Assembly: GCA_030691505.1 (NCBI GenBank)
Contig: JAUYEG010000111.1
Span: forward strand, 1 to 48,820
Length of the DNA: 48,820 nucleotides
Source of the DNA: Bacillota bacterium
GTDB taxonomy: Bacteria; Bacillota; Sulfobacillia; JAUYEG01
Direction of reading: 5' to 3'
The number at the start of each line of letters is the position of its first letter. Position 1 is the first letter of the stretch. The notes beneath the pieces are model-generated. The model searched no databases and was not told the origin of the DNA. It saw only the letters and a list, made by a program, of their open reading frames with translations. This document shows, piece by piece, positions 1-48,820 of the stretch. The translations under genes were made by a program, and so were the position numbers.

Positions 1-260
1 CTCACGTCGTCCGTCCTTCGCTCTAAAGGCGCCTGCCCGTCACGCTCGCGCGTCCCGGACAGACTGGCTTTCGTTACCGAAAGACGTCCTTTGTGCTTCT
101 CAAAAGAACCGTCTCCCGCTGCTCACTGTTCAGTTTTCAAGTTGCATCGGACTCGCGTCCAGAATCTCAGTTTAACATCGAGGGTCCTTGCTGTCAAATC
201 GGCCCGCGCCGCTAAACCCGAGCTAGCATATGCCGACCTCGTCCTCGAAAACGCGGCAAC
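1..260 (-). other. Probable rRNA operon leader (5' part)
   Basis: No protein gene is supported here. Read on the minus strand, positions 141-121 give CTTGAAAACTGAACAGTGAGC minus its last base, close to the boxA-type antitermination element of Firmicute rRNA leaders and spacers. Positions 83-68 form a perfect six-pair hairpin, CTTTCG-GUAA-CGAAAG, closed by a GNRA-type tetraloop. A good promoter lies just upstream. In B. subtilis an rRNA operon follows lysS directly, so a 16S gene probably begins beyond the left edge. The elements are seen; their rRNA assignment is inferred from motif and synteny. Confidence 0.6.
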
Positions 261-266
261 CAGCCG

Positions 267-295
267 ATTATAGTCTGTCTCGAATGCCGCTGCAA
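267..295 (-). promoter_or_regulatory. Sigma-A promoter, probably of an rRNA operon
   Basis: On the minus strand there is a -35 TTGCAG (295-290), a 17-base spacer and a perfect -10 TATAAT (272-267). It points away from lysS toward the left edge, where the leader carries boxA-like sequence. The stretch 296-413 between lysS and this promoter holds only a weak GGCCG/CGGCC inverted repeat without a U tract. Confidence 0.75.
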
Positions 296-413
296 CTTGG
301 CTTTGAAACCATTTTACGTTCGCGGCCGCTTTTGGAGTACGGCCGGCAAGAAGCGTGTGGGATGCAGCAATAACGAGTCGCTGAGCTGTGGCGCTAGTCT
401 GCTATCTTAATTG

Positions 414-1937
414 TCATTTGGGGCGCAGGACCGGAAACAAAATCACGTCGCGCAACGATGCAGTGTTGGTCAGGAGCATGACCAGGCGATCGATTCCAAC
501 GCCGAGGCCCCCGGTGGGAGGCATCCCGTACTCCAGCGCCAGGACGTAGTCATCGTCGAAAACGTGGGCCTCGTCGTTGCCTTTGGCCTTCTCCCGAGTC
601 TGCTCGACGAACCTCTGGCGCTGGTCGAGCGGATCGTTGAGCTCGGAAAACGCATTGCAGGCCTCAAAACCGTTAATGAAGGCCTCGAAGCGATAGGTCA
701 GCTTAGGGTTGTCATCGTGTCGTTTCGCGAGCGGAGAAATCTCGACCGGATAGTCGGTAATAAAAACGGGACCAACAAGATGCGGCTCGACGAGGTCAGA
801 CCAGATCCGGTCAAGCACCATGCCCGCGGTTGGCTTATCGGAGACGTCGATGCCGAGCGAACCGGCCACGCGGCGCGAAGTGTCGTCGTCGGGGAGGCTA
901 TCCCAGCCGAGTCCCGAGTACTTGTCCAAGGCTTCCATCATCGTCATCCTCGCCCAGGGCGGGGTCAGGTCGATCACCTTGCCCTGGTAGTTGAGGACCA
1001 TCGTGCCGAGCACCTGACGGGCGACGGTCGAGAACATGCTCTCGACGAGCTCCATCATGTCGGTGTAGTCGGCAAAGGCCTGATACAGCTCCAACATGGT
1101 GAACTCCGGGTTATGCTTGGTCGAAATGCCCTCGTTGCGGAACACGCGGCCAATCTCATACACCTTGTCAAAGCCGCCGATTATCAACCGCTTGTGAAAG
1201 AGCTCCAGGGCGATCCGCAGGTAGAGATCCATGTCAAGGGCGTTGTGATGCGTGGTAAAGGGCCGGGCATGGCCGCCGCCGGCCAGTGTTTGGAGCACAG
1301 GTGTTTCGACCTCGCAGAAACCGCGCTGGTTGAGAAAAGCCCGCACGGCCGTGATGATCGCGCTGCGTTTCTCGAACGTCTCCCGGACTTCAGGGTTGAC
1401 GAGGAGGTCAAGATACCGTTGCCGGTAACGCAGATCCACGTCTCTCAACCCGTGCCACTTCTCGGGCAGCGGCCGCAAAGACTTTGTAAGCAGCAACACC
1501 TCGGTCGCGGCGACCGTGATTTCGCCGCGGCGCGACTTGAACACCCGTCCAGTCACGCCGACGATGTCGCCGACATCGAGATCCACGAAATCCTGATACG
1601 CGTCGGTGCCCAGGTCATCCACGCGGGCGTACACTTGAATGCGCCCCGACGAGTCCCGCAGGTCGGCAAACGAAGCCTTGCCGTGCACGCGCTGGCTCAT
1701 GAGCCTGCCGGCGATCTTGACCTGCTCCTGCTCGCTCGCCGGATATTCCTGAATGATCTGCCTCGCCGTATTGGTGCGCTCGAAGCGCCTGCCGAAAGGA
1801 TCAACTCCACGCGCCCGGAGGGCCGCCGTCTTGTTGAGCCGGATCTGAACCAGTTGGTTGGCTTCGTGCTCGGCATCCTGCAGACGAGCCGGAGACTCAG
1901 GACCGGACGAACCGGCGGGATCGGTCGAAAAGGCCAT
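414..1937 (-). CDS. lysS: Lysyl-tRNA synthetase, class II
   Basis: Charges tRNA-Lys with lysine using ATP in the cytoplasm. The 507-residue length fits the family (about 490-510). An N-terminal OB-fold anticodon-binding domain (about residues 70-175) precedes the class II catalytic core. Motif 2 is visible as GRVFRNEGISTKHNPEFTM and motif 3 as GLGVGIDRLVMLL near the C-terminus. The ATG is preceded by AAGGGGTG. It is the last gene of the greA-lysS pair, but an intrinsic terminator lies between them and no independent promoter is evident, so expression may depend on read-through. A tRNA-Lys(CUU) gene lies at the other end of the window. Identification is secure. Confidence 0.97.
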   Translation of the reverse strand: MAFSTDPAGSSGPESPARLQDAEHEANQLVQIRLNKTAALRARGVDPFGRRFERTNTARQIIQEYPASEQEQVKIAGRLMSQRVHGKASFADLRDSSGRIQVYARVDDLGTDAYQDFVDLDVGDIVGVTGRVFKSRRGEITVAATEVLLLTKSLRPLPEKWHGLRDVDLRYRQRYLDLLVNPEVRETFEKRSAIITAVRAFLNQRGFCEVETPVLQTLAGGGHARPFTTHHNALDMDLYLRIALELFHKRLIIGGFDKVYEIGRVFRNEGISTKHNPEFTMLELYQAFADYTDMMELVESMFSTVARQVLGTMVLNYQGKVIDLTPPWARMTMMEALDKYSGLGWDSLPDDDTSRRVAGSLGIDVSDKPTAGMVLDRIWSDLVEPHLVGPVFITDYPVEISPLAKRHDDNPKLTYRFEAFINGFEACNAFSELNDPLDQRQRFVEQTREKAKGNDEAHVFDDDYVLALEYGMPPTGGLGVGIDRLVMLLTNTASLRDVILFPVLRPK

Positions 1938-1970
1938 TCGAGGAGCACCCCTTTAGACACTAATCTGCCA

Positions 1971-2007
1971 TCGCAAAAACGAAAACGACCGGCCTGTTGC
2001 CGGCCGT
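1971..2007 (-). terminator. Intrinsic terminator between greA and lysS
   Basis: On the minus strand ACGGCCGGC (2007-1999) pairs with GCCGGTCGT (1993-1985) around a five-base loop. This gives a nine-pair stem with one G-U wobble, followed at once by TTTTCGTTTTT. It starts 15 bases after the greA stop codon and ends about 34 bases before the lysS start. On the plus strand the wobble becomes an A-C mismatch, so the orientation is minus. Confidence 0.8.
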
Positions 2008-2022
2008 CTTTGTTTTCAGGGC

Positions 2023-2493
2023 TTAGGAGACGCGGAGCACCCTGTACTTCGCGATGCCGGCCGGCACCCGGACACTGATCTCGTCGCCAGCCTTCTTGCC
2101 AAGCAGCGCCCGTCCCACCGGTGAAGCATCGGAGATGCGGCTCGTGGACGGATCGGTTTCCGCCGAGCTGACGATGGTATATTGTACCTCGTCATTATAC
2201 TCCAGGTCCTGCAACAGCACACTTGAGCCGACTGCCACCTTGTCGCGGTCGCTGTTTTCCTTGAGGATACTGGCGTTGCGCAGGATTTTTTCCAGGGTAA
2301 GGATGCGGCCTTCGATGAACGCCTGTTCGTTCTTGGCGTCCTCGTACTCGGAGTTTTCCGTGATATCGCCGAAAGACCTGGCCTGCTTAATGCGCTCAGC
2401 AACGTCCCGGCGGCGCACCGACCGCAGGAAGCCGAGCTCCTCATCAAGCTTGCGATAGCCGTCCGCAGAGAGGATTACGGGTCTTTCCTCCAT
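2023..2493 (-). CDS. greA: Transcription elongation factor GreA
   Basis: Enters the RNA polymerase secondary channel and stimulates cleavage of backtracked RNA. The product is 156 residues (typical about 158). An N-terminal coiled coil carries the acidic tip in GDITENSEYEDAKNEQ (about residues 41-56), which holds the Asp and Glu that bind catalytic magnesium. A C-terminal FKBP-like domain contains SPVGRALLGKKAGDE. The ATG at 2493 was chosen over a longer in-frame start because CAAAAGGAGCGG sits just upstream and the family begins with a short pre-helix segment. Transcribed from a consensus promoter about 170 bases upstream through a structured leader, and followed by an intrinsic terminator before lysS. 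Confidence 0.96.
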   Translation of the reverse strand: MEERPVILSADGYRKLDEELGFLRSVRRRDVAERIKQARSFGDITENSEYEDAKNEQAFIEGRILTLEKILRNASILKENSDRDKVAVGSSVLLQDLEYNDEVQYTIVSSAETDPSTSRISDASPVGRALLGKKAGDEISVRVPAGIAKYRVLRVS

Positions 2494-2657
2494 CTTGGCA
2501 AACCGCTCCTTTTGTGGCTGGGGTATCCGATAGCCTGCTCGCGCCCGAGGCTGAGCCACGCCCTATCATTATGAGAGGAAAGCACTGTCGGATAACCTTA
2601 ACTGTGATTACCCGCAGTGCCCTGACGCGACGGCTCGCGAAGTGGCCCAAGTGGTCA
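2494..2657 (-). promoter_or_regulatory. Structured 5' leader of greA
   Basis: Between the predicted transcription start (about 2657) and the greA ATG lies a 164-base untranslated leader with two strong folds on the minus strand. Hairpin I (2620-2582) has GCACTG plus CGGGTAA pairing with TTATCCG and CAGTGC, 13 pairs with one bulged A and a 12-base loop, followed by TTTCCTCTC. Hairpin II (2559-2514) is closed by GTGGCT/AGCCAC with an inner AGCCT/AGGCT stem, and ends immediately before the AAAAGGAG ribosome-binding site. It matches no riboswitch or T-box I recognise; regulatory function is inferred. Confidence 0.5.
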
Positions 2658-2663
2658 GACCAC

Positions 2664-2692
2664 ATTATAAATACGGCTTGTATCACTGTCAA
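2664..2692 (-). promoter_or_regulatory. Consensus sigma-A promoter of greA
   Basis: On the minus strand TTGACA (2692-2687), a 17-base spacer and TATAAT (2669-2664) match the vegetative consensus at all twelve positions. The predicted start is near 2657. It is the best promoter in the window and drives greA, with lysS downstream past a terminator. Confidence 0.9.
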
Positions 2693-2787
2693 CGAATCGA
2701 AGTGGGACCTAATCCGCATCGTTTCCGCCCAATTGAGCTCACTTTCGAGACCTTCGCCTGTCTTCTCGGCATGCCGCACATCACTGA

Positions 2788-3696
2788 CTAAGGGCTCGAA
2801 AGCTCCTCAACCCGCGGTTTGAGCTGCATCCGGTCCAGCATATCAAAGTAGTCCTGCTCGCTAAGTTGCTCCGGGCGGCGTCCGCTGAGGGCCACAAGAA
2901 TCGCCTCCAGTACATTGGCCCCGAGAGAGCGCCCGTTGAGTTCGGGCGAGATGGTGATAAGCAGCTTCGCCCCGCGGGATCGCAGAAGCTCGACGTCCTT
3001 GACCGTGATCGTGTTGGTAAGGATAGTTTTGCCACGCATGTCGAGGGGCATGTACTGCTTGATGTAGTGGAAGTCGCCACAGATCAGCTCGTTTGCACGG
3101 TACATTGACCCAAACCGGGGCCTGTTTTCCTGCTGTTTTTGGCCGGTGGGATACAGCATGCTGATCGGCAGGCGGCAGACGACCGGGGCTATGATGGACG
3201 CCAGCAGGTTCAGGGCTCCAAGGGACCTGATGCCCACCGGGACGCCGAGCGTGAAGGCCAGATCGCCGAAAGTGACCTTTGCGCCGGCCTCGACCAGCGC
3301 CCTGGCCATCCCATAGCGCGACACCGCCTGGACCACCAGCGCCGTCCGGCCCCGGAACTGGATACCCCGCTCACGTTCAAGGACGGAGATGATCCTGTAC
3401 TCCCACGTGTCCTTGATGCCGCCGCCGTCGACGATGGGGGTCTTTTCCGCCGCCCGCAGCAGCTTGAGGGCGTCACGGATGACAAGTTTGCGGCTCCCGG
3501 CGTGGACGTAGAGGTCTATGCCGCCCATACCGAAGGCGTCGATTTTCCCGTCGAGCTCTTTGATCAGGGCGACCGCCTTGTCAATGTCGCCGTCGGTGCC
3601 GCGCCGCTCGACGAGTATCCTTTCCCCCAGAATCTCCGTCTCGCCAAGATGGTCGCGGGACGAAGAACCCAAGCTGACGCTTACGACGTGTTTCAC
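2788..3696 (-). CDS. Quinate/shikimate 5-dehydrogenase-like Rossmann protein
   Basis: A 302-residue protein of a type annotated in Peptococcaceae-like Firmicutes as quinate 5-dehydrogenase; the true substrate is unknown to me. A Rossmann-like stretch, ALVVQAVSRYGMARALVEAG, lies near residue 120-140, preceded by an N-terminal part with the glycine-rich FGMGGIDLYVHAGSRK. No classical shikimate-dehydrogenase signature could be confirmed by eye, so the dehydrogenase role is tentative. The GTG start overlaps the stop of the upstream HTH gene (GTGA), with GGAGGTGCGAGGCA as ribosome-binding site, so the two are translationally coupled. No good terminator follows before the greA promoter. Confidence 0.6.
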   Translation of the reverse strand: MKHVVSVSLGSSSRDHLGETEILGERILVERRGTDGDIDKAVALIKELDGKIDAFGMGGIDLYVHAGSRKLVIRDALKLLRAAEKTPIVDGGGIKDTWEYRIISVLERERGIQFRGRTALVVQAVSRYGMARALVEAGAKVTFGDLAFTLGVPVGIRSLGALNLLASIIAPVVCRLPISMLYPTGQKQQENRPRFGSMYRANELICGDFHYIKQYMPLDMRGKTILTNTITVKDVELLRSRGAKLLITISPELNGRSLGANVLEAILVALSGRRPEQLSEQDYFDMLDRMQLKPRVEELSSP

Positions 3697-4247
3697 TGCC
3701 TCGCACCTCCAGCCTCTCCCCGCAACTGGCGGATGAGGTCACGCAATTGCTCCGGCTCGACCCGCTTGTCCGAGTTTATCGGCGAGCGCCCGATCTCAAC
3801 TGCGACGACTTCCCGGTCCACAAGCGCCCTGACCATTCTAGCCCGTTGATCCGAGCCGATGAAAATGAGGGCATCGTGCCGCCTGACCTGGGAAATCAGG
3901 TCCATGACTTCCTGAACGAGAGCCGAGCCGCTCCGCTGCGCGACGTAGTCCCAACGTTCGGCGTTGGTCATCAGCCAGACAAACTCAACTCCCTCCTCGG
4001 CGGCTACCGCCGCGAGCTCGTCTTTGTTGGCCACTGGAAATCCGACCAGGGCGATGCTCTTGCCCTTTCGCACTTCACCGAGGGTTTCAAGACGCGAGAT
4101 GAAGGTACGGTCAACTCCGAACTGGTAGGCAACCTGTTGCTGGGAGAGGCCTCGTGCGCGGTGCTCCAAAATGCCGTCAATCTGATGTTCGATCTTCTGC
4201 CGGTTTATAAGCTTGTCCGCCACGCGCACAAGCATGGAGGCCTTCAC
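3693..4247 (-). CDS. HTH DNA-binding regulator coupled to the dehydrogenase-like gene
   Basis: About 185 residues. Residues about 30-60 contain a Xre/ParB-like helix-turn-helix, RGLSQQQVAYQFGVDRTFIS. The rest (from about residue 65) is an alpha/beta domain with KSIALVGFPVANKDE and ALIFIGSDQRARMVRALVDR, which could sense a ligand or protein partner. The start is uncertain: GTG at 4247 with a GGGTGGTGGGGAC sequence is preferred, ATG at 4235 and TTG at 4295 are alternatives. Its stop overlaps the next gene by four bases, implying that regulator and enzyme-like protein act together. It lies 55 bases after dusB and may be co-transcribed with it. Confidence 0.7.
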   Translation of the reverse strand: MKASMLVRVADKLINRQKIEHQIDGILEHRARGLSQQQVAYQFGVDRTFISRLETLGEVRKGKSIALVGFPVANKDELAAVAAEEGVEFVWLMTNAERWDYVAQRSGSALVQEVMDLISQVRRHDALIFIGSDQRARMVRALVDREVVAVEIGRSPINSDKRVEPEQLRDLIRQLRGEAGGARQ

Positions 4248-4302
4248 GTCCCCACCACCCCCTGATGTGGCTGGGCTGTTCACAGAATCGAGCAACTACA
4301 TA

Positions 4303-5331
4303 CTAGCAGAGAGGCAGGTCGTGCGGAAGCTTCAGCGTATGAGCGCAAGGCGACAGGCCGCATGTCAGGAGGGCCTCGACGGCGGCCGGGTCCTGGACTC
4401 GCATCAACCGGTCCCGCAGCCGGGCGGCTCCCGGCACGCCGGCGACATACCAGGCAGCGTGCTTGCGCATTTCCACAAGGCCGCGGTCGGGTCCCTTGAG
4501 GGCAAGGGACATGCGGAGGTGGCGCACGGCGACGATGTCCGGGGCCGGCAGCTCATGGCCGGCGTCAGAGCCGCCCCGCCAGGCCCGGATACAGTCACTG
4601 AACACCGCCGGGTTGCCCAGAACCGCGCGTCCGATCATCACCGCGTCACATCCGGTCTCTTCGATCATCCGCATCGCGTCGGCCCCCGAGCGGACATCGC
4701 CGTTGCCGATTACCGGTACACGGACGGCTCGCTTGACCTCACGGACAACCCCCCAGTCGGCCTGCCCGCGGTAGAACTGGTCGCGGTACCGCCCGTGCAC
4801 CGTAACCGCGGACACGCCGGCCTGTTCGAGGGCCTGCGCGAACGGCACCGCGCTCGGGTCACCGGGATCCCAGCCGGCGCGGATTTTGGCGGTCACCGGG
4901 ACGGCGGCGGGCACAGACTCGCGCACGGCACGGACGATCTCGCAGGCCAGCTGGGGATGACGCATCAGCGCGGCCCCTTCGCGGTTCCCGACGATCTTCG
5001 GGGCGGGACAGCCCATGTTTAGATCGACGATGTCGGCCCCGGCCTCGACCAGCAGCCTGGCGGCCCGGGCCATTTCGCCGGGGCGCGATCCGCATAGCTG
5101 GGAGCTAACGGGGTGCTCATGCGGTGAGATGAGCAAAAGGGCCCGGCTACGGCGGCTGCCCGCCAGGAGCGCCAGGTCGCTGATCATTTCCGTTGAAACC
5201 AGCCCCGCCCCGGCCTCCTTGCACAGAAGGCGGAAGGCCAGGTCGGTGACACCGGCCATCGGCGCGAGGATGAAGGGACTCGACAGGTCGACAGCGCCGA
5301 TCGAGGGTCCCATTACAGCTGCCCCGGCCAT
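4303..5331 (-). CDS. dusB: tRNA-dihydrouridine synthase (DusB-type)
   Basis: FMN enzyme that reduces uridine to dihydrouridine in tRNA D-loops. The 342-residue chain shows the TIM-barrel start APMAGVTDLAFR, the active-site cysteine in VDLNMGCPAPKI, the FMN phosphate-binding segment VPVIGNGDV and AVMIGRAVLGNP. The family's usual length is about 320-340. The start was put at the ATG that overlaps the upstream stop (TGATG), because residues before it are low-complexity Arg-rich and do not resemble the family; ATG at 5313 is also possible. dusB stands close to lysS in B. subtilis too, and the M20 gene upstream looks inserted. Confidence 0.93.
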   Translation of the reverse strand: MAGAAVMGPSIGAVDLSSPFILAPMAGVTDLAFRLLCKEAGAGLVSTEMISDLALLAGSRRSRALLLISPHEHPVSSQLCGSRPGEMARAARLLVEAGADIVDLNMGCPAPKIVGNREGAALMRHPQLACEIVRAVRESVPAAVPVTAKIRAGWDPGDPSAVPFAQALEQAGVSAVTVHGRYRDQFYRGQADWGVVREVKRAVRVPVIGNGDVRSGADAMRMIEETGCDAVMIGRAVLGNPAVFSDCIRAWRGGSDAGHELPAPDIVAVRHLRMSLALKGPDRGLVEMRKHAAWYVAGVPGAARLRDRLMRVQDPAAVEALLTCGLSPCAHTLKLPHDLPLC

Positions 5332-6617
5332 CACACTCTGACGGGCGCCGCCGCATCCGTGCCGTCCAGGCGGCAGAGGGTGGCGGCGAGCACGCCGATG
5401 CCGGCCTCGACATGCGGCCATGCCGTCTCCTCGTCCGGAGCGTGGCTGATGCCGCCGGCGCTGGGCACGAAGATTATCCCGCTTGGAGCGACACGGGCGA
5501 AGGACGACGCGTCGTGCCCGGCCCAACTGACGAGCCTGCGGCTGGGCAGCGAAAGCTCGCGGGCTGCGGACTCTATGGCGTCCTGCACTCCGCCGTCAAG
5601 CGGCACCGCCCGGCCTGCCCGGCGCGTCTCCACCTCGAGGACCAGGCCGTATCCCGCGGCGGCGTCCCTGGCCCGCGCCACCAGAGCGTCGAGGACCCGC
5701 GCGGTCCGTCCTTCGTCCGCCGAACGAAGCTCAATAACCAGATCCACCCGGCCAGGAACAACGTTGGCGGCGCCGGGGTGAACCTTCAGTTCGCCGACCG
5801 TGGCCACGAGCTCGCCGTCCTCGGCCAGAGCCGCCCGGCGGACTTCGCCGACAAGGTCGGCCGCTCCCCAAAGCGCATCGTGGCGTTCGTCCATCATTGT
5901 CGTTCCGGCGTGGTTGGCCCGACCACGGAGCGTCACTTTCGCCCGCGTAATGCCGACGATCGCTGTCACCACGCCGATTGCGGTGCCCTCCCGCGCCAAG
6001 CGGCCCCCCTGCTCCACGTGGAGCTCAAGGTATGCCCGGCAGAAGCCGGACGGGCGGCGGGCCCCGCCTACAGCGTCAGGGTCGAGCCCCATGGCCCGCA
6101 TGACATCGGTCAGCAAAGCGCCTTCGCTGTCACGGAGGCCTGCCAGCTCGTCTGGCTCGACGCCGCGGACCATTGCCGTGCTGCCGCCGAGCACGCTTTG
6201 GAAGCGTGCCTTCTCCTCGTTGCTAAAGGCGATGACCTCAACCGGGTGAAGGGACTCGTAGCCGACCTCGGCGAGAGCGCGCACAACCTCGATGCCGCCG
6301 AGGACGCCCAGGGCCCCGTCGAACATGCCCCCGCCGGGCACGGTGTCGATGTGCGAGCCGATGATCAGCGCTCCCTGGCCTGAGCCCGAACCCCGCCGGG
6401 TGCCGATCAGGTTGCCGGCCTCGTCAACGCGGGGCGCCATTTTCGCCTGGCGCATCAGGTCGAGGACGAAGTCGCGGCCCCGCCGGTCCGCCGCCGAGAA
6501 AGCCAGCCGCCAGGCACCCTCCCGGCCCGGCTCCTTTCCGAGCTCGAACAACTGCTCGAGTTCCGCTCGAACCCGTTTTACGTCCACCAGCCCCAGAGCC
6601 CTGAGAGCAGTGGTCAT
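5331..6617 (-). CDS. M20 family Zn-dependent amidohydrolase (allantoate/N-carbamoyl amino acid type)
   Basis: A 428-residue metallohydrolase of the HyuC/AllC family, which removes carbamoyl groups from N-carbamoyl amino acids, allantoate or ureidoglycolate. The metal ligands are visible in order: His in GSHIDTVP, Asp in GGGMFDGALGVLGG, Glu in FSNEEKARF, His in LELHVEQGGRL and His in ISHAPDEETAWPHVEAG. The dimer-interface and substrate region has GRANHAGTTMM and AGHDASSFA. The ATG is preceded by GGGGGGAT. It overlaps dusB by one base (TGATG) and diverges from the ThDP-enzyme/aminotransferase pair, suggesting a shared nitrogen-compound pathway. The exact substrate cannot be told from sequence. 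Confidence 0.85.
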   Translation of the reverse strand: MTTALRALGLVDVKRVRAELEQLFELGKEPGREGAWRLAFSAADRRGRDFVLDLMRQAKMAPRVDEAGNLIGTRRGSGSGQGALIIGSHIDTVPGGGMFDGALGVLGGIEVVRALAEVGYESLHPVEVIAFSNEEKARFQSVLGGSTAMVRGVEPDELAGLRDSEGALLTDVMRAMGLDPDAVGGARRPSGFCRAYLELHVEQGGRLAREGTAIGVVTAIVGITRAKVTLRGRANHAGTTMMDERHDALWGAADLVGEVRRAALAEDGELVATVGELKVHPGAANVVPGRVDLVIELRSADEGRTARVLDALVARARDAAAGYGLVLEVETRRAGRAVPLDGGVQDAIESAARELSLPSRRLVSWAGHDASSFARVAPSGIIFVPSAGGISHAPDEETAWPHVEAGIGVLAATLCRLDGTDAAAPVRV

Positions 6618-6793
6618 GGCCCTATCCCCCCATGCGAACGTCCAAGTAAGGCTGGAGTTTTGCCGGGAGCCAGGCAATACCTCCTGGCCGCGATATTGGA
6701 GGAGTTGTCCTTGCACCCACGGAAGTAGCATGCGCTCATCATCACTGGCCGCCTTGCCGCGGCCGTATTCGAATCGGCGGAAAGGGGTTATTC
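6618..6793. promoter_or_regulatory. Divergent intergenic region with a possible operator
   Basis: This 176-base spacer separates the M20 hydrolase from the ThDP-enzyme operon. It contains the perfect dyad GCCAGG-8 bases-CCTGGC (6669-6688), a plausible binding site for a dimeric regulator. No clear -35/-10 pair was found on either strand. AAAGGGG lies ahead of the plus-strand ATG. Confidence 0.35.
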
Positions 6794-8401
6794 ATGCCCA
6801 GGCTCACAGGTGGTCAGACAGTTGTGCAAACGTTGGCTGCGGCAGGAGTGCGGGCGGTCTTCGGGGTGCCCGGCGTGCACAACCTCGATATCTACGACGC
6901 TTTGCCAGACACGCCGCAGATCGCTCATTATGTTGTGCGTCACGAGCAGGCCGCGACGTTCATGGCTGACGGCTACGCCCGGGCCACGGGCGATGTGGGC
7001 GTTGCCCTCCTGATAACCGGACCGGGCCTGACCAACGCTCTTACGGGCATCGCCGAGGCGTATAGCGACTCTTCGCCGATGCTGGTCATAACGGCGCAGG
7101 TCGAGACCAAGCTGGCGGATAAGGAAAAGGGATCGCTGCACGAGCTCAGGGATCAACTCGGCGTTTCCCGTCCGGTAACCGCCTATAACCGCCGCATCAA
7201 CAGCGTGCCGGAGATCGCTCCGGCGATCAGGGAGGCCTTCGCCTACCTGAAGCGCAGCCGCCCACGGCCGATTCACCTGGAGATACCGACCGACGTCATG
7301 GAAGCAGCCGCCGAGGTGGACCTGGGACAGCCTCTGGCCGCCGCCCCGCCCGCCCCTTTCGCCGCGCCGATAAAACGCGCAGCGGATGTCCTGGCCAGGG
7401 CAAACAGGCTGATTATCGTCGCCGGCGGCGGTTGCGTGTCCTCAGGAGCCGGCGAGGCCCTGGCGGCCGTTGCGGAGATGCTCCAGGCGCCCATCGTGGT
7501 CACCTCCAACGGCAAGGGGGGCATACCGGAGTCCCATCCGCTGGTTTTAGGCAACCTCAGCTACGACAAGGTGCTGATGGACCTGATGGGAAGCGCCGAC
7601 GCCGTGCTCGGCGTCGGAACCCGCTTCTCGGCGATGACCACCCGCGGTTTTACCTGGCCTGTTCCCGCCGCCCTGGTCCACATCGACATTGACCCCGCGG
7701 AACTGGGCCGCAACTACCCGGTGGCGGTCGGAGTGAGCGGTGACGCCCGCCTCAGCCTGGAGTCCCTGCGTGATGCGCTGCGGCCGCTTGTGGCGGCGGA
7801 CCGGCAGTCGCGGGCGCCGGAGGTCGCGGAGGTAAAACAACATGTCCGGCAACAGGCGATCGCTCAGGGCAGCTGGGAGATCGGCATCCTGGACGACATC
7901 CGCCGGGTGCTTGCGCCGGACGACGTGCTGGTCAACGACATGACGATGCTCTCCTACGCGGCTGCCCGCTACTACCCGGCGGAGCGCCCGCATACGTTCA
8001 TGTCGCCGCGGGGGTATGGCACCCTGGGGTTTAGCTATCCGGCGGCGCTCGGCGCGCAGGTCGGCCGCCCCGATCGCCGTGTGCTGTCGATCGCCGGTGA
8101 CGGCGGCTTTCTCTTCACGGGCGTCGAGTTGTGCACCGCGGCACAGTACAACCTGCCCGTGGTTGCCTTGATCGTGAACAACCACGGGTATGGGGTCGTT
8201 AAGCGCAACCAGCTCCGGCGCTTTGGGCGGCCGGTCGACGTCGACCTGCACACGCCGGACTACATGCAGTTCGCGGCCGCTTTTGGCGTGGCCGCGGAGC
8301 GGGTCGGCGGACCGGGCGAAATCCGGGGGGCGCTCGAGCGCGCCTTTGCGGCCAGAAAGCCATATCTGCTCGAACTGGCCGAGCCGCAAGATAAGGTCTA
8401 G
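6794..8401 (+). CDS. Thiamine diphosphate-dependent decarboxylase/synthase, acetolactate synthase-like
   Basis: A 535-residue member of the ThDP enzyme family that includes acetolactate synthase, benzoylformate decarboxylase and sulfopyruvate decarboxylase. The catalytic Glu lies in RHEQAATFMADGYARA (about residue 51). The ThDP/Mg motif is GDGGFLFTG with the partner Asn in VNNHGYG (about residues 430-460). The central domain (about 190-330) is of the ALS type. Slightly shorter than biosynthetic IlvB (about 560-600), and no small subunit gene or other ilv gene is nearby. It forms a tight operon with the downstream aminotransferase (11-base gap, AGGAGGG). A catabolic 2-oxoacid carboligase or decarboxylase is my best reading. 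Confidence 0.8.
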   Translation: MPRLTGGQTVVQTLAAAGVRAVFGVPGVHNLDIYDALPDTPQIAHYVVRHEQAATFMADGYARATGDVGVALLITGPGLTNALTGIAEAYSDSSPMLVITAQVETKLADKEKGSLHELRDQLGVSRPVTAYNRRINSVPEIAPAIREAFAYLKRSRPRPIHLEIPTDVMEAAAEVDLGQPLAAAPPAPFAAPIKRAADVLARANRLIIVAGGGCVSSGAGEALAAVAEMLQAPIVVTSNGKGGIPESHPLVLGNLSYDKVLMDLMGSADAVLGVGTRFSAMTTRGFTWPVPAALVHIDIDPAELGRNYPVAVGVSGDARLSLESLRDALRPLVAADRQSRAPEVAEVKQHVRQQAIAQGSWEIGILDDIRRVLAPDDVLVNDMTMLSYAAARYYPAERPHTFMSPRGYGTLGFSYPAALGAQVGRPDRRVLSIAGDGGFLFTGVELCTAAQYNLPVVALIVNNHGYGVVKRNQLRRFGRPVDVDLHTPDYMQFAAAFGVAAERVGGPGEIRGALERAFAARKPYLLELAEPQDKV

Positions 8402-8412
8402 GAGGGCCGTGG

Positions 8413-9645
8413 ATGTCAGTGACAAACGAAAAACCGGTGGACTACAGGCGTTTTCTCAGCAGGGTCGCGATGGAGCGTAACGACCCCTCGTCGCAGTTCC
8501 GGGGCGGCAAGCTCCGCCCCGATAACGTGCCGCTGTCTTTCGGCTATCCGTATTCCGAGTCACTCCCGTCGGCCGACCTTGCCCGGGCGACCGCCGCGAG
8601 CCTCACCGAAGAGGGACATCTGACCCTGCAGTATGGCGGCGGCCCCTCATCCGAGCTGCTGCGCAAACTTCTGTTTGAAAGGGCCTTGCGCAGGGGAGTC
8701 AAGGCGGAGGGCAACGATATCGTCTTGACGGCAGGTTCAATGCAGGCCCTCGACCTTGTCGGACGGGTGCTGCTGGACCCCGGCGACCTGGTCATGACGG
8801 AGGCGCCGAGTTACTTTGGCGCGCTGCGGGTCTTCCAGACGTGGCGGGCCCAGCTAATCGGCTTCCCGCTCGACGGCGAAGGGCTCGTGACGGACGCGGT
8901 CGCTGCCCAACTGGCGCGATGGCGCCGCGACGGCCGGCCGATGCCCAAGCTCTTCTACGTTATCGCGGACTTTCACAACCCCGGCGGGATAACCATGTCC
9001 CTGCCGCGCCGCCGGGCTCTGCTGGAACTGGCCGAGCAATACGACTTTCTTATCCTTGACGACAACGCGTATGGCGAGCTGCGCTTCGAGGGGCAGGGCT
9101 TAGAATTGCTCAAGGCGATGGATGACAAAGTGCGGGTCATCCAGACCGGCACTTTCTCCAAAGTCATCGCGCCCGGAGTCCGGCTCGGCTGGGCCATCGG
9201 CCCGCAGCCGCTGATCGACGAGATGACCCGGGTCAACGTGGGAGGCGGCCTGTCCACGTTTGTGACCGGGGCGCTGCATGCTTTCTGCCGCGAGGGCGAC
9301 CTCGACCGGCGTATTGACGGGTTGCGTTCCGAGTACCGCCGCCGCAAGGACGCTATGGTCGCCAGCCTGGAGACCCACATGCCGGCCGGGGTAACCTGGA
9401 ACAACCCCGAGGGAGGCTTCTTTCTCTGGCTTGAGGTCCCGGCCGAGGTGGATATGGAGGCTCTGGCGCCAAAAGCGCGCGAGCAAGGCGTTACGTTTGT
9501 GGGAGGAACTGCGTTCTTCACCGACGGCAGGGGCAGGAACTACGCCCGCCTGTGCTTCAGTTTCTGCGACAACGAGCAACTGGAGCGCGGCATAGGCATA
9601 CTGGCCAAGCTGATTCGCGAGCAGCTGGACGAGGAGACACACTGA
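8413..9645 (+). CDS. PLP-dependent aminotransferase, fold type I (2-aminoadipate aminotransferase-like)
   Basis: A 410-residue class I/II aminotransferase of the LysN/MocR-catalytic type, without an HTH domain. The cofactor lysine is in QTGTFSKVIAPGVRLGW (about residue 248). Other family signatures are DFHNPGGITM, LILDDNAYGELRF, the N-terminal substrate-site YGGGPSSELLRKLL and the late LCFSF. The ATG is preceded by CTAGGAGGG eleven bases after the ThDP enzyme stop. The pair probably interconverts an amino acid and its 2-oxo acid, which the ThDP enzyme then decarboxylates or condenses. The specific amino acid is unknown. Confidence 0.85.
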   Translation: MSVTNEKPVDYRRFLSRVAMERNDPSSQFRGGKLRPDNVPLSFGYPYSESLPSADLARATAASLTEEGHLTLQYGGGPSSELLRKLLFERALRRGVKAEGNDIVLTAGSMQALDLVGRVLLDPGDLVMTEAPSYFGALRVFQTWRAQLIGFPLDGEGLVTDAVAAQLARWRRDGRPMPKLFYVIADFHNPGGITMSLPRRRALLELAEQYDFLILDDNAYGELRFEGQGLELLKAMDDKVRVIQTGTFSKVIAPGVRLGWAIGPQPLIDEMTRVNVGGGLSTFVTGALHAFCREGDLDRRIDGLRSEYRRRKDAMVASLETHMPAGVTWNNPEGGFFLWLEVPAEVDMEALAPKAREQGVTFVGGTAFFTDGRGRNYARLCFSFCDNEQLERGIGILAKLIREQLDEETH

Positions 9646-9674
9646 CCGCCCGCACGTTGGGGCAAGGGTTTTGC

Positions 9675-9699
9675 GGCCGGTCGCCCGTGGCGGCCGGCC
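9675..9699 (+). terminator. GC-rich hairpin after the aminotransferase operon
   Basis: GGCCGGTCGCC and GGCGGCCGGCC pair over 11 positions (one U-G wobble on the plus strand) around a three-base CGT loop, 30 bases after the plus-strand operon and just beyond the minus-strand ndk stop. Only a weak U tract (CTGCTTTC) follows, so it may be a factor-assisted or bidirectional terminator. Confidence 0.45.
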
Positions 9700-9707
9700 A
9701 CCTGCTT

Positions 9708-10301
9708 TCAATATATGGCGGACCAGCTTACCGGGCGGTGGACACAGATCTCTGCGGGGCTGAACCACTCCGCTATCTCGCGCCGTGCCTCGTCCACATC
9801 GCTTGACGAGTGGACAACGTTCTTGACCGCGGTGTGGAGGGTGTTGGCCGCAATAGCCGAAACGCTCGAGAAGTCCCCCCGGATTGTTCCCGGTGCGGCA
9901 TCGATCGGCATGGTGTCACCAGATAGCTTTCGGACCAACTCGACCGCGTGGGCGCCCTGGAGCACACAGGCGACGGTGGGCCCGGAAGTAATGTAGTCAA
10001 TAAGCCAGCCCCGAATATAGCCCCCGATCGTCGCGGGATCGTCGGTGCCGAGCTCAGCTACCGGATCGCGGCCGTGTTTGGCGTATGTGCGCAGCGTCTT
10101 GTGTCCAAGATTGGCCACCCACTGCGGGTCGTCCATGTAGTGCCGCTGCGCCTGCTCCTTGCCCACCTGCACCATCTTCAGGCCGACCACGGCCAGCCCC
10201 GCGTCTTCCAAACGGGCGATAATGCGGCCGCAGAGACCGCGCAGCACTCCATCCGGTTTGATCAGCAGCAGTGTCCGTTCGTCATTGATGGCTACGCTCA
10301 T
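9708..10301 (-). CDS. ndk: Nucleoside diphosphate kinase, extended form
   Basis: Transfers the gamma-phosphate of ATP to nucleoside diphosphates through a phosphohistidine. The opening TLLLIKPDGVLRG holds the ATP-contacting Lys. The catalytic His is in VKNVVHSSSDVDEA (about residue 164), and REIAEWF follows as in normal NDKs. At 197 residues it is about 45-50 longer than standard NDK. The extra residues lie mainly at about 55-100 (GHKTLRTYAKHGRDPVAELG onward), with a smaller insert before the active His. Similar long forms exist in some bacteria. The ATG at 10301 is preceded by GAGGAGAGGTGGG; a GTG at 10316 is less likely. Confidence 0.85.
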   Translation of the reverse strand: MSVAINDERTLLLIKPDGVLRGLCGRIIARLEDAGLAVVGLKMVQVGKEQAQRHYMDDPQWVANLGHKTLRTYAKHGRDPVAELGTDDPATIGGYIRGWLIDYITSGPTVACVLQGAHAVELVRKLSGDTMPIDAAPGTIRGDFSSVSAIAANTLHTAVKNVVHSSSDVDEARREIAEWFSPAEICVHRPVSWSAIY

Positions 10302-10354
10302 TACTACTTGTCCCACCTCTCCTCAAAGAAACAGAAACACCCATAAGACCGGTG

Positions 10355-10371
10355 CGCCCGCGGCGCGGGCG
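10355..10371 (-). terminator. Short GC hairpin between the nuclease and ndk genes
   Basis: CGCCCGC-GCC-GCGGGCG forms a seven-pair stem directly after the stop of the bifunctional nuclease gene (minus strand). No immediate U tract, only a pyrimidine-rich stretch further on. A terminator, processing site or chance palindrome are all possible. Confidence 0.3.
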
Positions 10372-10373
10372 GA

Positions 10374-10790
10374 TCAATGGATCGGGCCGGCATCCGCGGC
10401 AACGCCGGCCAGGTCCAGGACACGCTCAAGCACGGAAATGGGAACCCGCGCCCGCAAAGCGAGCGCGATGGCGTCCGACGGGCGCGAGTCGATCTCAACC
10501 ACCCTGTCCTTGTCGAGCAGGCTGATCTGGGCGAAGAACGTTTCGTCCCGGACGTCATCAATCAGCACGCCGGCAACCTTGATATTGAGCCGGTCGAGTA
10601 TCTGTTTGAGCAGGTCGTGCGTCTGCGGCCGGGGGGGCTCGATACCCTCGACCGCGATAGCGATCGCCCCGGCCTCCAGCGGCCCCACAATGATCGGCAG
10701 ATAGCGCTCGCTGTCGGCGTGTTTGAGGAGGACGATGGCGCGCTGGTGCTGAGTATCGTAGGCAATCCGGTCAACGGTCACCTCGATCAT
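10374..10790 (-). CDS. Bifunctional nuclease family protein (DUF151/BFN)
   Basis: A 138-residue single-domain protein of the DUF151 family, some plant members of which cut RNA and DNA; the bacterial role is unclear. Typical features are YLPIIVGPLEAGAIAIA, the THDLLKQIL helix, and the acidic/arginine motif VVEIDSRPSDAIALALR, which is the most conserved part of the family and the likely active or binding site. The ATG follows GGGGAGGCCGGGGG. A TATAAT-like hexamer at 10819-10814 lies upstream without a convincing -35. It sits between coaX and ndk; no functional link to either is evident. Confidence 0.88.
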   Translation of the reverse strand: MIEVTVDRIAYDTQHQRAIVLLKHADSERYLPIIVGPLEAGAIAIAVEGIEPPRPQTHDLLKQILDRLNIKVAGVLIDDVRDETFFAQISLLDKDRVVEIDSRPSDAIALALRARVPISVLERVLDLAGVAADAGPIH

Positions 10791-10829
10791 CCCCCGGCCT
10801 CCCCTCTGGCGACATTATATCTTAATATC

Positions 10830-11645
10830 TTATTGTGCCTGGACTCCCCGCGAGCATGCCCCGTCCCGCCGGCCCCGGTTGCGGTCATGGATCAGCCGTA
10901 TCCCCTCCAGGGTCAGGAGCGGGTCGACGTGCTCGATCGTCCGGCTGACCTGGCTTACCACATGCGCCAGGCCGCCGGTGGCCACCACGGTCGGGTGTCC
11001 GCCGAGCTCCCCGGCAACCCGTGTAACCAGCGCATCGACCTGGCCGGCGAAACCGAAGACGATGCCCGACCGCAACCCGTCGGCCGTGCTGCGCCCGATA
11101 GCGTTGGGGGGAACGGAGAGCTCAATCCGGGGCAGCCTGACGGCCCGCTGGAACAAGGCCTCGCTGGCGATCCCGATTCCGGGCGCGATCGCCCCTCCGG
11201 CGAAGAGGCCCGCGGCCGTCACCGCATTGACGGTGGTCGCGGTCCCGAGGTCGACGGCGATGACCGGCCCCCCGTACCTGGAATACGCGGCCTCCGCGTC
11301 GGCGATGCGGTCCGCGCCAAGTTCGCCGGGATCCTCGTACCCGAGCTCGATGCCCAGCGCAAGCCCGGGCCCGATAGTCAGCGCGTCGGCCATCAGCTGG
11401 TCCCGTGCCACAGCGGCGAAAACCGGGATCAGCTCGGGCACGACGGAGCAGACGGCGACGGACTCAACCTGGCCGGGCTCAAGTCCATGCCTGGCCATCA
11501 GACCGTCGAGAACGATCGCGTATTCGTCTGCCGTCCGGCGGATGTCGGTGTGCAGGCGCCCGCAGACGAGGGGACGCTCCCCGGAATACACCGCAACCGT
11601 GATGTTGGTGTTGCCGATATTAACGACCAGCAGCAAAGGGACCAC
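10830..11645 (-). CDS. coaX: Type III pantothenate kinase
   Basis: First step of coenzyme A synthesis, phosphorylating pantothenate; the type III family needs a monovalent cation and is not feedback-inhibited by CoA. The 271-residue chain shows the ASKHA motifs NIGNTNITVAVY at the N-terminus, ELGADRIADA in the middle and AVDLGTATTVNAV (about residues 125-140), then GGAIAPGIG. Homologues have an Asp after the TT-hydrophobic pair, where this protein has Asn, a mild variation. The GTG start lies inside the 3' end of birA (26-base overlap), implying translational coupling; a TTG nine bases downstream is an alternative. CoaX follows FtsH in B. subtilis. Confidence 0.93.
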   Translation of the reverse strand: MVPLLLVVNIGNTNITVAVYSGERPLVCGRLHTDIRRTADEYAIVLDGLMARHGLEPGQVESVAVCSVVPELIPVFAAVARDQLMADALTIGPGLALGIELGYEDPGELGADRIADAEAAYSRYGGPVIAVDLGTATTVNAVTAAGLFAGGAIAPGIGIASEALFQRAVRLPRIELSVPPNAIGRSTADGLRSGIVFGFAGQVDALVTRVAGELGGHPTVVATGGLAHVVSQVSRTIEHVDPLLTLEGIRLIHDRNRGRRDGACSRGVQAQ

Positions 11646-12474
11646 TCCCGGAGCCGGCGTGGGCGAGGCTTACGTCGCCGGCGGCGATGTGCTCGGCACG
11701 CCCGTCGGGCAGCCTCAGCACCAGCCTGCCCTGCATGTCGATGGTCTCCGCCCAGCCCCTGAGGATGGACGCGCCGGTCACCGTGACCTCGCGCCCGATG
11801 GTCTCCGAACCGGCGATCCACTCCTCGCGAAGGGCGGCAAAACCGGTTTCCGTAAACTGCCCGTATGCCCTCTCAACCTCGGCAAGCAGGGCCGCGCCCA
11901 GCCCGGCGACCGGCACCGGGCTGCCGGCGGCGATGGATAATGACGTCGCCCGATCGCGAAGCTCAGGCGGCAGGTCCGCGATGCCCAGGTTGACGTTGAT
12001 GCCGATGCCCATCACCACGAAATCCGGCGGGCACAGGAGGGAGCCCCCGGAAGCCTCGGTCAGTATGCCGCCGGCCTTTCGCCCGCCAACCAGCAGGTCG
12101 TTGGGCCACTTGACCTTGCACGTGACGTGAGCCGTCCGCCCGATGGCGGCCCGCGCCGCGACGGCTCCCACAAGCGCCAGCGGGCCGAGCTCGCGGAGCG
12201 GCAGCGCGGGCCGCAGGACGAGCGAGCACCACAGCCCGCCCCCGAGCGGCGAAACCCACTCGCGGCCCATGCGTCCCCGTCCGCGTTGCTGCTGGTCGGC
12301 GACGACGGCCGTGCCCTCCGGGGCGCCCTGTGCCGCGAGCTCCAGGGCAGCGTCGTTTGTGGAGGACACACAACCAAAAGACACGAGCGGGCGCCCAAAT
12401 TTCCCGGGATGCGCCGCGGCGGCCAGCAGGACGCGGATCGCCGTACCGGCAGACCCGCCTGTTTCCTCAGTCAC
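11620..12474 (-). CDS. birA: Biotin-[acetyl-CoA-carboxylase] ligase without HTH domain
   Basis: Activates biotin to biotinyl-AMP and attaches it to the lysine of biotin carrier proteins. The catalytic core has QQRGRGRMGREWVSP (biotinyl-AMP loop), KVKWPNDLLVGGRKAGGIL and VVMGIGINVNL, with a C-terminal SH3-like domain from about residue 235. At 284 residues it lacks the N-terminal winged helix of bifunctional BirA repressors, so it is probably only an enzyme. The GTG start is eight bases inside nadC (GTGACTGA). The order nadB-nadC-birA-coaX is close-packed on one strand and likely one transcript. Confidence 0.93.
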   Translation of the reverse strand: MTEETGGSAGTAIRVLLAAAAHPGKFGRPLVSFGCVSSTNDAALELAAQGAPEGTAVVADQQQRGRGRMGREWVSPLGGGLWCSLVLRPALPLRELGPLALVGAVAARAAIGRTAHVTCKVKWPNDLLVGGRKAGGILTEASGGSLLCPPDFVVMGIGINVNLGIADLPPELRDRATSLSIAAGSPVPVAGLGAALLAEVERAYGQFTETGFAALREEWIAGSETIGREVTVTGASILRGWAETIDMQGRLVLRLPDGRAEHIAAGDVSLAHAGSGSGPFAAGR

Positions 12475-13369
12475 GGCCGCCCCGCGGGCTCTCCGGCAAG
12501 TCAAGCTCGAGGCTGATGTCCAGCGCCTTGAACGAATGGGTGAGCGCCCCAAGCGAGACGAAGTCCACCCCCAGGCCGGCGACGCGGGGCAGATCCGCCA
12601 GCGTGATTCCGCCGGACGCCTCAACCAGGGCCCGGCCGCCGATCAGCTTCACGGCCCGCTCCATCGTGGCCTGGTCCATGTTGTCGAGCATAATGATGTC
12701 GGCGCGCGCAGCCAGGGCTTCCTCGACCTCGACAAGGTCCGCCGCCTCGACCTCGATGCGCACCATCGGCGTTGCGCCGCGCCGGACCGCTGCTACGGCG
12801 GGGCCGATGCCGCCGGCCAGCCGGATGTGGTTGTCCTTGATCAGAACCATGTCAAAGAGCCCGGCACGGTGGTTGGAGGCACCCCCGGCGCGGACCGCGT
12901 ATTTCTCAAGGATCCGCAGCCCGGGCGTCGTCTTGCGCGTATCGAGCACGCGCAGCCCGGTGCCGGCCACCGCCGCGGACGCCGCCCTCGCCATGGTGGC
13001 GATGCCGGATATTCGCTGAAGGAAGTTGAGCGCGACCCTCTCGCCGCCCAGGATGGCTACCGCCGGACCGCTGACCTGCGCCAGCCTGTCCCCGGGCCGG
13101 ACGTCCGAGCCCTCGGCCGCCAGCGCGACGAACTTGATCTCCGGGCTCAACTCGGCGAAGACGATCTCAGATACCCATAGGCCCGCAAGCACCCCGGCCG
13201 CCTTGGCTATGAACCAGCCCTCCGCCCGTGTCGCCGCCGGTACCGTGTAGTCGGAGGTGATGTCGCCCGGGCCGAGATCCTCAAGAAGGGCCGCTCTGAT
13301 CACGGGCAGCACGGCAAGTTTGGTCGGCCGCGGCACAGCTTCGCCCGGCGCCGCAAATGTCCCTGACAT
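12467..13369 (-). CDS. nadC: Nicotinate-nucleotide pyrophosphorylase (carboxylating)
   Basis: Converts quinolinate and PRPP to nicotinate mononucleotide, CO2 and PPi. The 300-residue chain has an N-terminal alpha/beta sandwich (LLEDLGPGDITSDYTVP) and a C-terminal barrel with LNFLQRISGIAT, DTRKTTPGLR, EKYAVRAGGASNHRAGL and the DMVLIKDNH signature with its conserved Lys and Asp. The ATG at 13369 follows CGCGGAGGTG, two bases after the nadB stop. It overlaps birA by eight bases. All three de novo NAD genes are present in the order nadA-nadB-nadC of transcription. Confidence 0.96.
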   Translation of the reverse strand: MSGTFAAPGEAVPRPTKLAVLPVIRAALLEDLGPGDITSDYTVPAATRAEGWFIAKAAGVLAGLWVSEIVFAELSPEIKFVALAAEGSDVRPGDRLAQVSGPAVAILGGERVALNFLQRISGIATMARAASAAVAGTGLRVLDTRKTTPGLRILEKYAVRAGGASNHRAGLFDMVLIKDNHIRLAGGIGPAVAAVRRGATPMVRIEVEAADLVEVEEALAARADIIMLDNMDQATMERAVKLIGGRALVEASGGITLADLPRVAGLGVDFVSLGALTHSFKALDISLELDLPESPRGGRD

Positions 13370-13371
13370 GG

Positions 13372-15111
13372 TTACACCTCCGCGTTGATGAGTGGGGCCA
13401 GGCCGAGCTGGAGTTGCCGGCCCGAAAGGCGCAGCACGGTGTGCCCGACCCAGCGCTGATCCGGCTCGGGGTGATCGCTGCGGTAGTGGGCGCCGCGGCT
13501 CTCCCGCCGGGCCGACGCGGCGGCAGCGACAAGGTGCGCGACGGTAAGTACGTTGCAGGCTTCCTGCACGGATGCAAGCTCCGGCTGGCTGCCGGCGCCG
13601 CCGCGGCCGCCCGCGGCGTGCAGCGCGCAAAGCGAGTCAGACAGCTCCCCGAGCCGCTGGCTGCCCCGCGCCAGTCCCTCGCCCTCGCGAACAAGGCCCA
13701 GATCCCGCGACATCGTCTCCCGGGCGCAAAACACGATCTCGTCAATGGACATGCCTTCCGCGACGCTCACGGGATACCGCTCCCGCGAGACGTGCGGCTC
13801 ACGCCCGCCGCCGCCGCACCCGACCGGCCGGGCCAGGCACCAGGGCAGGTCACCTGCCGGGCGCCATCCGTCCTGTGGAGGCAGCAGCCCGGTGCGCCAG
13901 GCGAGGCCATCCCAGCTGGCGGCATACTCCGCCGCCCGTCCCGCGAAAACCAGCGATTCGAGCAGCGAGTTGCTGGCCAGCCGGTTGGCGCCGTGCACTC
14001 CCAGGCATGCCGTTTCGCCGCACGCGAAGAGCCCCGGAACCGTGGTCCGTCCATGCGAGTCGATCCTTACGCCGCCCATGCTGTAGTGCGCCACGGGCGC
14101 AACGGGGATCAGGTCGGTCTCCATGTCGAGGCCGCTCTGCAGGCACCGGGCGTGAATGGTCGGGAAACGGAGGCGAGCCGGGCCGCTGCTGAGGCGACGG
14201 GCATCGAGCCAGACAAAAGAGGCACTCTCCCTGGCGCACTCGGCGCTGATCGCCCTGGCGACGACGTCCCGTGGGGCCAGCTCCCCGAGCGGATGGTAGG
14301 ACGGCATGAACCTCTCCTGGCGCATGTTGAGCAGCAATGCCCCGTCTCCGCGGACGGCTTCGGATATCAGAAAGCGGGGATTTGACGCCATCGCCAGGCC
14401 CGTGGGGTGGAACTGGAAAAACTCCATGTCCATAATCTCCGCGCCGGCGCGCATGGCCATCGCCATGCCGTCGCCGGTTACCACCGTCGCGTTGGTGGTG
14501 CTGGCGTAGATCTGCCCCGCGCCGCCCGTCGCCAGGATGGTCACCGGCGAGCGGTACCGGACCACGTGCCCGCCCGCGTCCACGCCGACCGCACCTGTGC
14601 AGCGGCCCCCCTCGATGGCAAGCCTCGCGGCGAAGACCCGCTCGTGCACCGGAACGGGCACAGACCGCGCGCGGTGGCTGAGAACCTCCTCGATCTCTTC
14701 ACCCGTCGCGTCGCCGCGCGCGTGCAGCACCCGGCGCAGGCTATGGGCGCCCTCGCGGGCAAGCGCGAGCCGGCCGTTGTGACGGTCAAAATGCGCGCCC
14801 AGGGAAATGAGGTCGCGGACGTAGGTCGGGCCGTCCTGTACCATTACCCGAACGAGCGGCTCGGCGCAAAGTCCGGCTCCGGCCCGGATGGTATCCTGGA
14901 GATGAAGCTCGGGGGAGTCCTGCTCGTCAAACGCGACCGCGATGCCGCCTTGGGCGAACTGGGTATTGCCCTCGGAGAGCAGGTTCTTGGTCAAGACTAC
15001 GACACGTCCGACCGCGGCCAGCCGCAGCGCGGCGTAGAGCCCGGCGATACCGCTGCCCACCACGAGGAAGTCCGCCGCGGCGGTGTTGCCGGCACTATCG
15101 ACGTCTTTCAC
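13372..15111 (-). CDS. nadB: L-aspartate oxidase
   Basis: Flavoenzyme oxidising L-aspartate to iminoaspartate, the substrate of NadA. The 579 residues include the FAD dinucleotide fold DFLVVGSGIAGLYAALRL at the N-terminus, SEGNTQFAQGGIAVA, the substrate region HARGDATGEEI, FFQFHPTGLA, HYSMGGVRID and the C-terminal FAD loop CGETACLGVHGANRLASNS. The fumarate reductase-type C-terminal helical domain contains a glycine- and alanine-rich linker. The start is GTG at 15111, weakly preceded by GATAAG. It is 27 bases after nadA in the same operon. The length is slightly above the usual 500-550. Confidence 0.96.
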   Translation of the reverse strand: MKDVDSAGNTAAADFLVVGSGIAGLYAALRLAAVGRVVVLTKNLLSEGNTQFAQGGIAVAFDEQDSPELHLQDTIRAGAGLCAEPLVRVMVQDGPTYVRDLISLGAHFDRHNGRLALAREGAHSLRRVLHARGDATGEEIEEVLSHRARSVPVPVHERVFAARLAIEGGRCTGAVGVDAGGHVVRYRSPVTILATGGAGQIYASTTNATVVTGDGMAMAMRAGAEIMDMEFFQFHPTGLAMASNPRFLISEAVRGDGALLLNMRQERFMPSYHPLGELAPRDVVARAISAECARESASFVWLDARRLSSGPARLRFPTIHARCLQSGLDMETDLIPVAPVAHYSMGGVRIDSHGRTTVPGLFACGETACLGVHGANRLASNSLLESLVFAGRAAEYAASWDGLAWRTGLLPPQDGWRPAGDLPWCLARPVGCGGGGREPHVSRERYPVSVAEGMSIDEIVFCARETMSRDLGLVREGEGLARGSQRLGELSDSLCALHAAGGRGGAGSQPELASVQEACNVLTVAHLVAAAASARRESRGAHYRSDHPEPDQRWVGHTVLRLSGRQLQLGLAPLINAEV

Positions 15112-15138
15112 CTGACTTATCCCGCCTCGCCCGACGGC

Positions 15139-16083
15139 TCAGTCGTTGCCCGCGCGCTTGCCGGAGATGGCCAGCATCCGTTCGAGAGCCGTGGCGGCCC
15201 GCACCCTGACCGGTTCGGGCACGGTTATCCGGGGCTCGAGCCGCTCCAGCGCCCAGGCCAGCTTGGGGAGGGTGGTCTTTTTCATATTGGGACAATACTG
15301 TTTCTTGGAGTTGGGCAGGTGGAACACCTTCTCCGGGTTTTGCCTCGTCAGCTGGTGGAGGATGCCCTGCTCGGTCCCGACGATGAACTCCCTGGCGGCG
15401 GAACCGCGGGCCAAGCGCAGCATACCGGAGGTTGACAACACGTGGTCCGCCAGCGCGACGACTTCGGGACGGCACTCGGGGTGCACCATGACCAGCGCAT
15501 CGGGGTGTTCGCGCCGGGCTCTGAGAACCTCGGCGGCGGTGATGTTGTCGTGGGTCGCGCAGAACCCGTCCCAGGCGATGACCTTCTTGTTGGTCTTGGT
15601 CCCGATGTAGTTGGCGAGGTTGCGGTCGGGCACAAACAACACCGTATCGCCGGGCACGGAATCCACCACCTGCACGGCATTGCGTGAGGTGCAGCATATG
15701 TCGCTCTCGGCCTTGACGGCCGCGGAGGAATTGACATAACAGACGACCGGTACTCCCGGAAGCTCGCGCTTCTTGGCTATGAGGTCCTCGGCCGTGACCA
15801 TGTCGGCCATCGGGCAGCCGGCCCGGAGCTCGGGCAGGAGCACAATCTTGTCCGGGCTCAGAATCGCCGCGCTCTCGGCCATGAAGTGAACGCCGCAGAA
15901 TACGATCACGCCGGCATCGGAGGCGGCAGCCTGCCGGCTGAGCCCAAGCGAATCGCCGACAAAATCGCCAAGGTCCTGGATTTCCGGGCGCTGGTACAGG
16001 TGCACCAGAATGACGGCCCCGTGTTTGCGCTTGAGTTCCAGTATGTGCCGTGACAGCTCAGCTTGCTGCGTATCTTGCGCCAC
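15139..16083 (-). CDS. nadA: Quinolinate synthase A
   Basis: Condenses iminoaspartate with dihydroxyacetone phosphate to quinolinate, using a [4Fe-4S] cluster. The three cluster cysteines are seen at about C90 (ELRAGCPMADM), C175 (WDGFCATHDNITAAE) and C264 (KKQYCPNMKK), with HPECRPEV also present. The 314-residue length is typical. The start is GTG at 16083 behind GGTGAGGGTT. It is the first gene of the nadABC-birA-coaX transcript, with a promoter 48-77 bases upstream. No NiaR/NrtR operator was recognised in the short leader. Confidence 0.96.
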   Translation of the reverse strand: MAQDTQQAELSRHILELKRKHGAVILVHLYQRPEIQDLGDFVGDSLGLSRQAAASDAGVIVFCGVHFMAESAAILSPDKIVLLPELRAGCPMADMVTAEDLIAKKRELPGVPVVCYVNSSAAVKAESDICCTSRNAVQVVDSVPGDTVLFVPDRNLANYIGTKTNKKVIAWDGFCATHDNITAAEVLRARREHPDALVMVHPECRPEVVALADHVLSTSGMLRLARGSAAREFIVGTEQGILHQLTRQNPEKVFHLPNSKKQYCPNMKKTTLPKLAWALERLEPRITVPEPVRVRAATALERMLAISGKRAGND

Positions 16084-16130
16084 TTCGAACCCTCACCCAT
16101 CCTCACCGGCCCCAGCCGTAGCTCACAGAG

Positions 16131-16160
16131 ATTCTACGCTTGCGGCAAAAAGGCTGTCAA
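16131..16160 (-). promoter_or_regulatory. Promoter of the nadABC operon
   Basis: On the minus strand TTGACA (16160-16155), an 18-base spacer and TAGAAT (16136-16131) predict a start near 16124 and a leader of about 40 bases. The -35 lies five bases beyond the fhs terminator hairpin. Confidence 0.75.
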
Positions 16161-16164
16161 CCAA

Positions 16165-16191
16165 GGGGGAGGGCCGCAGCGGCCCTCCCCC
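16165..16191 (-). terminator. Terminator hairpin of the fhs operon
   Basis: A perfect 12-pair stem (GGGGGAGGGCC plus G-C, three-base loop, GGCCCTCCCCC) lies 57 bases after the fhs stop. No U tract follows directly; U residues appear only in TTGGTTGACAG and CCTTTTTG further on. Strong pairing still suggests the 3' end of the long spoIIE-to-fhs gene run. Confidence 0.6.
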
Positions 16192-16247
16192 GACCAATAG
16201 CTGCTGCTGCTCCGCCCGCGCGCGGACGGTAAGTGCCGGCGTGCTGC

Positions 16248-17951
16248 CTAGAACAGCCCCAGAATCTTGCCCTCATCATCAAGATCAATCTTGGTGCCCG
16301 CCGGAATCGAGGGCAGCCCGGGCATCGTGCTCATCGTCCCCAGGAGCGGGTACAGGAAGCCGGCCCCGATGGAGGCCCGGATATCCCGGACGGGCACGCG
16401 GAACCCATGCGGCCGCCCCTTGAGCTGCGGATCGTGCGAGAGCGAGAGGTGCGTCTTGGCCATGCAGATCGGAAGCTTGTCGTATCCGAGCTTGGTGTAC
16501 ATCCGGATCCGCCGCTCCGCGAGCGCGTCGAAGTCAACGCCCTCAGCCCCGTAGACCTTGGTGGCGATGGTTTCGATCTTTTCCTTGATCGAGAGGTTGA
16601 GGTCGTAGAGGAAGCGCATCTCCGTCGGCTTTTCGGCTGCCCTGACGACGGCTTTGGCCAGTTCCTCGCCACCGGCGCCGCCCTTGGCCCAGACCTCGCT
16701 GAGCACGGCATCCTCCGCGCCGGCCTTGCGGGCCAGATCCCGGATAATCTCGATCTCGGCATCGTGGTCTGTCGAGAAGCGGTTGACTGCGACAACAACC
16801 GGAATGTTGTGCATGACCATATTCTCGATGTGCTTGGCGAGGTTCTCGCAGCCCCTGATGAGGGCTTCATCGTTGCGCTGTCCGACTGACTCGGGGAGGG
16901 GCTTGCCGGGCACAACCCGGAACGCGCCGCCATGCATCTTGAGCGCACGCACGGTCGCCACGACCACGGCTGTGTCGATCTTGAGCCCGCTTACCCGGCA
17001 CTTGATATTGATCATCTTCTCCGCGCCGATGTCCGCGCCGAAACCGCTCTCGGTCACCACGTAATCGCCCAGCTTGCAGGCAATCATGTCGGCGAGCACG
17101 GAGTTGTTGCCGTGAGCGATGTTGGCGAAGGGACCGGCGTGCACGAAGCAGGGCGTATGCTCGAGGGTCTGCAGGAGGTTGGGCTTGATTGCCTCCTTGA
17201 GCAGGACGGCCATGGCGCCAGCACACTTGAGGTCCTCGGCCGTGACGGGCTTGCCGGCGTGGGTGTAGGCCACGACGATCCGGCCCAGGCGCTCGCGCAG
17301 GTCCTTGAGGCTCGTCGTCAGCGCGAGGATCGCCATGACTTCCGAGGCGACGGCGATGTCGAAACCGGTCTGGCGGGGATATCCGTTGGCCTCGCCCCCG
17401 AGACCGACGACGATCTGCCGGAGAGCGCGGTCGCTGACATCCACGACACGCGGCCAGGTCACGGAGTGCGGATCGATATTCATCTCGTTACCATGGTGGA
17501 AATGGTTGTCCACGAATGCGGCGAGCAGGTTGTGGGCGAGGGCCACGGCATGTGTGTCGCCCGTGAAGTGGAGGTTAAACTCCTCCATCGGGATGACCTG
17601 CGAGTACCCGCCGCCAGCCGCGCCGCCCTTGATGCCGAAAACCGGGCCGAGCGACGGCTGCCTGATGCAGTTGATCGCCCGCTTCCCGATCCGGTTTAGC
17701 GCCAGGCCCAAGCCGATTGTCGTGACTGTCTTGCCTTCACCGAGGGGGGTCGGGGTTATGGCCGTCACGTCGATGTACTTGGCGGTGGGGCGGTCCCGCA
17801 GCCGCTCGAGAACGTCAAGGGTGATCTTGGCCTTGTACTTGCCGTAAAGCTCAACCTCGTCCTCTTCCAGGCCCATCTGCCTGGCAATGTCCATGATGGG
17901 CAGCATCTTGGTTTCCTGTGCTATCTCGATGTCGCTCTTCAAGTCCCTCAT
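16248..17951 (-). CDS. fhs: Formate-tetrahydrofolate ligase
   Basis: Joins formate to tetrahydrofolate with ATP; the reaction is reversible and can make ATP from 10-formyl-THF. The 567-residue chain matches the family (about 555-560). Visible are the P-loop TPLGEGKTVTTIGLGLAL (about residues 68-85), RQPSLGPVFGIKGGAAGGG, NLHFTGDTHA and GPFANIAHGNNS. Placed after hutI, it would receive the one-carbon unit released by histidine breakdown, or serve a Wood-Ljungdahl pathway. It is followed by a strong hairpin. The ATG has only a weak AGGGATGAGG-like upstream sequence. Confidence 0.97.
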   Translation of the reverse strand: MRDLKSDIEIAQETKMLPIMDIARQMGLEEDEVELYGKYKAKITLDVLERLRDRPTAKYIDVTAITPTPLGEGKTVTTIGLGLALNRIGKRAINCIRQPSLGPVFGIKGGAAGGGYSQVIPMEEFNLHFTGDTHAVALAHNLLAAFVDNHFHHGNEMNIDPHSVTWPRVVDVSDRALRQIVVGLGGEANGYPRQTGFDIAVASEVMAILALTTSLKDLRERLGRIVVAYTHAGKPVTAEDLKCAGAMAVLLKEAIKPNLLQTLEHTPCFVHAGPFANIAHGNNSVLADMIACKLGDYVVTESGFGADIGAEKMINIKCRVSGLKIDTAVVVATVRALKMHGGAFRVVPGKPLPESVGQRNDEALIRGCENLAKHIENMVMHNIPVVVAVNRFSTDHDAEIEIIRDLARKAGAEDAVLSEVWAKGGAGGEELAKAVVRAAEKPTEMRFLYDLNLSIKEKIETIATKVYGAEGVDFDALAERRIRMYTKLGYDKLPICMAKTHLSLSHDPQLKGRPHGFRVPVRDIRASIGAGFLYPLLGTMSTMPGLPSIPAGTKIDLDDEGKILGLF

Positions 17952-17997
17952 CCCTCCGCTCGATCAGTTGCCCGCGGCGCCGACAGGTGGCGCGGCC

Positions 17998-18222
17998 CTA
18001 GGGGTTGCACGATTTGAACGCAAGGAGCCCGAAGACCATGCCGATCAAACCAAACAACCAGGTCATGTAGGCGGGTGTCTGTTTGGGCCGGGTGCCGGCC
18101 CCCCGGGTCTCCGCTGCCGCCTCCTCTTGCCACTCCTTTTCCTCGGTCCAATCCTCATCCGATTCCTCGACCCATTCCTCCTCGGGACCCGCGCTCTCGG
18201 GTTTCCTACCTTTGTCAGTCAT
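17998..18222 (-). CDS. Small acidic single-pass membrane protein
   Basis: A 74-residue protein I do not recognise. Residues about 1-42 are strongly acidic (EEEWVEESDEDWTEEKEW), followed by a short basic/proline stretch and one hydrophobic segment (residues about 53-69, MTWLFGLIGMVFGLLAF) that ends in KSCNP. The N-terminal part would stay on one side of the membrane as a disordered acidic tail. It starts one base after the hutI stop and is followed 46 bases later by fhs, so it is expressed as part of that unit. Being in such a compact operon supports a real gene; database support could not be checked. Confidence 0.55.
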   Translation of the reverse strand: MTDKGRKPESAGPEEEWVEESDEDWTEEKEWQEEAAAETRGAGTRPKQTPAYMTWLFGLIGMVFGLLAFKSCNP

Positions 18223-18223
18223 A

Positions 18224-19561
18224 TCAAGACACCAGCCTTTCGCCGGCAGCCGGCGGCCCGCCCGGGCAATGCACCACGCGGCCGTCTTTAATCACCCATC
18301 TCACCAGGTTGCCGCCAAGCCGGTACGCTATGTCCTCGTAGCTTGGCACCCCAAAAATGGCCGCGTCCGCGCGCGCGCCCGGCACGAGGGTCCCCACCTG
18401 ACCGCCAAGCCCAACGGCTTGCGCCGCGTGCCTCGTCGCTCCAAGCATAGCCTCAACTGGAGGGAGTCCGAAAATGCGGCCCGCAAGGGCGATTGCGAGC
18501 TGTATCGACGCCGAGGGCGCCGTGCCGGGGTTGCAGTCAGTCCCCAGGGCGAGCTTGACGCCCTGCGCCCGCAACATCCGGGCCTGCCGGCGACAATGGC
18601 CGGCATCAACCTCATCCCCCAGCAGCGACAGGACGGTGATCGGCAGCAGCACCCCGATGGTTCCCGACCGCGCCATCGCCTGCGCTCCCGCCTCGGAGGC
18701 GAAGAGCAGGTGGTCGGCGGACACGGCGCCCAACTCCGCCGCCAACTCGGCGCCACCGCTCTGTGACATCTCGTCGGCGTGCATCTTGACCCCGAAACCC
18801 AGGGCGCGAGCCCGTGTCAGCACCCGCCGGGACTGCTCCACGGTGAACGCGCCAGGTTCACAGAATATGTCGCAAAATTCCGCAAGTGCAAATCGTTTCA
18901 CAGCTGGCAGCATTTCTTCCAGCACGACTTCTACATATCCGTCCGCGTTCCCTCTGTAGAGGGGCGGCACGGCGTGGGCGCCGAGAAAGGTGGGGACTAC
19001 GCGAGCGGCATGGGTCCGGCCGAGCTCGCCGGCCAGACGCAGCAGCCGCAGCTCAGCTTCGAGCTCCAGCCCGTAGCCGGATTTGGCCTCCACGGTGGTC
19101 GTGCCCCCGGCGAGCATCTCGTCGAGGATACCGCGTCCCGCGGCCAGGAGTTCCTGGTCGGTTGCCGCGGCGGTGGCGGCTACGGTGCTCAGAATGCCCC
19201 CGCCGGCGGCAAGGATCTCCAGGTAGGACGCGCCCCCGAGCCTCATTGAGTACTCGTGAGCCCGCCAGCCGCCAAAAGGCAGATGGGTGTGCGGGTCGAC
19301 CAGCCCGGGGACCACAATGCAACCCGACGCGTCGATGACCGTGGCGTCCGGCTCAGGGCCCAGCGCGCGGTCGGCAAGCGACTCCGGTCCGGCCCAAACC
19401 ACCCGCCCGCCCCGCATGGCCAGCGCTCCGCCACCGACGATCCCAAGCTGGGATGGATCCGCCGCGAGAAGGCCCCCTCCATCCGGCGGAATGACGCACA
19501 CCTGTGAAGCGCCTCTGATTACCAGGTCGCACGCGACCGGCGTTGCCGGGCCGCCGGTCAT
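18224..19561 (-). CDS. hutI: Imidazolonepropionase
   Basis: Hydrolyses 4-imidazolone-5-propionate to N-formimino-L-glutamate, the third step of histidine degradation. An amidohydrolase-superfamily metal enzyme: PGLVDPHTHLPFGGWRAHEY holds the first metal His pair, VKMHADEM and ADHLLF carry later ligands, and LALGTDCNPGTAPS holds the metal-binding Asp. The 445-residue length is slightly above the usual 400-420. The ATG at 19561 overlaps the ftcD stop (ATGA), so the two are translationally coupled. Confidence 0.95.
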   Translation of the reverse strand: MTGGPATPVACDLVIRGASQVCVIPPDGGGLLAADPSQLGIVGGGALAMRGGRVVWAGPESLADRALGPEPDATVIDASGCIVVPGLVDPHTHLPFGGWRAHEYSMRLGGASYLEILAAGGGILSTVAATAAATDQELLAAGRGILDEMLAGGTTTVEAKSGYGLELEAELRLLRLAGELGRTHAARVVPTFLGAHAVPPLYRGNADGYVEVVLEEMLPAVKRFALAEFCDIFCEPGAFTVEQSRRVLTRARALGFGVKMHADEMSQSGGAELAAELGAVSADHLLFASEAGAQAMARSGTIGVLLPITVLSLLGDEVDAGHCRRQARMLRAQGVKLALGTDCNPGTAPSASIQLAIALAGRIFGLPPVEAMLGATRHAAQAVGLGGQVGTLVPGARADAAIFGVPSYEDIAYRLGGNLVRWVIKDGRVVHCPGGPPAAGERLVS

Positions 19562-20466
19562 GGCCGCAGCCCCGCCGGATCCCTGGCCAGGCGGGCCTCG
19601 AGCACCTGGTCTGACAGACCGGGGCAATTGAGGGCCTCGGTGAGCGCCGAGGCGACGGCTTCGAGGGTCACCAGGCCGACGACCTCGGTGCGGGTAACGT
19701 GACCGCCGGCCTGTTCAGCCAGACGGCGCACCTCCGCGGCCGCCTTCCAGATCGAGGTAGTCCTGGTGTCAAGCAGATTCATGGAGACCTGGACCTGCCC
19801 GCCGGCCACCTCAAGACCTATGGCCTGTACTCGGGGCAGACCCCCCGACCGCTCGCGGACTGCCCGGGCGATCCCTTTGGCCTCGCTCACACCGAGCCCC
19901 CCGAGATAGACGTTAAACGCCACCATAGGCAGCCGGGCCCCGACCACGGTGGCCCCGGCCGTCGGGTGCATGCGTGAGGGACCGAAATCCGGCATCCGCT
20001 CAGGCAGCGCGATCTCACCCTTGAGGGCCTCGTACTGCCCGCGGCGGATGTCGGCCAGGTTGACACGCCCGGGGCGCACAGCCGCGGCCCCGTAGAGGTA
20101 GACCGGGATATCTAGCTCCGCGGCGATCCTGGCCCCGAGTTGCCGGGCGAGCAGCACGCACTCGTCGAGGCTTGTCCCAGCCACGGGCACAAAAGGGACG
20201 ACGTCCGTGGCGCCGATGCGCGGGTGGGAGCCGCTGTGCTTTTCCATCTCGATGAGGCCGGTTGCGACACGGGTGGCGGCCAGCGCCGCCTCCAGCGCCT
20301 CCTGGGCGGGCCCGACAAAGGTCAGCACGCACCGGTTGTGGTCCGGGTCCGCCTGGACATCCAGCAGCGACACCGCGTCCCGGCTCTTGACGGCCTGGGC
20401 CAGGGCGTCAATCACCACCCGGTCGCGCCCGGCGCTGAAATTGGGGACGCACTCGACAAGCCCCAC
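19558..20466 (-). CDS. ftcD: Glutamate formimidoyltransferase (single-domain)
   Basis: Moves the formimino group of formiminoglutamate to tetrahydrofolate, releasing glutamate. The 302 residues cover only the transferase half of eukaryotic FTCD: ECVPNFSAGRD at the N-terminus, EKHSGSHPRIGATDVVPFVP (catalytic His/Arg region) and VSMNLLDTRTTSIW. No cyclodeaminase domain is fused, and no fchA gene is in the window. The GTG at 20466 was chosen because GGAGGAGGT stands seven bases upstream; a GTG 18 bases earlier is possible. It overlaps hutI by four bases. Confidence 0.95.
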   Translation of the reverse strand: MGLVECVPNFSAGRDRVVIDALAQAVKSRDAVSLLDVQADPDHNRCVLTFVGPAQEALEAALAATRVATGLIEMEKHSGSHPRIGATDVVPFVPVAGTSLDECVLLARQLGARIAAELDIPVYLYGAAAVRPGRVNLADIRRGQYEALKGEIALPERMPDFGPSRMHPTAGATVVGARLPMVAFNVYLGGLGVSEAKGIARAVRERSGGLPRVQAIGLEVAGGQVQVSMNLLDTRTTSIWKAAAEVRRLAEQAGGHVTRTEVVGLVTLEAVASALTEALNCPGLSDQVLEARLARDPAGLRP

Positions 20467-20500
20467 GGGCCATACCTCCTCCACCTAACCGCGGACCCTG

Positions 20501-21592
20501 CTACCGAAACCACCATTTCAGACCTGGCAGCGCCCTGGGCACAAGACGCAGTAGTCGAAACCGGGCCTCGGTATTGACCACCAGATACAGCCGGCCCTGC
20601 TCATCAACCTTGCCGGGGGACAGCGTGTACGGCACGGCGTCTCCGGGCGCCGGCGGGGCGCGGAAGGGCGGCACCGTCGCGACCAAAACCGGATCGCCGC
20701 TCGCCGCGACCGCGAGTACCTCAGCGGCCTGCCCGTAGTCAAGCGCGACGTAAAAACGCCCCCGCGAGTCGCCGCCCAGCAGGACCGCCCGCCTGATCAT
20801 GCTTTCCCGGGAAATCTCCCGCGCCCACAGTGCCGCGCCCTGCGCGCTGATGACCTCCAGGCGGACCACAAAAGGTCCGCCCCGGAAGCTCAACGCGAGC
20901 GACCCACGCGAGCCCGTGCACAAATCGGCCGGAAGGACCGCCAAACCATCATCCGCCTGGAGCGGCCCGGCCGCGTCGGCGGCCAGGACGTACCGGACGA
21001 CCTCTGTTATCCGGCGTGCACCGGGGTCGTAGCGGACGACGCGGACCAACCCCTCACCGGGCGGCCATGCGGCCAGCAAAGCATAGAATCCTGCCTCGGG
21101 GTGACCGGCCAGATCGCAAAGGATCCAGCCGCCGGTGACGGCATCATCGGCCGCCAGGTCGACCCGGGCGGTCTCGGCGCCGCGCGCGTCAAGGCACATA
21201 ACCAGCGCCCGGGCAGTGTCGGCGACGTGGACCTGTCCTTTGCCGTCGAAGACCACCGCCGTCGCGGGGACGCCTGCCGCAGCACCTGCCTGCCAGCCTG
21301 CATACGGCTCGCCTTTCGCGTCAAACCGCAGCACCCGGCGGTTTGCGGTATCCGCGACCACGACAGACCCCCGGGCGTCGACATCGAAGCCGCACGGGCC
21401 CTGCAGCCGGCCCACGACGTCGGGCCCGCGCCCGAACTCCAGCGAGCCCGCGCCCCAGGGGCCCGACAGCACCTCAGACTCCGCGTAACTCACGGCGGCC
21501 GTGACCCGTACAAGGCCGAAACCCCAAAAGACGAGCAGCACCGCCAACAGCAAGAGCGGGCCTCGAAAGCGACGCAAGTTGATCAACCGCAC
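20501..21592 (-). CDS. Exported/membrane-anchored NHL-repeat beta-propeller protein
   Basis: A 363-residue protein. Residues about 12-33 (GPLLLLAVLLVFWGFGLVRV) form a signal anchor or uncleaved signal. The remainder has NHL-type blades, for example GPCGFDVDARGSVVVADTAN followed by RRVLRFDAKG, and VVFDGKGQVHVADTARALV. Such propellers usually bind proteins or ligands outside the membrane; no catalytic motif is seen. The GTG start follows GGGAGGGA. It lies between hutU and ftcD with gaps of about 35 bases, so it is co-transcribed with the histidine genes, which is unusual. Its role there is unknown; a sensor or cell-surface function is only a guess. Confidence 0.75.
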   Translation of the reverse strand: MRLINLRRFRGPLLLLAVLLVFWGFGLVRVTAAVSYAESEVLSGPWGAGSLEFGRGPDVVGRLQGPCGFDVDARGSVVVADTANRRVLRFDAKGEPYAGWQAGAAAGVPATAVVFDGKGQVHVADTARALVMCLDARGAETARVDLAADDAVTGGWILCDLAGHPEAGFYALLAAWPPGEGLVRVVRYDPGARRITEVVRYVLAADAAGPLQADDGLAVLPADLCTGSRGSLALSFRGGPFVVRLEVISAQGAALWAREISRESMIRRAVLLGGDSRGRFYVALDYGQAAEVLAVAASGDPVLVATVPPFRAPPAPGDAVPYTLSPGKVDEQGRLYLVVNTEARFRLLRLVPRALPGLKWWFR

Positions 21593-21629
21593 CGCGGGTC
21601 CCTCCCCGCCGAGGGCCGCGGGTCACGCG

Positions 21630-23276
21630 CTAGCGCGCCATCGGTACCTTGATGCCGTGATCGGCCGCTGCCTTGAGCGCCCGTTCGTACCCCGCGTCAG
21701 CATGGCGCAGGACACCCATGGCTGGATCGCAGGTGAGCACTCGCTCCAGGCGGACATCGGCTTCCCGCGTGCCGTCGGCCACTATGACCATGCCGGCGTG
21801 TATCGAATACCCGATGCCGACCCCTCCGCCGTGATGAACGGAGACCCAGGTCGCCCCTGAGGCCGTGTTGGCCAGGGCATTGAGAATCGGCCAGTCAGCG
21901 ATGGCGTCGCTGCCGTCCCGCATGCCTTCGGTTTCTCGGTTGGGGGAGGCCACCGAGCCGCTGTCGAGATGATCACGGCCGATAACGATGGGCGCACTGA
22001 CTTCGCCCGTGCGCACGAGTTCGTTAAAGAGCAGACCGGCGCGTGCCCGTTCACCGTATCCGAGCCAGCAGATGCGTGCCGGCAGGCCCTGGAACGGCAC
22101 CCTCTCCTGCGCCAGCCGGATCCAGCGGACCAGCGAATCGCGGTATCCGAACTCGCGCACGATCACCTCGTCGGTGCGCCGGATGTCCTCCGGATCACCC
22201 GACAGCGCGACCCACCGGAAAGGGCCCATCCCATCGCAAAAGAGCGGCCGGATGTACGCGGGAACGAAGCCCGGGTACGAGAAGGCCTCCTCGACGCCTG
22301 CCTTCCTCGCGCCTTCACGGAGGTTGTTCCCGTAGTCGAAAACGACGGCACCCCGCTTGGCGAATTCCAGCATCGCCCGCACCTGCACGGCCATGCTCTC
22401 GTAGGACCTGGCGACATAGGCCTGGGGATCTTTCCGGCGCAGCTCGGCGGTATCTGCCGCGGGCATGCCCGCCGGCACGTAGCCGTCAAGCGGATCGTGC
22501 GCCGAGGTCTGGTCAGTCACCACGTCAACTGCAAGACCCCGCAGAACCAGCTCGCTGTGCACCTCGGCGGCGTTGCCCAACAGCGCCACCGAGAGCGGGA
22601 GGCTTTTTTGCCGGGCATTTTCGACCAGACTAATAGCCTCGTCGAGGTCTGACGTGCTCTGATCGCAAAATCCCTGGTCCATGCGCCGCCGTATGCGAGC
22701 TTCGTCGACCTCCACCACGAGCGCCACGCCGCCGTTCATCGTCACCGAGAGCGGCTGAGCCCCGCCCATGCCGCCCAGCCCTGCCGTGAGCACGAGCCTT
22801 CCTGCCAGTGAACCGCCGAAATGCTGCCGGGCCAACTCCGCTAGGGTCTCGTACGTCCCCTGGATGATCCCCTGGGTGCCGATATAGATCCAGCTCCCGG
22901 CGGTCATCTGCCCGAACATGGTCAGCCCCATCGCCTCGAGCTTCCAGAACTCCTCCCACGTCGCCCAGGCCGGCACGAGCAGAGAGTTGGCGATCAGCAC
23001 GCGGGGCGCAAACGAGTGGGTGCGAAGCACCCCCACAGGCTTGCCGGACTGCACGAGCAATGTCTCGTCGCCCTCAAGCCCGGTGAGCGAGCGGATGATC
23101 GCGTCGTAGCTCGCCCAGTTGCGCGCCGCCTTGCCGCTGCCGCCGTAGACGATCAGCTCGTCGGGTCGCTCAGCCACTTCGGGATCCAGGTTGTTCATCA
23201 GCATCCGCATGGCCGCCTCCTGCGGCCATGCCTTGCACGTGAGCCGGGTTCCGCGCGGCGCGCGGATCGCCCGCAT
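21630..23276 (-). CDS. hutU: Urocanate hydratase
   Basis: Adds water to urocanate using tightly bound NAD+, giving imidazolonepropionate. The 548 residues match the family (about 550-560). Signatures include [16 protein letters not shown] with Met-Arg variation, [28 protein letters not shown] (NAD site), [16 protein letters not shown] with the conserved active-site Cys region, and [17 protein letters not shown]. The ATG follows GGGGGGAT. It is 82 bases downstream of hutH in the same direction. Confidence 0.97.
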
Positions 23277-23358
23277 GGCTATCCCCCCTTCGGAGGTATA
23301 TTCGAGGCCGCCCGCCGCTCAGTACCGCGGTCCGGCGGTCCCAAGGCTCAGCCTGCCC

Positions 23359-24903
23359 CTATGCCGAAAACCGTCCCGCCCTGACCAGACCGGCGGCCGC
23401 CGCGATATCCGGGGCCAGTTCCCGGTCATGTCCAAGGCCCGGCACCAGTTCGCGGAGCGCCGCGTAGGCGGTCACCGTGCCGCGGCCCATGCCGGCCGGC
23501 GGAGAAGGCAGCCCGTCCTGCTCGGCCCGAAGCTCGACCGCCTGGGCGGCCGCCAGCAGCTCTATCGCCACGATAGTCCGTGTCTGGGCGACCACGCGGG
23601 CAAGCTTGCGCGCCGCGGCGGCACCCATGCTCACGTGGTCCTCCTGATTTGCAGAGGTCGGTATGGTGTCCACGCTCGCCGGAGACGCGAGCAGCTTGTT
23701 CTCCGAGGCCAGGGCGGCGGCCGTGTAGTGCGCGATCATGAGCCCCGACTCGAGGCCCCCGGACCGTGTCAGAAACGCGGGCAGCCCGGAGAGGTCCGGG
23801 TTGACCAGGCGTTCGATGCGGCGTTCGGAGATGTTGGATATGCCGCAAAGCGCGACCGCTGCAAGGTCAAGCGCGATGGCCACCGGATGCCCGTGGAAGT
23901 TGCCGCCGGACACGACCTCAGGGGACGCCGCCTGCCCCGGGTCTTGGCCCGCGGCAAAGACGAGCGGGTTGTCGGTGGCGGCGTTGAACTCGCGCCCCAG
24001 CACGTCGGCGACAAAACCGAGGGCATCGCGCACGGCGCCGTGCACCTGGGGTATGCAGCGCAGGCTATATGCGTCCTGCACGCGCGTACCGGCCCGGCCG
24101 GCCAGCCCGCTTCCTTCAAGCAGGGCCAGTATCCGCTGGGCGGTGGCTATCTGGCCCGGATGCCCGCGCGCCGCGTGAAGCCGGGGGTCCATCGCTTCGC
24201 GCAGGCCCGCCAGGGCCTCCATGGTCATCGCGGCGGCGACATCGGCCGCGTCAATCGTCGTCATGGCGTCCCAAAGAGCCAGAGCGCCCACGGCGGTCAG
24301 CACCTGCGTGCCGTTGATCAGGGCCAGACCCTCTTTGGCTTCGAGAACCTGCGGCTCGAGGCCGGCCTGGCGCAGGGCTTCACCCCCTGGCAGCCGGCGC
24401 CCGCCAACGACCGCCTCCCCTCTGCCGACCAGCACCAGCGAGATGTGGGCCAGCGGGGCGAGATCGCCGCTGGCGCCCAGCGACCCCTGAGACGGCACCA
24501 CGGGGACTACGTCGCGGTTGAGGCACTCGACGATGAGCTGGACCAGCGCCGGCCGGACGCCCGAATACCCCTTTGCCAGAGCGTTGGCTCTGAGCAGCAT
24601 CGCCGCGCGCACCTGGTCGGCCTCCAGCTCGGGGCCGACCCCGGCCGCGTGGCTCAGTATGAGGTTGAGCTGGAGCTTGCGCAACTGCGATGAGGGGATC
24701 GCGACCTCGCTCAGGCGCCCGAAGCCGGTGTTGATCCCGTAGACCGGGCGGCCGGTGCGAAGCGTTTCCACAACCACCCGCCGCGAGTCTTCCATGGCCC
24801 CGAAGGCGCGCGGATCTATGCTTACTGCCGCTCCGGCCCTGGCCACCCGTACGATTTGCGCCAACCTGAGGCTATGGCCGTCGATCGAGACGCCGCCATC
24901 CAC
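23359..24903 (-). CDS. hutH: Histidine ammonia-lyase
   Basis: Deaminates histidine to urocanate with the autocatalytic MIO cofactor. The cofactor triad Ala-Ser-Gly is in GSLGASGDLAPLAH at about residues 144-146, the normal position. Also present are YGINTGFG, the FNAATDNPLVF loop and TIPTSANQEDHVSMG near the C-terminus. The GTG at 24903 gives 514 residues (family about 505-515). A TTG at 24930, overlapping the flavin reductase stop, is an alternative; neither has a strong ribosome-binding site. No hut repressor or histidine transporter lies nearby, so regulation is not visible. Confidence 0.96.
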   Translation of the reverse strand: MDGGVSIDGHSLRLAQIVRVARAGAAVSIDPRAFGAMEDSRRVVVETLRTGRPVYGINTGFGRLSEVAIPSSQLRKLQLNLILSHAAGVGPELEADQVRAAMLLRANALAKGYSGVRPALVQLIVECLNRDVVPVVPSQGSLGASGDLAPLAHISLVLVGRGEAVVGGRRLPGGEALRQAGLEPQVLEAKEGLALINGTQVLTAVGALALWDAMTTIDAADVAAAMTMEALAGLREAMDPRLHAARGHPGQIATAQRILALLEGSGLAGRAGTRVQDAYSLRCIPQVHGAVRDALGFVADVLGREFNAATDNPLVFAAGQDPGQAASPEVVSGGNFHGHPVAIALDLAAVALCGISNISERRIERLVNPDLSGLPAFLTRSGGLESGLMIAHYTAAALASENKLLASPASVDTIPTSANQEDHVSMGAAAARKLARVVAQTRTIVAIELLAAAQAVELRAEQDGLPSPPAGMGRGTVTAYAALRELVPGLGHDRELAPDIAAAAGLVRAGRFSA

Positions 24904-24926
24904 CCCCAGGTCACCGCCACCCCCGC

Positions 24927-25493
24927 TCAATCCCCGGACCGCCTCGGCACAGGATTTCCGAGCGACCAGTAGGCGCCTCCCGCGTAAGCCAGCAGGCGGG
25001 CCTTCTGTGGGTCTATGGCGCCGGCGGGGGTAAGCGCGCCGGGATGGGCATGCGCGGCGACGACCTCGCCAAAGAAAACATCGTGCGAGCCAAGCTCCGT
25101 TCGTTTGATGACGCGGCACTCCAGATTGACGGGGCAGTCCGCGATCAGCGGCGCCCCCACCACGGCGCCGGGCAAAACATCGAGTCCAAGGGCCGCGAAC
25201 TTGTCAACCTCGCGTCCGGAGCGCGTGCCGCAGAAATCGACCAGCGGAGCCTGGTCGACCGACGGCATGTTGACCACGAACTCGCCGGACTTGAGGATGA
25301 GGGCGTACGAATGGCGGCTGGGGCGCACACCGATGGCAACCACCGGGGGCTCCGAGCACATGGTGCCCACCCAGGCCAGAGAGATGATATTGGGCCGCCT
25401 GCCGTCGGCCCGGCAGGTTACCAGCACCGCCGGAACCGGGGAGAGCAGGGTGCCGGGATTGAGCCTCGCCTTTGGCTCGCGTTCAGGGGTCAA
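24927..25493 (-). CDS. Flavin reductase-like FMN-binding protein
   Basis: A 188-residue member of the flavin reductase/High Molecular Weight Rubredoxin-type split-barrel family. The FMN-binding features are NIISLAWVGTMCSEPPVVAI and the later EFVVNMP and DFCGTRSGREVDKF, with HDVFFGEVVAAH in the C-terminal part. It would bind FMN and reduce flavin or act as a partner in electron transfer; the partner is unknown. The start is TTG at 25493, supported by GGAGGTGGG eight bases upstream, inside the end of the Nudix gene (11-base overlap). It precedes hutH directly. Confidence 0.85.
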   Translation of the reverse strand: MTPEREPKARLNPGTLLSPVPAVLVTCRADGRRPNIISLAWVGTMCSEPPVVAIGVRPSRHSYALILKSGEFVVNMPSVDQAPLVDFCGTRSGREVDKFAALGLDVLPGAVVGAPLIADCPVNLECRVIKRTELGSHDVFFGEVVAAHAHPGALTPAGAIDPQKARLLAYAGGAYWSLGNPVPRRSGD

Positions 25494-25923
25494 GCCAACC
25501 CACCTCCATCTCGACTTTTGAGTCCGGGCCCAGGCCGACCCACCGCGCTTCGGCTGCATCCGTCGATGCGCGCGGGCAGCCGGATACCCAATCGGCCAGG
25601 TACTGAAGCAACACAAAGTGAAACCGCACGCGCCCCTGGTCGCGCGTGATCAGATCCATCATACCAATCAGCCTCAGGGGGCGGACGACGAGGCCGGTTT
25701 CTCCCTTAACCTCGCGGACGAGGGCATCCTCGACGGTCTCGCCAATCTCCACGGCTCCGCCCGGCAGGCACCACAATCCCCGTCTGGGCTCGGCGGCGCG
25801 GTGCACCGGGAGCACCTCGGGATATGTCCGGCCGGGCCGGAGCACCAGCGCGGTGCAGGACGGTATGGGCCGGAGCGGGTATTCCCGAGGGCTCTTCCCG
25901 GCTCCCGGGTGTGACTGGGGCAT
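25483..25923 (-). CDS. Nudix hydrolase
   Basis: A 146-residue Nudix protein that would hydrolyse a nucleoside diphosphate linked to another group; the substrate is not predictable. The Nudix box GGAVEIGETVEDALVREV plus KGETGLV fits GX5EX7REUXEEXGU except that the first Glu of the EE pair is Gly, leaving REVKGETGL. Arg and the remaining Glu are retained, so activity is plausible but may be altered. The ATG follows CGGAGGTTACC. It overlaps the flavin reductase gene by 11 bases and lies 50 bases after cca. Confidence 0.88.
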   Translation of the reverse strand: MPQSHPGAGKSPREYPLRPIPSCTALVLRPGRTYPEVLPVHRAAEPRRGLWCLPGGAVEIGETVEDALVREVKGETGLVVRPLRLIGMMDLITRDQGRVRFHFVLLQYLADWVSGCPRASTDAAEARWVGLGPDSKVEMEVGWLDP

Positions 25924-25973
25924 GCGGTAACCTCCGGGCGCGGGCGGGCTTGCGGCCTGGCGCCGCGATTACT

Positions 25974-27356
25974 CTACCCTTGCGGTGGGCTTCGTTTCCA
26001 CATCCCGAAATCCCTTGCTGACCGCTGACGGGCGAGGATGCGTGCCAGCCGCGCCAGATCCGCGGGGTTGTTGATCTCCGGGTTGTCGAGCACGGCTTCC
26101 AACAGGCCGGCGAGCACCCGCCCGACCTGCGGACCGGGCGGAAGGCCCGTCGCTTCCATGACCCCGTGACCGTCGATGCGCAGGTCGGAGAGCGAAAGCG
26201 CCTCATCGGCCCTTTCAAGGGCGGCGAGCCGCTCGAGGAGCCTCAGTATGCCGGCGGACGCCGCCCTGGGTTTGCCCGCGGCCAGGCGGTCGGCACGCCT
26301 CAGGCGCAGCAGGTCGGCGATGTTCTCCCGGCCGACGCGCGCCGCGACGCGCCGCACCGCGGCGTCCCCGCTTCCGGCGGGGAGGTCGTGCAGGTCCATG
26401 TGCACCCTGATGAGGTGCACGACCCTTCGTGTCGTATCCTGGTCGTAGCGCAGGCGCCGCATGATGTCCTCGGCCAGCTCCGCGGAGCGGCGTTCGTGGC
26501 CGTAGAAGTGCCTGCGCCCCAGCTCATCAACTGTGAGGGTCACCGGCTTGCCAGCGTCGTGGAGCAGCCCTGCCAGCCGCAGATGCAGGACCGGCTCGAT
26601 ATGCGCGCAGGTCAGCACGGAGTGCGTCCAGACATCATGGGGGTGGTATTCGTTTTGGACGAAACCGGCGCCGGCGGTCAGCTCGGGCAGCAGGACGTCG
26701 ATTGCCCCCGCCGCGCGCAGGCGCTCCAGAGCCCAGCTGGCGTTGGGGCTCAGTAGGATACGGTCCAATTCCGCCCGCAGCCGTTCGGCGGCAACCCTGT
26801 CCAGGGCGCAGGCGCAGGCCCGGGCGGCGGCGGCGGTGCCGCTATCGAGGTCAAAGCCGAGCTCAGCCGCGAGCCGGAAGGCGCGCATCACGCGCAGGTG
26901 ATCCTCCGCGAACCTGGCCGCCGGGTCGCCAACGGCTCGGATGCGCCGCAGTGCGAGGTCGTCGAGGCCGCCGAACGGGTCATGCAGGCGGCCGCCGGCG
27001 CCAAGGGCCATCGCGTTGATGGTGAAGTCCCGGCGCGCCAGGTCGTCGCGCAGCCCGGCATCAAAACTGACGCTGCTGGGATGGCGGCCGTCGAGGTAGG
27101 GCCCCTCGCGCCGGAAAGTTGTCACCTCGACGGCGCACCCCTGGTGCACAACCGTCACGGTTCCATGGGCGATGCCGGTGTCGAGGGTGCGTGGGAACAG
27201 GGCCCGGACGGCGTCCGGGAGGGCGGCGGATGCCAGGTCCCAATCGTGGACAGCCCGGCCCAGCAGCAGGTCCCGCACGGACCCGCCGACCAGGTAAGTT
27301 GGCTGCCCGGCGCAAGCCGAGAGGTGGCCGAGGATGTGCCGCACGGGGGCCGGCAC
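25974..27356 (-). CDS. cca: CCA tRNA nucleotidyltransferase with HD domain
   Basis: Adds or repairs the 3' CCA of tRNA. The class II nucleotidyltransferase head shows YLVGGSVRDLLLG and the metal-binding VHDWDLA, then the ARRDFTINAMAL and RFAEDHLRVMRAFRLAAELG motifs. An HD phosphohydrolase domain follows (LLHDAGKPVTLT, FYGHE). The start is uncertain: GTG at 27356 gives 461 residues and fits the family's opening, while an ATG at 27488 inside ftsH would add a tail. The tRNA-Leu gene near the right edge lacks an encoded CCA and so needs this enzyme. Confidence 0.9.
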   Translation of the reverse strand: MPAPVRHILGHLSACAGQPTYLVGGSVRDLLLGRAVHDWDLASAALPDAVRALFPRTLDTGIAHGTVTVVHQGCAVEVTTFRREGPYLDGRHPSSVSFDAGLRDDLARRDFTINAMALGAGGRLHDPFGGLDDLALRRIRAVGDPAARFAEDHLRVMRAFRLAAELGFDLDSGTAAAARACACALDRVAAERLRAELDRILLSPNASWALERLRAAGAIDVLLPELTAGAGFVQNEYHPHDVWTHSVLTCAHIEPVLHLRLAGLLHDAGKPVTLTVDELGRRHFYGHERRSAELAEDIMRRLRYDQDTTRRVVHLIRVHMDLHDLPAGSGDAAVRRVAARVGRENIADLLRLRRADRLAAGKPRAASAGILRLLERLAALERADEALSLSDLRIDGHGVMEATGLPPGPQVGRVLAGLLEAVLDNPEINNPADLARLARILARQRSARDFGMWKRSPPQG

Positions 27357-27438
27357 CAGGCGCGGCCAGCCAAGACGCAGGCGCAGCAGCCGGAGCAGGA
27401 GTGCGGTGCGGCGCAGGTGCGCCCCCGCCTGGTTGAGG

Positions 27439-29244
27439 CTACTGGCCTTTGATGGCCGCCAGTTCGTCGAGGACCGCCTCAAGCTCATCCCCTTCCAGGG
27501 TCTCGCGCTCAAGGAGGGCATCCGCAAGGCGGTTAAGGGCGGTCAAGTTGTCGCGCAGGATCTGCTGCGCACGCGTGTAGGCGCTTGCGGCCAGCTCCCG
27601 CACCTCGCGGTCGATCGCCGCGCCGACTTCCTCGGAGTAGTTGCGTTCGCGGGCCATGTCGCGGCCAAGAAACGGCGATTCGTTGGGGTTGCCAAATGTC
27701 AGCGGCCCAAGCTCGCGCGACATGCCAAACTCGGTTACCATCTTACGGATCAGTTTGCTGGCCTTTTCAAGGTCGTCATGGGCGCCGGTGCTGACCTCGT
27801 CGAGCACCATCTCTTCGGCCGCCCGGCCGGCGAGGGTCACTACCACGCGGTCGAGCAGCTCATCGCGCGTCACAAGATACCGGTCCTCGAGCGGCAGTTG
27901 CAGGGTATAGCCGAGGGCTGCGCCGCGCGGGATTATCGACACCTTGTGAACCGGGTCGGCGCCAGGCAGGAGGCGGCCGACCAGCGCGTGCGCCGCCTCG
28001 TGGATCGCGACGATCCGCTTTTCCCGTTCGTTGATCAGCTTGCTCTTGCGCTCCGGCCCAGCGAGGACGCGGTCGATCGCCTCTTCCATTTCGTGAAGCG
28101 AGATGCGCTTCTTGCGGGCGCGCGCCGCGAGCAGGGCGGCCTCGTTGACCACGTTCTCAAGGTCCGCGGGCGTAAAGCCGGGGGTCCGCCGGGCGACAAC
28201 GTCGAGCTCCGTTCCCTCGGCCAGCGGCTTGCCGCGGGCGTGGACCTTAAGAATCTCGAGCCGCCCCCTGAGATCGGGCTTGTCGATCACTATCTGCCGG
28301 TCGAACCGCCCGGGGCGCAGCAACGCGGGGTCAAGAACATCAGGCCGGTTGGTCGCCGCAATCACGATGACGCCTTCATTGGGCCCGAAGCCGTCCATTT
28401 CAACGAGAAGCTGATTCAGTGTCTGCTCGCGCTCATCGTGCCCGCCGCCGTACCCCGCGCCGCGCTGCCGGCCGACCGCATCGATCTCATCGATGAAGAC
28501 AATGCAGGGAGCCACCTTTTTGGCTTCATTGAAAAGGTCGCGGACGCGTGACGCGCCCACACCAACGAACATCTCAACAAAATCGGAGCCGCTGATCGTA
28601 TAGAAAGGAACGCCGGCCTCGCCGGCGACGGCGCGCGCCACCCAGGTCTTGCCGGTGCCCGGCACACCCATCAGCAGCACACCCTTTGGAATCCGCGCGC
28701 CAAGCTCGATGTACCGGTGTGCGTTTTTGAGGAAATCAACGATCTCCGCCAATTCCTCTTTTACCTCATCGGCCCCCGCCACATCGGCGAAGGTGACCCG
28801 GCGTTTCTGGTCGGTGTGGAGCTTGGCCCGGCTGCGCCCGAATTGCAGCACACGGCTGCCGCCGCCCTGGGTCTGCTGCATGATGAAAAAGAACGCGCCG
28901 ACGACCAGCAGCACGGGAAGAACAGTGGATAGCAGCGCCGTCCAGAACGGGGGCTGCGGCGGCATCGCGACCTCGATGACCACGCCGCGCTCGCGCAGCA
29001 TGGCGTAAATCGCCGGGTCATCGGGGATGACCGTGGTGAACTCGGAACCGTCCTTGAGCGTGCCCTGAACCGTCTGCTCAACAATCTTGACCCTGGTCAC
29101 CTCGCCCGCCGCCACGCGGTTGAGGAACGTCGAGTAGTCGATGGTCTTGGAGGCCTCGAACTGGGTGGAGAAGTACTGGGCCAACATGACTGAAACGAAA
29201 AACAGCAGGGCGATGAACGCCAGGCTGCGAAGGTTGCGCCTCAA
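27439..29244 (-). CDS. ftsH: ATP-dependent zinc metalloprotease FtsH
   Basis: Membrane AAA+ protease that degrades misfolded membrane proteins and regulators. Two N-terminal membrane segments (about residues 7-25 and 101-125) flank a periplasm-facing domain. The AAA module has [16 protein letters not shown] (Walker A, family usually GPPGTGKT), [13 protein letters not shown] and the [22 protein letters not shown]. The zinc site is HEAAH (family HEAGH), with the third ligand Asp in [10 protein letters not shown]-like [10 protein letters not shown]. About 601 residues, with a short C-terminal tail. The TTG at 29244 has GGGGAGG seven bases upstream, better than an upstream TTG at 29268. It follows tilS as in B. 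subtilis. Confidence 0.95.
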
Positions 29245-29317
29245 GACCGGGCCTCCCCGCGTTGACAATCAGCCACATATGGCCGATAGCCTCGAAGTTC
29301 GGTGTAACCATAGCAGT

Positions 29318-30847
29318 TTACCACGATTCGCCCTTGTCCGCCACGACGCAAAGCCCTGCGAGGCGGCCCTCGATCACCAGCAGCCGGCGTGTCGCGTCGC
29401 TGACACGAGCCCACTCGGCGGCCCGCAACGGCAACACGGCCGCGATCGCCCCCGACCCGTCAACGAGCAGCGGGAGCCGGTCGCGATCGGCTCGAGGCAC
29501 CTTGGCGTCCGTCAGGAAATCCTGGAGTTTGCGTTCCCCGGGGGCTCCAAGCGGGCGGAAACGGTCGCCGGGGGCACGTGGACGGACCGTGAGCGGCTCC
29601 TTGAGCTTGTCCCAGTCAAGGACCGCCCGAAACCGGCACCCGGCTTTGCCGGGCTCAACGGACCAACGCCGGCCATCGCCCCGGTCTTGTGCCCGCGCTT
29701 CCCGAAGCTCGAAAGAGAGAGCCCACCCCCGCTCCGCGACGGTGACCGGGCCCGGCACCTGCACCGGGACCGCGGCGTCGCGGGCCTGCAGCGGGCGGAC
29801 GAACACGCCGGCTTTAGTCTGCCGCGCGCGCGCCGATGGGGAGGCGCCACCGGCCTGGCGAGCCTGCCTTAAGAAAACCAGCTGGTGGTATTCGCGCCAC
29901 GCCGTGCATGAACCCGGAAGGTCGATCCGCGATCCCGTTCGCGCCACAAGGAGGCCAAGCACATCCTCGACGTTGGCGAAAGACAGCGGCAGGGCGCCGC
30001 CCCCATAAAGCTCGGCCGCGGCCGCGCGGACAATCCGCCGTTGCAGGGCCTGCGGCACCCCGTTAAGCAGCCGCAGGTCGAGTGCCACCCTGCCTTCTGA
30101 GCGATGGGCGGCACGGCGCAGGAGCCCGGCCGCAAGAGCGCCGAGCAGTTCCTCGTCGGCACGGAGGATCTCGGCCTGCCGGGCGAGCGTCTCCACGATG
30201 CCGGGGTTAAACTCGCTCGCCAGCAGGGGCAAGAGCCGCTGGCGAACGCGATTGCGCGCGTATGCGAGGTCACAGTTTGTTTCGTCGATGCGATAGCTTT
30301 GGCCAAGCCCACGGAGGTACGCGACCACGTCGTCGCGGCGGGCCTCGATGAGCGGGCGCACCAGATTGCCGGCGGCCGGGCGCATCGCGGCCAGCCCTCC
30401 CATGCCGCTGCCGCGAACCATGGCCAGGAGGACGGTTTCGGCCTGATCGTCAAGCGTATGGCCCAGCGCGATCTTGTCGTAGCCGTGCTCGACGGCTGCC
30501 GCCCGAAGAAAAGCGTAGCGAGCCTCGCGGGCGGCGTCCTCAAGAGACCGCCCCCCGGCCCGTGCCAGGGACGGGACGTCGGCGTCGCCTCGATGGAACG
30601 GGAGGCCGGCCTGGCTGGCCAGCCCGGCCACGAAGACCGCGTCCGCCGCCCCGGCCTGGCCGCGGATCCCGTGATCAAGATGCGCCACCGCGAGATCAAG
30701 CCCCATTTCAGGAGCAAGCTCGCGGAGCACCTCAAAAAGGGCGACCGAATCGGCGCCCCCGGACACGGCAATAAGCACCTTGTCTCCGGGGCTCACCATG
30801 CGCCAGCGGCGGCAGGTATGCCTAACGATGGCTGGGAGCGGCGGCAT
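29318..30847 (-). CDS. tilS: tRNA(Ile)-lysidine synthetase
   Basis: Converts C34 of the CAU-anticodon tRNA-Ile to lysidine with ATP and lysine. The PP-loop VLIAVSGGADSVAL (about residues 24-38) forms the ATP site, followed by HLDHGIRG and ALGHTLDDQAETVL, the specific TilS motifs. The 509-residue length includes the C-terminal TilS domain (RPRAPGDRFRPLGAPG, LQDFLTDAKVP). The ATG follows GGAGTGAGG. Order spoIIE-tilS-ftsH matches B. subtilis, although hprT is not between tilS and ftsH here. Confidence 0.96.
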   Translation of the reverse strand: MPPLPAIVRHTCRRWRMVSPGDKVLIAVSGGADSVALFEVLRELAPEMGLDLAVAHLDHGIRGQAGAADAVFVAGLASQAGLPFHRGDADVPSLARAGGRSLEDAAREARYAFLRAAAVEHGYDKIALGHTLDDQAETVLLAMVRGSGMGGLAAMRPAAGNLVRPLIEARRDDVVAYLRGLGQSYRIDETNCDLAYARNRVRQRLLPLLASEFNPGIVETLARQAEILRADEELLGALAAGLLRRAAHRSEGRVALDLRLLNGVPQALQRRIVRAAAAELYGGGALPLSFANVEDVLGLLVARTGSRIDLPGSCTAWREYHQLVFLRQARQAGGASPSARARQTKAGVFVRPLQARDAAVPVQVPGPVTVAERGWALSFELREARAQDRGDGRRWSVEPGKAGCRFRAVLDWDKLKEPLTVRPRAPGDRFRPLGAPGERKLQDFLTDAKVPRADRDRLPLLVDGSGAIAAVLPLRAAEWARVSDATRRLLVIEGRLAGLCVVADKGESW

Positions 30848-30890
30848 GGCCTCACTCCAGGCATGCAGCTTGCGTGGTCTCGGGGCTAGT

Positions 30891-33290
30891 CTACCCTGCC
30901 GCTCCTCGGCGACGCAAGCTGGCCACCAGCACGGTCATGTCGTCATCCGGTCCGCGCGGCTGCCTTGCCGACGCCTCGCTTAGCAGCGCGTCGGCAAGTT
31001 CCTGGGGTGAGAGCGTGCCGCCCGTCCGGGCCACCGTCCGCGCCAGCCAGTCCTCACGCCTGGAAACGGCCGAGCGGCCCCCGAACACGCCGTCGCTGAT
31101 CATTACCAGCGAATCGCCCTGGCGGAGTTGCTGCGTGATCCGGGAGATAGGAACATCGTCCACGATTCCAAGCGGCAGGCCCTTGGCCGCCAGCACCTGC
31201 ACCTGGCCGTCGCGCAGCAGGTAGCTCGGGCAGGCGCCGATCTTGACCATATCCAGATGCCCGTCGTGCAGGTCGGCCAGGGCCAGGTCGATGGTCGTGA
31301 AAGCCTCCTGTGACGAGCGCAGGTAGAGCACCGAGTTGATGGTATCCATCGTCGCCTCAAGCGAGAACCCCGCATCGAGCATTGCCTCGACCAGCCGCAC
31401 CGCCGTGATACTCTCACGCGCGGCGGCCGTGCCGCTGCCCATCCCGTCACACAGCAGCAGCAAGTAGTGCTGGCCGTTTACCGGCCGGTGGGCGGAACTG
31501 TCGCCCGACACCAGTTCCCGTCCGCGGCGCGCGCGGCCAACAACCACCTCCAATCGCGGTTCGGTTGTGAGCATGAAGTAGCAGCCGCCGCCGGGCAACT
31601 CGCACTGCTTGCCGCAGACGGCCAACTGCCTGCCGACGACGGTCGAGGCCGCCGCGGCAGCGTGCTCGGTACACCAGGACGCCCCGCAGGGCTGGGCATG
31701 GACGTGCACCTCGAAACCGCGCGGGGCCGGAGTAAGGAGCGCCTGCCGGACCCCTAGGCCGGCCCGTGTCAGGACCTCCTCAATTTCCTGGGCCCGCAAC
31801 AATCCAGCGGGGATGTCCCCTAAGGTCATGCGCTGGGCCAGGTCGGCCGTGATTCCGGCTACCCCCGTCAGTTGTTTAGCGAGCAGTCGGCGAACCTCGA
31901 CCGCCGGGGCGCGCGCGACCACCGGATCGCCGGCCTGACCAGCGGTCCGCCGCACCGCCGCCAGCAGTTCGGAACCGCGGCGGCACCATGGCACGAAGGC
32001 CTCCGCCGGCGTTCCCGCGGCCCCTGTACCCCGTTCGATCCGGTTGATGAGCGACGTCAGCCTGCGGGCGGTGTGCTCGGGCTTGTCGTCCCAGCAACCA
32101 GGCCAGTGATCGCAGCCTGCGCAACAATGCTCAATTACCTCCTTTACCCGCCCGTCCCCGCCCGCGGCGAGATGCGCCGCACGAGGGCGGGCCGGAGGCG
32201 GAAAGCCGGACTTGGGCCGGGCCGCCGGGTCTGTCGCGGCCCTCGGCAGGCCGCCCGGATCAAGGCCGAGCGGCGGCTCGAACGCGCAGGCGATCTCCTT
32301 GAACACGTCCGCCAGCACCGAGAGGCGGCTGGCCGCAAGAAGCCACAACGCCGCCGATACCTGCGCGCCCTGATCCGCCGCGTCGGGGCCGCGGCAGACG
32401 AGCCTGGCGCGGCCCACGACCCTCGACGGCAGCAGAGCGAGAACGGCGGCGGCCAGAGCCGTGTGCCACAGCGAGGTCCCCACGAATCCGGCGTCCGGCA
32501 CGGCGCCGGCCAGACACAGCTGGCCGAGCGAAAAGCCGATGGCCGCCCCGATTGTTCCCAGGTCGCCGGCGATTCCGGCCATCAGCCCGGCAACAGCCCA
32601 CACGCCGATTTGAACGGGCGACCCCTGGCCGCTGAAGGTGGTCGCCAGCCCTACCGCCACACCGGTCAGCGCCCCGACCGCCCCGCCGCCCGCACGGGCG
32701 AGAAACATCGTCACCAGTGCGCCCGCCACCGCCGCCAGCTCGATGCCGAGCGGGTTTACGCCCCGGAGCCCGGTCAGGGCCGCGCCGAGCATCACGATGA
32801 GAGCCAGCGTGCTCTCGCCGGCCAGCTGGGTCAGCTGGCGTCCGCGCACGAGCTGGCCAAGGCTTGCATGCGCCATTGCCGTCACGACCGCGGCTGTAAG
32901 CATCTCGACGGCTGCGAACCAGAGCTCCGCCAGCCCCATACCGCCAAACAGCGCGAGCGGCAGGTGCGAGAGCCCAACGGAGGCAGCCGCGAACCCGGCC
33001 GCCGGGAGTGCCGGCTTCCAGCGCCGGTTCCCCCTATGCCAGCCGCTCCAGCGCACCGAAGCGCCGATGGCGAGCATGGTCAGACCCAGCCGCGCGGAAG
33101 TCCACATATCACCCGTGCTGAGACAGCCGGCGAGGAGCCCGAGGGCGATGCCGGAGGCGAGGCGCGGCCGTCCGTGGCGCAGCGCGCTGTAGTAGGCCCC
33201 GGCGAAGGGCACGGTCAAGCCAAGCACGCTGGACCGGCCGATGAGGACGGCGGAAACCGCGAGCGCAGCCCTGCCCCAGATCGCCGTCAC
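30891..33290 (-). CDS. spoIIE: Stage II sporulation protein E
   Basis: Septum-localised PP2C phosphatase that dephosphorylates SpoIIAA and activates sigma-F in the forespore. The N-terminal third (about residues 1-300) is a multi-pass membrane domain with about ten hydrophobic helices. The central region has cysteine-rich segments (EHCCAGCDHWPGCW and CTEHAAAA). The C-terminal phosphatase carries YLLLLCDGMGSGTAA, TIDLALADLHDGH and MISDGVFGGRS. The 799-residue length is close to the 827 of B. subtilis. The GTG at 33290 is preferred for its GGGGGGAT site; a TTG at 33353 would add 21 residues. It is direct evidence that the organism sporulates. Confidence 0.95.
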   Translation of the reverse strand: MTAIWGRAALAVSAVLIGRSSVLGLTVPFAGAYYSALRHGRPRLASGIALGLLAGCLSTGDMWTSARLGLTMLAIGASVRWSGWHRGNRRWKPALPAAGFAAASVGLSHLPLALFGGMGLAELWFAAVEMLTAAVVTAMAHASLGQLVRGRQLTQLAGESTLALIVMLGAALTGLRGVNPLGIELAAVAGALVTMFLARAGGGAVGALTGVAVGLATTFSGQGSPVQIGVWAVAGLMAGIAGDLGTIGAAIGFSLGQLCLAGAVPDAGFVGTSLWHTALAAAVLALLPSRVVGRARLVCRGPDAADQGAQVSAALWLLAASRLSVLADVFKEIACAFEPPLGLDPGGLPRAATDPAARPKSGFPPPARPRAAHLAAGGDGRVKEVIEHCCAGCDHWPGCWDDKPEHTARRLTSLINRIERGTGAAGTPAEAFVPWCRRGSELLAAVRRTAGQAGDPVVARAPAVEVRRLLAKQLTGVAGITADLAQRMTLGDIPAGLLRAQEIEEVLTRAGLGVRQALLTPAPRGFEVHVHAQPCGASWCTEHAAAAASTVVGRQLAVCGKQCELPGGGCYFMLTTEPRLEVVVGRARRGRELVSGDSSAHRPVNGQHYLLLLCDGMGSGTAAARESITAVRLVEAMLDAGFSLEATMDTINSVLYLRSSQEAFTTIDLALADLHDGHLDMVKIGACPSYLLRDGQVQVLAAKGLPLGIVDDVPISRITQQLRQGDSLVMISDGVFGGRSAVSRREDWLARTVARTGGTLSPQELADALLSEASARQPRGPDDDMTVLVASLRRRGAAG

Positions 33291-33577
33291 GTGATATCCC
33301 CCCGGCTCCGAGCGCGCAACCGCCTCGGGTAACTGCAATTCTACGGCCCGCAAGACCAGGGAGTTGTCGGAAGGGGGGGGCCTGTCCTGGGGACCCTAGA
33401 CAAGCCCTGACAGACGCCGCCAGGTTTTTGCCTCCGGCAGTGTGAAGCGGGGCGGGAGAGATGCGAAGTCTGTCGCTGCCAGGTGAAACCCCGTATGACG
33501 GCGTAGGTTGTCCCCGATGCCGGGCCAACCGGGTTAAGCGGGGGCCCGCCCGTCAGCCTGGTGTTGGAGGTCTTCAC
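33291..33577. promoter_or_regulatory. Divergent spacer between spoIIE and the aclBA cassette
   Basis: This 287-base region must hold the promoters of both spoIIE and aclB, but I see no convincing -35/-10 pair on either strand. One TGTCGGA near 33366 resembles a Spo0A box (TGTCGAA) with a mismatch, too weak to call. GGAGGTCTTCAC precedes aclB. Confidence 0.3.
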
Positions 33578-34882
33578 ATGGCCCAACGAGCGATCCGCGA
33601 ATACGACGCAAAGACCCTGCTTGCCAGGCACTGGCCCGACTTTGTCGGCGGCCCTTTGCGCTACCCCGGCCGTGTTGTCCAAGTAGGCCCCGATACGCCG
33701 CTTGACGGGCTGGCGGAGAAAGCGCCGTGGCTCGCAGGCGAGCGTCTGGCGGTCAAGCCTGACGTCCTCGCCGGACGCCGCGGCAAGCACGGCCTGGTAC
33801 TGCTCGACGCCGGCTGGGAAGACGCGCGGGCCTGGCTTTTGCGCATGCGAGGGACAACAGCCGTCGTGGGCGGGGTGTCCGGCGAGCTGACGCATTTCGT
33901 GGTCGAGCCGTTTATCGGGACCGAACGGCAGTACTACCTGGCCATACGGACGGAACGGGACCGCGACGACGTGCTTTTCAGCCCCGCCGGCGGCATCGAC
34001 ATCGAGGAGCACTTGGACCAGGTCCGGACGATCAGTGTTCCGGTATGGCCGCCGCGCGACGCTCCCGACTTCGGACCGCTGTTCGACGGCCAGCCCGAGG
34101 TTCCGGCACAACTCCACGCGAGCCTCGCTGGTTTCTGCGCAGGGATCTACCGGTACTTCCGGGCCCTTGGTTTCGCCTTTATGGAGCTAAACCCGTTCAC
34201 CGTCCACGGCGGCGAGCTGTGGCCGCTTGACCTCAAGGCGCGCCTGGACGATTCGGCCCGCTTCGAATGCGGTACGCTCTGGGGGGACGTGGATTTCCCC
34301 GCGCCGTTCGGACGCCGGCTCACCCCGGAAGAACGCGCGGTCACGCGGCTTGACGAGCGGTCCGGGGCTTCGCTCAAGCTCACGGTGCTCAACCCGGCGG
34401 GACGGATTTGGACCATGGTGGCGGGCGGCGGGGCGAGCGTCGTGTACACGGATACCATCGCCGACCTCGGGCGGGCCGGCGACCTCGGCAACTACGGGGA
34501 GTACAGCGGCAACCCCTCCTCTGATGAAACCTATGAGTACACCCGCATCGTCCTCGACCTGCTTACCCGCGGCTCCGGGGCGGACGGCCCGGGCGGCGAC
34601 GGCAAATGCCTGATCATCGGGGGCGGAATCGCCAACTTCACCGACGTGGCGGCCACCTTTGCGGGGATCATCCGGGCGCTGCGCGAGTTCGCGCCAAGGT
34701 TGCGGTCATCGGGGGTGCGGGTGCTGGTGCGGCGGGGCGGGCCCAACTACCGTGAGGGGCTTCGCCTGATGCGCGAGCTCGGTGGAGAGCTTGGCATATC
34801 GATCGACGTGTACGGGCCCGACACGCATATGACGCGCGTGATCGGGCTGGCGCTCGGCGGCGCCGCAAACGGAGGCGCCTGA
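33578..34882 (+). CDS. aclB: ATP-citrate lyase, ATP-grasp (beta/small) subunit
   Basis: A 434-residue homologue of the N-terminal part of human ATP-citrate lyase, the smaller subunit of two-gene bacterial ACL. ATP-grasp residues are visible in ERLAVKPDVLAGRRGKHGLV (about 55-74), FVVEPFIG and FMELNPFTV ... WPLDLKARLDD. The citrate-binding half has SGASLKLTVLNPAGRIWTMV, GGGASVVYTDTIADLG, NYGEYSGNPS and LVRRGGPNYREGL near the C-terminus. These match the eukaryotic enzyme almost motif by motif. With AclA it would cleave citrate with CoA and ATP to acetyl-CoA and oxaloacetate. The ATG at 33578 has GGAGGT upstream. The aclA start follows one base after its stop. Confidence 0.9.
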   Translation: MAQRAIREYDAKTLLARHWPDFVGGPLRYPGRVVQVGPDTPLDGLAEKAPWLAGERLAVKPDVLAGRRGKHGLVLLDAGWEDARAWLLRMRGTTAVVGGVSGELTHFVVEPFIGTERQYYLAIRTERDRDDVLFSPAGGIDIEEHLDQVRTISVPVWPPRDAPDFGPLFDGQPEVPAQLHASLAGFCAGIYRYFRALGFAFMELNPFTVHGGELWPLDLKARLDDSARFECGTLWGDVDFPAPFGRRLTPEERAVTRLDERSGASLKLTVLNPAGRIWTMVAGGGASVVYTDTIADLGRAGDLGNYGEYSGNPSSDETYEYTRIVLDLLTRGSGADGPGGDGKCLIIGGGIANFTDVAATFAGIIRALREFAPRLRSSGVRVLVRRGGPNYREGLRLMRELGGELGISIDVYGPDTHMTRVIGLALGGAANGGA

Positions 34883-34883
34883 G

Positions 34884-36746
34884 ATGGCAGATACCGGCTT
34901 TGCTCCGAGCTGGCTTCTTTTCGACCGGTCGACCCGGGCGATCATCTATGGCTATCAGGCTCAGGCAGTCCAGGGGATGCTCGATTTCGACTATGTCTGC
35001 CGGCGTGACCGGCCCAGCGTGGCCTGCATCGTAAACCCCACCCGGGGGGGCACGCATCTGGCGTTTTGGGGCAGCCGCCCTCTGCCGGTGCCGATGTACC
35101 AGAGCCTTGCGGAGGCCGTTGCCAGGCACCCCGAGGCCAGCGTGCTGGTCAACTTCGCGTCCGCCCGCTCCGCCTATGGGGTGACGGCGGAGGCCCTGGC
35201 CCATCCTTGCTTCCGGGTGGTCGCGGTCATTGCCGAAGGGGTGCCCGAACGCCGCAGCAGGGAGCTCATCGCGATGGCGCGCGAGCGCGGCACCACGCTG
35301 ATCGGGCCCGCGACCGTCGGGGGAATAAAGGCCGGGGCGTTCAAGATCGGCAACGCGGGAGGGACTCTCGAGAACATCGTGGAGTCCAGACTATGCCGCC
35401 CGGGGCACGTGGCGTATGTGTCGCGGTCGGGCGGGCTTTCAAACGAGCTAAACAACATCATCGCCCGCAACACGGACGGTGTGTACGAGGGGATCGCGCT
35501 GGGCGGCGACCGCCACGCCGGCTCGACATACATCGATCACATCCTGCGGTACGAGCGGGATCCGGAGGTGGCGATGATCGTCCTGCTCGGCGAAATCGGC
35601 GGCACTGACGAATACGAGGTGGCGGATGCTCTGCGGGCCGGACGGATCACCAAGCCGCTGGTGGCGTGGTGCATAGGGACGAGCGCGGGGCTGTTTTCGG
35701 CAGGGGTCCAGTTCGGGCACGCCGGCGCCCGCGCCGACGCCCAGCGCGAAACGGCCCGGGCAAAGAACGAGGCCTTGCGGGCGGCAGGAGCCGTTGTTCC
35801 GGCAAGTTTCGAGGATTTCGACCGGAGCATAGCGGAGACGTACTGCCGGCTTGTCGCGGCGGGCAAATTCGCGCCCGCTGCGGACGTACAGCCGCCGCCG
35901 ATTCCGATGGATTTTGGGGCTGCCGTACGGGCAGGTGTGGTCAGACGGGCGCCTGCGTTCGTGTCCAGCATCGCGGATGACCGCGGCGAGGAACTCGCGT
36001 ATGCGGGGCTGCCGATCAGCGAGGTCATCGAACGTGGCCTCGGCGTGGGCGGGGTGATCGGCCTGCTTTGGTTTAAGCGGGAGCTGCCGGCGTGGGCGTG
36101 CAGATTCATTGAACTCGTCCTGCAGGTGGCGGCCGACCACGGGCCCGCGGTGTCGGGGGCGCACAATACCATCGTCGCGGCCAGGGCGGGCAAGGATATC
36201 GTGTCGTCGGTCGCGAGCGGCCTGCTTACGGTGGGGCCCCGGTTTGGCGGAGCGATTGAGGGTGCGGCGAGCGTTTTCCGGCGGGCGGTCAAGGATGGTC
36301 AGCCCGCCGGTGAGCTGGTCGCCGCGATGCGGGCCAAAGGCGAGCCCATCCCGGGAATCGGTCACCTCGCGAAGAGCGTGACCAACCCTGACCGGCGCGT
36401 CGAGTTGCTCAAGAGCTTTTCCGCACAGCACTTCCCGGCTACGCCTCACCTCGAATACGCCCTGGCTGTCGAGAGGCTGACCACCGCCAAGCGGGACAAC
36501 CTGATCCTGAACGTCGACGGCTGTATCGGGGCGCTGTTTCTGGACCTCCTTCAGTCGAGCGGGCTGTTCTGCGCCGCGGAAATCGATGAGGTAGCCGACG
36601 GCGGGATGCTCAACGGGCTTTTCCTGCTGTCGCGGACCATCGGGCTGATCGGGCACTTCATGGACCAGCGCCGGCTCAGGGCGCCGCTCTACCGCCATCC
36701 GTGGGACGACATAGCGTATCTCGCGCCTGACCGGCACGAGCCCTGA
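34884..36746 (+). CDS. aclA: ATP-citrate lyase, CoA-ligase/citryl-CoA lyase (alpha/large) subunit
   Basis: A 620-residue homologue of the C-terminal part of human ACLY. The CoA-ligase portion has AVQGMLDFDYVC, GPATVGGIKAGAFKIGN, YVSRSGGLSNELNNII, LGEIGGTDEYE and the phosphorylated His in VQFGHAGA (about H279). The citrate synthase-like lyase domain (about 340-620) has VSGAHNT (H427), GIGHLAKSVTNPD (H494), Arg505 and LNVDGCIG (D545), giving the full His/His/Asp catalytic set. Odd point: the residue after H494 is Leu (495), where human ACLY and type II citrate synthases have Arg. It forms an operon with aclB upstream and the ArgH-like lyase 47 bases downstream. Confidence 0.9.
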   Translation: MADTGFAPSWLLFDRSTRAIIYGYQAQAVQGMLDFDYVCRRDRPSVACIVNPTRGGTHLAFWGSRPLPVPMYQSLAEAVARHPEASVLVNFASARSAYGVTAEALAHPCFRVVAVIAEGVPERRSRELIAMARERGTTLIGPATVGGIKAGAFKIGNAGGTLENIVESRLCRPGHVAYVSRSGGLSNELNNIIARNTDGVYEGIALGGDRHAGSTYIDHILRYERDPEVAMIVLLGEIGGTDEYEVADALRAGRITKPLVAWCIGTSAGLFSAGVQFGHAGARADAQRETARAKNEALRAAGAVVPASFEDFDRSIAETYCRLVAAGKFAPAADVQPPPIPMDFGAAVRAGVVRRAPAFVSSIADDRGEELAYAGLPISEVIERGLGVGGVIGLLWFKRELPAWACRFIELVLQVAADHGPAVSGAHNTIVAARAGKDIVSSVASGLLTVGPRFGGAIEGAASVFRRAVKDGQPAGELVAAMRAKGEPIPGIGHLAKSVTNPDRRVELLKSFSAQHFPATPHLEYALAVERLTTAKRDNLILNVDGCIGALFLDLLQSSGLFCAAEIDEVADGGMLNGLFLLSRTIGLIGHFMDQRRLRAPLYRHPWDDIAYLAPDRHEP

Positions 36747-36793
36747 GGCAGTCAGCCAGGCTTGAGGCAGACCAAAGCGAGGAGGGAGCTCAC

Positions 36794-38320
36794 GTGAGTG
36801 CTGATACGGGGTCCGGCGGGTCCAAGGTTGGCGAACGGCTTTCGGAACGGCCCGCCGCAGAGGTGGTGCAGTACCTGTACGCGCCAAGGATGGCCGAGGA
36901 ACGGGACAGCAGCTTCTGGCACATGACGGCCACAAACCGGGCGCACGTGGTGATGCTGGCTCAGGAGGGAATCGTGACACCGCAGGCCGCGGCCGCGATC
37001 CTGGACGCGCTGGACGACATCGCGGCGCAAGGCCCGGCTGGGCTCGAGCTCGACCCGGAGCGAGAGGACCTGTACTTTAACTACGAGCACGCGGTATCAG
37101 GGCGAGTTGGTCCCGACACCGGCGGGCGGATGCACACGGGGCGAAGCCGTAACGACCTCGGGGCGACGCTGACGCGCCTCCGCTGCCGCGACGTTTTGCT
37201 GGGGCTGATGGATGCCGCCGTGGAGCTGCGGGAGGCCCTGCTCGCCCGCGCCGGGGAGCACCTGGAGACGGTCATGCCGGGGTACACCCACCTGCAACCG
37301 GCCCAGCCGATAACACTCGGCCACTACCTCACCGCCGTGGAGGAGGCCCTTGGCCGCGACACCGAACGGCTCGCCGCGGCCCTGCGGCACGCCGACCTGT
37401 GCCCCCTCGGCGCCGCCGCCCTGGCCGGAACGGGGTTTCCCATCAACCGTGATACCACCGCGGAGCTGCTCGGCTTCAGCGCGGTGCTCCCCAACACGCT
37501 TGACTGTGTCGCCAGCCGGGATTACCTGCTCGAGGCGCTTGCCGCCGCCGCGATCATGGGCGTCACGCTCAGCCGGTTCGCTCAGGATCTGTACGTGTGG
37601 TACAGCGCGGAGTTCGGGGCGGTGGACTTCCCTGACCGGGCGGCGGGAACGAGCAGCATCATGCCGCAGAAAAAGAACCCCATCCTCCTTGAGCACATCA
37701 AGGGCCGCACCGCTCACGCCCCGGGCGCGTTTGTCTCAGCCATTGCCGGAATCCGCAACACCAACTTCACCAACGTCATCGACGCCAACCGCGAGGCGCT
37801 CCGCCCCGCCTGGGGTGCGCTCGAGGAGCTTCGCGTGAGCCTGGCGCTGAGCGTCCTCGTCGTCCGCACGCTGATCGTGCGGGACGCGCTGCTGCTGGAC
37901 CGGTGCCGCACGAACTTCAGCACTGTCACCGAACTCGCGGACACCCTCGTCCGGTTGTGGGGCATCTCCTTCCGTCAAGCCCACGAGGTGGTCGGGGGCG
38001 TCGTCCGCCGCGTTATGGCTGGCGGCGGGACGGCTGCCGCGATAGACGCGGATCTGGTCAGGGAGGTTTCGGCGGAAATACTGGGGATGCGGTACGACCT
38101 GGACAACGCCGCAGTCGCGCTGGCCCTGGACCCCGTGAACAACGTGCGGGCACGCGGGCACTACGGGGGCCCGGCGCCGGACCAGGTCTCGCGGATGGTC
38201 ACCGAGGGGCGCGCCCGGTTGGACGAGACGCGATCCCTGCTCGATGGGGTGCGCCGGCGCATGGCCGGTGCGGAGGGGGCGCTGGCGGTCGCAGCTGCAC
38301 GGATCAGGGCTGCTGACTAG
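36794..38320 (+). CDS. ArgH-like lyase of the fumarase/aspartase superfamily
   Basis: A 508-residue protein related to argininosuccinate lyase (typically about 460). The superfamily signature is present as AGTSSIMPQKKNPILLEH (about residues 284-301), with the catalytic-loop Ser, and MHTGRSRND and YTHLQPAQPITLGHY resemble ArgH motifs. It differs where ArgH binds substrate: LQPAQP replaces LQRAQP, and NTNFTNVIDANREAL replaces the usual LPLAYNKDMQEDKE type of loop. No other arginine gene is in the window. Such divergent ArgH paralogues probably cleave a different C-N or C-O bond releasing fumarate or a similar product. The GTG start follows GAGGAGGGAG. It likely works with aclBA; this is inference. 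Confidence 0.75.
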   Translation: MSADTGSGGSKVGERLSERPAAEVVQYLYAPRMAEERDSSFWHMTATNRAHVVMLAQEGIVTPQAAAAILDALDDIAAQGPAGLELDPEREDLYFNYEHAVSGRVGPDTGGRMHTGRSRNDLGATLTRLRCRDVLLGLMDAAVELREALLARAGEHLETVMPGYTHLQPAQPITLGHYLTAVEEALGRDTERLAAALRHADLCPLGAAALAGTGFPINRDTTAELLGFSAVLPNTLDCVASRDYLLEALAAAAIMGVTLSRFAQDLYVWYSAEFGAVDFPDRAAGTSSIMPQKKNPILLEHIKGRTAHAPGAFVSAIAGIRNTNFTNVIDANREALRPAWGALEELRVSLALSVLVVRTLIVRDALLLDRCRTNFSTVTELADTLVRLWGISFRQAHEVVGGVVRRVMAGGGTAAAIDADLVREVSAEILGMRYDLDNAAVALALDPVNNVRARGHYGGPAPDQVSRMVTEGRARLDETRSLLDGVRRRMAGAEGALAVAAARIRAAD

Positions 38321-38367
38321 CCCGGTACCGGCATGCGGCAGGCTGTATGCGATGCCGCCACTGCCTG

Positions 38368-40038
38368 CTACCTGCCCGCCGGGGCCTCCTGGCTGTCCGG
38401 TGAGAGGCGCTCGGGCGGCTGATGTGGTGCCGGCCCTTGCGCCGCCAGGCGGGCGATGCTGGCGGCGTGGTCGCCTATGCGTTCGAAGTGGCTTGCGATA
38501 TCGAGGAAGATGATGCCCGCCGCCGGCAGGCACGCCCCCTCGGTGAGGCGCCGGATATGGGTCCGCCTCAGCTCCTGCTCCATACGGTCGAGATCGTCCT
38601 CTAGGCCGGCCACGCGGGCGGAAGGGTCGTCAACTCCGGTTCCCAGGGCCTGGGTCGCGCCGGCAAGGGCGCGCTCGACGATCGAGTACATGACCTTGAG
38701 CTCTTCGGTGGCTTCCGCGGAGAAAACCACCTGGTCCTCGACCTTTCGCGAAACCATCTGGGCCAGGCTCTCGGCGTGGTCGCCGACACGCTCGATGTCC
38801 TTAGTCGCCATCAGCAAGTTGGCCACGGTGCGCGACTGCTCTTCATCCAGTTCGCGCGCTGAAAGAGTAGCGAGGTACTCCGTGATCGCCCGCTCAAGGT
38901 CGTTGATGACCTGTTCGCTGGCGAGCATCGTCCGGTACACGCCCTGATCGTCCGCCAGAAGCCCCTCAAAAACGGCTTTGATGTTATCGTGCACATACTC
39001 AGCCATTCGATGGGTCTCCCGCCGGGCCTGGCTCAGGGCCATCGCGGGAGTGCTGAGGAAGCGCCGGTCGAGGTAGCGCGGACCCGCCTGAAAGAATTCG
39101 GCCGTGCCCGGAACGATAAGGACGGCGGCGCGCACCAGATAGGCCGCCAGCGGGATCATGACCACGCTCACGCCGATGTTGAACAGGGTGTGGGCGTTGG
39201 CGACCTGCCGGGGCACGTCGGCGCCGATGGACATCACCGCGCGGGCAATGAGGCCTATGAAAGGCAGAGCCAGCAGTACCCCGAATACGTTGAAAAGCAG
39301 GTGCACGACGGCGGCCCTACGCGCCATCAGCGACGTGCCGATCGACGCAAGCAGGGCGGTGGCACAGGTGCCGATATTGGCGCCAAGGACGAGCGGTATC
39401 GCCGCCCCCAGGCTGAGCGCCCCTTCGCCGGCAAGCGCGATCATGAGGCCGGTCGTCGCGCTGGAGCTCTGAACGATAGCCGTCAAGACGCAGCCGACGG
39501 CGACGCCGAGCAGCGGATAGGTGGCAAAGGCCTTGATCGCCGTGACGACCGCGGGCAGCTTGGCCATCGGACCGAGGTACTGGGACATGATTTTCATGCC
39601 CAGGAAGAGAAAGCCCAGCCCCAGGATGATGTCCCCGGAGCGCTTGGTCCCGCGCCGCCTGCCGAAGAAGCTCATCGCGAACCCGATGCCCACCGCCGGC
39701 AATGCGTAGTCAGTGAGCTTAAATGCCACGATTTGCGCGGTGATTGTCGTGCCGACGTTGGCGCCGAAGATGACCCCCGCCGCCTGGATCAGGGTCATTA
39801 GGCCGGCATTGACCAGACCAACCACCATGACGGTCGTCGCGCTGGAGCTCTGGATCACCGACGTGACAAGGGCACCGACCACGAACCCCCTGAAAACCGT
39901 GCCCGTGAGGCGTTCCAGCAGCTCGCGGAATCTAGCCCCGGCTGCCCGCTGCAACGCGTCGCTCAGATACTGCATCCCGTAGAGAAAAAGCCCCAGCCCG
40001 CCCACAACTCCAAACAGTGCCAGTGCCAGTTGGATCAC
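38368..40038 (-). CDS. Na/phosphate cotransporter with PhoU-like C-terminal domain
   Basis: A sodium-dependent phosphate transporter of the NptA/PNaS family. The membrane part (about residues 1-320) has two inverted repeats, each with the signature QSSSATT (SVIQSSSATTVMVV and AIVQSSSATTGLMI). The C-terminal 200 residues resemble PhoU, with DIERVGDHAESLAQ and HFERIGDHAASIAR metal-binding helices. The GTG at 40038 gives 556 residues, normal for the family; GTG at 40134 would add a 32-residue charged tail. It is convergent with the ArgH-like gene and shows no Pho-box that I can recognise. Related proteins can import or export phosphate. Confidence 0.88.
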   Translation of the reverse strand: MIQLALALFGVVGGLGLFLYGMQYLSDALQRAAGARFRELLERLTGTVFRGFVVGALVTSVIQSSSATTVMVVGLVNAGLMTLIQAAGVIFGANVGTTITAQIVAFKLTDYALPAVGIGFAMSFFGRRRGTKRSGDIILGLGFLFLGMKIMSQYLGPMAKLPAVVTAIKAFATYPLLGVAVGCVLTAIVQSSSATTGLMIALAGEGALSLGAAIPLVLGANIGTCATALLASIGTSLMARRAAVVHLLFNVFGVLLALPFIGLIARAVMSIGADVPRQVANAHTLFNIGVSVVMIPLAAYLVRAAVLIVPGTAEFFQAGPRYLDRRFLSTPAMALSQARRETHRMAEYVHDNIKAVFEGLLADDQGVYRTMLASEQVINDLERAITEYLATLSARELDEEQSRTVANLLMATKDIERVGDHAESLAQMVSRKVEDQVVFSAEATEELKVMYSIVERALAGATQALGTGVDDPSARVAGLEDDLDRMEQELRRTHIRRLTEGACLPAAGIIFLDIASHFERIGDHAASIARLAAQGPAPHQPPERLSPDSQEAPAGR

Positions 40039-40222
40039 CCGCTGTTCTGGGCCGTGTCCTGAACGATCAGAGGCCCGGTCGTCCTCGTCCGATCGGCGTA
40101 CGCATTGTTGCCCGACTTGGGATTTGGACGCCACAGACCTAGAATCCTTGTCGGAAAAATCTGTCTAGCGGCCAGTTTGAACTGCGACGGATACTGGCGG
40201 CCAGCGCGGGTCGCTCACGCCG

Positions 40223-43200
40223 CTAGCGCGCGCGGTAGACCACCAGCCGGCCCGGCTCAATGTCGTGGACCAGGCGCTCGCCGGAAGACACGTGCTTTTC
40301 GAGCTGCAGCATGTAGTTTATGCCTTTCATCGCGTCGTCCAGCTCAAGCACCTGCAGCGGTGGCTCCAGCAGCGGCCGGGGCAGAAAAACCACGCACTTG
40401 CTGCGCGCCCGGGTGACCGCCACGTTCAGGCGGTTGAGATTGTAGATAAACTCGCCCTCCTGCATGGCCTGCTCGGAGTCCGACAGACCGTAGCTCACGA
40501 TCACCGACTCGCACTCCTGTCCCTGCATCTTGTCGACGGTGTCGACAAAGAAGGGCGGCCTCAGCCCAAGGTCCGCAAGCGCCCGTCTGATCGCGCGAAT
40601 CTGCACGTGGTGGGGCGAGACGATGAACAGCCCATCCCGCCAGAACCTCCTGTCGTTCCCGGCGTCCGGGTCCAGGGGGCCTCCGCCGTCGAGGCAGAGC
40701 CTGGCCCGCAGGGAGCGGGCGACGGCTGCCACGAGGCCTGCCTCGACCCTGTTCTCAGCCCCGGCCTGTACGCCCTCCAGCACACACAGGACCCACGGGT
40801 AGGCAGGGTCCAGGACCTCCTCCAACCAGCGTTCGCCGCCCCGCGCCGCCGGCGCCAGCCTCAGCCTGCGTGCGGCGACGGCCTCACTTACGCTGCGGTA
40901 GCCCGGCCCGTACAGAGCAGATGCCGGAAACCGACATAGTGAGTCATTCATGCGGAAGTTCTCGAGCAACTGGACGGTAATGAGGTCCTTTCCGCGGTCA
41001 GGCTCGCGCAGCACCTCGAAGACCGACCGATGCAGCGGCGGCTGGCCGGACTCGGGCGGCGGGTAGACCCCCTTGATGATCGGCGGCAGCTGCAGGTCGT
41101 CTCCCGCCACGACCAGACGGCCGCCGGGTGCCAGCCGGGATATCGCCAGCAGCGATTCGGGGACGCGGACCTGCGCCCCCTCGTCAAAGACCACCACGTC
41201 AAAAGGGGCCTCGCCGGGCATGCGCTCGAACATCCTCAACATGGCGAAAGTGGTGCCGCCCACGACGCAGCAGGGGTTCCTCGACAGGAAGTAGCAGCCG
41301 TCCTTGGGCGGCACAGATTCGAGACCTGCCCCTTGGGCCGCGGCGGTCTGTATCGGACCGAGTTTGATGAGCGGCGGGCGGGCCCAATGAGCGTTTTGGA
41401 GATCGGCGATCTTGCGCAGGCAGTTCTCGATGGCCGCATGCGTGTTGGCCGTGACGAGGACCCGCATATCCTGACCAAGCTGCCGGGCCGCGCCGAGCAA
41501 AAGGTGCACCGCCTGGGCGAGGAAGTATGTCTTTCCGGTCCCCGGCGGCCCCCAGACAAGGGTGAGGCTGTGCTGCAAGGCATGATCAAAGGCCCGCTCC
41601 TGGCCGGGCGTGAACATGCCGCTCGCCGGACACAACAGCCGCGCCGCCGCGGCTGTGTCCGGCCGGCCCGGCGGCCGCGTCCCGCCGCCGACCGGGTCCG
41701 CAAGCAGCGCGACCGCGGCAGGAGCAGCGTGTGCGTCGACCTCGGCCAGCCGGGCCGCGGTCCTGCCGCTGTTTGCATCGACGAAACTGCGGTGCAGCAG
41801 GTATCGGCGGCCCGCGAGCACGGCCGGGGAGTCGCGTCCAACGGTAAGGGCCAGCTTGAGCTCAATCCGCCCGTCCGGCCCGGTCCGCTTGCCCTCCAGC
41901 GCCGCGTACACGACCGCATGGCCCTTGGGCACGTAGGTCCAGTATGGGTAGCGCTGGTCAGGAAAGGCAAGCTGAGCCTGTTCGCCCTCCCACGAGTCCT
42001 CCGTAAGCAGCCAGCGCCCGTAGGAATCGGGTTCGAACTCCACTGCGCCGTCGTGCGGCTCCGCCTCAAACCAGTTCGCTTCGGAAGCGGCCCGGAGGCG
42101 CAGGCACTGCCCACTGAGCTCGCGCCCGGCGCGCGGCAGCGCTCGGCCAGCCCGCACTTCAAGGTATGAGAGCATGCTCTCGTACCTGGCGATGAAGGCT
42201 GCCCGGGACAGCAGCGGGTGCCGGAACGCCCGGACGGCCGGCAGCTTGAACTTCGGGGGCCAGGCGAAGAGCAGCGGCCTGCCTGCCGCGGGCTCGGTCG
42301 CCGCCGCCCGGATTCCGTCCACGACACTTGATGCGGCCCACAGCCGCATCCTGAGACGCACCGCGACGCGTTCGAGGTTTGCTCCCGACCCCTTGTGCCA
42401 GGCGGCAAAGATGGCATCGGACCTCAGCGCATTGGATAGCCGGAAGTCGAAGTAGTCGGAGCGCCGGTAGTCAAACGGCTCCCGGTCGCCGGCGGGCGGC
42501 AGGCACCGGACGACGTCGGCCAGGTGATACGACACGGGAAGCGGCAGGGCAAAAAGCGCCCGGATAACGCCGGAGAGCACGATGAGCGGAAAATCGGTTT
42601 CCTCCGCGGGATGCTCCTGGGCGATGACCAGGCACTCGCTATGGAAATGGAACAACAGCCCGAGCGCCTTCTCGGCCACGGCCGGGTCCCGCAGGCCCGC
42701 CTGAAGCAGCTCGATAAGCAGCTCACGCTCGTAGGAGTCGAAAACATAGGCCTGCAGGCTCTTCTGCCCGGTCCATCCCCGGCCCTGGTTGAAGTCATGG
42801 ACAGCCCTCAGCGTCAGATACAGCTCCTCGATGAACTCCCGCTGGACGCGCCCGCAGTCGTCTTGAGAGGCCGCCACGAACTGCGTCTCGTGCCGGCTGC
42901 TGGAGAACACTTCGGCGCCCCCGGTCCGGAGCAGCGCCGCGGCATAAGTGACGCCGCTCACGGGTTCGCGCTGCGCGGTAAGAAGGAGCCGGATGTTTTC
43001 GCCCTTCGGCATCGCCACCGACGCGGCGCCGTACCGGCGGACCTCGCCGCTCGTCAGGCTCCGCAGGCCCTCCTCCAGCCGGTCTTTTCTGCCGGCGAGC
43101 GATGCGCTGCCGGCGAGAACCGCCGGGGCGTCGGGACGGGACAGGAAGCTGGCCATCTCGGCGAGCGTGTTGACTCCCGCCGCCGTGCGAAGGTGATTGC

Positions 43201-44074
43201 GGCCCGGGGTCGTCAGATATGACATGAGGGATACGGACCGCGAGCGCCCGGCCTCCGCTCCACAGTGCTCGAAGTACTCGCACCACTCGCACCGGTAGCT
43301 GAAATGCCACGGCACGTCGCCGGCAGGCACGCCAAGCACGCCCGGGAGGTCCTCCCGAAGAAGCTTGGCCAGGTGCGGGAGCACGGTGCGGAGGTCAAAC
43401 ATCTCCGGCGCGTCGCGGCCGAACAACCAGACCCCCCCGGCGTCGCGGTCAACCGTCCGGTCGAGCCCGCTTGCGGCCATCGCGTGGCTGAGGATCATCG
43501 CGTAGAAACCAACCTGCACACGATGCGACGTCTTGAGTGACGTGGAAGCCTTGAGGTCCAGGACGCGCAACGATGCGGTGTCATCCGGACCGGGCGCGTT
43601 GAGCTGCACGAGATCCGGCCGGCAGGGCATCAGCTGAACGGCCGCGGGATCAAGACCAAACTCCGCGTACAGGGTTGGAGGGGCGATAAGCGTCCCCTGG
43701 TACAGGAACTGACCCGGCTCGAGCGAGCCCAGCCGGCCGAGAGTCGCCGCTGCGGAGAAGACACGGTCGCGAAGGGGCACGGTGTCGTCCGCGCTGTTCA
43801 CCAGCACCCGCCCACGAATAATGCTCTCAACAACCCGGGCCTCCCACACGTAGCCCCCGTCGAGAATCGCCTGGGTCACCGGACTGCTGTCGTACGGAGG
43901 ATTCGGGATGCCCTCGACCGCCCGCCGCTCGCTGGGCGTGGCGTGATACCGGAGATGCCGTGGGCACTGATGGTAGAAGTACCTCGCGACTCTCGACGGC
44001 GAGAGATGGTGGGGCAGGGCGGCCGGGTCATGTACGCCGGCGGGGCCTGAGGCGACGGTCCGGATGCGCGGCAT
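40223..44074 (-). CDS. Dna2-like fusion of Fe-S PD-(D/E)XK nuclease and SF1 helicase
   Basis: A 1283-residue protein with an N-terminal Cas4/RecB-type nuclease (about residues 25-275) and a C-terminal Upf1-like SF1 helicase (from about 815). Nuclease motifs: E78 in YVWEARVVE, D154 in PCRPDLVQL, VLDLKAS (D173, K175) and QVGFY (Q187/Y191). Cysteines C37, C262, C265 and C271 would bind a [4Fe-4S] cluster, as in Dna2 and AddB. Helicase motifs: FTPGQERAF, WGPPGTGKT (841-849), VVVFDEGAQV (DEGAQ), GDDLQLPPI, DKMQGQE and NRLNVAVTRAR. The middle (280-810) is of unknown structure. The ATG follows GCAGGAGGGA. It could process DNA ends in repair, or act in phage defence; it stands alone, so the role is open. 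Confidence 0.85.
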   Translation of the reverse strand: MPRIRTVASGPAGVHDPAALPHHLSPSRVARYFYHQCPRHLRYHATPSERRAVEGIPNPPYDSSPVTQAILDGGYVWEARVVESIIRGRVLVNSADDTVPLRDRVFSAAATLGRLGSLEPGQFLYQGTLIAPPTLYAEFGLDPAAVQLMPCRPDLVQLNAPGPDDTASLRVLDLKASTSLKTSHRVQVGFYAMILSHAMAASGLDRTVDRDAGGVWLFGRDAPEMFDLRTVLPHLAKLLREDLPGVLGVPAGDVPWHFSYRCEWCEYFEHCGAEAGRSRSVSLMSYLTTPGRNHLRTAAGVNTLAEMASFLSRPDAPAVLAGSASLAGRKDRLEEGLRSLTSGEVRRYGAASVAMPKGENIRLLLTAQREPVSGVTYAAALLRTGGAEVFSSSRHETQFVAASQDDCGRVQREFIEELYLTLRAVHDFNQGRGWTGQKSLQAYVFDSYERELLIELLQAGLRDPAVAEKALGLLFHFHSECLVIAQEHPAEETDFPLIVLSGVIRALFALPLPVSYHLADVVRCLPPAGDREPFDYRRSDYFDFRLSNALRSDAIFAAWHKGSGANLERVAVRLRMRLWAASSVVDGIRAAATEPAAGRPLLFAWPPKFKLPAVRAFRHPLLSRAAFIARYESMLSYLEVRAGRALPRAGRELSGQCLRLRAASEANWFEAEPHDGAVEFEPDSYGRWLLTEDSWEGEQAQLAFPDQRYPYWTYVPKGHAVVYAALEGKRTGPDGRIELKLALTVGRDSPAVLAGRRYLLHRSFVDANSGRTAARLAEVDAHAAPAAVALLADPVGGGTRPPGRPDTAAAARLLCPASGMFTPGQERAFDHALQHSLTLVWGPPGTGKTYFLAQAVHLLLGAARQLGQDMRVLVTANTHAAIENCLRKIADLQNAHWARPPLIKLGPIQTAAAQGAGLESVPPKDGCYFLSRNPCCVVGGTTFAMLRMFERMPGEAPFDVVVFDEGAQVRVPESLLAISRLAPGGRLVVAGDDLQLPPIIKGVYPPPESGQPPLHRSVFEVLREPDRGKDLITVQLLENFRMNDSLCRFPASALYGPGYRSVSEAVAARRLRLAPAARGGERWLEEVLDPAYPWVLCVLEGVQAGAENRVEAGLVAAVARSLRARLCLDGGGPLDPDAGNDRRFWRDGLFIVSPHHVQIRAIRRALADLGLRPPFFVDTVDKMQGQECESVIVSYGLSDSEQAMQEGEFIYNLNRLNVAVTRARSKCVVFLPRPLLEPPLQVLELDDAMKGINYMLQLEKHVSSGERLVHDIEPGRLVVYRAR

Positions 44075-44242
44075 GGCGGTCCCTCCTGCTCTGTGCCATT
44101 CCCGGCGCCTGCCTTATCCTCCTCCGCGACGGCTGGCCCGGTTTGGCCTGTGGGGCAGGGATATCTTGCGCCCGGTTGAAGCCTGCCGTTGGCAGAAAAC
44201 GGTTGTCGCGGCCCCCAGGAAGCTGGTCGGGTCCGAACGTAG

Positions 44243-44446
44243 GGGGCGGCAGTTGGCGAGGAGGTCAACCACAGCGGCGACAGCGACAGCACCGGCAGCA
44301 TCTGCGGCGCGCTGCCCGGTTGCGCGCTGGGGCCCGGGGCCATTCCTGATCGCTGGCTTGAGACTCTGGAGCACAGGGAAGAGCTGGAGAGGCTGGGGCG
44401 GGAGATGGCGGACCTGTTTTCACCGGCGCCTGCAGCCTCCGAGTGA
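44243..44446 (+). pseudogene. C-terminal remnant of an ADP-ribosylglycohydrolase
   Basis: A 67-codon open stretch between a TAG (44240) and a TGA (44444) encodes VNHSGDSDSTGSICGALPG and then IPDRWLETLEHREELERLG. This is the hallmark C-terminal metal-binding part of DraG/ARH-type ADP-ribosylglycohydrolases, whose full length is about 280-350 residues. No homologous N-terminal part is visible upstream in any frame; the helicase gene begins at 44074 on the other strand. It therefore looks like a truncated, non-functional relic. The surrounding 44075-44242 and 44447-44482 hold nothing else I recognise. Confidence 0.7.
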
Positions 44447-44482
44447 GATAGCGCTGGCCGGAATTCCGGCGCCCGGCCTAGC

Positions 44483-45210
44483 CTACGGGCTCCACTTTTC
44501 CGGCACCCTCAGCCGCGGGTCCCCGGTCAGGATGGCCCGCAGCTCCGGCAGGGCCGCGTCGCCGGCGAGGGTCATCTCGGCGATCAGGTCCAGCTCCCTG
44601 GCAGTACGTTCTCTTTGAGCGGCATCGCCCTCTCCGCTGTCCATCATGCCCCACGCGTCCCACGGCAGTATCTCAATGCGGTTGAGCGCGAGGAAGTCGC
44701 GGATCAGGTTGCCCTGGATGAACCAGAGGCCGTGCATATCGAAGATTCCGAACTTGTCCGGGTCGGCCTCGCCCCGGCGGCACATCCGCCAGGCCAGTGA
44801 TCCTCGTAGGCCCCGGGCCGGAAGTGGGTGCCAAAGCCGCACCTCGCCCGCGCCGGGACCCCCTGATGGCGCAGCATTGCGCACAGCATAACCGAGAAAT
44901 CGCGGCAGTTGCCGACCAGTCTCCTGTCGAGCGGCCTTGTTTCGGTCAGGGGCAGATCAGGCGCAAGCTCCTCCATCCGGGCCAGCATTTTGGCTATCGC
45001 GCGGAGGGAGACCTCCTGCTTGCGTTGCTCGGAAAGCTCCAGCCCTAACCGCTGCGCCCAAAAGATGGGGACCATTGTCCCCTGCACGATGCGGCACAGC
45101 CCCGCGAGGTCCGATGGCAGGTCCCGCAGCAGGTGGGCCAGCCGGCCAGGGTCGGTAACCGGCCCGTGGTGGCTGTAGAAACGTGAGGCCGAACTCGAAA
45201 TGGTGTTCAT
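44483..45210 (-). pseudogene. Transglutaminase-like gene with internal deletion and frameshift
   Basis: From the ATG at 45210 the frame reads like a transglutaminase-like domain protein: LTETRPLDRRLVGNCRDFSV with the active-site Cys (NCRDFS) and CGFGTHFRPGAYEDHW. At about 44796-44789 the match stops and continues in another frame with AWRMCRRGEADPDKFGIFDM, GLWFIQGNLIRDFLALNRIE and ILPWDAWG to a stop at 44483. From memory of the family, roughly 35-50 residues are missing between EDHW and WRxCRxGE. So about 100-150 bases were lost out of frame, perhaps between the two TGG repeats. The product would be truncated and lack the His/Asp part of the catalytic set. Confidence 0.75.
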
Positions 45211-45250
45211 GCGGTGCGCATTCGCCCCAATGGGTGTGATTCCCTTCGGG

Positions 45251-46447
45251 CTACGACCCGGCTTTCCCACGTCCGCGCAGGGCGCGTTCGATGCGGTCCA
45301 GGGCCTCGGTGAGGATGCCGCGGGAGGTCGAAAAGCACAGCCGGATATTGCCCTCCGCGCCCGGACCAAACCACCTCGGAAGCCCGGGAACCACGGCCAC
45401 CCGTGCCTGTTCAAGCAGACAATCCGCGGTCTTTTGGCTGTCCATGCCAAGCCCGGTGATATCGGGAAAGACCACGTAGGTGCCCTCCGGCTTGCGGCAG
45501 TCCACGCCCGGGATAGCGTTGAGCCTCCCTACGACGTAGTCCCGCATCTCGCGCAAGTGCGTCAGGAATGCGTCCACCCAGTACCAGCACTCCCTGTAGG
45601 CTGCGACGGCGGCAACCTGCGACAGCGTCGTGACGCCGGCCGCGGTCGTGCGCACACGGGACAGCTCTGCCAGCCGTTCGTAGGCGTGAGCGGTGGGAGC
45701 GACCAGAAAACCGATCCGCAGCCCGGCGAGGCCGAACGTTTTCGACAGGCCGAAGACTGTAATCGTGCGCTCGGCGATCTCCGGACTCAGGCCCGCCATA
45801 CTGGTGTGCCTGTGGGGCGGGTAGACGATGTCGGACCAGATCTCATCTGACATGATCGTCAGGCCGTGGTCGACGGCGAGCCGGCCAATCTGCAGCAACT
45901 CCTCCCCGGTCATGACCCGGCCGAGCGGGTTGTGCGGGTTACACACGCAGATCATGCGCGTTCTCGGCGTGATGAGCCTCCGCAGGCCGCCCAGGTCAAA
46001 GGTCCCGGCGGCCTTGTCAACGGGAGAGTACACCCGCTTTCCCCCGGCGGCGTCAACCGCCTGGCCAAACAGGAAGTCAACGGGGTCGAAGATGATCGCC
46101 TCGTCCCCGGGTTCAAGGGCGTGGCGGGCGATCAGAAACATGCCCGCGGCTGCGCTGTCGGTCGGCAGGATGAGGCCGGGCGTGCAGCCAATGCCCTTGC
46201 GCTCCGCTACGACACGGGCCATCGTCTCCTTGAACTCCGGCAGTCCCTCAGCGGGACCGTATCCGAGCAAACCGTCGTCCACGTAGCCCTTGATGGCGGC
46301 CCGGATCTCCGGCGCAGCCGGGAAATCGGGATCGGCAGCCGTAAGGGGGATAACGTCCGGCGCCTGCATGGCCCACCGTCCGTTGAAGGCGCGTCTCCGC
46401 AGGAGGTCGAGTTTGACGTTATTGTCAGCAAAGAGAGCGGACGTCAT
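45251..46447 (-). CDS. PLP-dependent aminotransferase / C-S lyase, MalY/PatB type
   Basis: A 398-residue fold type I PLP enzyme. The cofactor Lys is in VFGLSKTFGLAGLRIGF (about residue 230), and MSDEIWSDIVYPPHRHTSM resembles the PatB/MalY subgroup, whose members cleave cystathionine or transaminate; CNPHNPLGRVM is the usual Asn-Pro motif. The opening DVIPLTAADPDFPAAPEI and DGLLGYGPAEGLPEFKE fit the family. The ATG at 46447 follows GAGGGGCCAACG. It reads toward the transglutaminase pseudogene 40 bases on, and diverges from the DUF2935 gene. Cystathionine beta-lyase or a general aminotransferase are both possible. Confidence 0.85.
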   Translation of the reverse strand: MTSALFADNNVKLDLLRRRAFNGRWAMQAPDVIPLTAADPDFPAAPEIRAAIKGYVDDGLLGYGPAEGLPEFKETMARVVAERKGIGCTPGLILPTDSAAAGMFLIARHALEPGDEAIIFDPVDFLFGQAVDAAGGKRVYSPVDKAAGTFDLGGLRRLITPRTRMICVCNPHNPLGRVMTGEELLQIGRLAVDHGLTIMSDEIWSDIVYPPHRHTSMAGLSPEIAERTITVFGLSKTFGLAGLRIGFLVAPTAHAYERLAELSRVRTTAAGVTTLSQVAAVAAYRECWYWVDAFLTHLREMRDYVVGRLNAIPGVDCRKPEGTYVVFPDITGLGMDSQKTADCLLEQARVAVVPGLPRWFGPGAEGNIRLCFSTSRGILTEALDRIERALRGRGKAGS

Positions 46448-46629
46448 GCGTTGGCCCCTCTTCTCGGCGCGCGATGTGGCGTTGTCTGACCGAATGGCCT
46501 GAAGCCTCTTCCGTGGTTTGTCCGTTCTTGTAAGCATATGCGCTTCCCTGCTCAGCCCGCCTTTGCTGGTGACGGACCAGCTACCATGAACATAGCGTGT
46601 AGCATCACGCGAGCGGGGGTGCGTATCAC
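46448..46629. promoter_or_regulatory. Divergent spacer between the PatB-type gene and the DUF2935 gene
   Basis: This 182-base spacer separates two divergent starts. I see no convincing -35/-10 pair or operator on either strand. GGGGGTGCG precedes the plus-strand ATG. Confidence 0.3.
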
Positions 46630-47490
46630 ATGGATAAGGGATGCCGGGCAAGGCTAAGGCGGGATCTGGCGTTTTGGCTGCGCATCATGAAAGAACACGC
46701 CCTGTTTATTCAGCTCGGTCTGCGCTTCTTCCACGTTCCGCTGATCAGCGAAGCGGATTTCTACTATCAATCGTACCGTGCTTTGGAGGAGAGGCTTGCC
46801 CGGGAGGGCCCATCGCCAGCTCTAATCACGGCTGCACGGCGGCTGACGGTCGCATTCCGGCAGTTCAAACTGCGGGTTCTTGAACTCGCGCTGGTGTGCG
46901 CTCCGGGTGGGTCGGGCTCAAACTACCCGCTGCTCATGGACCACATCGCGAGAGAGGCGGACTACTTCCTGGCGCTCCTGTCGGGCGAGCTTGCCGGTGA
47001 CTTGCCGCCTGCGCAGGAGGCTGCACGCGAGCTGGTGTTCTGGCTCCGGATCATGGCCGACCACCTCCGGTTTATCTTCCACCTTACCGACCCATCCCAG
47101 GTGGATGTGCTTGGCCAGGCACAAGGCCTCATCGCGCAGGTCGACCCGCTGCTCCGCCAGGCCCGTGACTACGAGTCCATGCTGCGTGCCGACCCGCCCC
47201 GGTTTCCGGCCCTGGTCCGTCTGGTCGACGAGACAATCCGCGTGACAGAGGCGGTTCGCGACTTCAAGACGGCCGCGACCGTCCTGCTGGCCGAGTGCAA
47301 GGTGCTGGCAATAGCCCCGGCGCTGCTCGGTGACCACGTACGGCGCGAGGCGGAGCATTTCCTGGCCATCCTCGCGGCCCTGCGGCCACGGCTGGCGTTC
47401 CTGGCCAAGGTGGAGCCGCAGACCCTTGATGCGGACCATCTTCACGACATGATCTGGGCTTGCCCGGAGGCGCCGCATATCCCGCAGTAG
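46630..47490 (+). CDS. DUF2935 family protein
   Basis: A 286-residue, all-helical protein with two related halves, as in DUF2935. Each half has a helix with an Arg-x-Met-x-x-His motif: FWLRIMKEHALFIQLGL (about residues 14-30) and FWLRIMADHLRFIFHL (about 136-152), followed by HIAREADYFLALL and HVRREAEHFLAIL with conserved His and Glu. This arrangement suggests a ferritin-like/four-helix metal-binding fold; the function is unknown. It is found in Clostridia and Bacilli. No signal peptide. The ATG follows GGGGGTGCG. Confidence 0.8.
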   Translation: MDKGCRARLRRDLAFWLRIMKEHALFIQLGLRFFHVPLISEADFYYQSYRALEERLAREGPSPALITAARRLTVAFRQFKLRVLELALVCAPGGSGSNYPLLMDHIAREADYFLALLSGELAGDLPPAQEAARELVFWLRIMADHLRFIFHLTDPSQVDVLGQAQGLIAQVDPLLRQARDYESMLRADPPRFPALVRLVDETIRVTEAVRDFKTAATVLLAECKVLAIAPALLGDHVRREAEHFLAILAALRPRLAFLAKVEPQTLDADHLHDMIWACPEAPHIPQ

Positions 47491-47505
47491 CGGGATCGTC
47501 ACCGA

Positions 47506-47784
47506 CTAGTACCCGTAGGCGTCCTCCGCGGCGGCGAGGGCCTCGTTGGGCGAACATGCCCATCGCGCGGCCTGTAGCTCCTGGCCCAGCGCCGTCAGCA
47601 CAAGCAGGACATTGCGCCGTGTGGCGCCGTGGCCCATGAGCCCGATCCGCCAGACGCGCCCCTTGAGCGGGCCGAGGCCGCCTCCAATCTCGATCCCGTA
47701 GCTGGACAGAAGCCGGCTGCGGATCGCGGCGTCGTCCGCGCTGCGCATCGTCGCCATCGCCCAACCGTTCATAGGCACAAACCA
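47506..47784 (-). pseudogene. C-terminal remnant of an alanine-glyoxylate (serine-pyruvate) aminotransferase
   Basis: About 90 codons read [20 protein letters not shown] and [20 protein letters not shown], then [15 protein letters not shown], matching the C-terminus of alanine-glyoxylate aminotransferases of about 380-390 residues. Upstream of [13 protein letters not shown] (about 47784) homology ends abruptly at the MATE remnant, which points the other way. The PLP-binding lysine and the N-terminal three-quarters are absent, so no active enzyme can be made. Confidence 0.8.
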
Positions 47785-47785
47785 C

Positions 47786-48010
47786 GTGCTTGCCGGAGGA
47801 TTGCGCGGGGCCGGGGACACCAAGTGGACGATGTACATCACCGGGGCCAGCGCATGGGTGGTGCGGGTGATGCTCACGTACTTGCTCGTGGTGGCTTTCG
47901 GAATGGGCCTCAACGGGGCGTGGTATGCAATGGTCTGCGATCTCGCCATGCGGGCGGCCCTGTTCAGGTGGCGGTTCGGCACCGGGAAGTGGAAGGAAAT
48001 CGCAGTATAG
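47786..48010 (+). pseudogene. C-terminal remnant of a MATE-family efflux transporter
   Basis: About 74 codons encode [20 protein letters not shown], two hydrophobic segments ([18 protein letters not shown] and [16 protein letters not shown]) and a basic end [12 protein letters not shown], matching the last two helices of MATE transporters, which have 12 helices and about 450 residues. Its first homologous codon is next to the broken end of the aminotransferase remnant. A GTG and downstream frame remain, but a functional transporter is not possible. Confidence 0.8.
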
Positions 48011-48126
48011 GGCAGGGGTCTCCCTATCCTACAACAGCATCACAGCCGGCGGGCGCCTGCATGGGTCATGGGACCCCGTGGGAAAGCGCGGACGATCGTG
48101 CAGGCCGGGACCCTACAGAACAAACG

Positions 48127-48152
48127 GCCTCCCGCCCAAACTGGCAGGAGGC
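48127..48152 (-). terminator. Terminator of the tRNA operon
   Basis: On the minus strand GCCTCCTGCC and GGCGGGAGGC form a ten-pair stem with one U-G wobble around AGTTTG, followed by CGTTTGTTCT. It lies 12 bases after the CCA end of tRNA-Lys. On the plus strand the wobble becomes a C-A mismatch, though TCTTTT follows there too, so it may act both ways. Confidence 0.7.
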
Positions 48153-48164
48153 TGGTCTTTTGCG

Positions 48165-48239
48165 TGGTAGGCCATACAGGACTCGAACCTGTAACCTCCC
48201 GATTAAGAGTCGGAAGCTCTACCATTGAGCTAATGGCCC
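48165..48239 (-). tRNA. tRNA-Lys (anticodon CTT)
   Basis: A full cloverleaf: acceptor GGGCCAT/ATGGCCT, D-stem GCTC/GAGC, anticodon loop CTCTTAA (anticodon CTT) in the stem TCCGA/TCGGG, T-arm ACAGG-TTCGAGT-CCTGT, discriminator A and encoded CCA. Reads AAG codons. Confidence 0.95.
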
Positions 48240-48248
48240 ACAAAAAAG

Positions 48249-48325
48249 TGGTAGCGGCGGCTGGAGTCGAACCAGCGACACTGCGGGTATGAACCGCATG
48301 CTCTAGCCATCTGAGCTACACCGCC
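48249..48325 (-). tRNA. Elongator tRNA-Met (anticodon CAT)
   Basis: Cloverleaf with acceptor GGCGGTG/CGCCGCT, D-stem GCTC/GAGC, anticodon stem TGCGG/CCGCA with loop TTCATAC (CAT), T-arm GCTGG-TTCGACT-CCAGC, and encoded ACCA. The 1-72 pair and stem differ from an initiator, so it is an elongator Met; a lysidine-modified tRNA-Ile2 is less likely but not excluded. Confidence 0.9.
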
Positions 48326-48334
48326 TAAATTAAC

Positions 48335-48363
48335 AAAAAACCTCTATCATCTTGATTAAGAGG
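48335..48363 (-). terminator. Possible attenuator between tRNA-fMet and tRNA-Met
   Basis: On the minus strand CCTCT (48363-48359) pairs with AGAGG (48345-48341) around a 13-base AT-rich loop, followed by a TTTTTT run. The stem is only five pairs, so it is a weak terminator or processing signal at most. Confidence 0.3.
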
Positions 48364-48374
48364 TCTTTGGAAGT

Positions 48375-48451
<77 letters not shown>

Positions 48452-48553
48452 CCGTATTTTGATATTTGTAAAATAGTTATTTTGTACATACTAAGTTTAG
48501 CATTTTTTTCAGATAAAGCCAAATTTACCGAAATCGATCCTGACCTTTAGAGG

Positions 48554-48639
48554 TGCCGGAGGCCGGAATCGAACCGGCACGAACCTTACAGCTCGCAGGA
48601 TTTTAAGTCCTGTGCGTCTACCTATTCCGCCACTCCGGC
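48554..48639 (-). tRNA. tRNA-Leu (anticodon TAA)
   Basis: An 86-base type II tRNA with a long variable arm. Acceptor GCCGGAG/CTCCGGC, anticodon stem CAGGA/TCCTG with loop CTTAAAA (anticodon TAA), T-arm GCCGG-TTCGATT-CCGGC, discriminator A. The gene continues with CCT instead of CCA, so CCA is not encoded. First gene of the operon, about six bases after the predicted transcription start. Confidence 0.93.
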
Positions 48640-48651
48640 AGACTGAAATCC

Positions 48652-48680
48652 ATTATATGATAAATCTTTTAAATCGTCAA
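48652..48680 (-). promoter_or_regulatory. Promoter of the tRNA operon
   Basis: On the minus strand TTGACG (48680-48675), a 17-base spacer and a perfect TATAAT (48657-48652), with the tRNA-Leu 5' end 12 bases after the -10. It drives Leu-fMet-Met-Lys. Surroundings are very AT-rich. Confidence 0.85.
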
Positions 48681-48768
48681 TAGCATTATGTACAATACTT
48701 ATAAAATACTAATTTAAAAATAATTGTAACTATTTAAGATAACCGAAAGCTTTATTTATTTCGTTGTT

Positions 48769-48792
48769 CGTATCTCGTATCTCGTATCTCGT
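48769..48792. repeat. Short tandem repeat CGTATCT
   Basis: Three perfect copies of the seven-base unit CGTATCT, plus a partial fourth, lie in the AT-rich tail at the right edge. No gene is seen in 48681-48820; the rest is AT-rich sequence without recognisable signals. Confidence 0.75.
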
Positions 48793-48820
48793 TAGAGGAA
48801 AGAGTATAAGATATCTAAAT

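Follow-up and report, generated by a model that had tools for sequence, protein, structure and literature searches.

The window (the whole stretch of DNA analysed here, 48,820 nucleotides from a bacterium of the Bacillota) contains dusB, two reading frames and greA, in this order and in one direction, followed by lysS; greA encodes a rescue factor of RNA polymerase. The transcription unit of greA has its own promoter at the 5' end and a terminator at the 3' end (Table 1). Neither of the intervening frames, at 2788-3696 and 3693-4295 on the minus strand, gave a Pfam or NCBIfam match.

Table 1 Features of the greA transcription unit in the window.
Feature	Position	Strand	Remarks
-35 hexamer TTGACA	2687-2692	minus	Exact consensus
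-10 hexamer TATAAT	2664-2669	minus	Spacer 17; exact consensus
Untranslated leader	2494-2657	minus	164 nt if the start lies 7 nt past the -10 (start assumed); fold z -2.79
Leader hairpin	2579-2623	minus	18 pairs, one bulge, 8-nt loop; z -6.33
Short U-rich stretch TTTCCTCTCAT after the hairpin core	2571-2581	minus	Weak-terminator score -12.5
Probable ribosome-binding site GGAG	2506-2509	minus	12 nt 5' of the greA ATG (long spacing); from the sequence
greA	2023-2493	minus	156 codons + stop; Pfam PF03449, PF01272; NCBIfam NF001263, TIGR01462, all above cut-off
Terminator between greA and lysS	1982-2010	minus	Score +21.8

As the preliminary description had it, the promoter is TTGACA-17-TATAAT (2692-2664, minus strand) and matches the consensus at 12 of 12 positions; its -10 lies 170 bases from the greA ATG. 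The 2.88-Mb genome contains five such perfect sites with a spacing of 16-18 (the reversed-pattern control gave none), and the greA site alone among them has a spacing of 17. Immediately 3' of the -10 there is a palindrome, GTGGTC-T-GACCAC (2651-2663), a possible operator, similar in look to those of the GntR type. An exact search for the pattern GTGGTCNGACCAC found it at one place in the genome (2663-2651), and a repressor regulon is therefore unsupported.

The leader had been put at 164 bases, a length that holds if transcription starts seven bases after the -10, which is an assumption. The whole leader folds with -66 kcal/mol, and 1 of 200 shuffles was equally good. This excess comes from one element, the hairpin at 2579-2623 (-24.5 kcal/mol; 0 of 200 shuffles as good), which starts 40 nt 3' of the -10 and in whose core GCACTG (2620-2615) is paired with CAGTGC (2587-2582). 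The earlier account of this hairpin as stable and with one bulge stands, while the 13 pairs assigned to it become 18 when G-U pairs are counted. The second structure of that account, a two-stem fold closing before the ribosome-binding site, had to be given up: three versions ending at or before the ATG gave z of +0.86 to +1.09 (162-175 of 200 shuffles as good) and a version reaching into greA gave +2.08 (198 of 200), so that all four versions of the 3' part of the leader are within the shuffle range. When the transcript was folded at increasing lengths, a candidate enclosing helix (2650-2642 with 2559-2551) came up at some of them, and no statistically supported antiterminator was obtained in the window. 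On the terminator score (threshold 0) the leader hairpin stands at -12.5 versus +21.8 for the terminator after greA. Neither the window leader nor any greA leader from 38 related loci (20 + 18) reached the gathering score of an Rfam family, which argues against a known riboswitch.

The promoter upstream of greA in other Bacillota

Among the genomes compared, that of the window is the sole member of its family, and the best GreA matches are about 62% identical; the comparison was therefore built on position and structure. The sample comprised 215 regions of up to 420 nt: 80 from the best 80 of 539 loci (one of which, L040, carries the title Deltaproteobacteria), that of the window itself, and 134 of the same class or phylum (25 of 29 loci plus 109 regions, the duplicates L087, L088, L090 and L093 being removed). 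Second copies, entries near contig ends and entries missing from the class listing were left out.

A perfect promoter (TTGACA and TATAAT at a spacing of 16-18, within 420 nt of greA) is present in 151 of the 215 regions: in 73 of the 80, in 77 of the 134 and in the window. A further 37 regions have 11 of 12 matches; the corresponding numbers in 645 dinucleotide shuffles were 0 and 1. The spacer is 17 in 123 of the 151, and the -10 lies at a median of 165 nt from where the GreA match begins. In a set of 106 non-redundant loci, 96 have a perfect promoter no more than 380 nt from greA, whereas the remainder of these loci contained a single perfect site in 403,664 sense bases and, on the opposite strand, none. 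Control stretches contained no perfect sites, either in the 420 nt 3' of greA (105 loci, with three sites of 11 matches) or at 880-1300 nt upstream (106 loci). Retention of a 12/12 promoter over such distances is unusual and calls for explanation. The perfect promoter is not universal: it is lacking in 64 of the 215 regions, over a quarter, and 27 have ten matches or fewer, 18 of them from a single family (f7) in the same class as the window.

A different pattern, GAATA-N(15-17)-CATATAT, was found in 17 of 188 greA leaders (39 in a looser form; none in reversed leaders), about 35-155 nt before greA in L004, L008, L017, L024, L109, L130 and others. It has the look of an additional promoter, one read by a sporulation sigma factor.

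The promoter-proximal hairpin

Folding in excess of chance was profiled over 183 leaders (seven near-duplicates were removed from 188 leaders for these counts). The mean z was -1.39 and -1.52 for 60-nt segments starting 0 and 20 nt past the -10, and -0.66 for those starting at 40 nt; elsewhere it was +0.08 to -0.41, except at 180 nt (-0.70) and 200 nt (-0.62), distances to which only 41 and 27 leaders extend. Above-chance folding is thus found mainly in the first 80 nt past the -10, and because of this profile a promoter-proximal hairpin can be regarded as a feature of greA leaders at large.

About 50 leaders, including that of the window, share a hairpin of the form (A)AGCACTG...CAGTGCT(T). 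When the commonest 7-mers were counted in the first ~100 nt of 176 leaders, with no motif chosen beforehand, the list was AGCACTG (39), GCACTGC (36), AAGCACT (33) and AGTGCTT (32), which are the two arms of one stem. GCACTG occurs in 54 of these leaders and its reversed spelling in one. For alignment, the hairpins were chosen by GCACT[GA], so the invariance of the core is in part there by construction. From the 60 leaders with the word, ten were removed because they had a different type of hairpin, lacked a good stem or were near-duplicates, and then four with long or unpaired inner parts, leaving 46; only the flanking pairs count as evidence of covariation because the core was used to select the sequences.

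In the 46 aligned hairpins 86.1% of cells pair (75.4, sd 1.0, in shuffles) and two-sided changes occur in 98 cells versus 42.2 (sd 6.3), a number reached in 0 of 500 shuffles. Pairs with two-sided changes number ten versus 7.7, a value that 20 of 500 shuffles attained. The alignment has a covariation score of 0.357, which falls to 0.078-0.113 when the partners are slid by 1-3 columns. An absence of compensatory changes had been named beforehand as an outcome that would count against RNA-based control; these counts show such changes to be present.

A leave-one-out model built from the other 45 leaders ranked the window hairpin first within the window, at 17.8 bits (E 0.01), ahead of a runner-up at 11.2 bits. 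The hairpin after the -10 of the window is accordingly assigned, with moderate support, to the (A)AGCACTG...CAGTGCT(T) type. The model R1, for which the window was included in training, gave its hairpin 21.7 bits. In a whole-genome scan with R1, in which 150 of 697 pre-selected candidates were scored, the window hairpin was not reported and the sole hit lay elsewhere (16.8 bits, E 0.69).

Of 398 genomes from the phylum, 104 contain a perfect promoter followed after 14-44 nt by GCACTG; among the matches listed, one belonged to the reversed control. Thirty loci were retrieved by promoter and GCACTG, and in 21 of them the site is directly before greA; in L203 the contig ends, and its letters are identical to those of L202, which precedes greA. 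The other eight loci include one site before a tRNA cluster and two before a NiCo riboswitch. R1 has a match in 45 of 119 genomes. Its 30 loci in other genomes divide into 17 with GreA and 13 without, and the hairpin was accordingly rejected as a signature of greA alone; several of the 13 resemble ordinary 3' terminators.

Three further observations concern related structures. Stems of the form AAAAGCACTG...CAGTGCTTTT, at the centre of L231, L241 and L248, turn up in several genomes in what look like 3' terminators and may therefore be a favoured terminator stem in the phylum. The NiCo riboswitches of L224 (1582-1686) and L225 (1364-1469) lie just 3' of a perfect promoter followed by ATCTCTTTGCACTG, and ATCTCTTTGCACTG is also found after the -10 in L217, G182:C34 and G164:C18. 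The leaders L106, L089, L191, L109, L110 and L013 have a hairpin of another type, AGTGTCAAG...CTTGACACT, with a U-rich stretch behind it; its word TGTCAAG is present in 17 of 188 leaders (reversed, 0), and L109 and L110 carry both types.

Terminator strength and comparison with GraL

Terminator scores above -10 were obtained for 46 of 183 leaders versus 4 of 366 shuffles, and scores above 0 for 12 versus 1; the window, at -12.5, is below both and its hairpin does not qualify as an intrinsic terminator of ordinary strength (score above 0). Fewer than four T are found in the next eight bases after 115 of 168 leader hairpins. Terminator-like hairpins are thus enriched in the greA leaders of the Bacillota and yet weak, from which partial termination or pausing can be read; for the window hairpin we infer the same.

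In E. coli about one third of the transcripts pass the terminator in the greA leader, and the short RNAs are known as GraL (PMC6829880). Feedback inhibition there needs GraL sequences in cis and a cleavage-active GreA; it was not seen in vitro, and the authors invoke a further, unidentified factor (PMC6829880). The gene controlled is the same as in the window and the layout is alike, with a promoter, a hairpin within tens of bases and about 150-170 nt from the -10 to the ATG (153 nt from the best -10 match in E. coli, 170 in the window). The promoter-close hairpin of a GraL-type leader is found in the window as the stem with z -6.33; it starts 40 nt past the -10, compared with 23 nt past the best -10 match in E. 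coli. The two leaders differ in their promoters, the best in 300 nt of E. coli having 9 of 12 matches (from a sequence scan, not mapped starts) and that of the window 12 of 12, and in terminator score (+8.5 versus -12.5). The analogy drawn in the preliminary description consequently fits in layout and departs in terminator strength. Its remark that the sequences are not alike was borne out: the E. coli greA leader has no GCACTG and the letters of its hairpin are unlike those of the window. A short RNA and feedback have been demonstrated for GraL, whereas the leader of the window is known from its sequence.

Naville and Gautheret (2010, PMC2965389) predicted attenuators 5' of greA in both bacilli and Clostridia, and greA attenuation in the Firmicutes is hence an idea already proposed and not new for the phylum. 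As described in the available part of that study, they are premature terminators in greA leaders, as here, reported with an antiterminator, for which there is no support in the window; unlike the present unit, they come without a promoter rule or a shared hairpin sequence, and no feature common to greA and rnk leaders was noted (PMC2965389). Among open-licence papers, no published description of the near-invariant perfect promoter or of the GCACTG hairpin consensus was found.

Readings of the promoter-hairpin unit

The recurrence of promoter and hairpin before greA in many Firmicutes suggests, by analogy with E. coli, that GreA production may be throttled at the start of the message. We favour, at roughly even chances, a GraL-like leader: close to the promoter, a hairpin acting as a weak terminator or pause site would restrict how many polymerases read on into greA. 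The consensus-perfect promoter for the housekeeping sigma factor would load RNA polymerase at a high rate; soon after the start, the strong hairpin and the short U-rich stretch would cause some complexes to pause or end, and the amount of GreA would be set by the fraction of polymerases passing the hairpin. GreA acts on polymerase that has paused or backtracked, and its own activity would therefore be the likeliest input, as it is in E. coli; such feedback in the organism of the window is speculative.

The perfect promoters, the fold excess past the -10, the covariation, the enrichment in terminator score, the presence of the GCACTG word before greA in 21 of the 30 retrieved loci, the E. coli layout and the predicted attenuators argue for the GraL-type leader. 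Against it stand the short U-rich stretch and the low score of the window, the lack of a supported antiterminator, the occurrence of the hairpin word away from greA, the 64 regions without a perfect promoter and the genome scan by R1 that missed the window hairpin. The E. coli feedback, unseen in vitro and with its extra factor unidentified (PMC6829880), is also counted against it.

Core letters that are constant while the flanking pairs vary would also fit a putative binding site, at which a protein or other partner reads the GCACTG/CAGTGC stem and controls read-through into greA, decay or translation. AGCACTG and AGTGCTT being the most frequent 7-mers of their respective arms, in a count made without a motif in mind, agrees with this; however, the invariance was partly built in when the 46 hairpins were picked by their core, the same word is found in apparent 3' terminators away from greA, where a regulator of greA would be unexpected, and no Rfam family was matched, and we consider a binding site rather unlikely. 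The hairpin could instead keep the greA message from being degraded from its 5' end, promoter and hairpin giving a high and steady level of GreA with no termination. Leaders that differ in sequence type do have a hairpin near the 5' end, often with no clear U-run, as in the 115 T-poor cases above, but combinations of hairpin and U-run are enriched over shuffles, which stability alone does not require, and protection of this kind seems improbable. We give just as little credence to the promoter alone being of importance, with greA a strong, constant housekeeping gene and the leader hairpin incidental. The promoter is more widely shared than any single leader hairpin, and another perfect promoter of the same genome precedes frames named rnpA and yidC by reading their translations; the covariation of the hairpin, the fold excess just past the -10 and a window hairpin better than 200 of 200 shuffles speak against it.

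The GraL-type reading can be taken one step further. The greA promoter of the Bacillota would be kept at the perfect consensus because binding then ceases to limit output, which would be settled after binding, during escape and at the first hairpin, where GreA acts. Promoter and hairpin would together form one GreA-sensing feedback unit, either independent of the E. coli GraL loop or long diverged from it. We hold this to be possible, if doubtful. How the cellular amount of GreA is set is an unsettled question for E. coli too, where the authors of PMC6829880 point to a further factor still to be identified; since much of the phylum retains a promoter-hairpin unit and includes species that can be cultured, the question can be put to the test in organisms other than E. 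coli.
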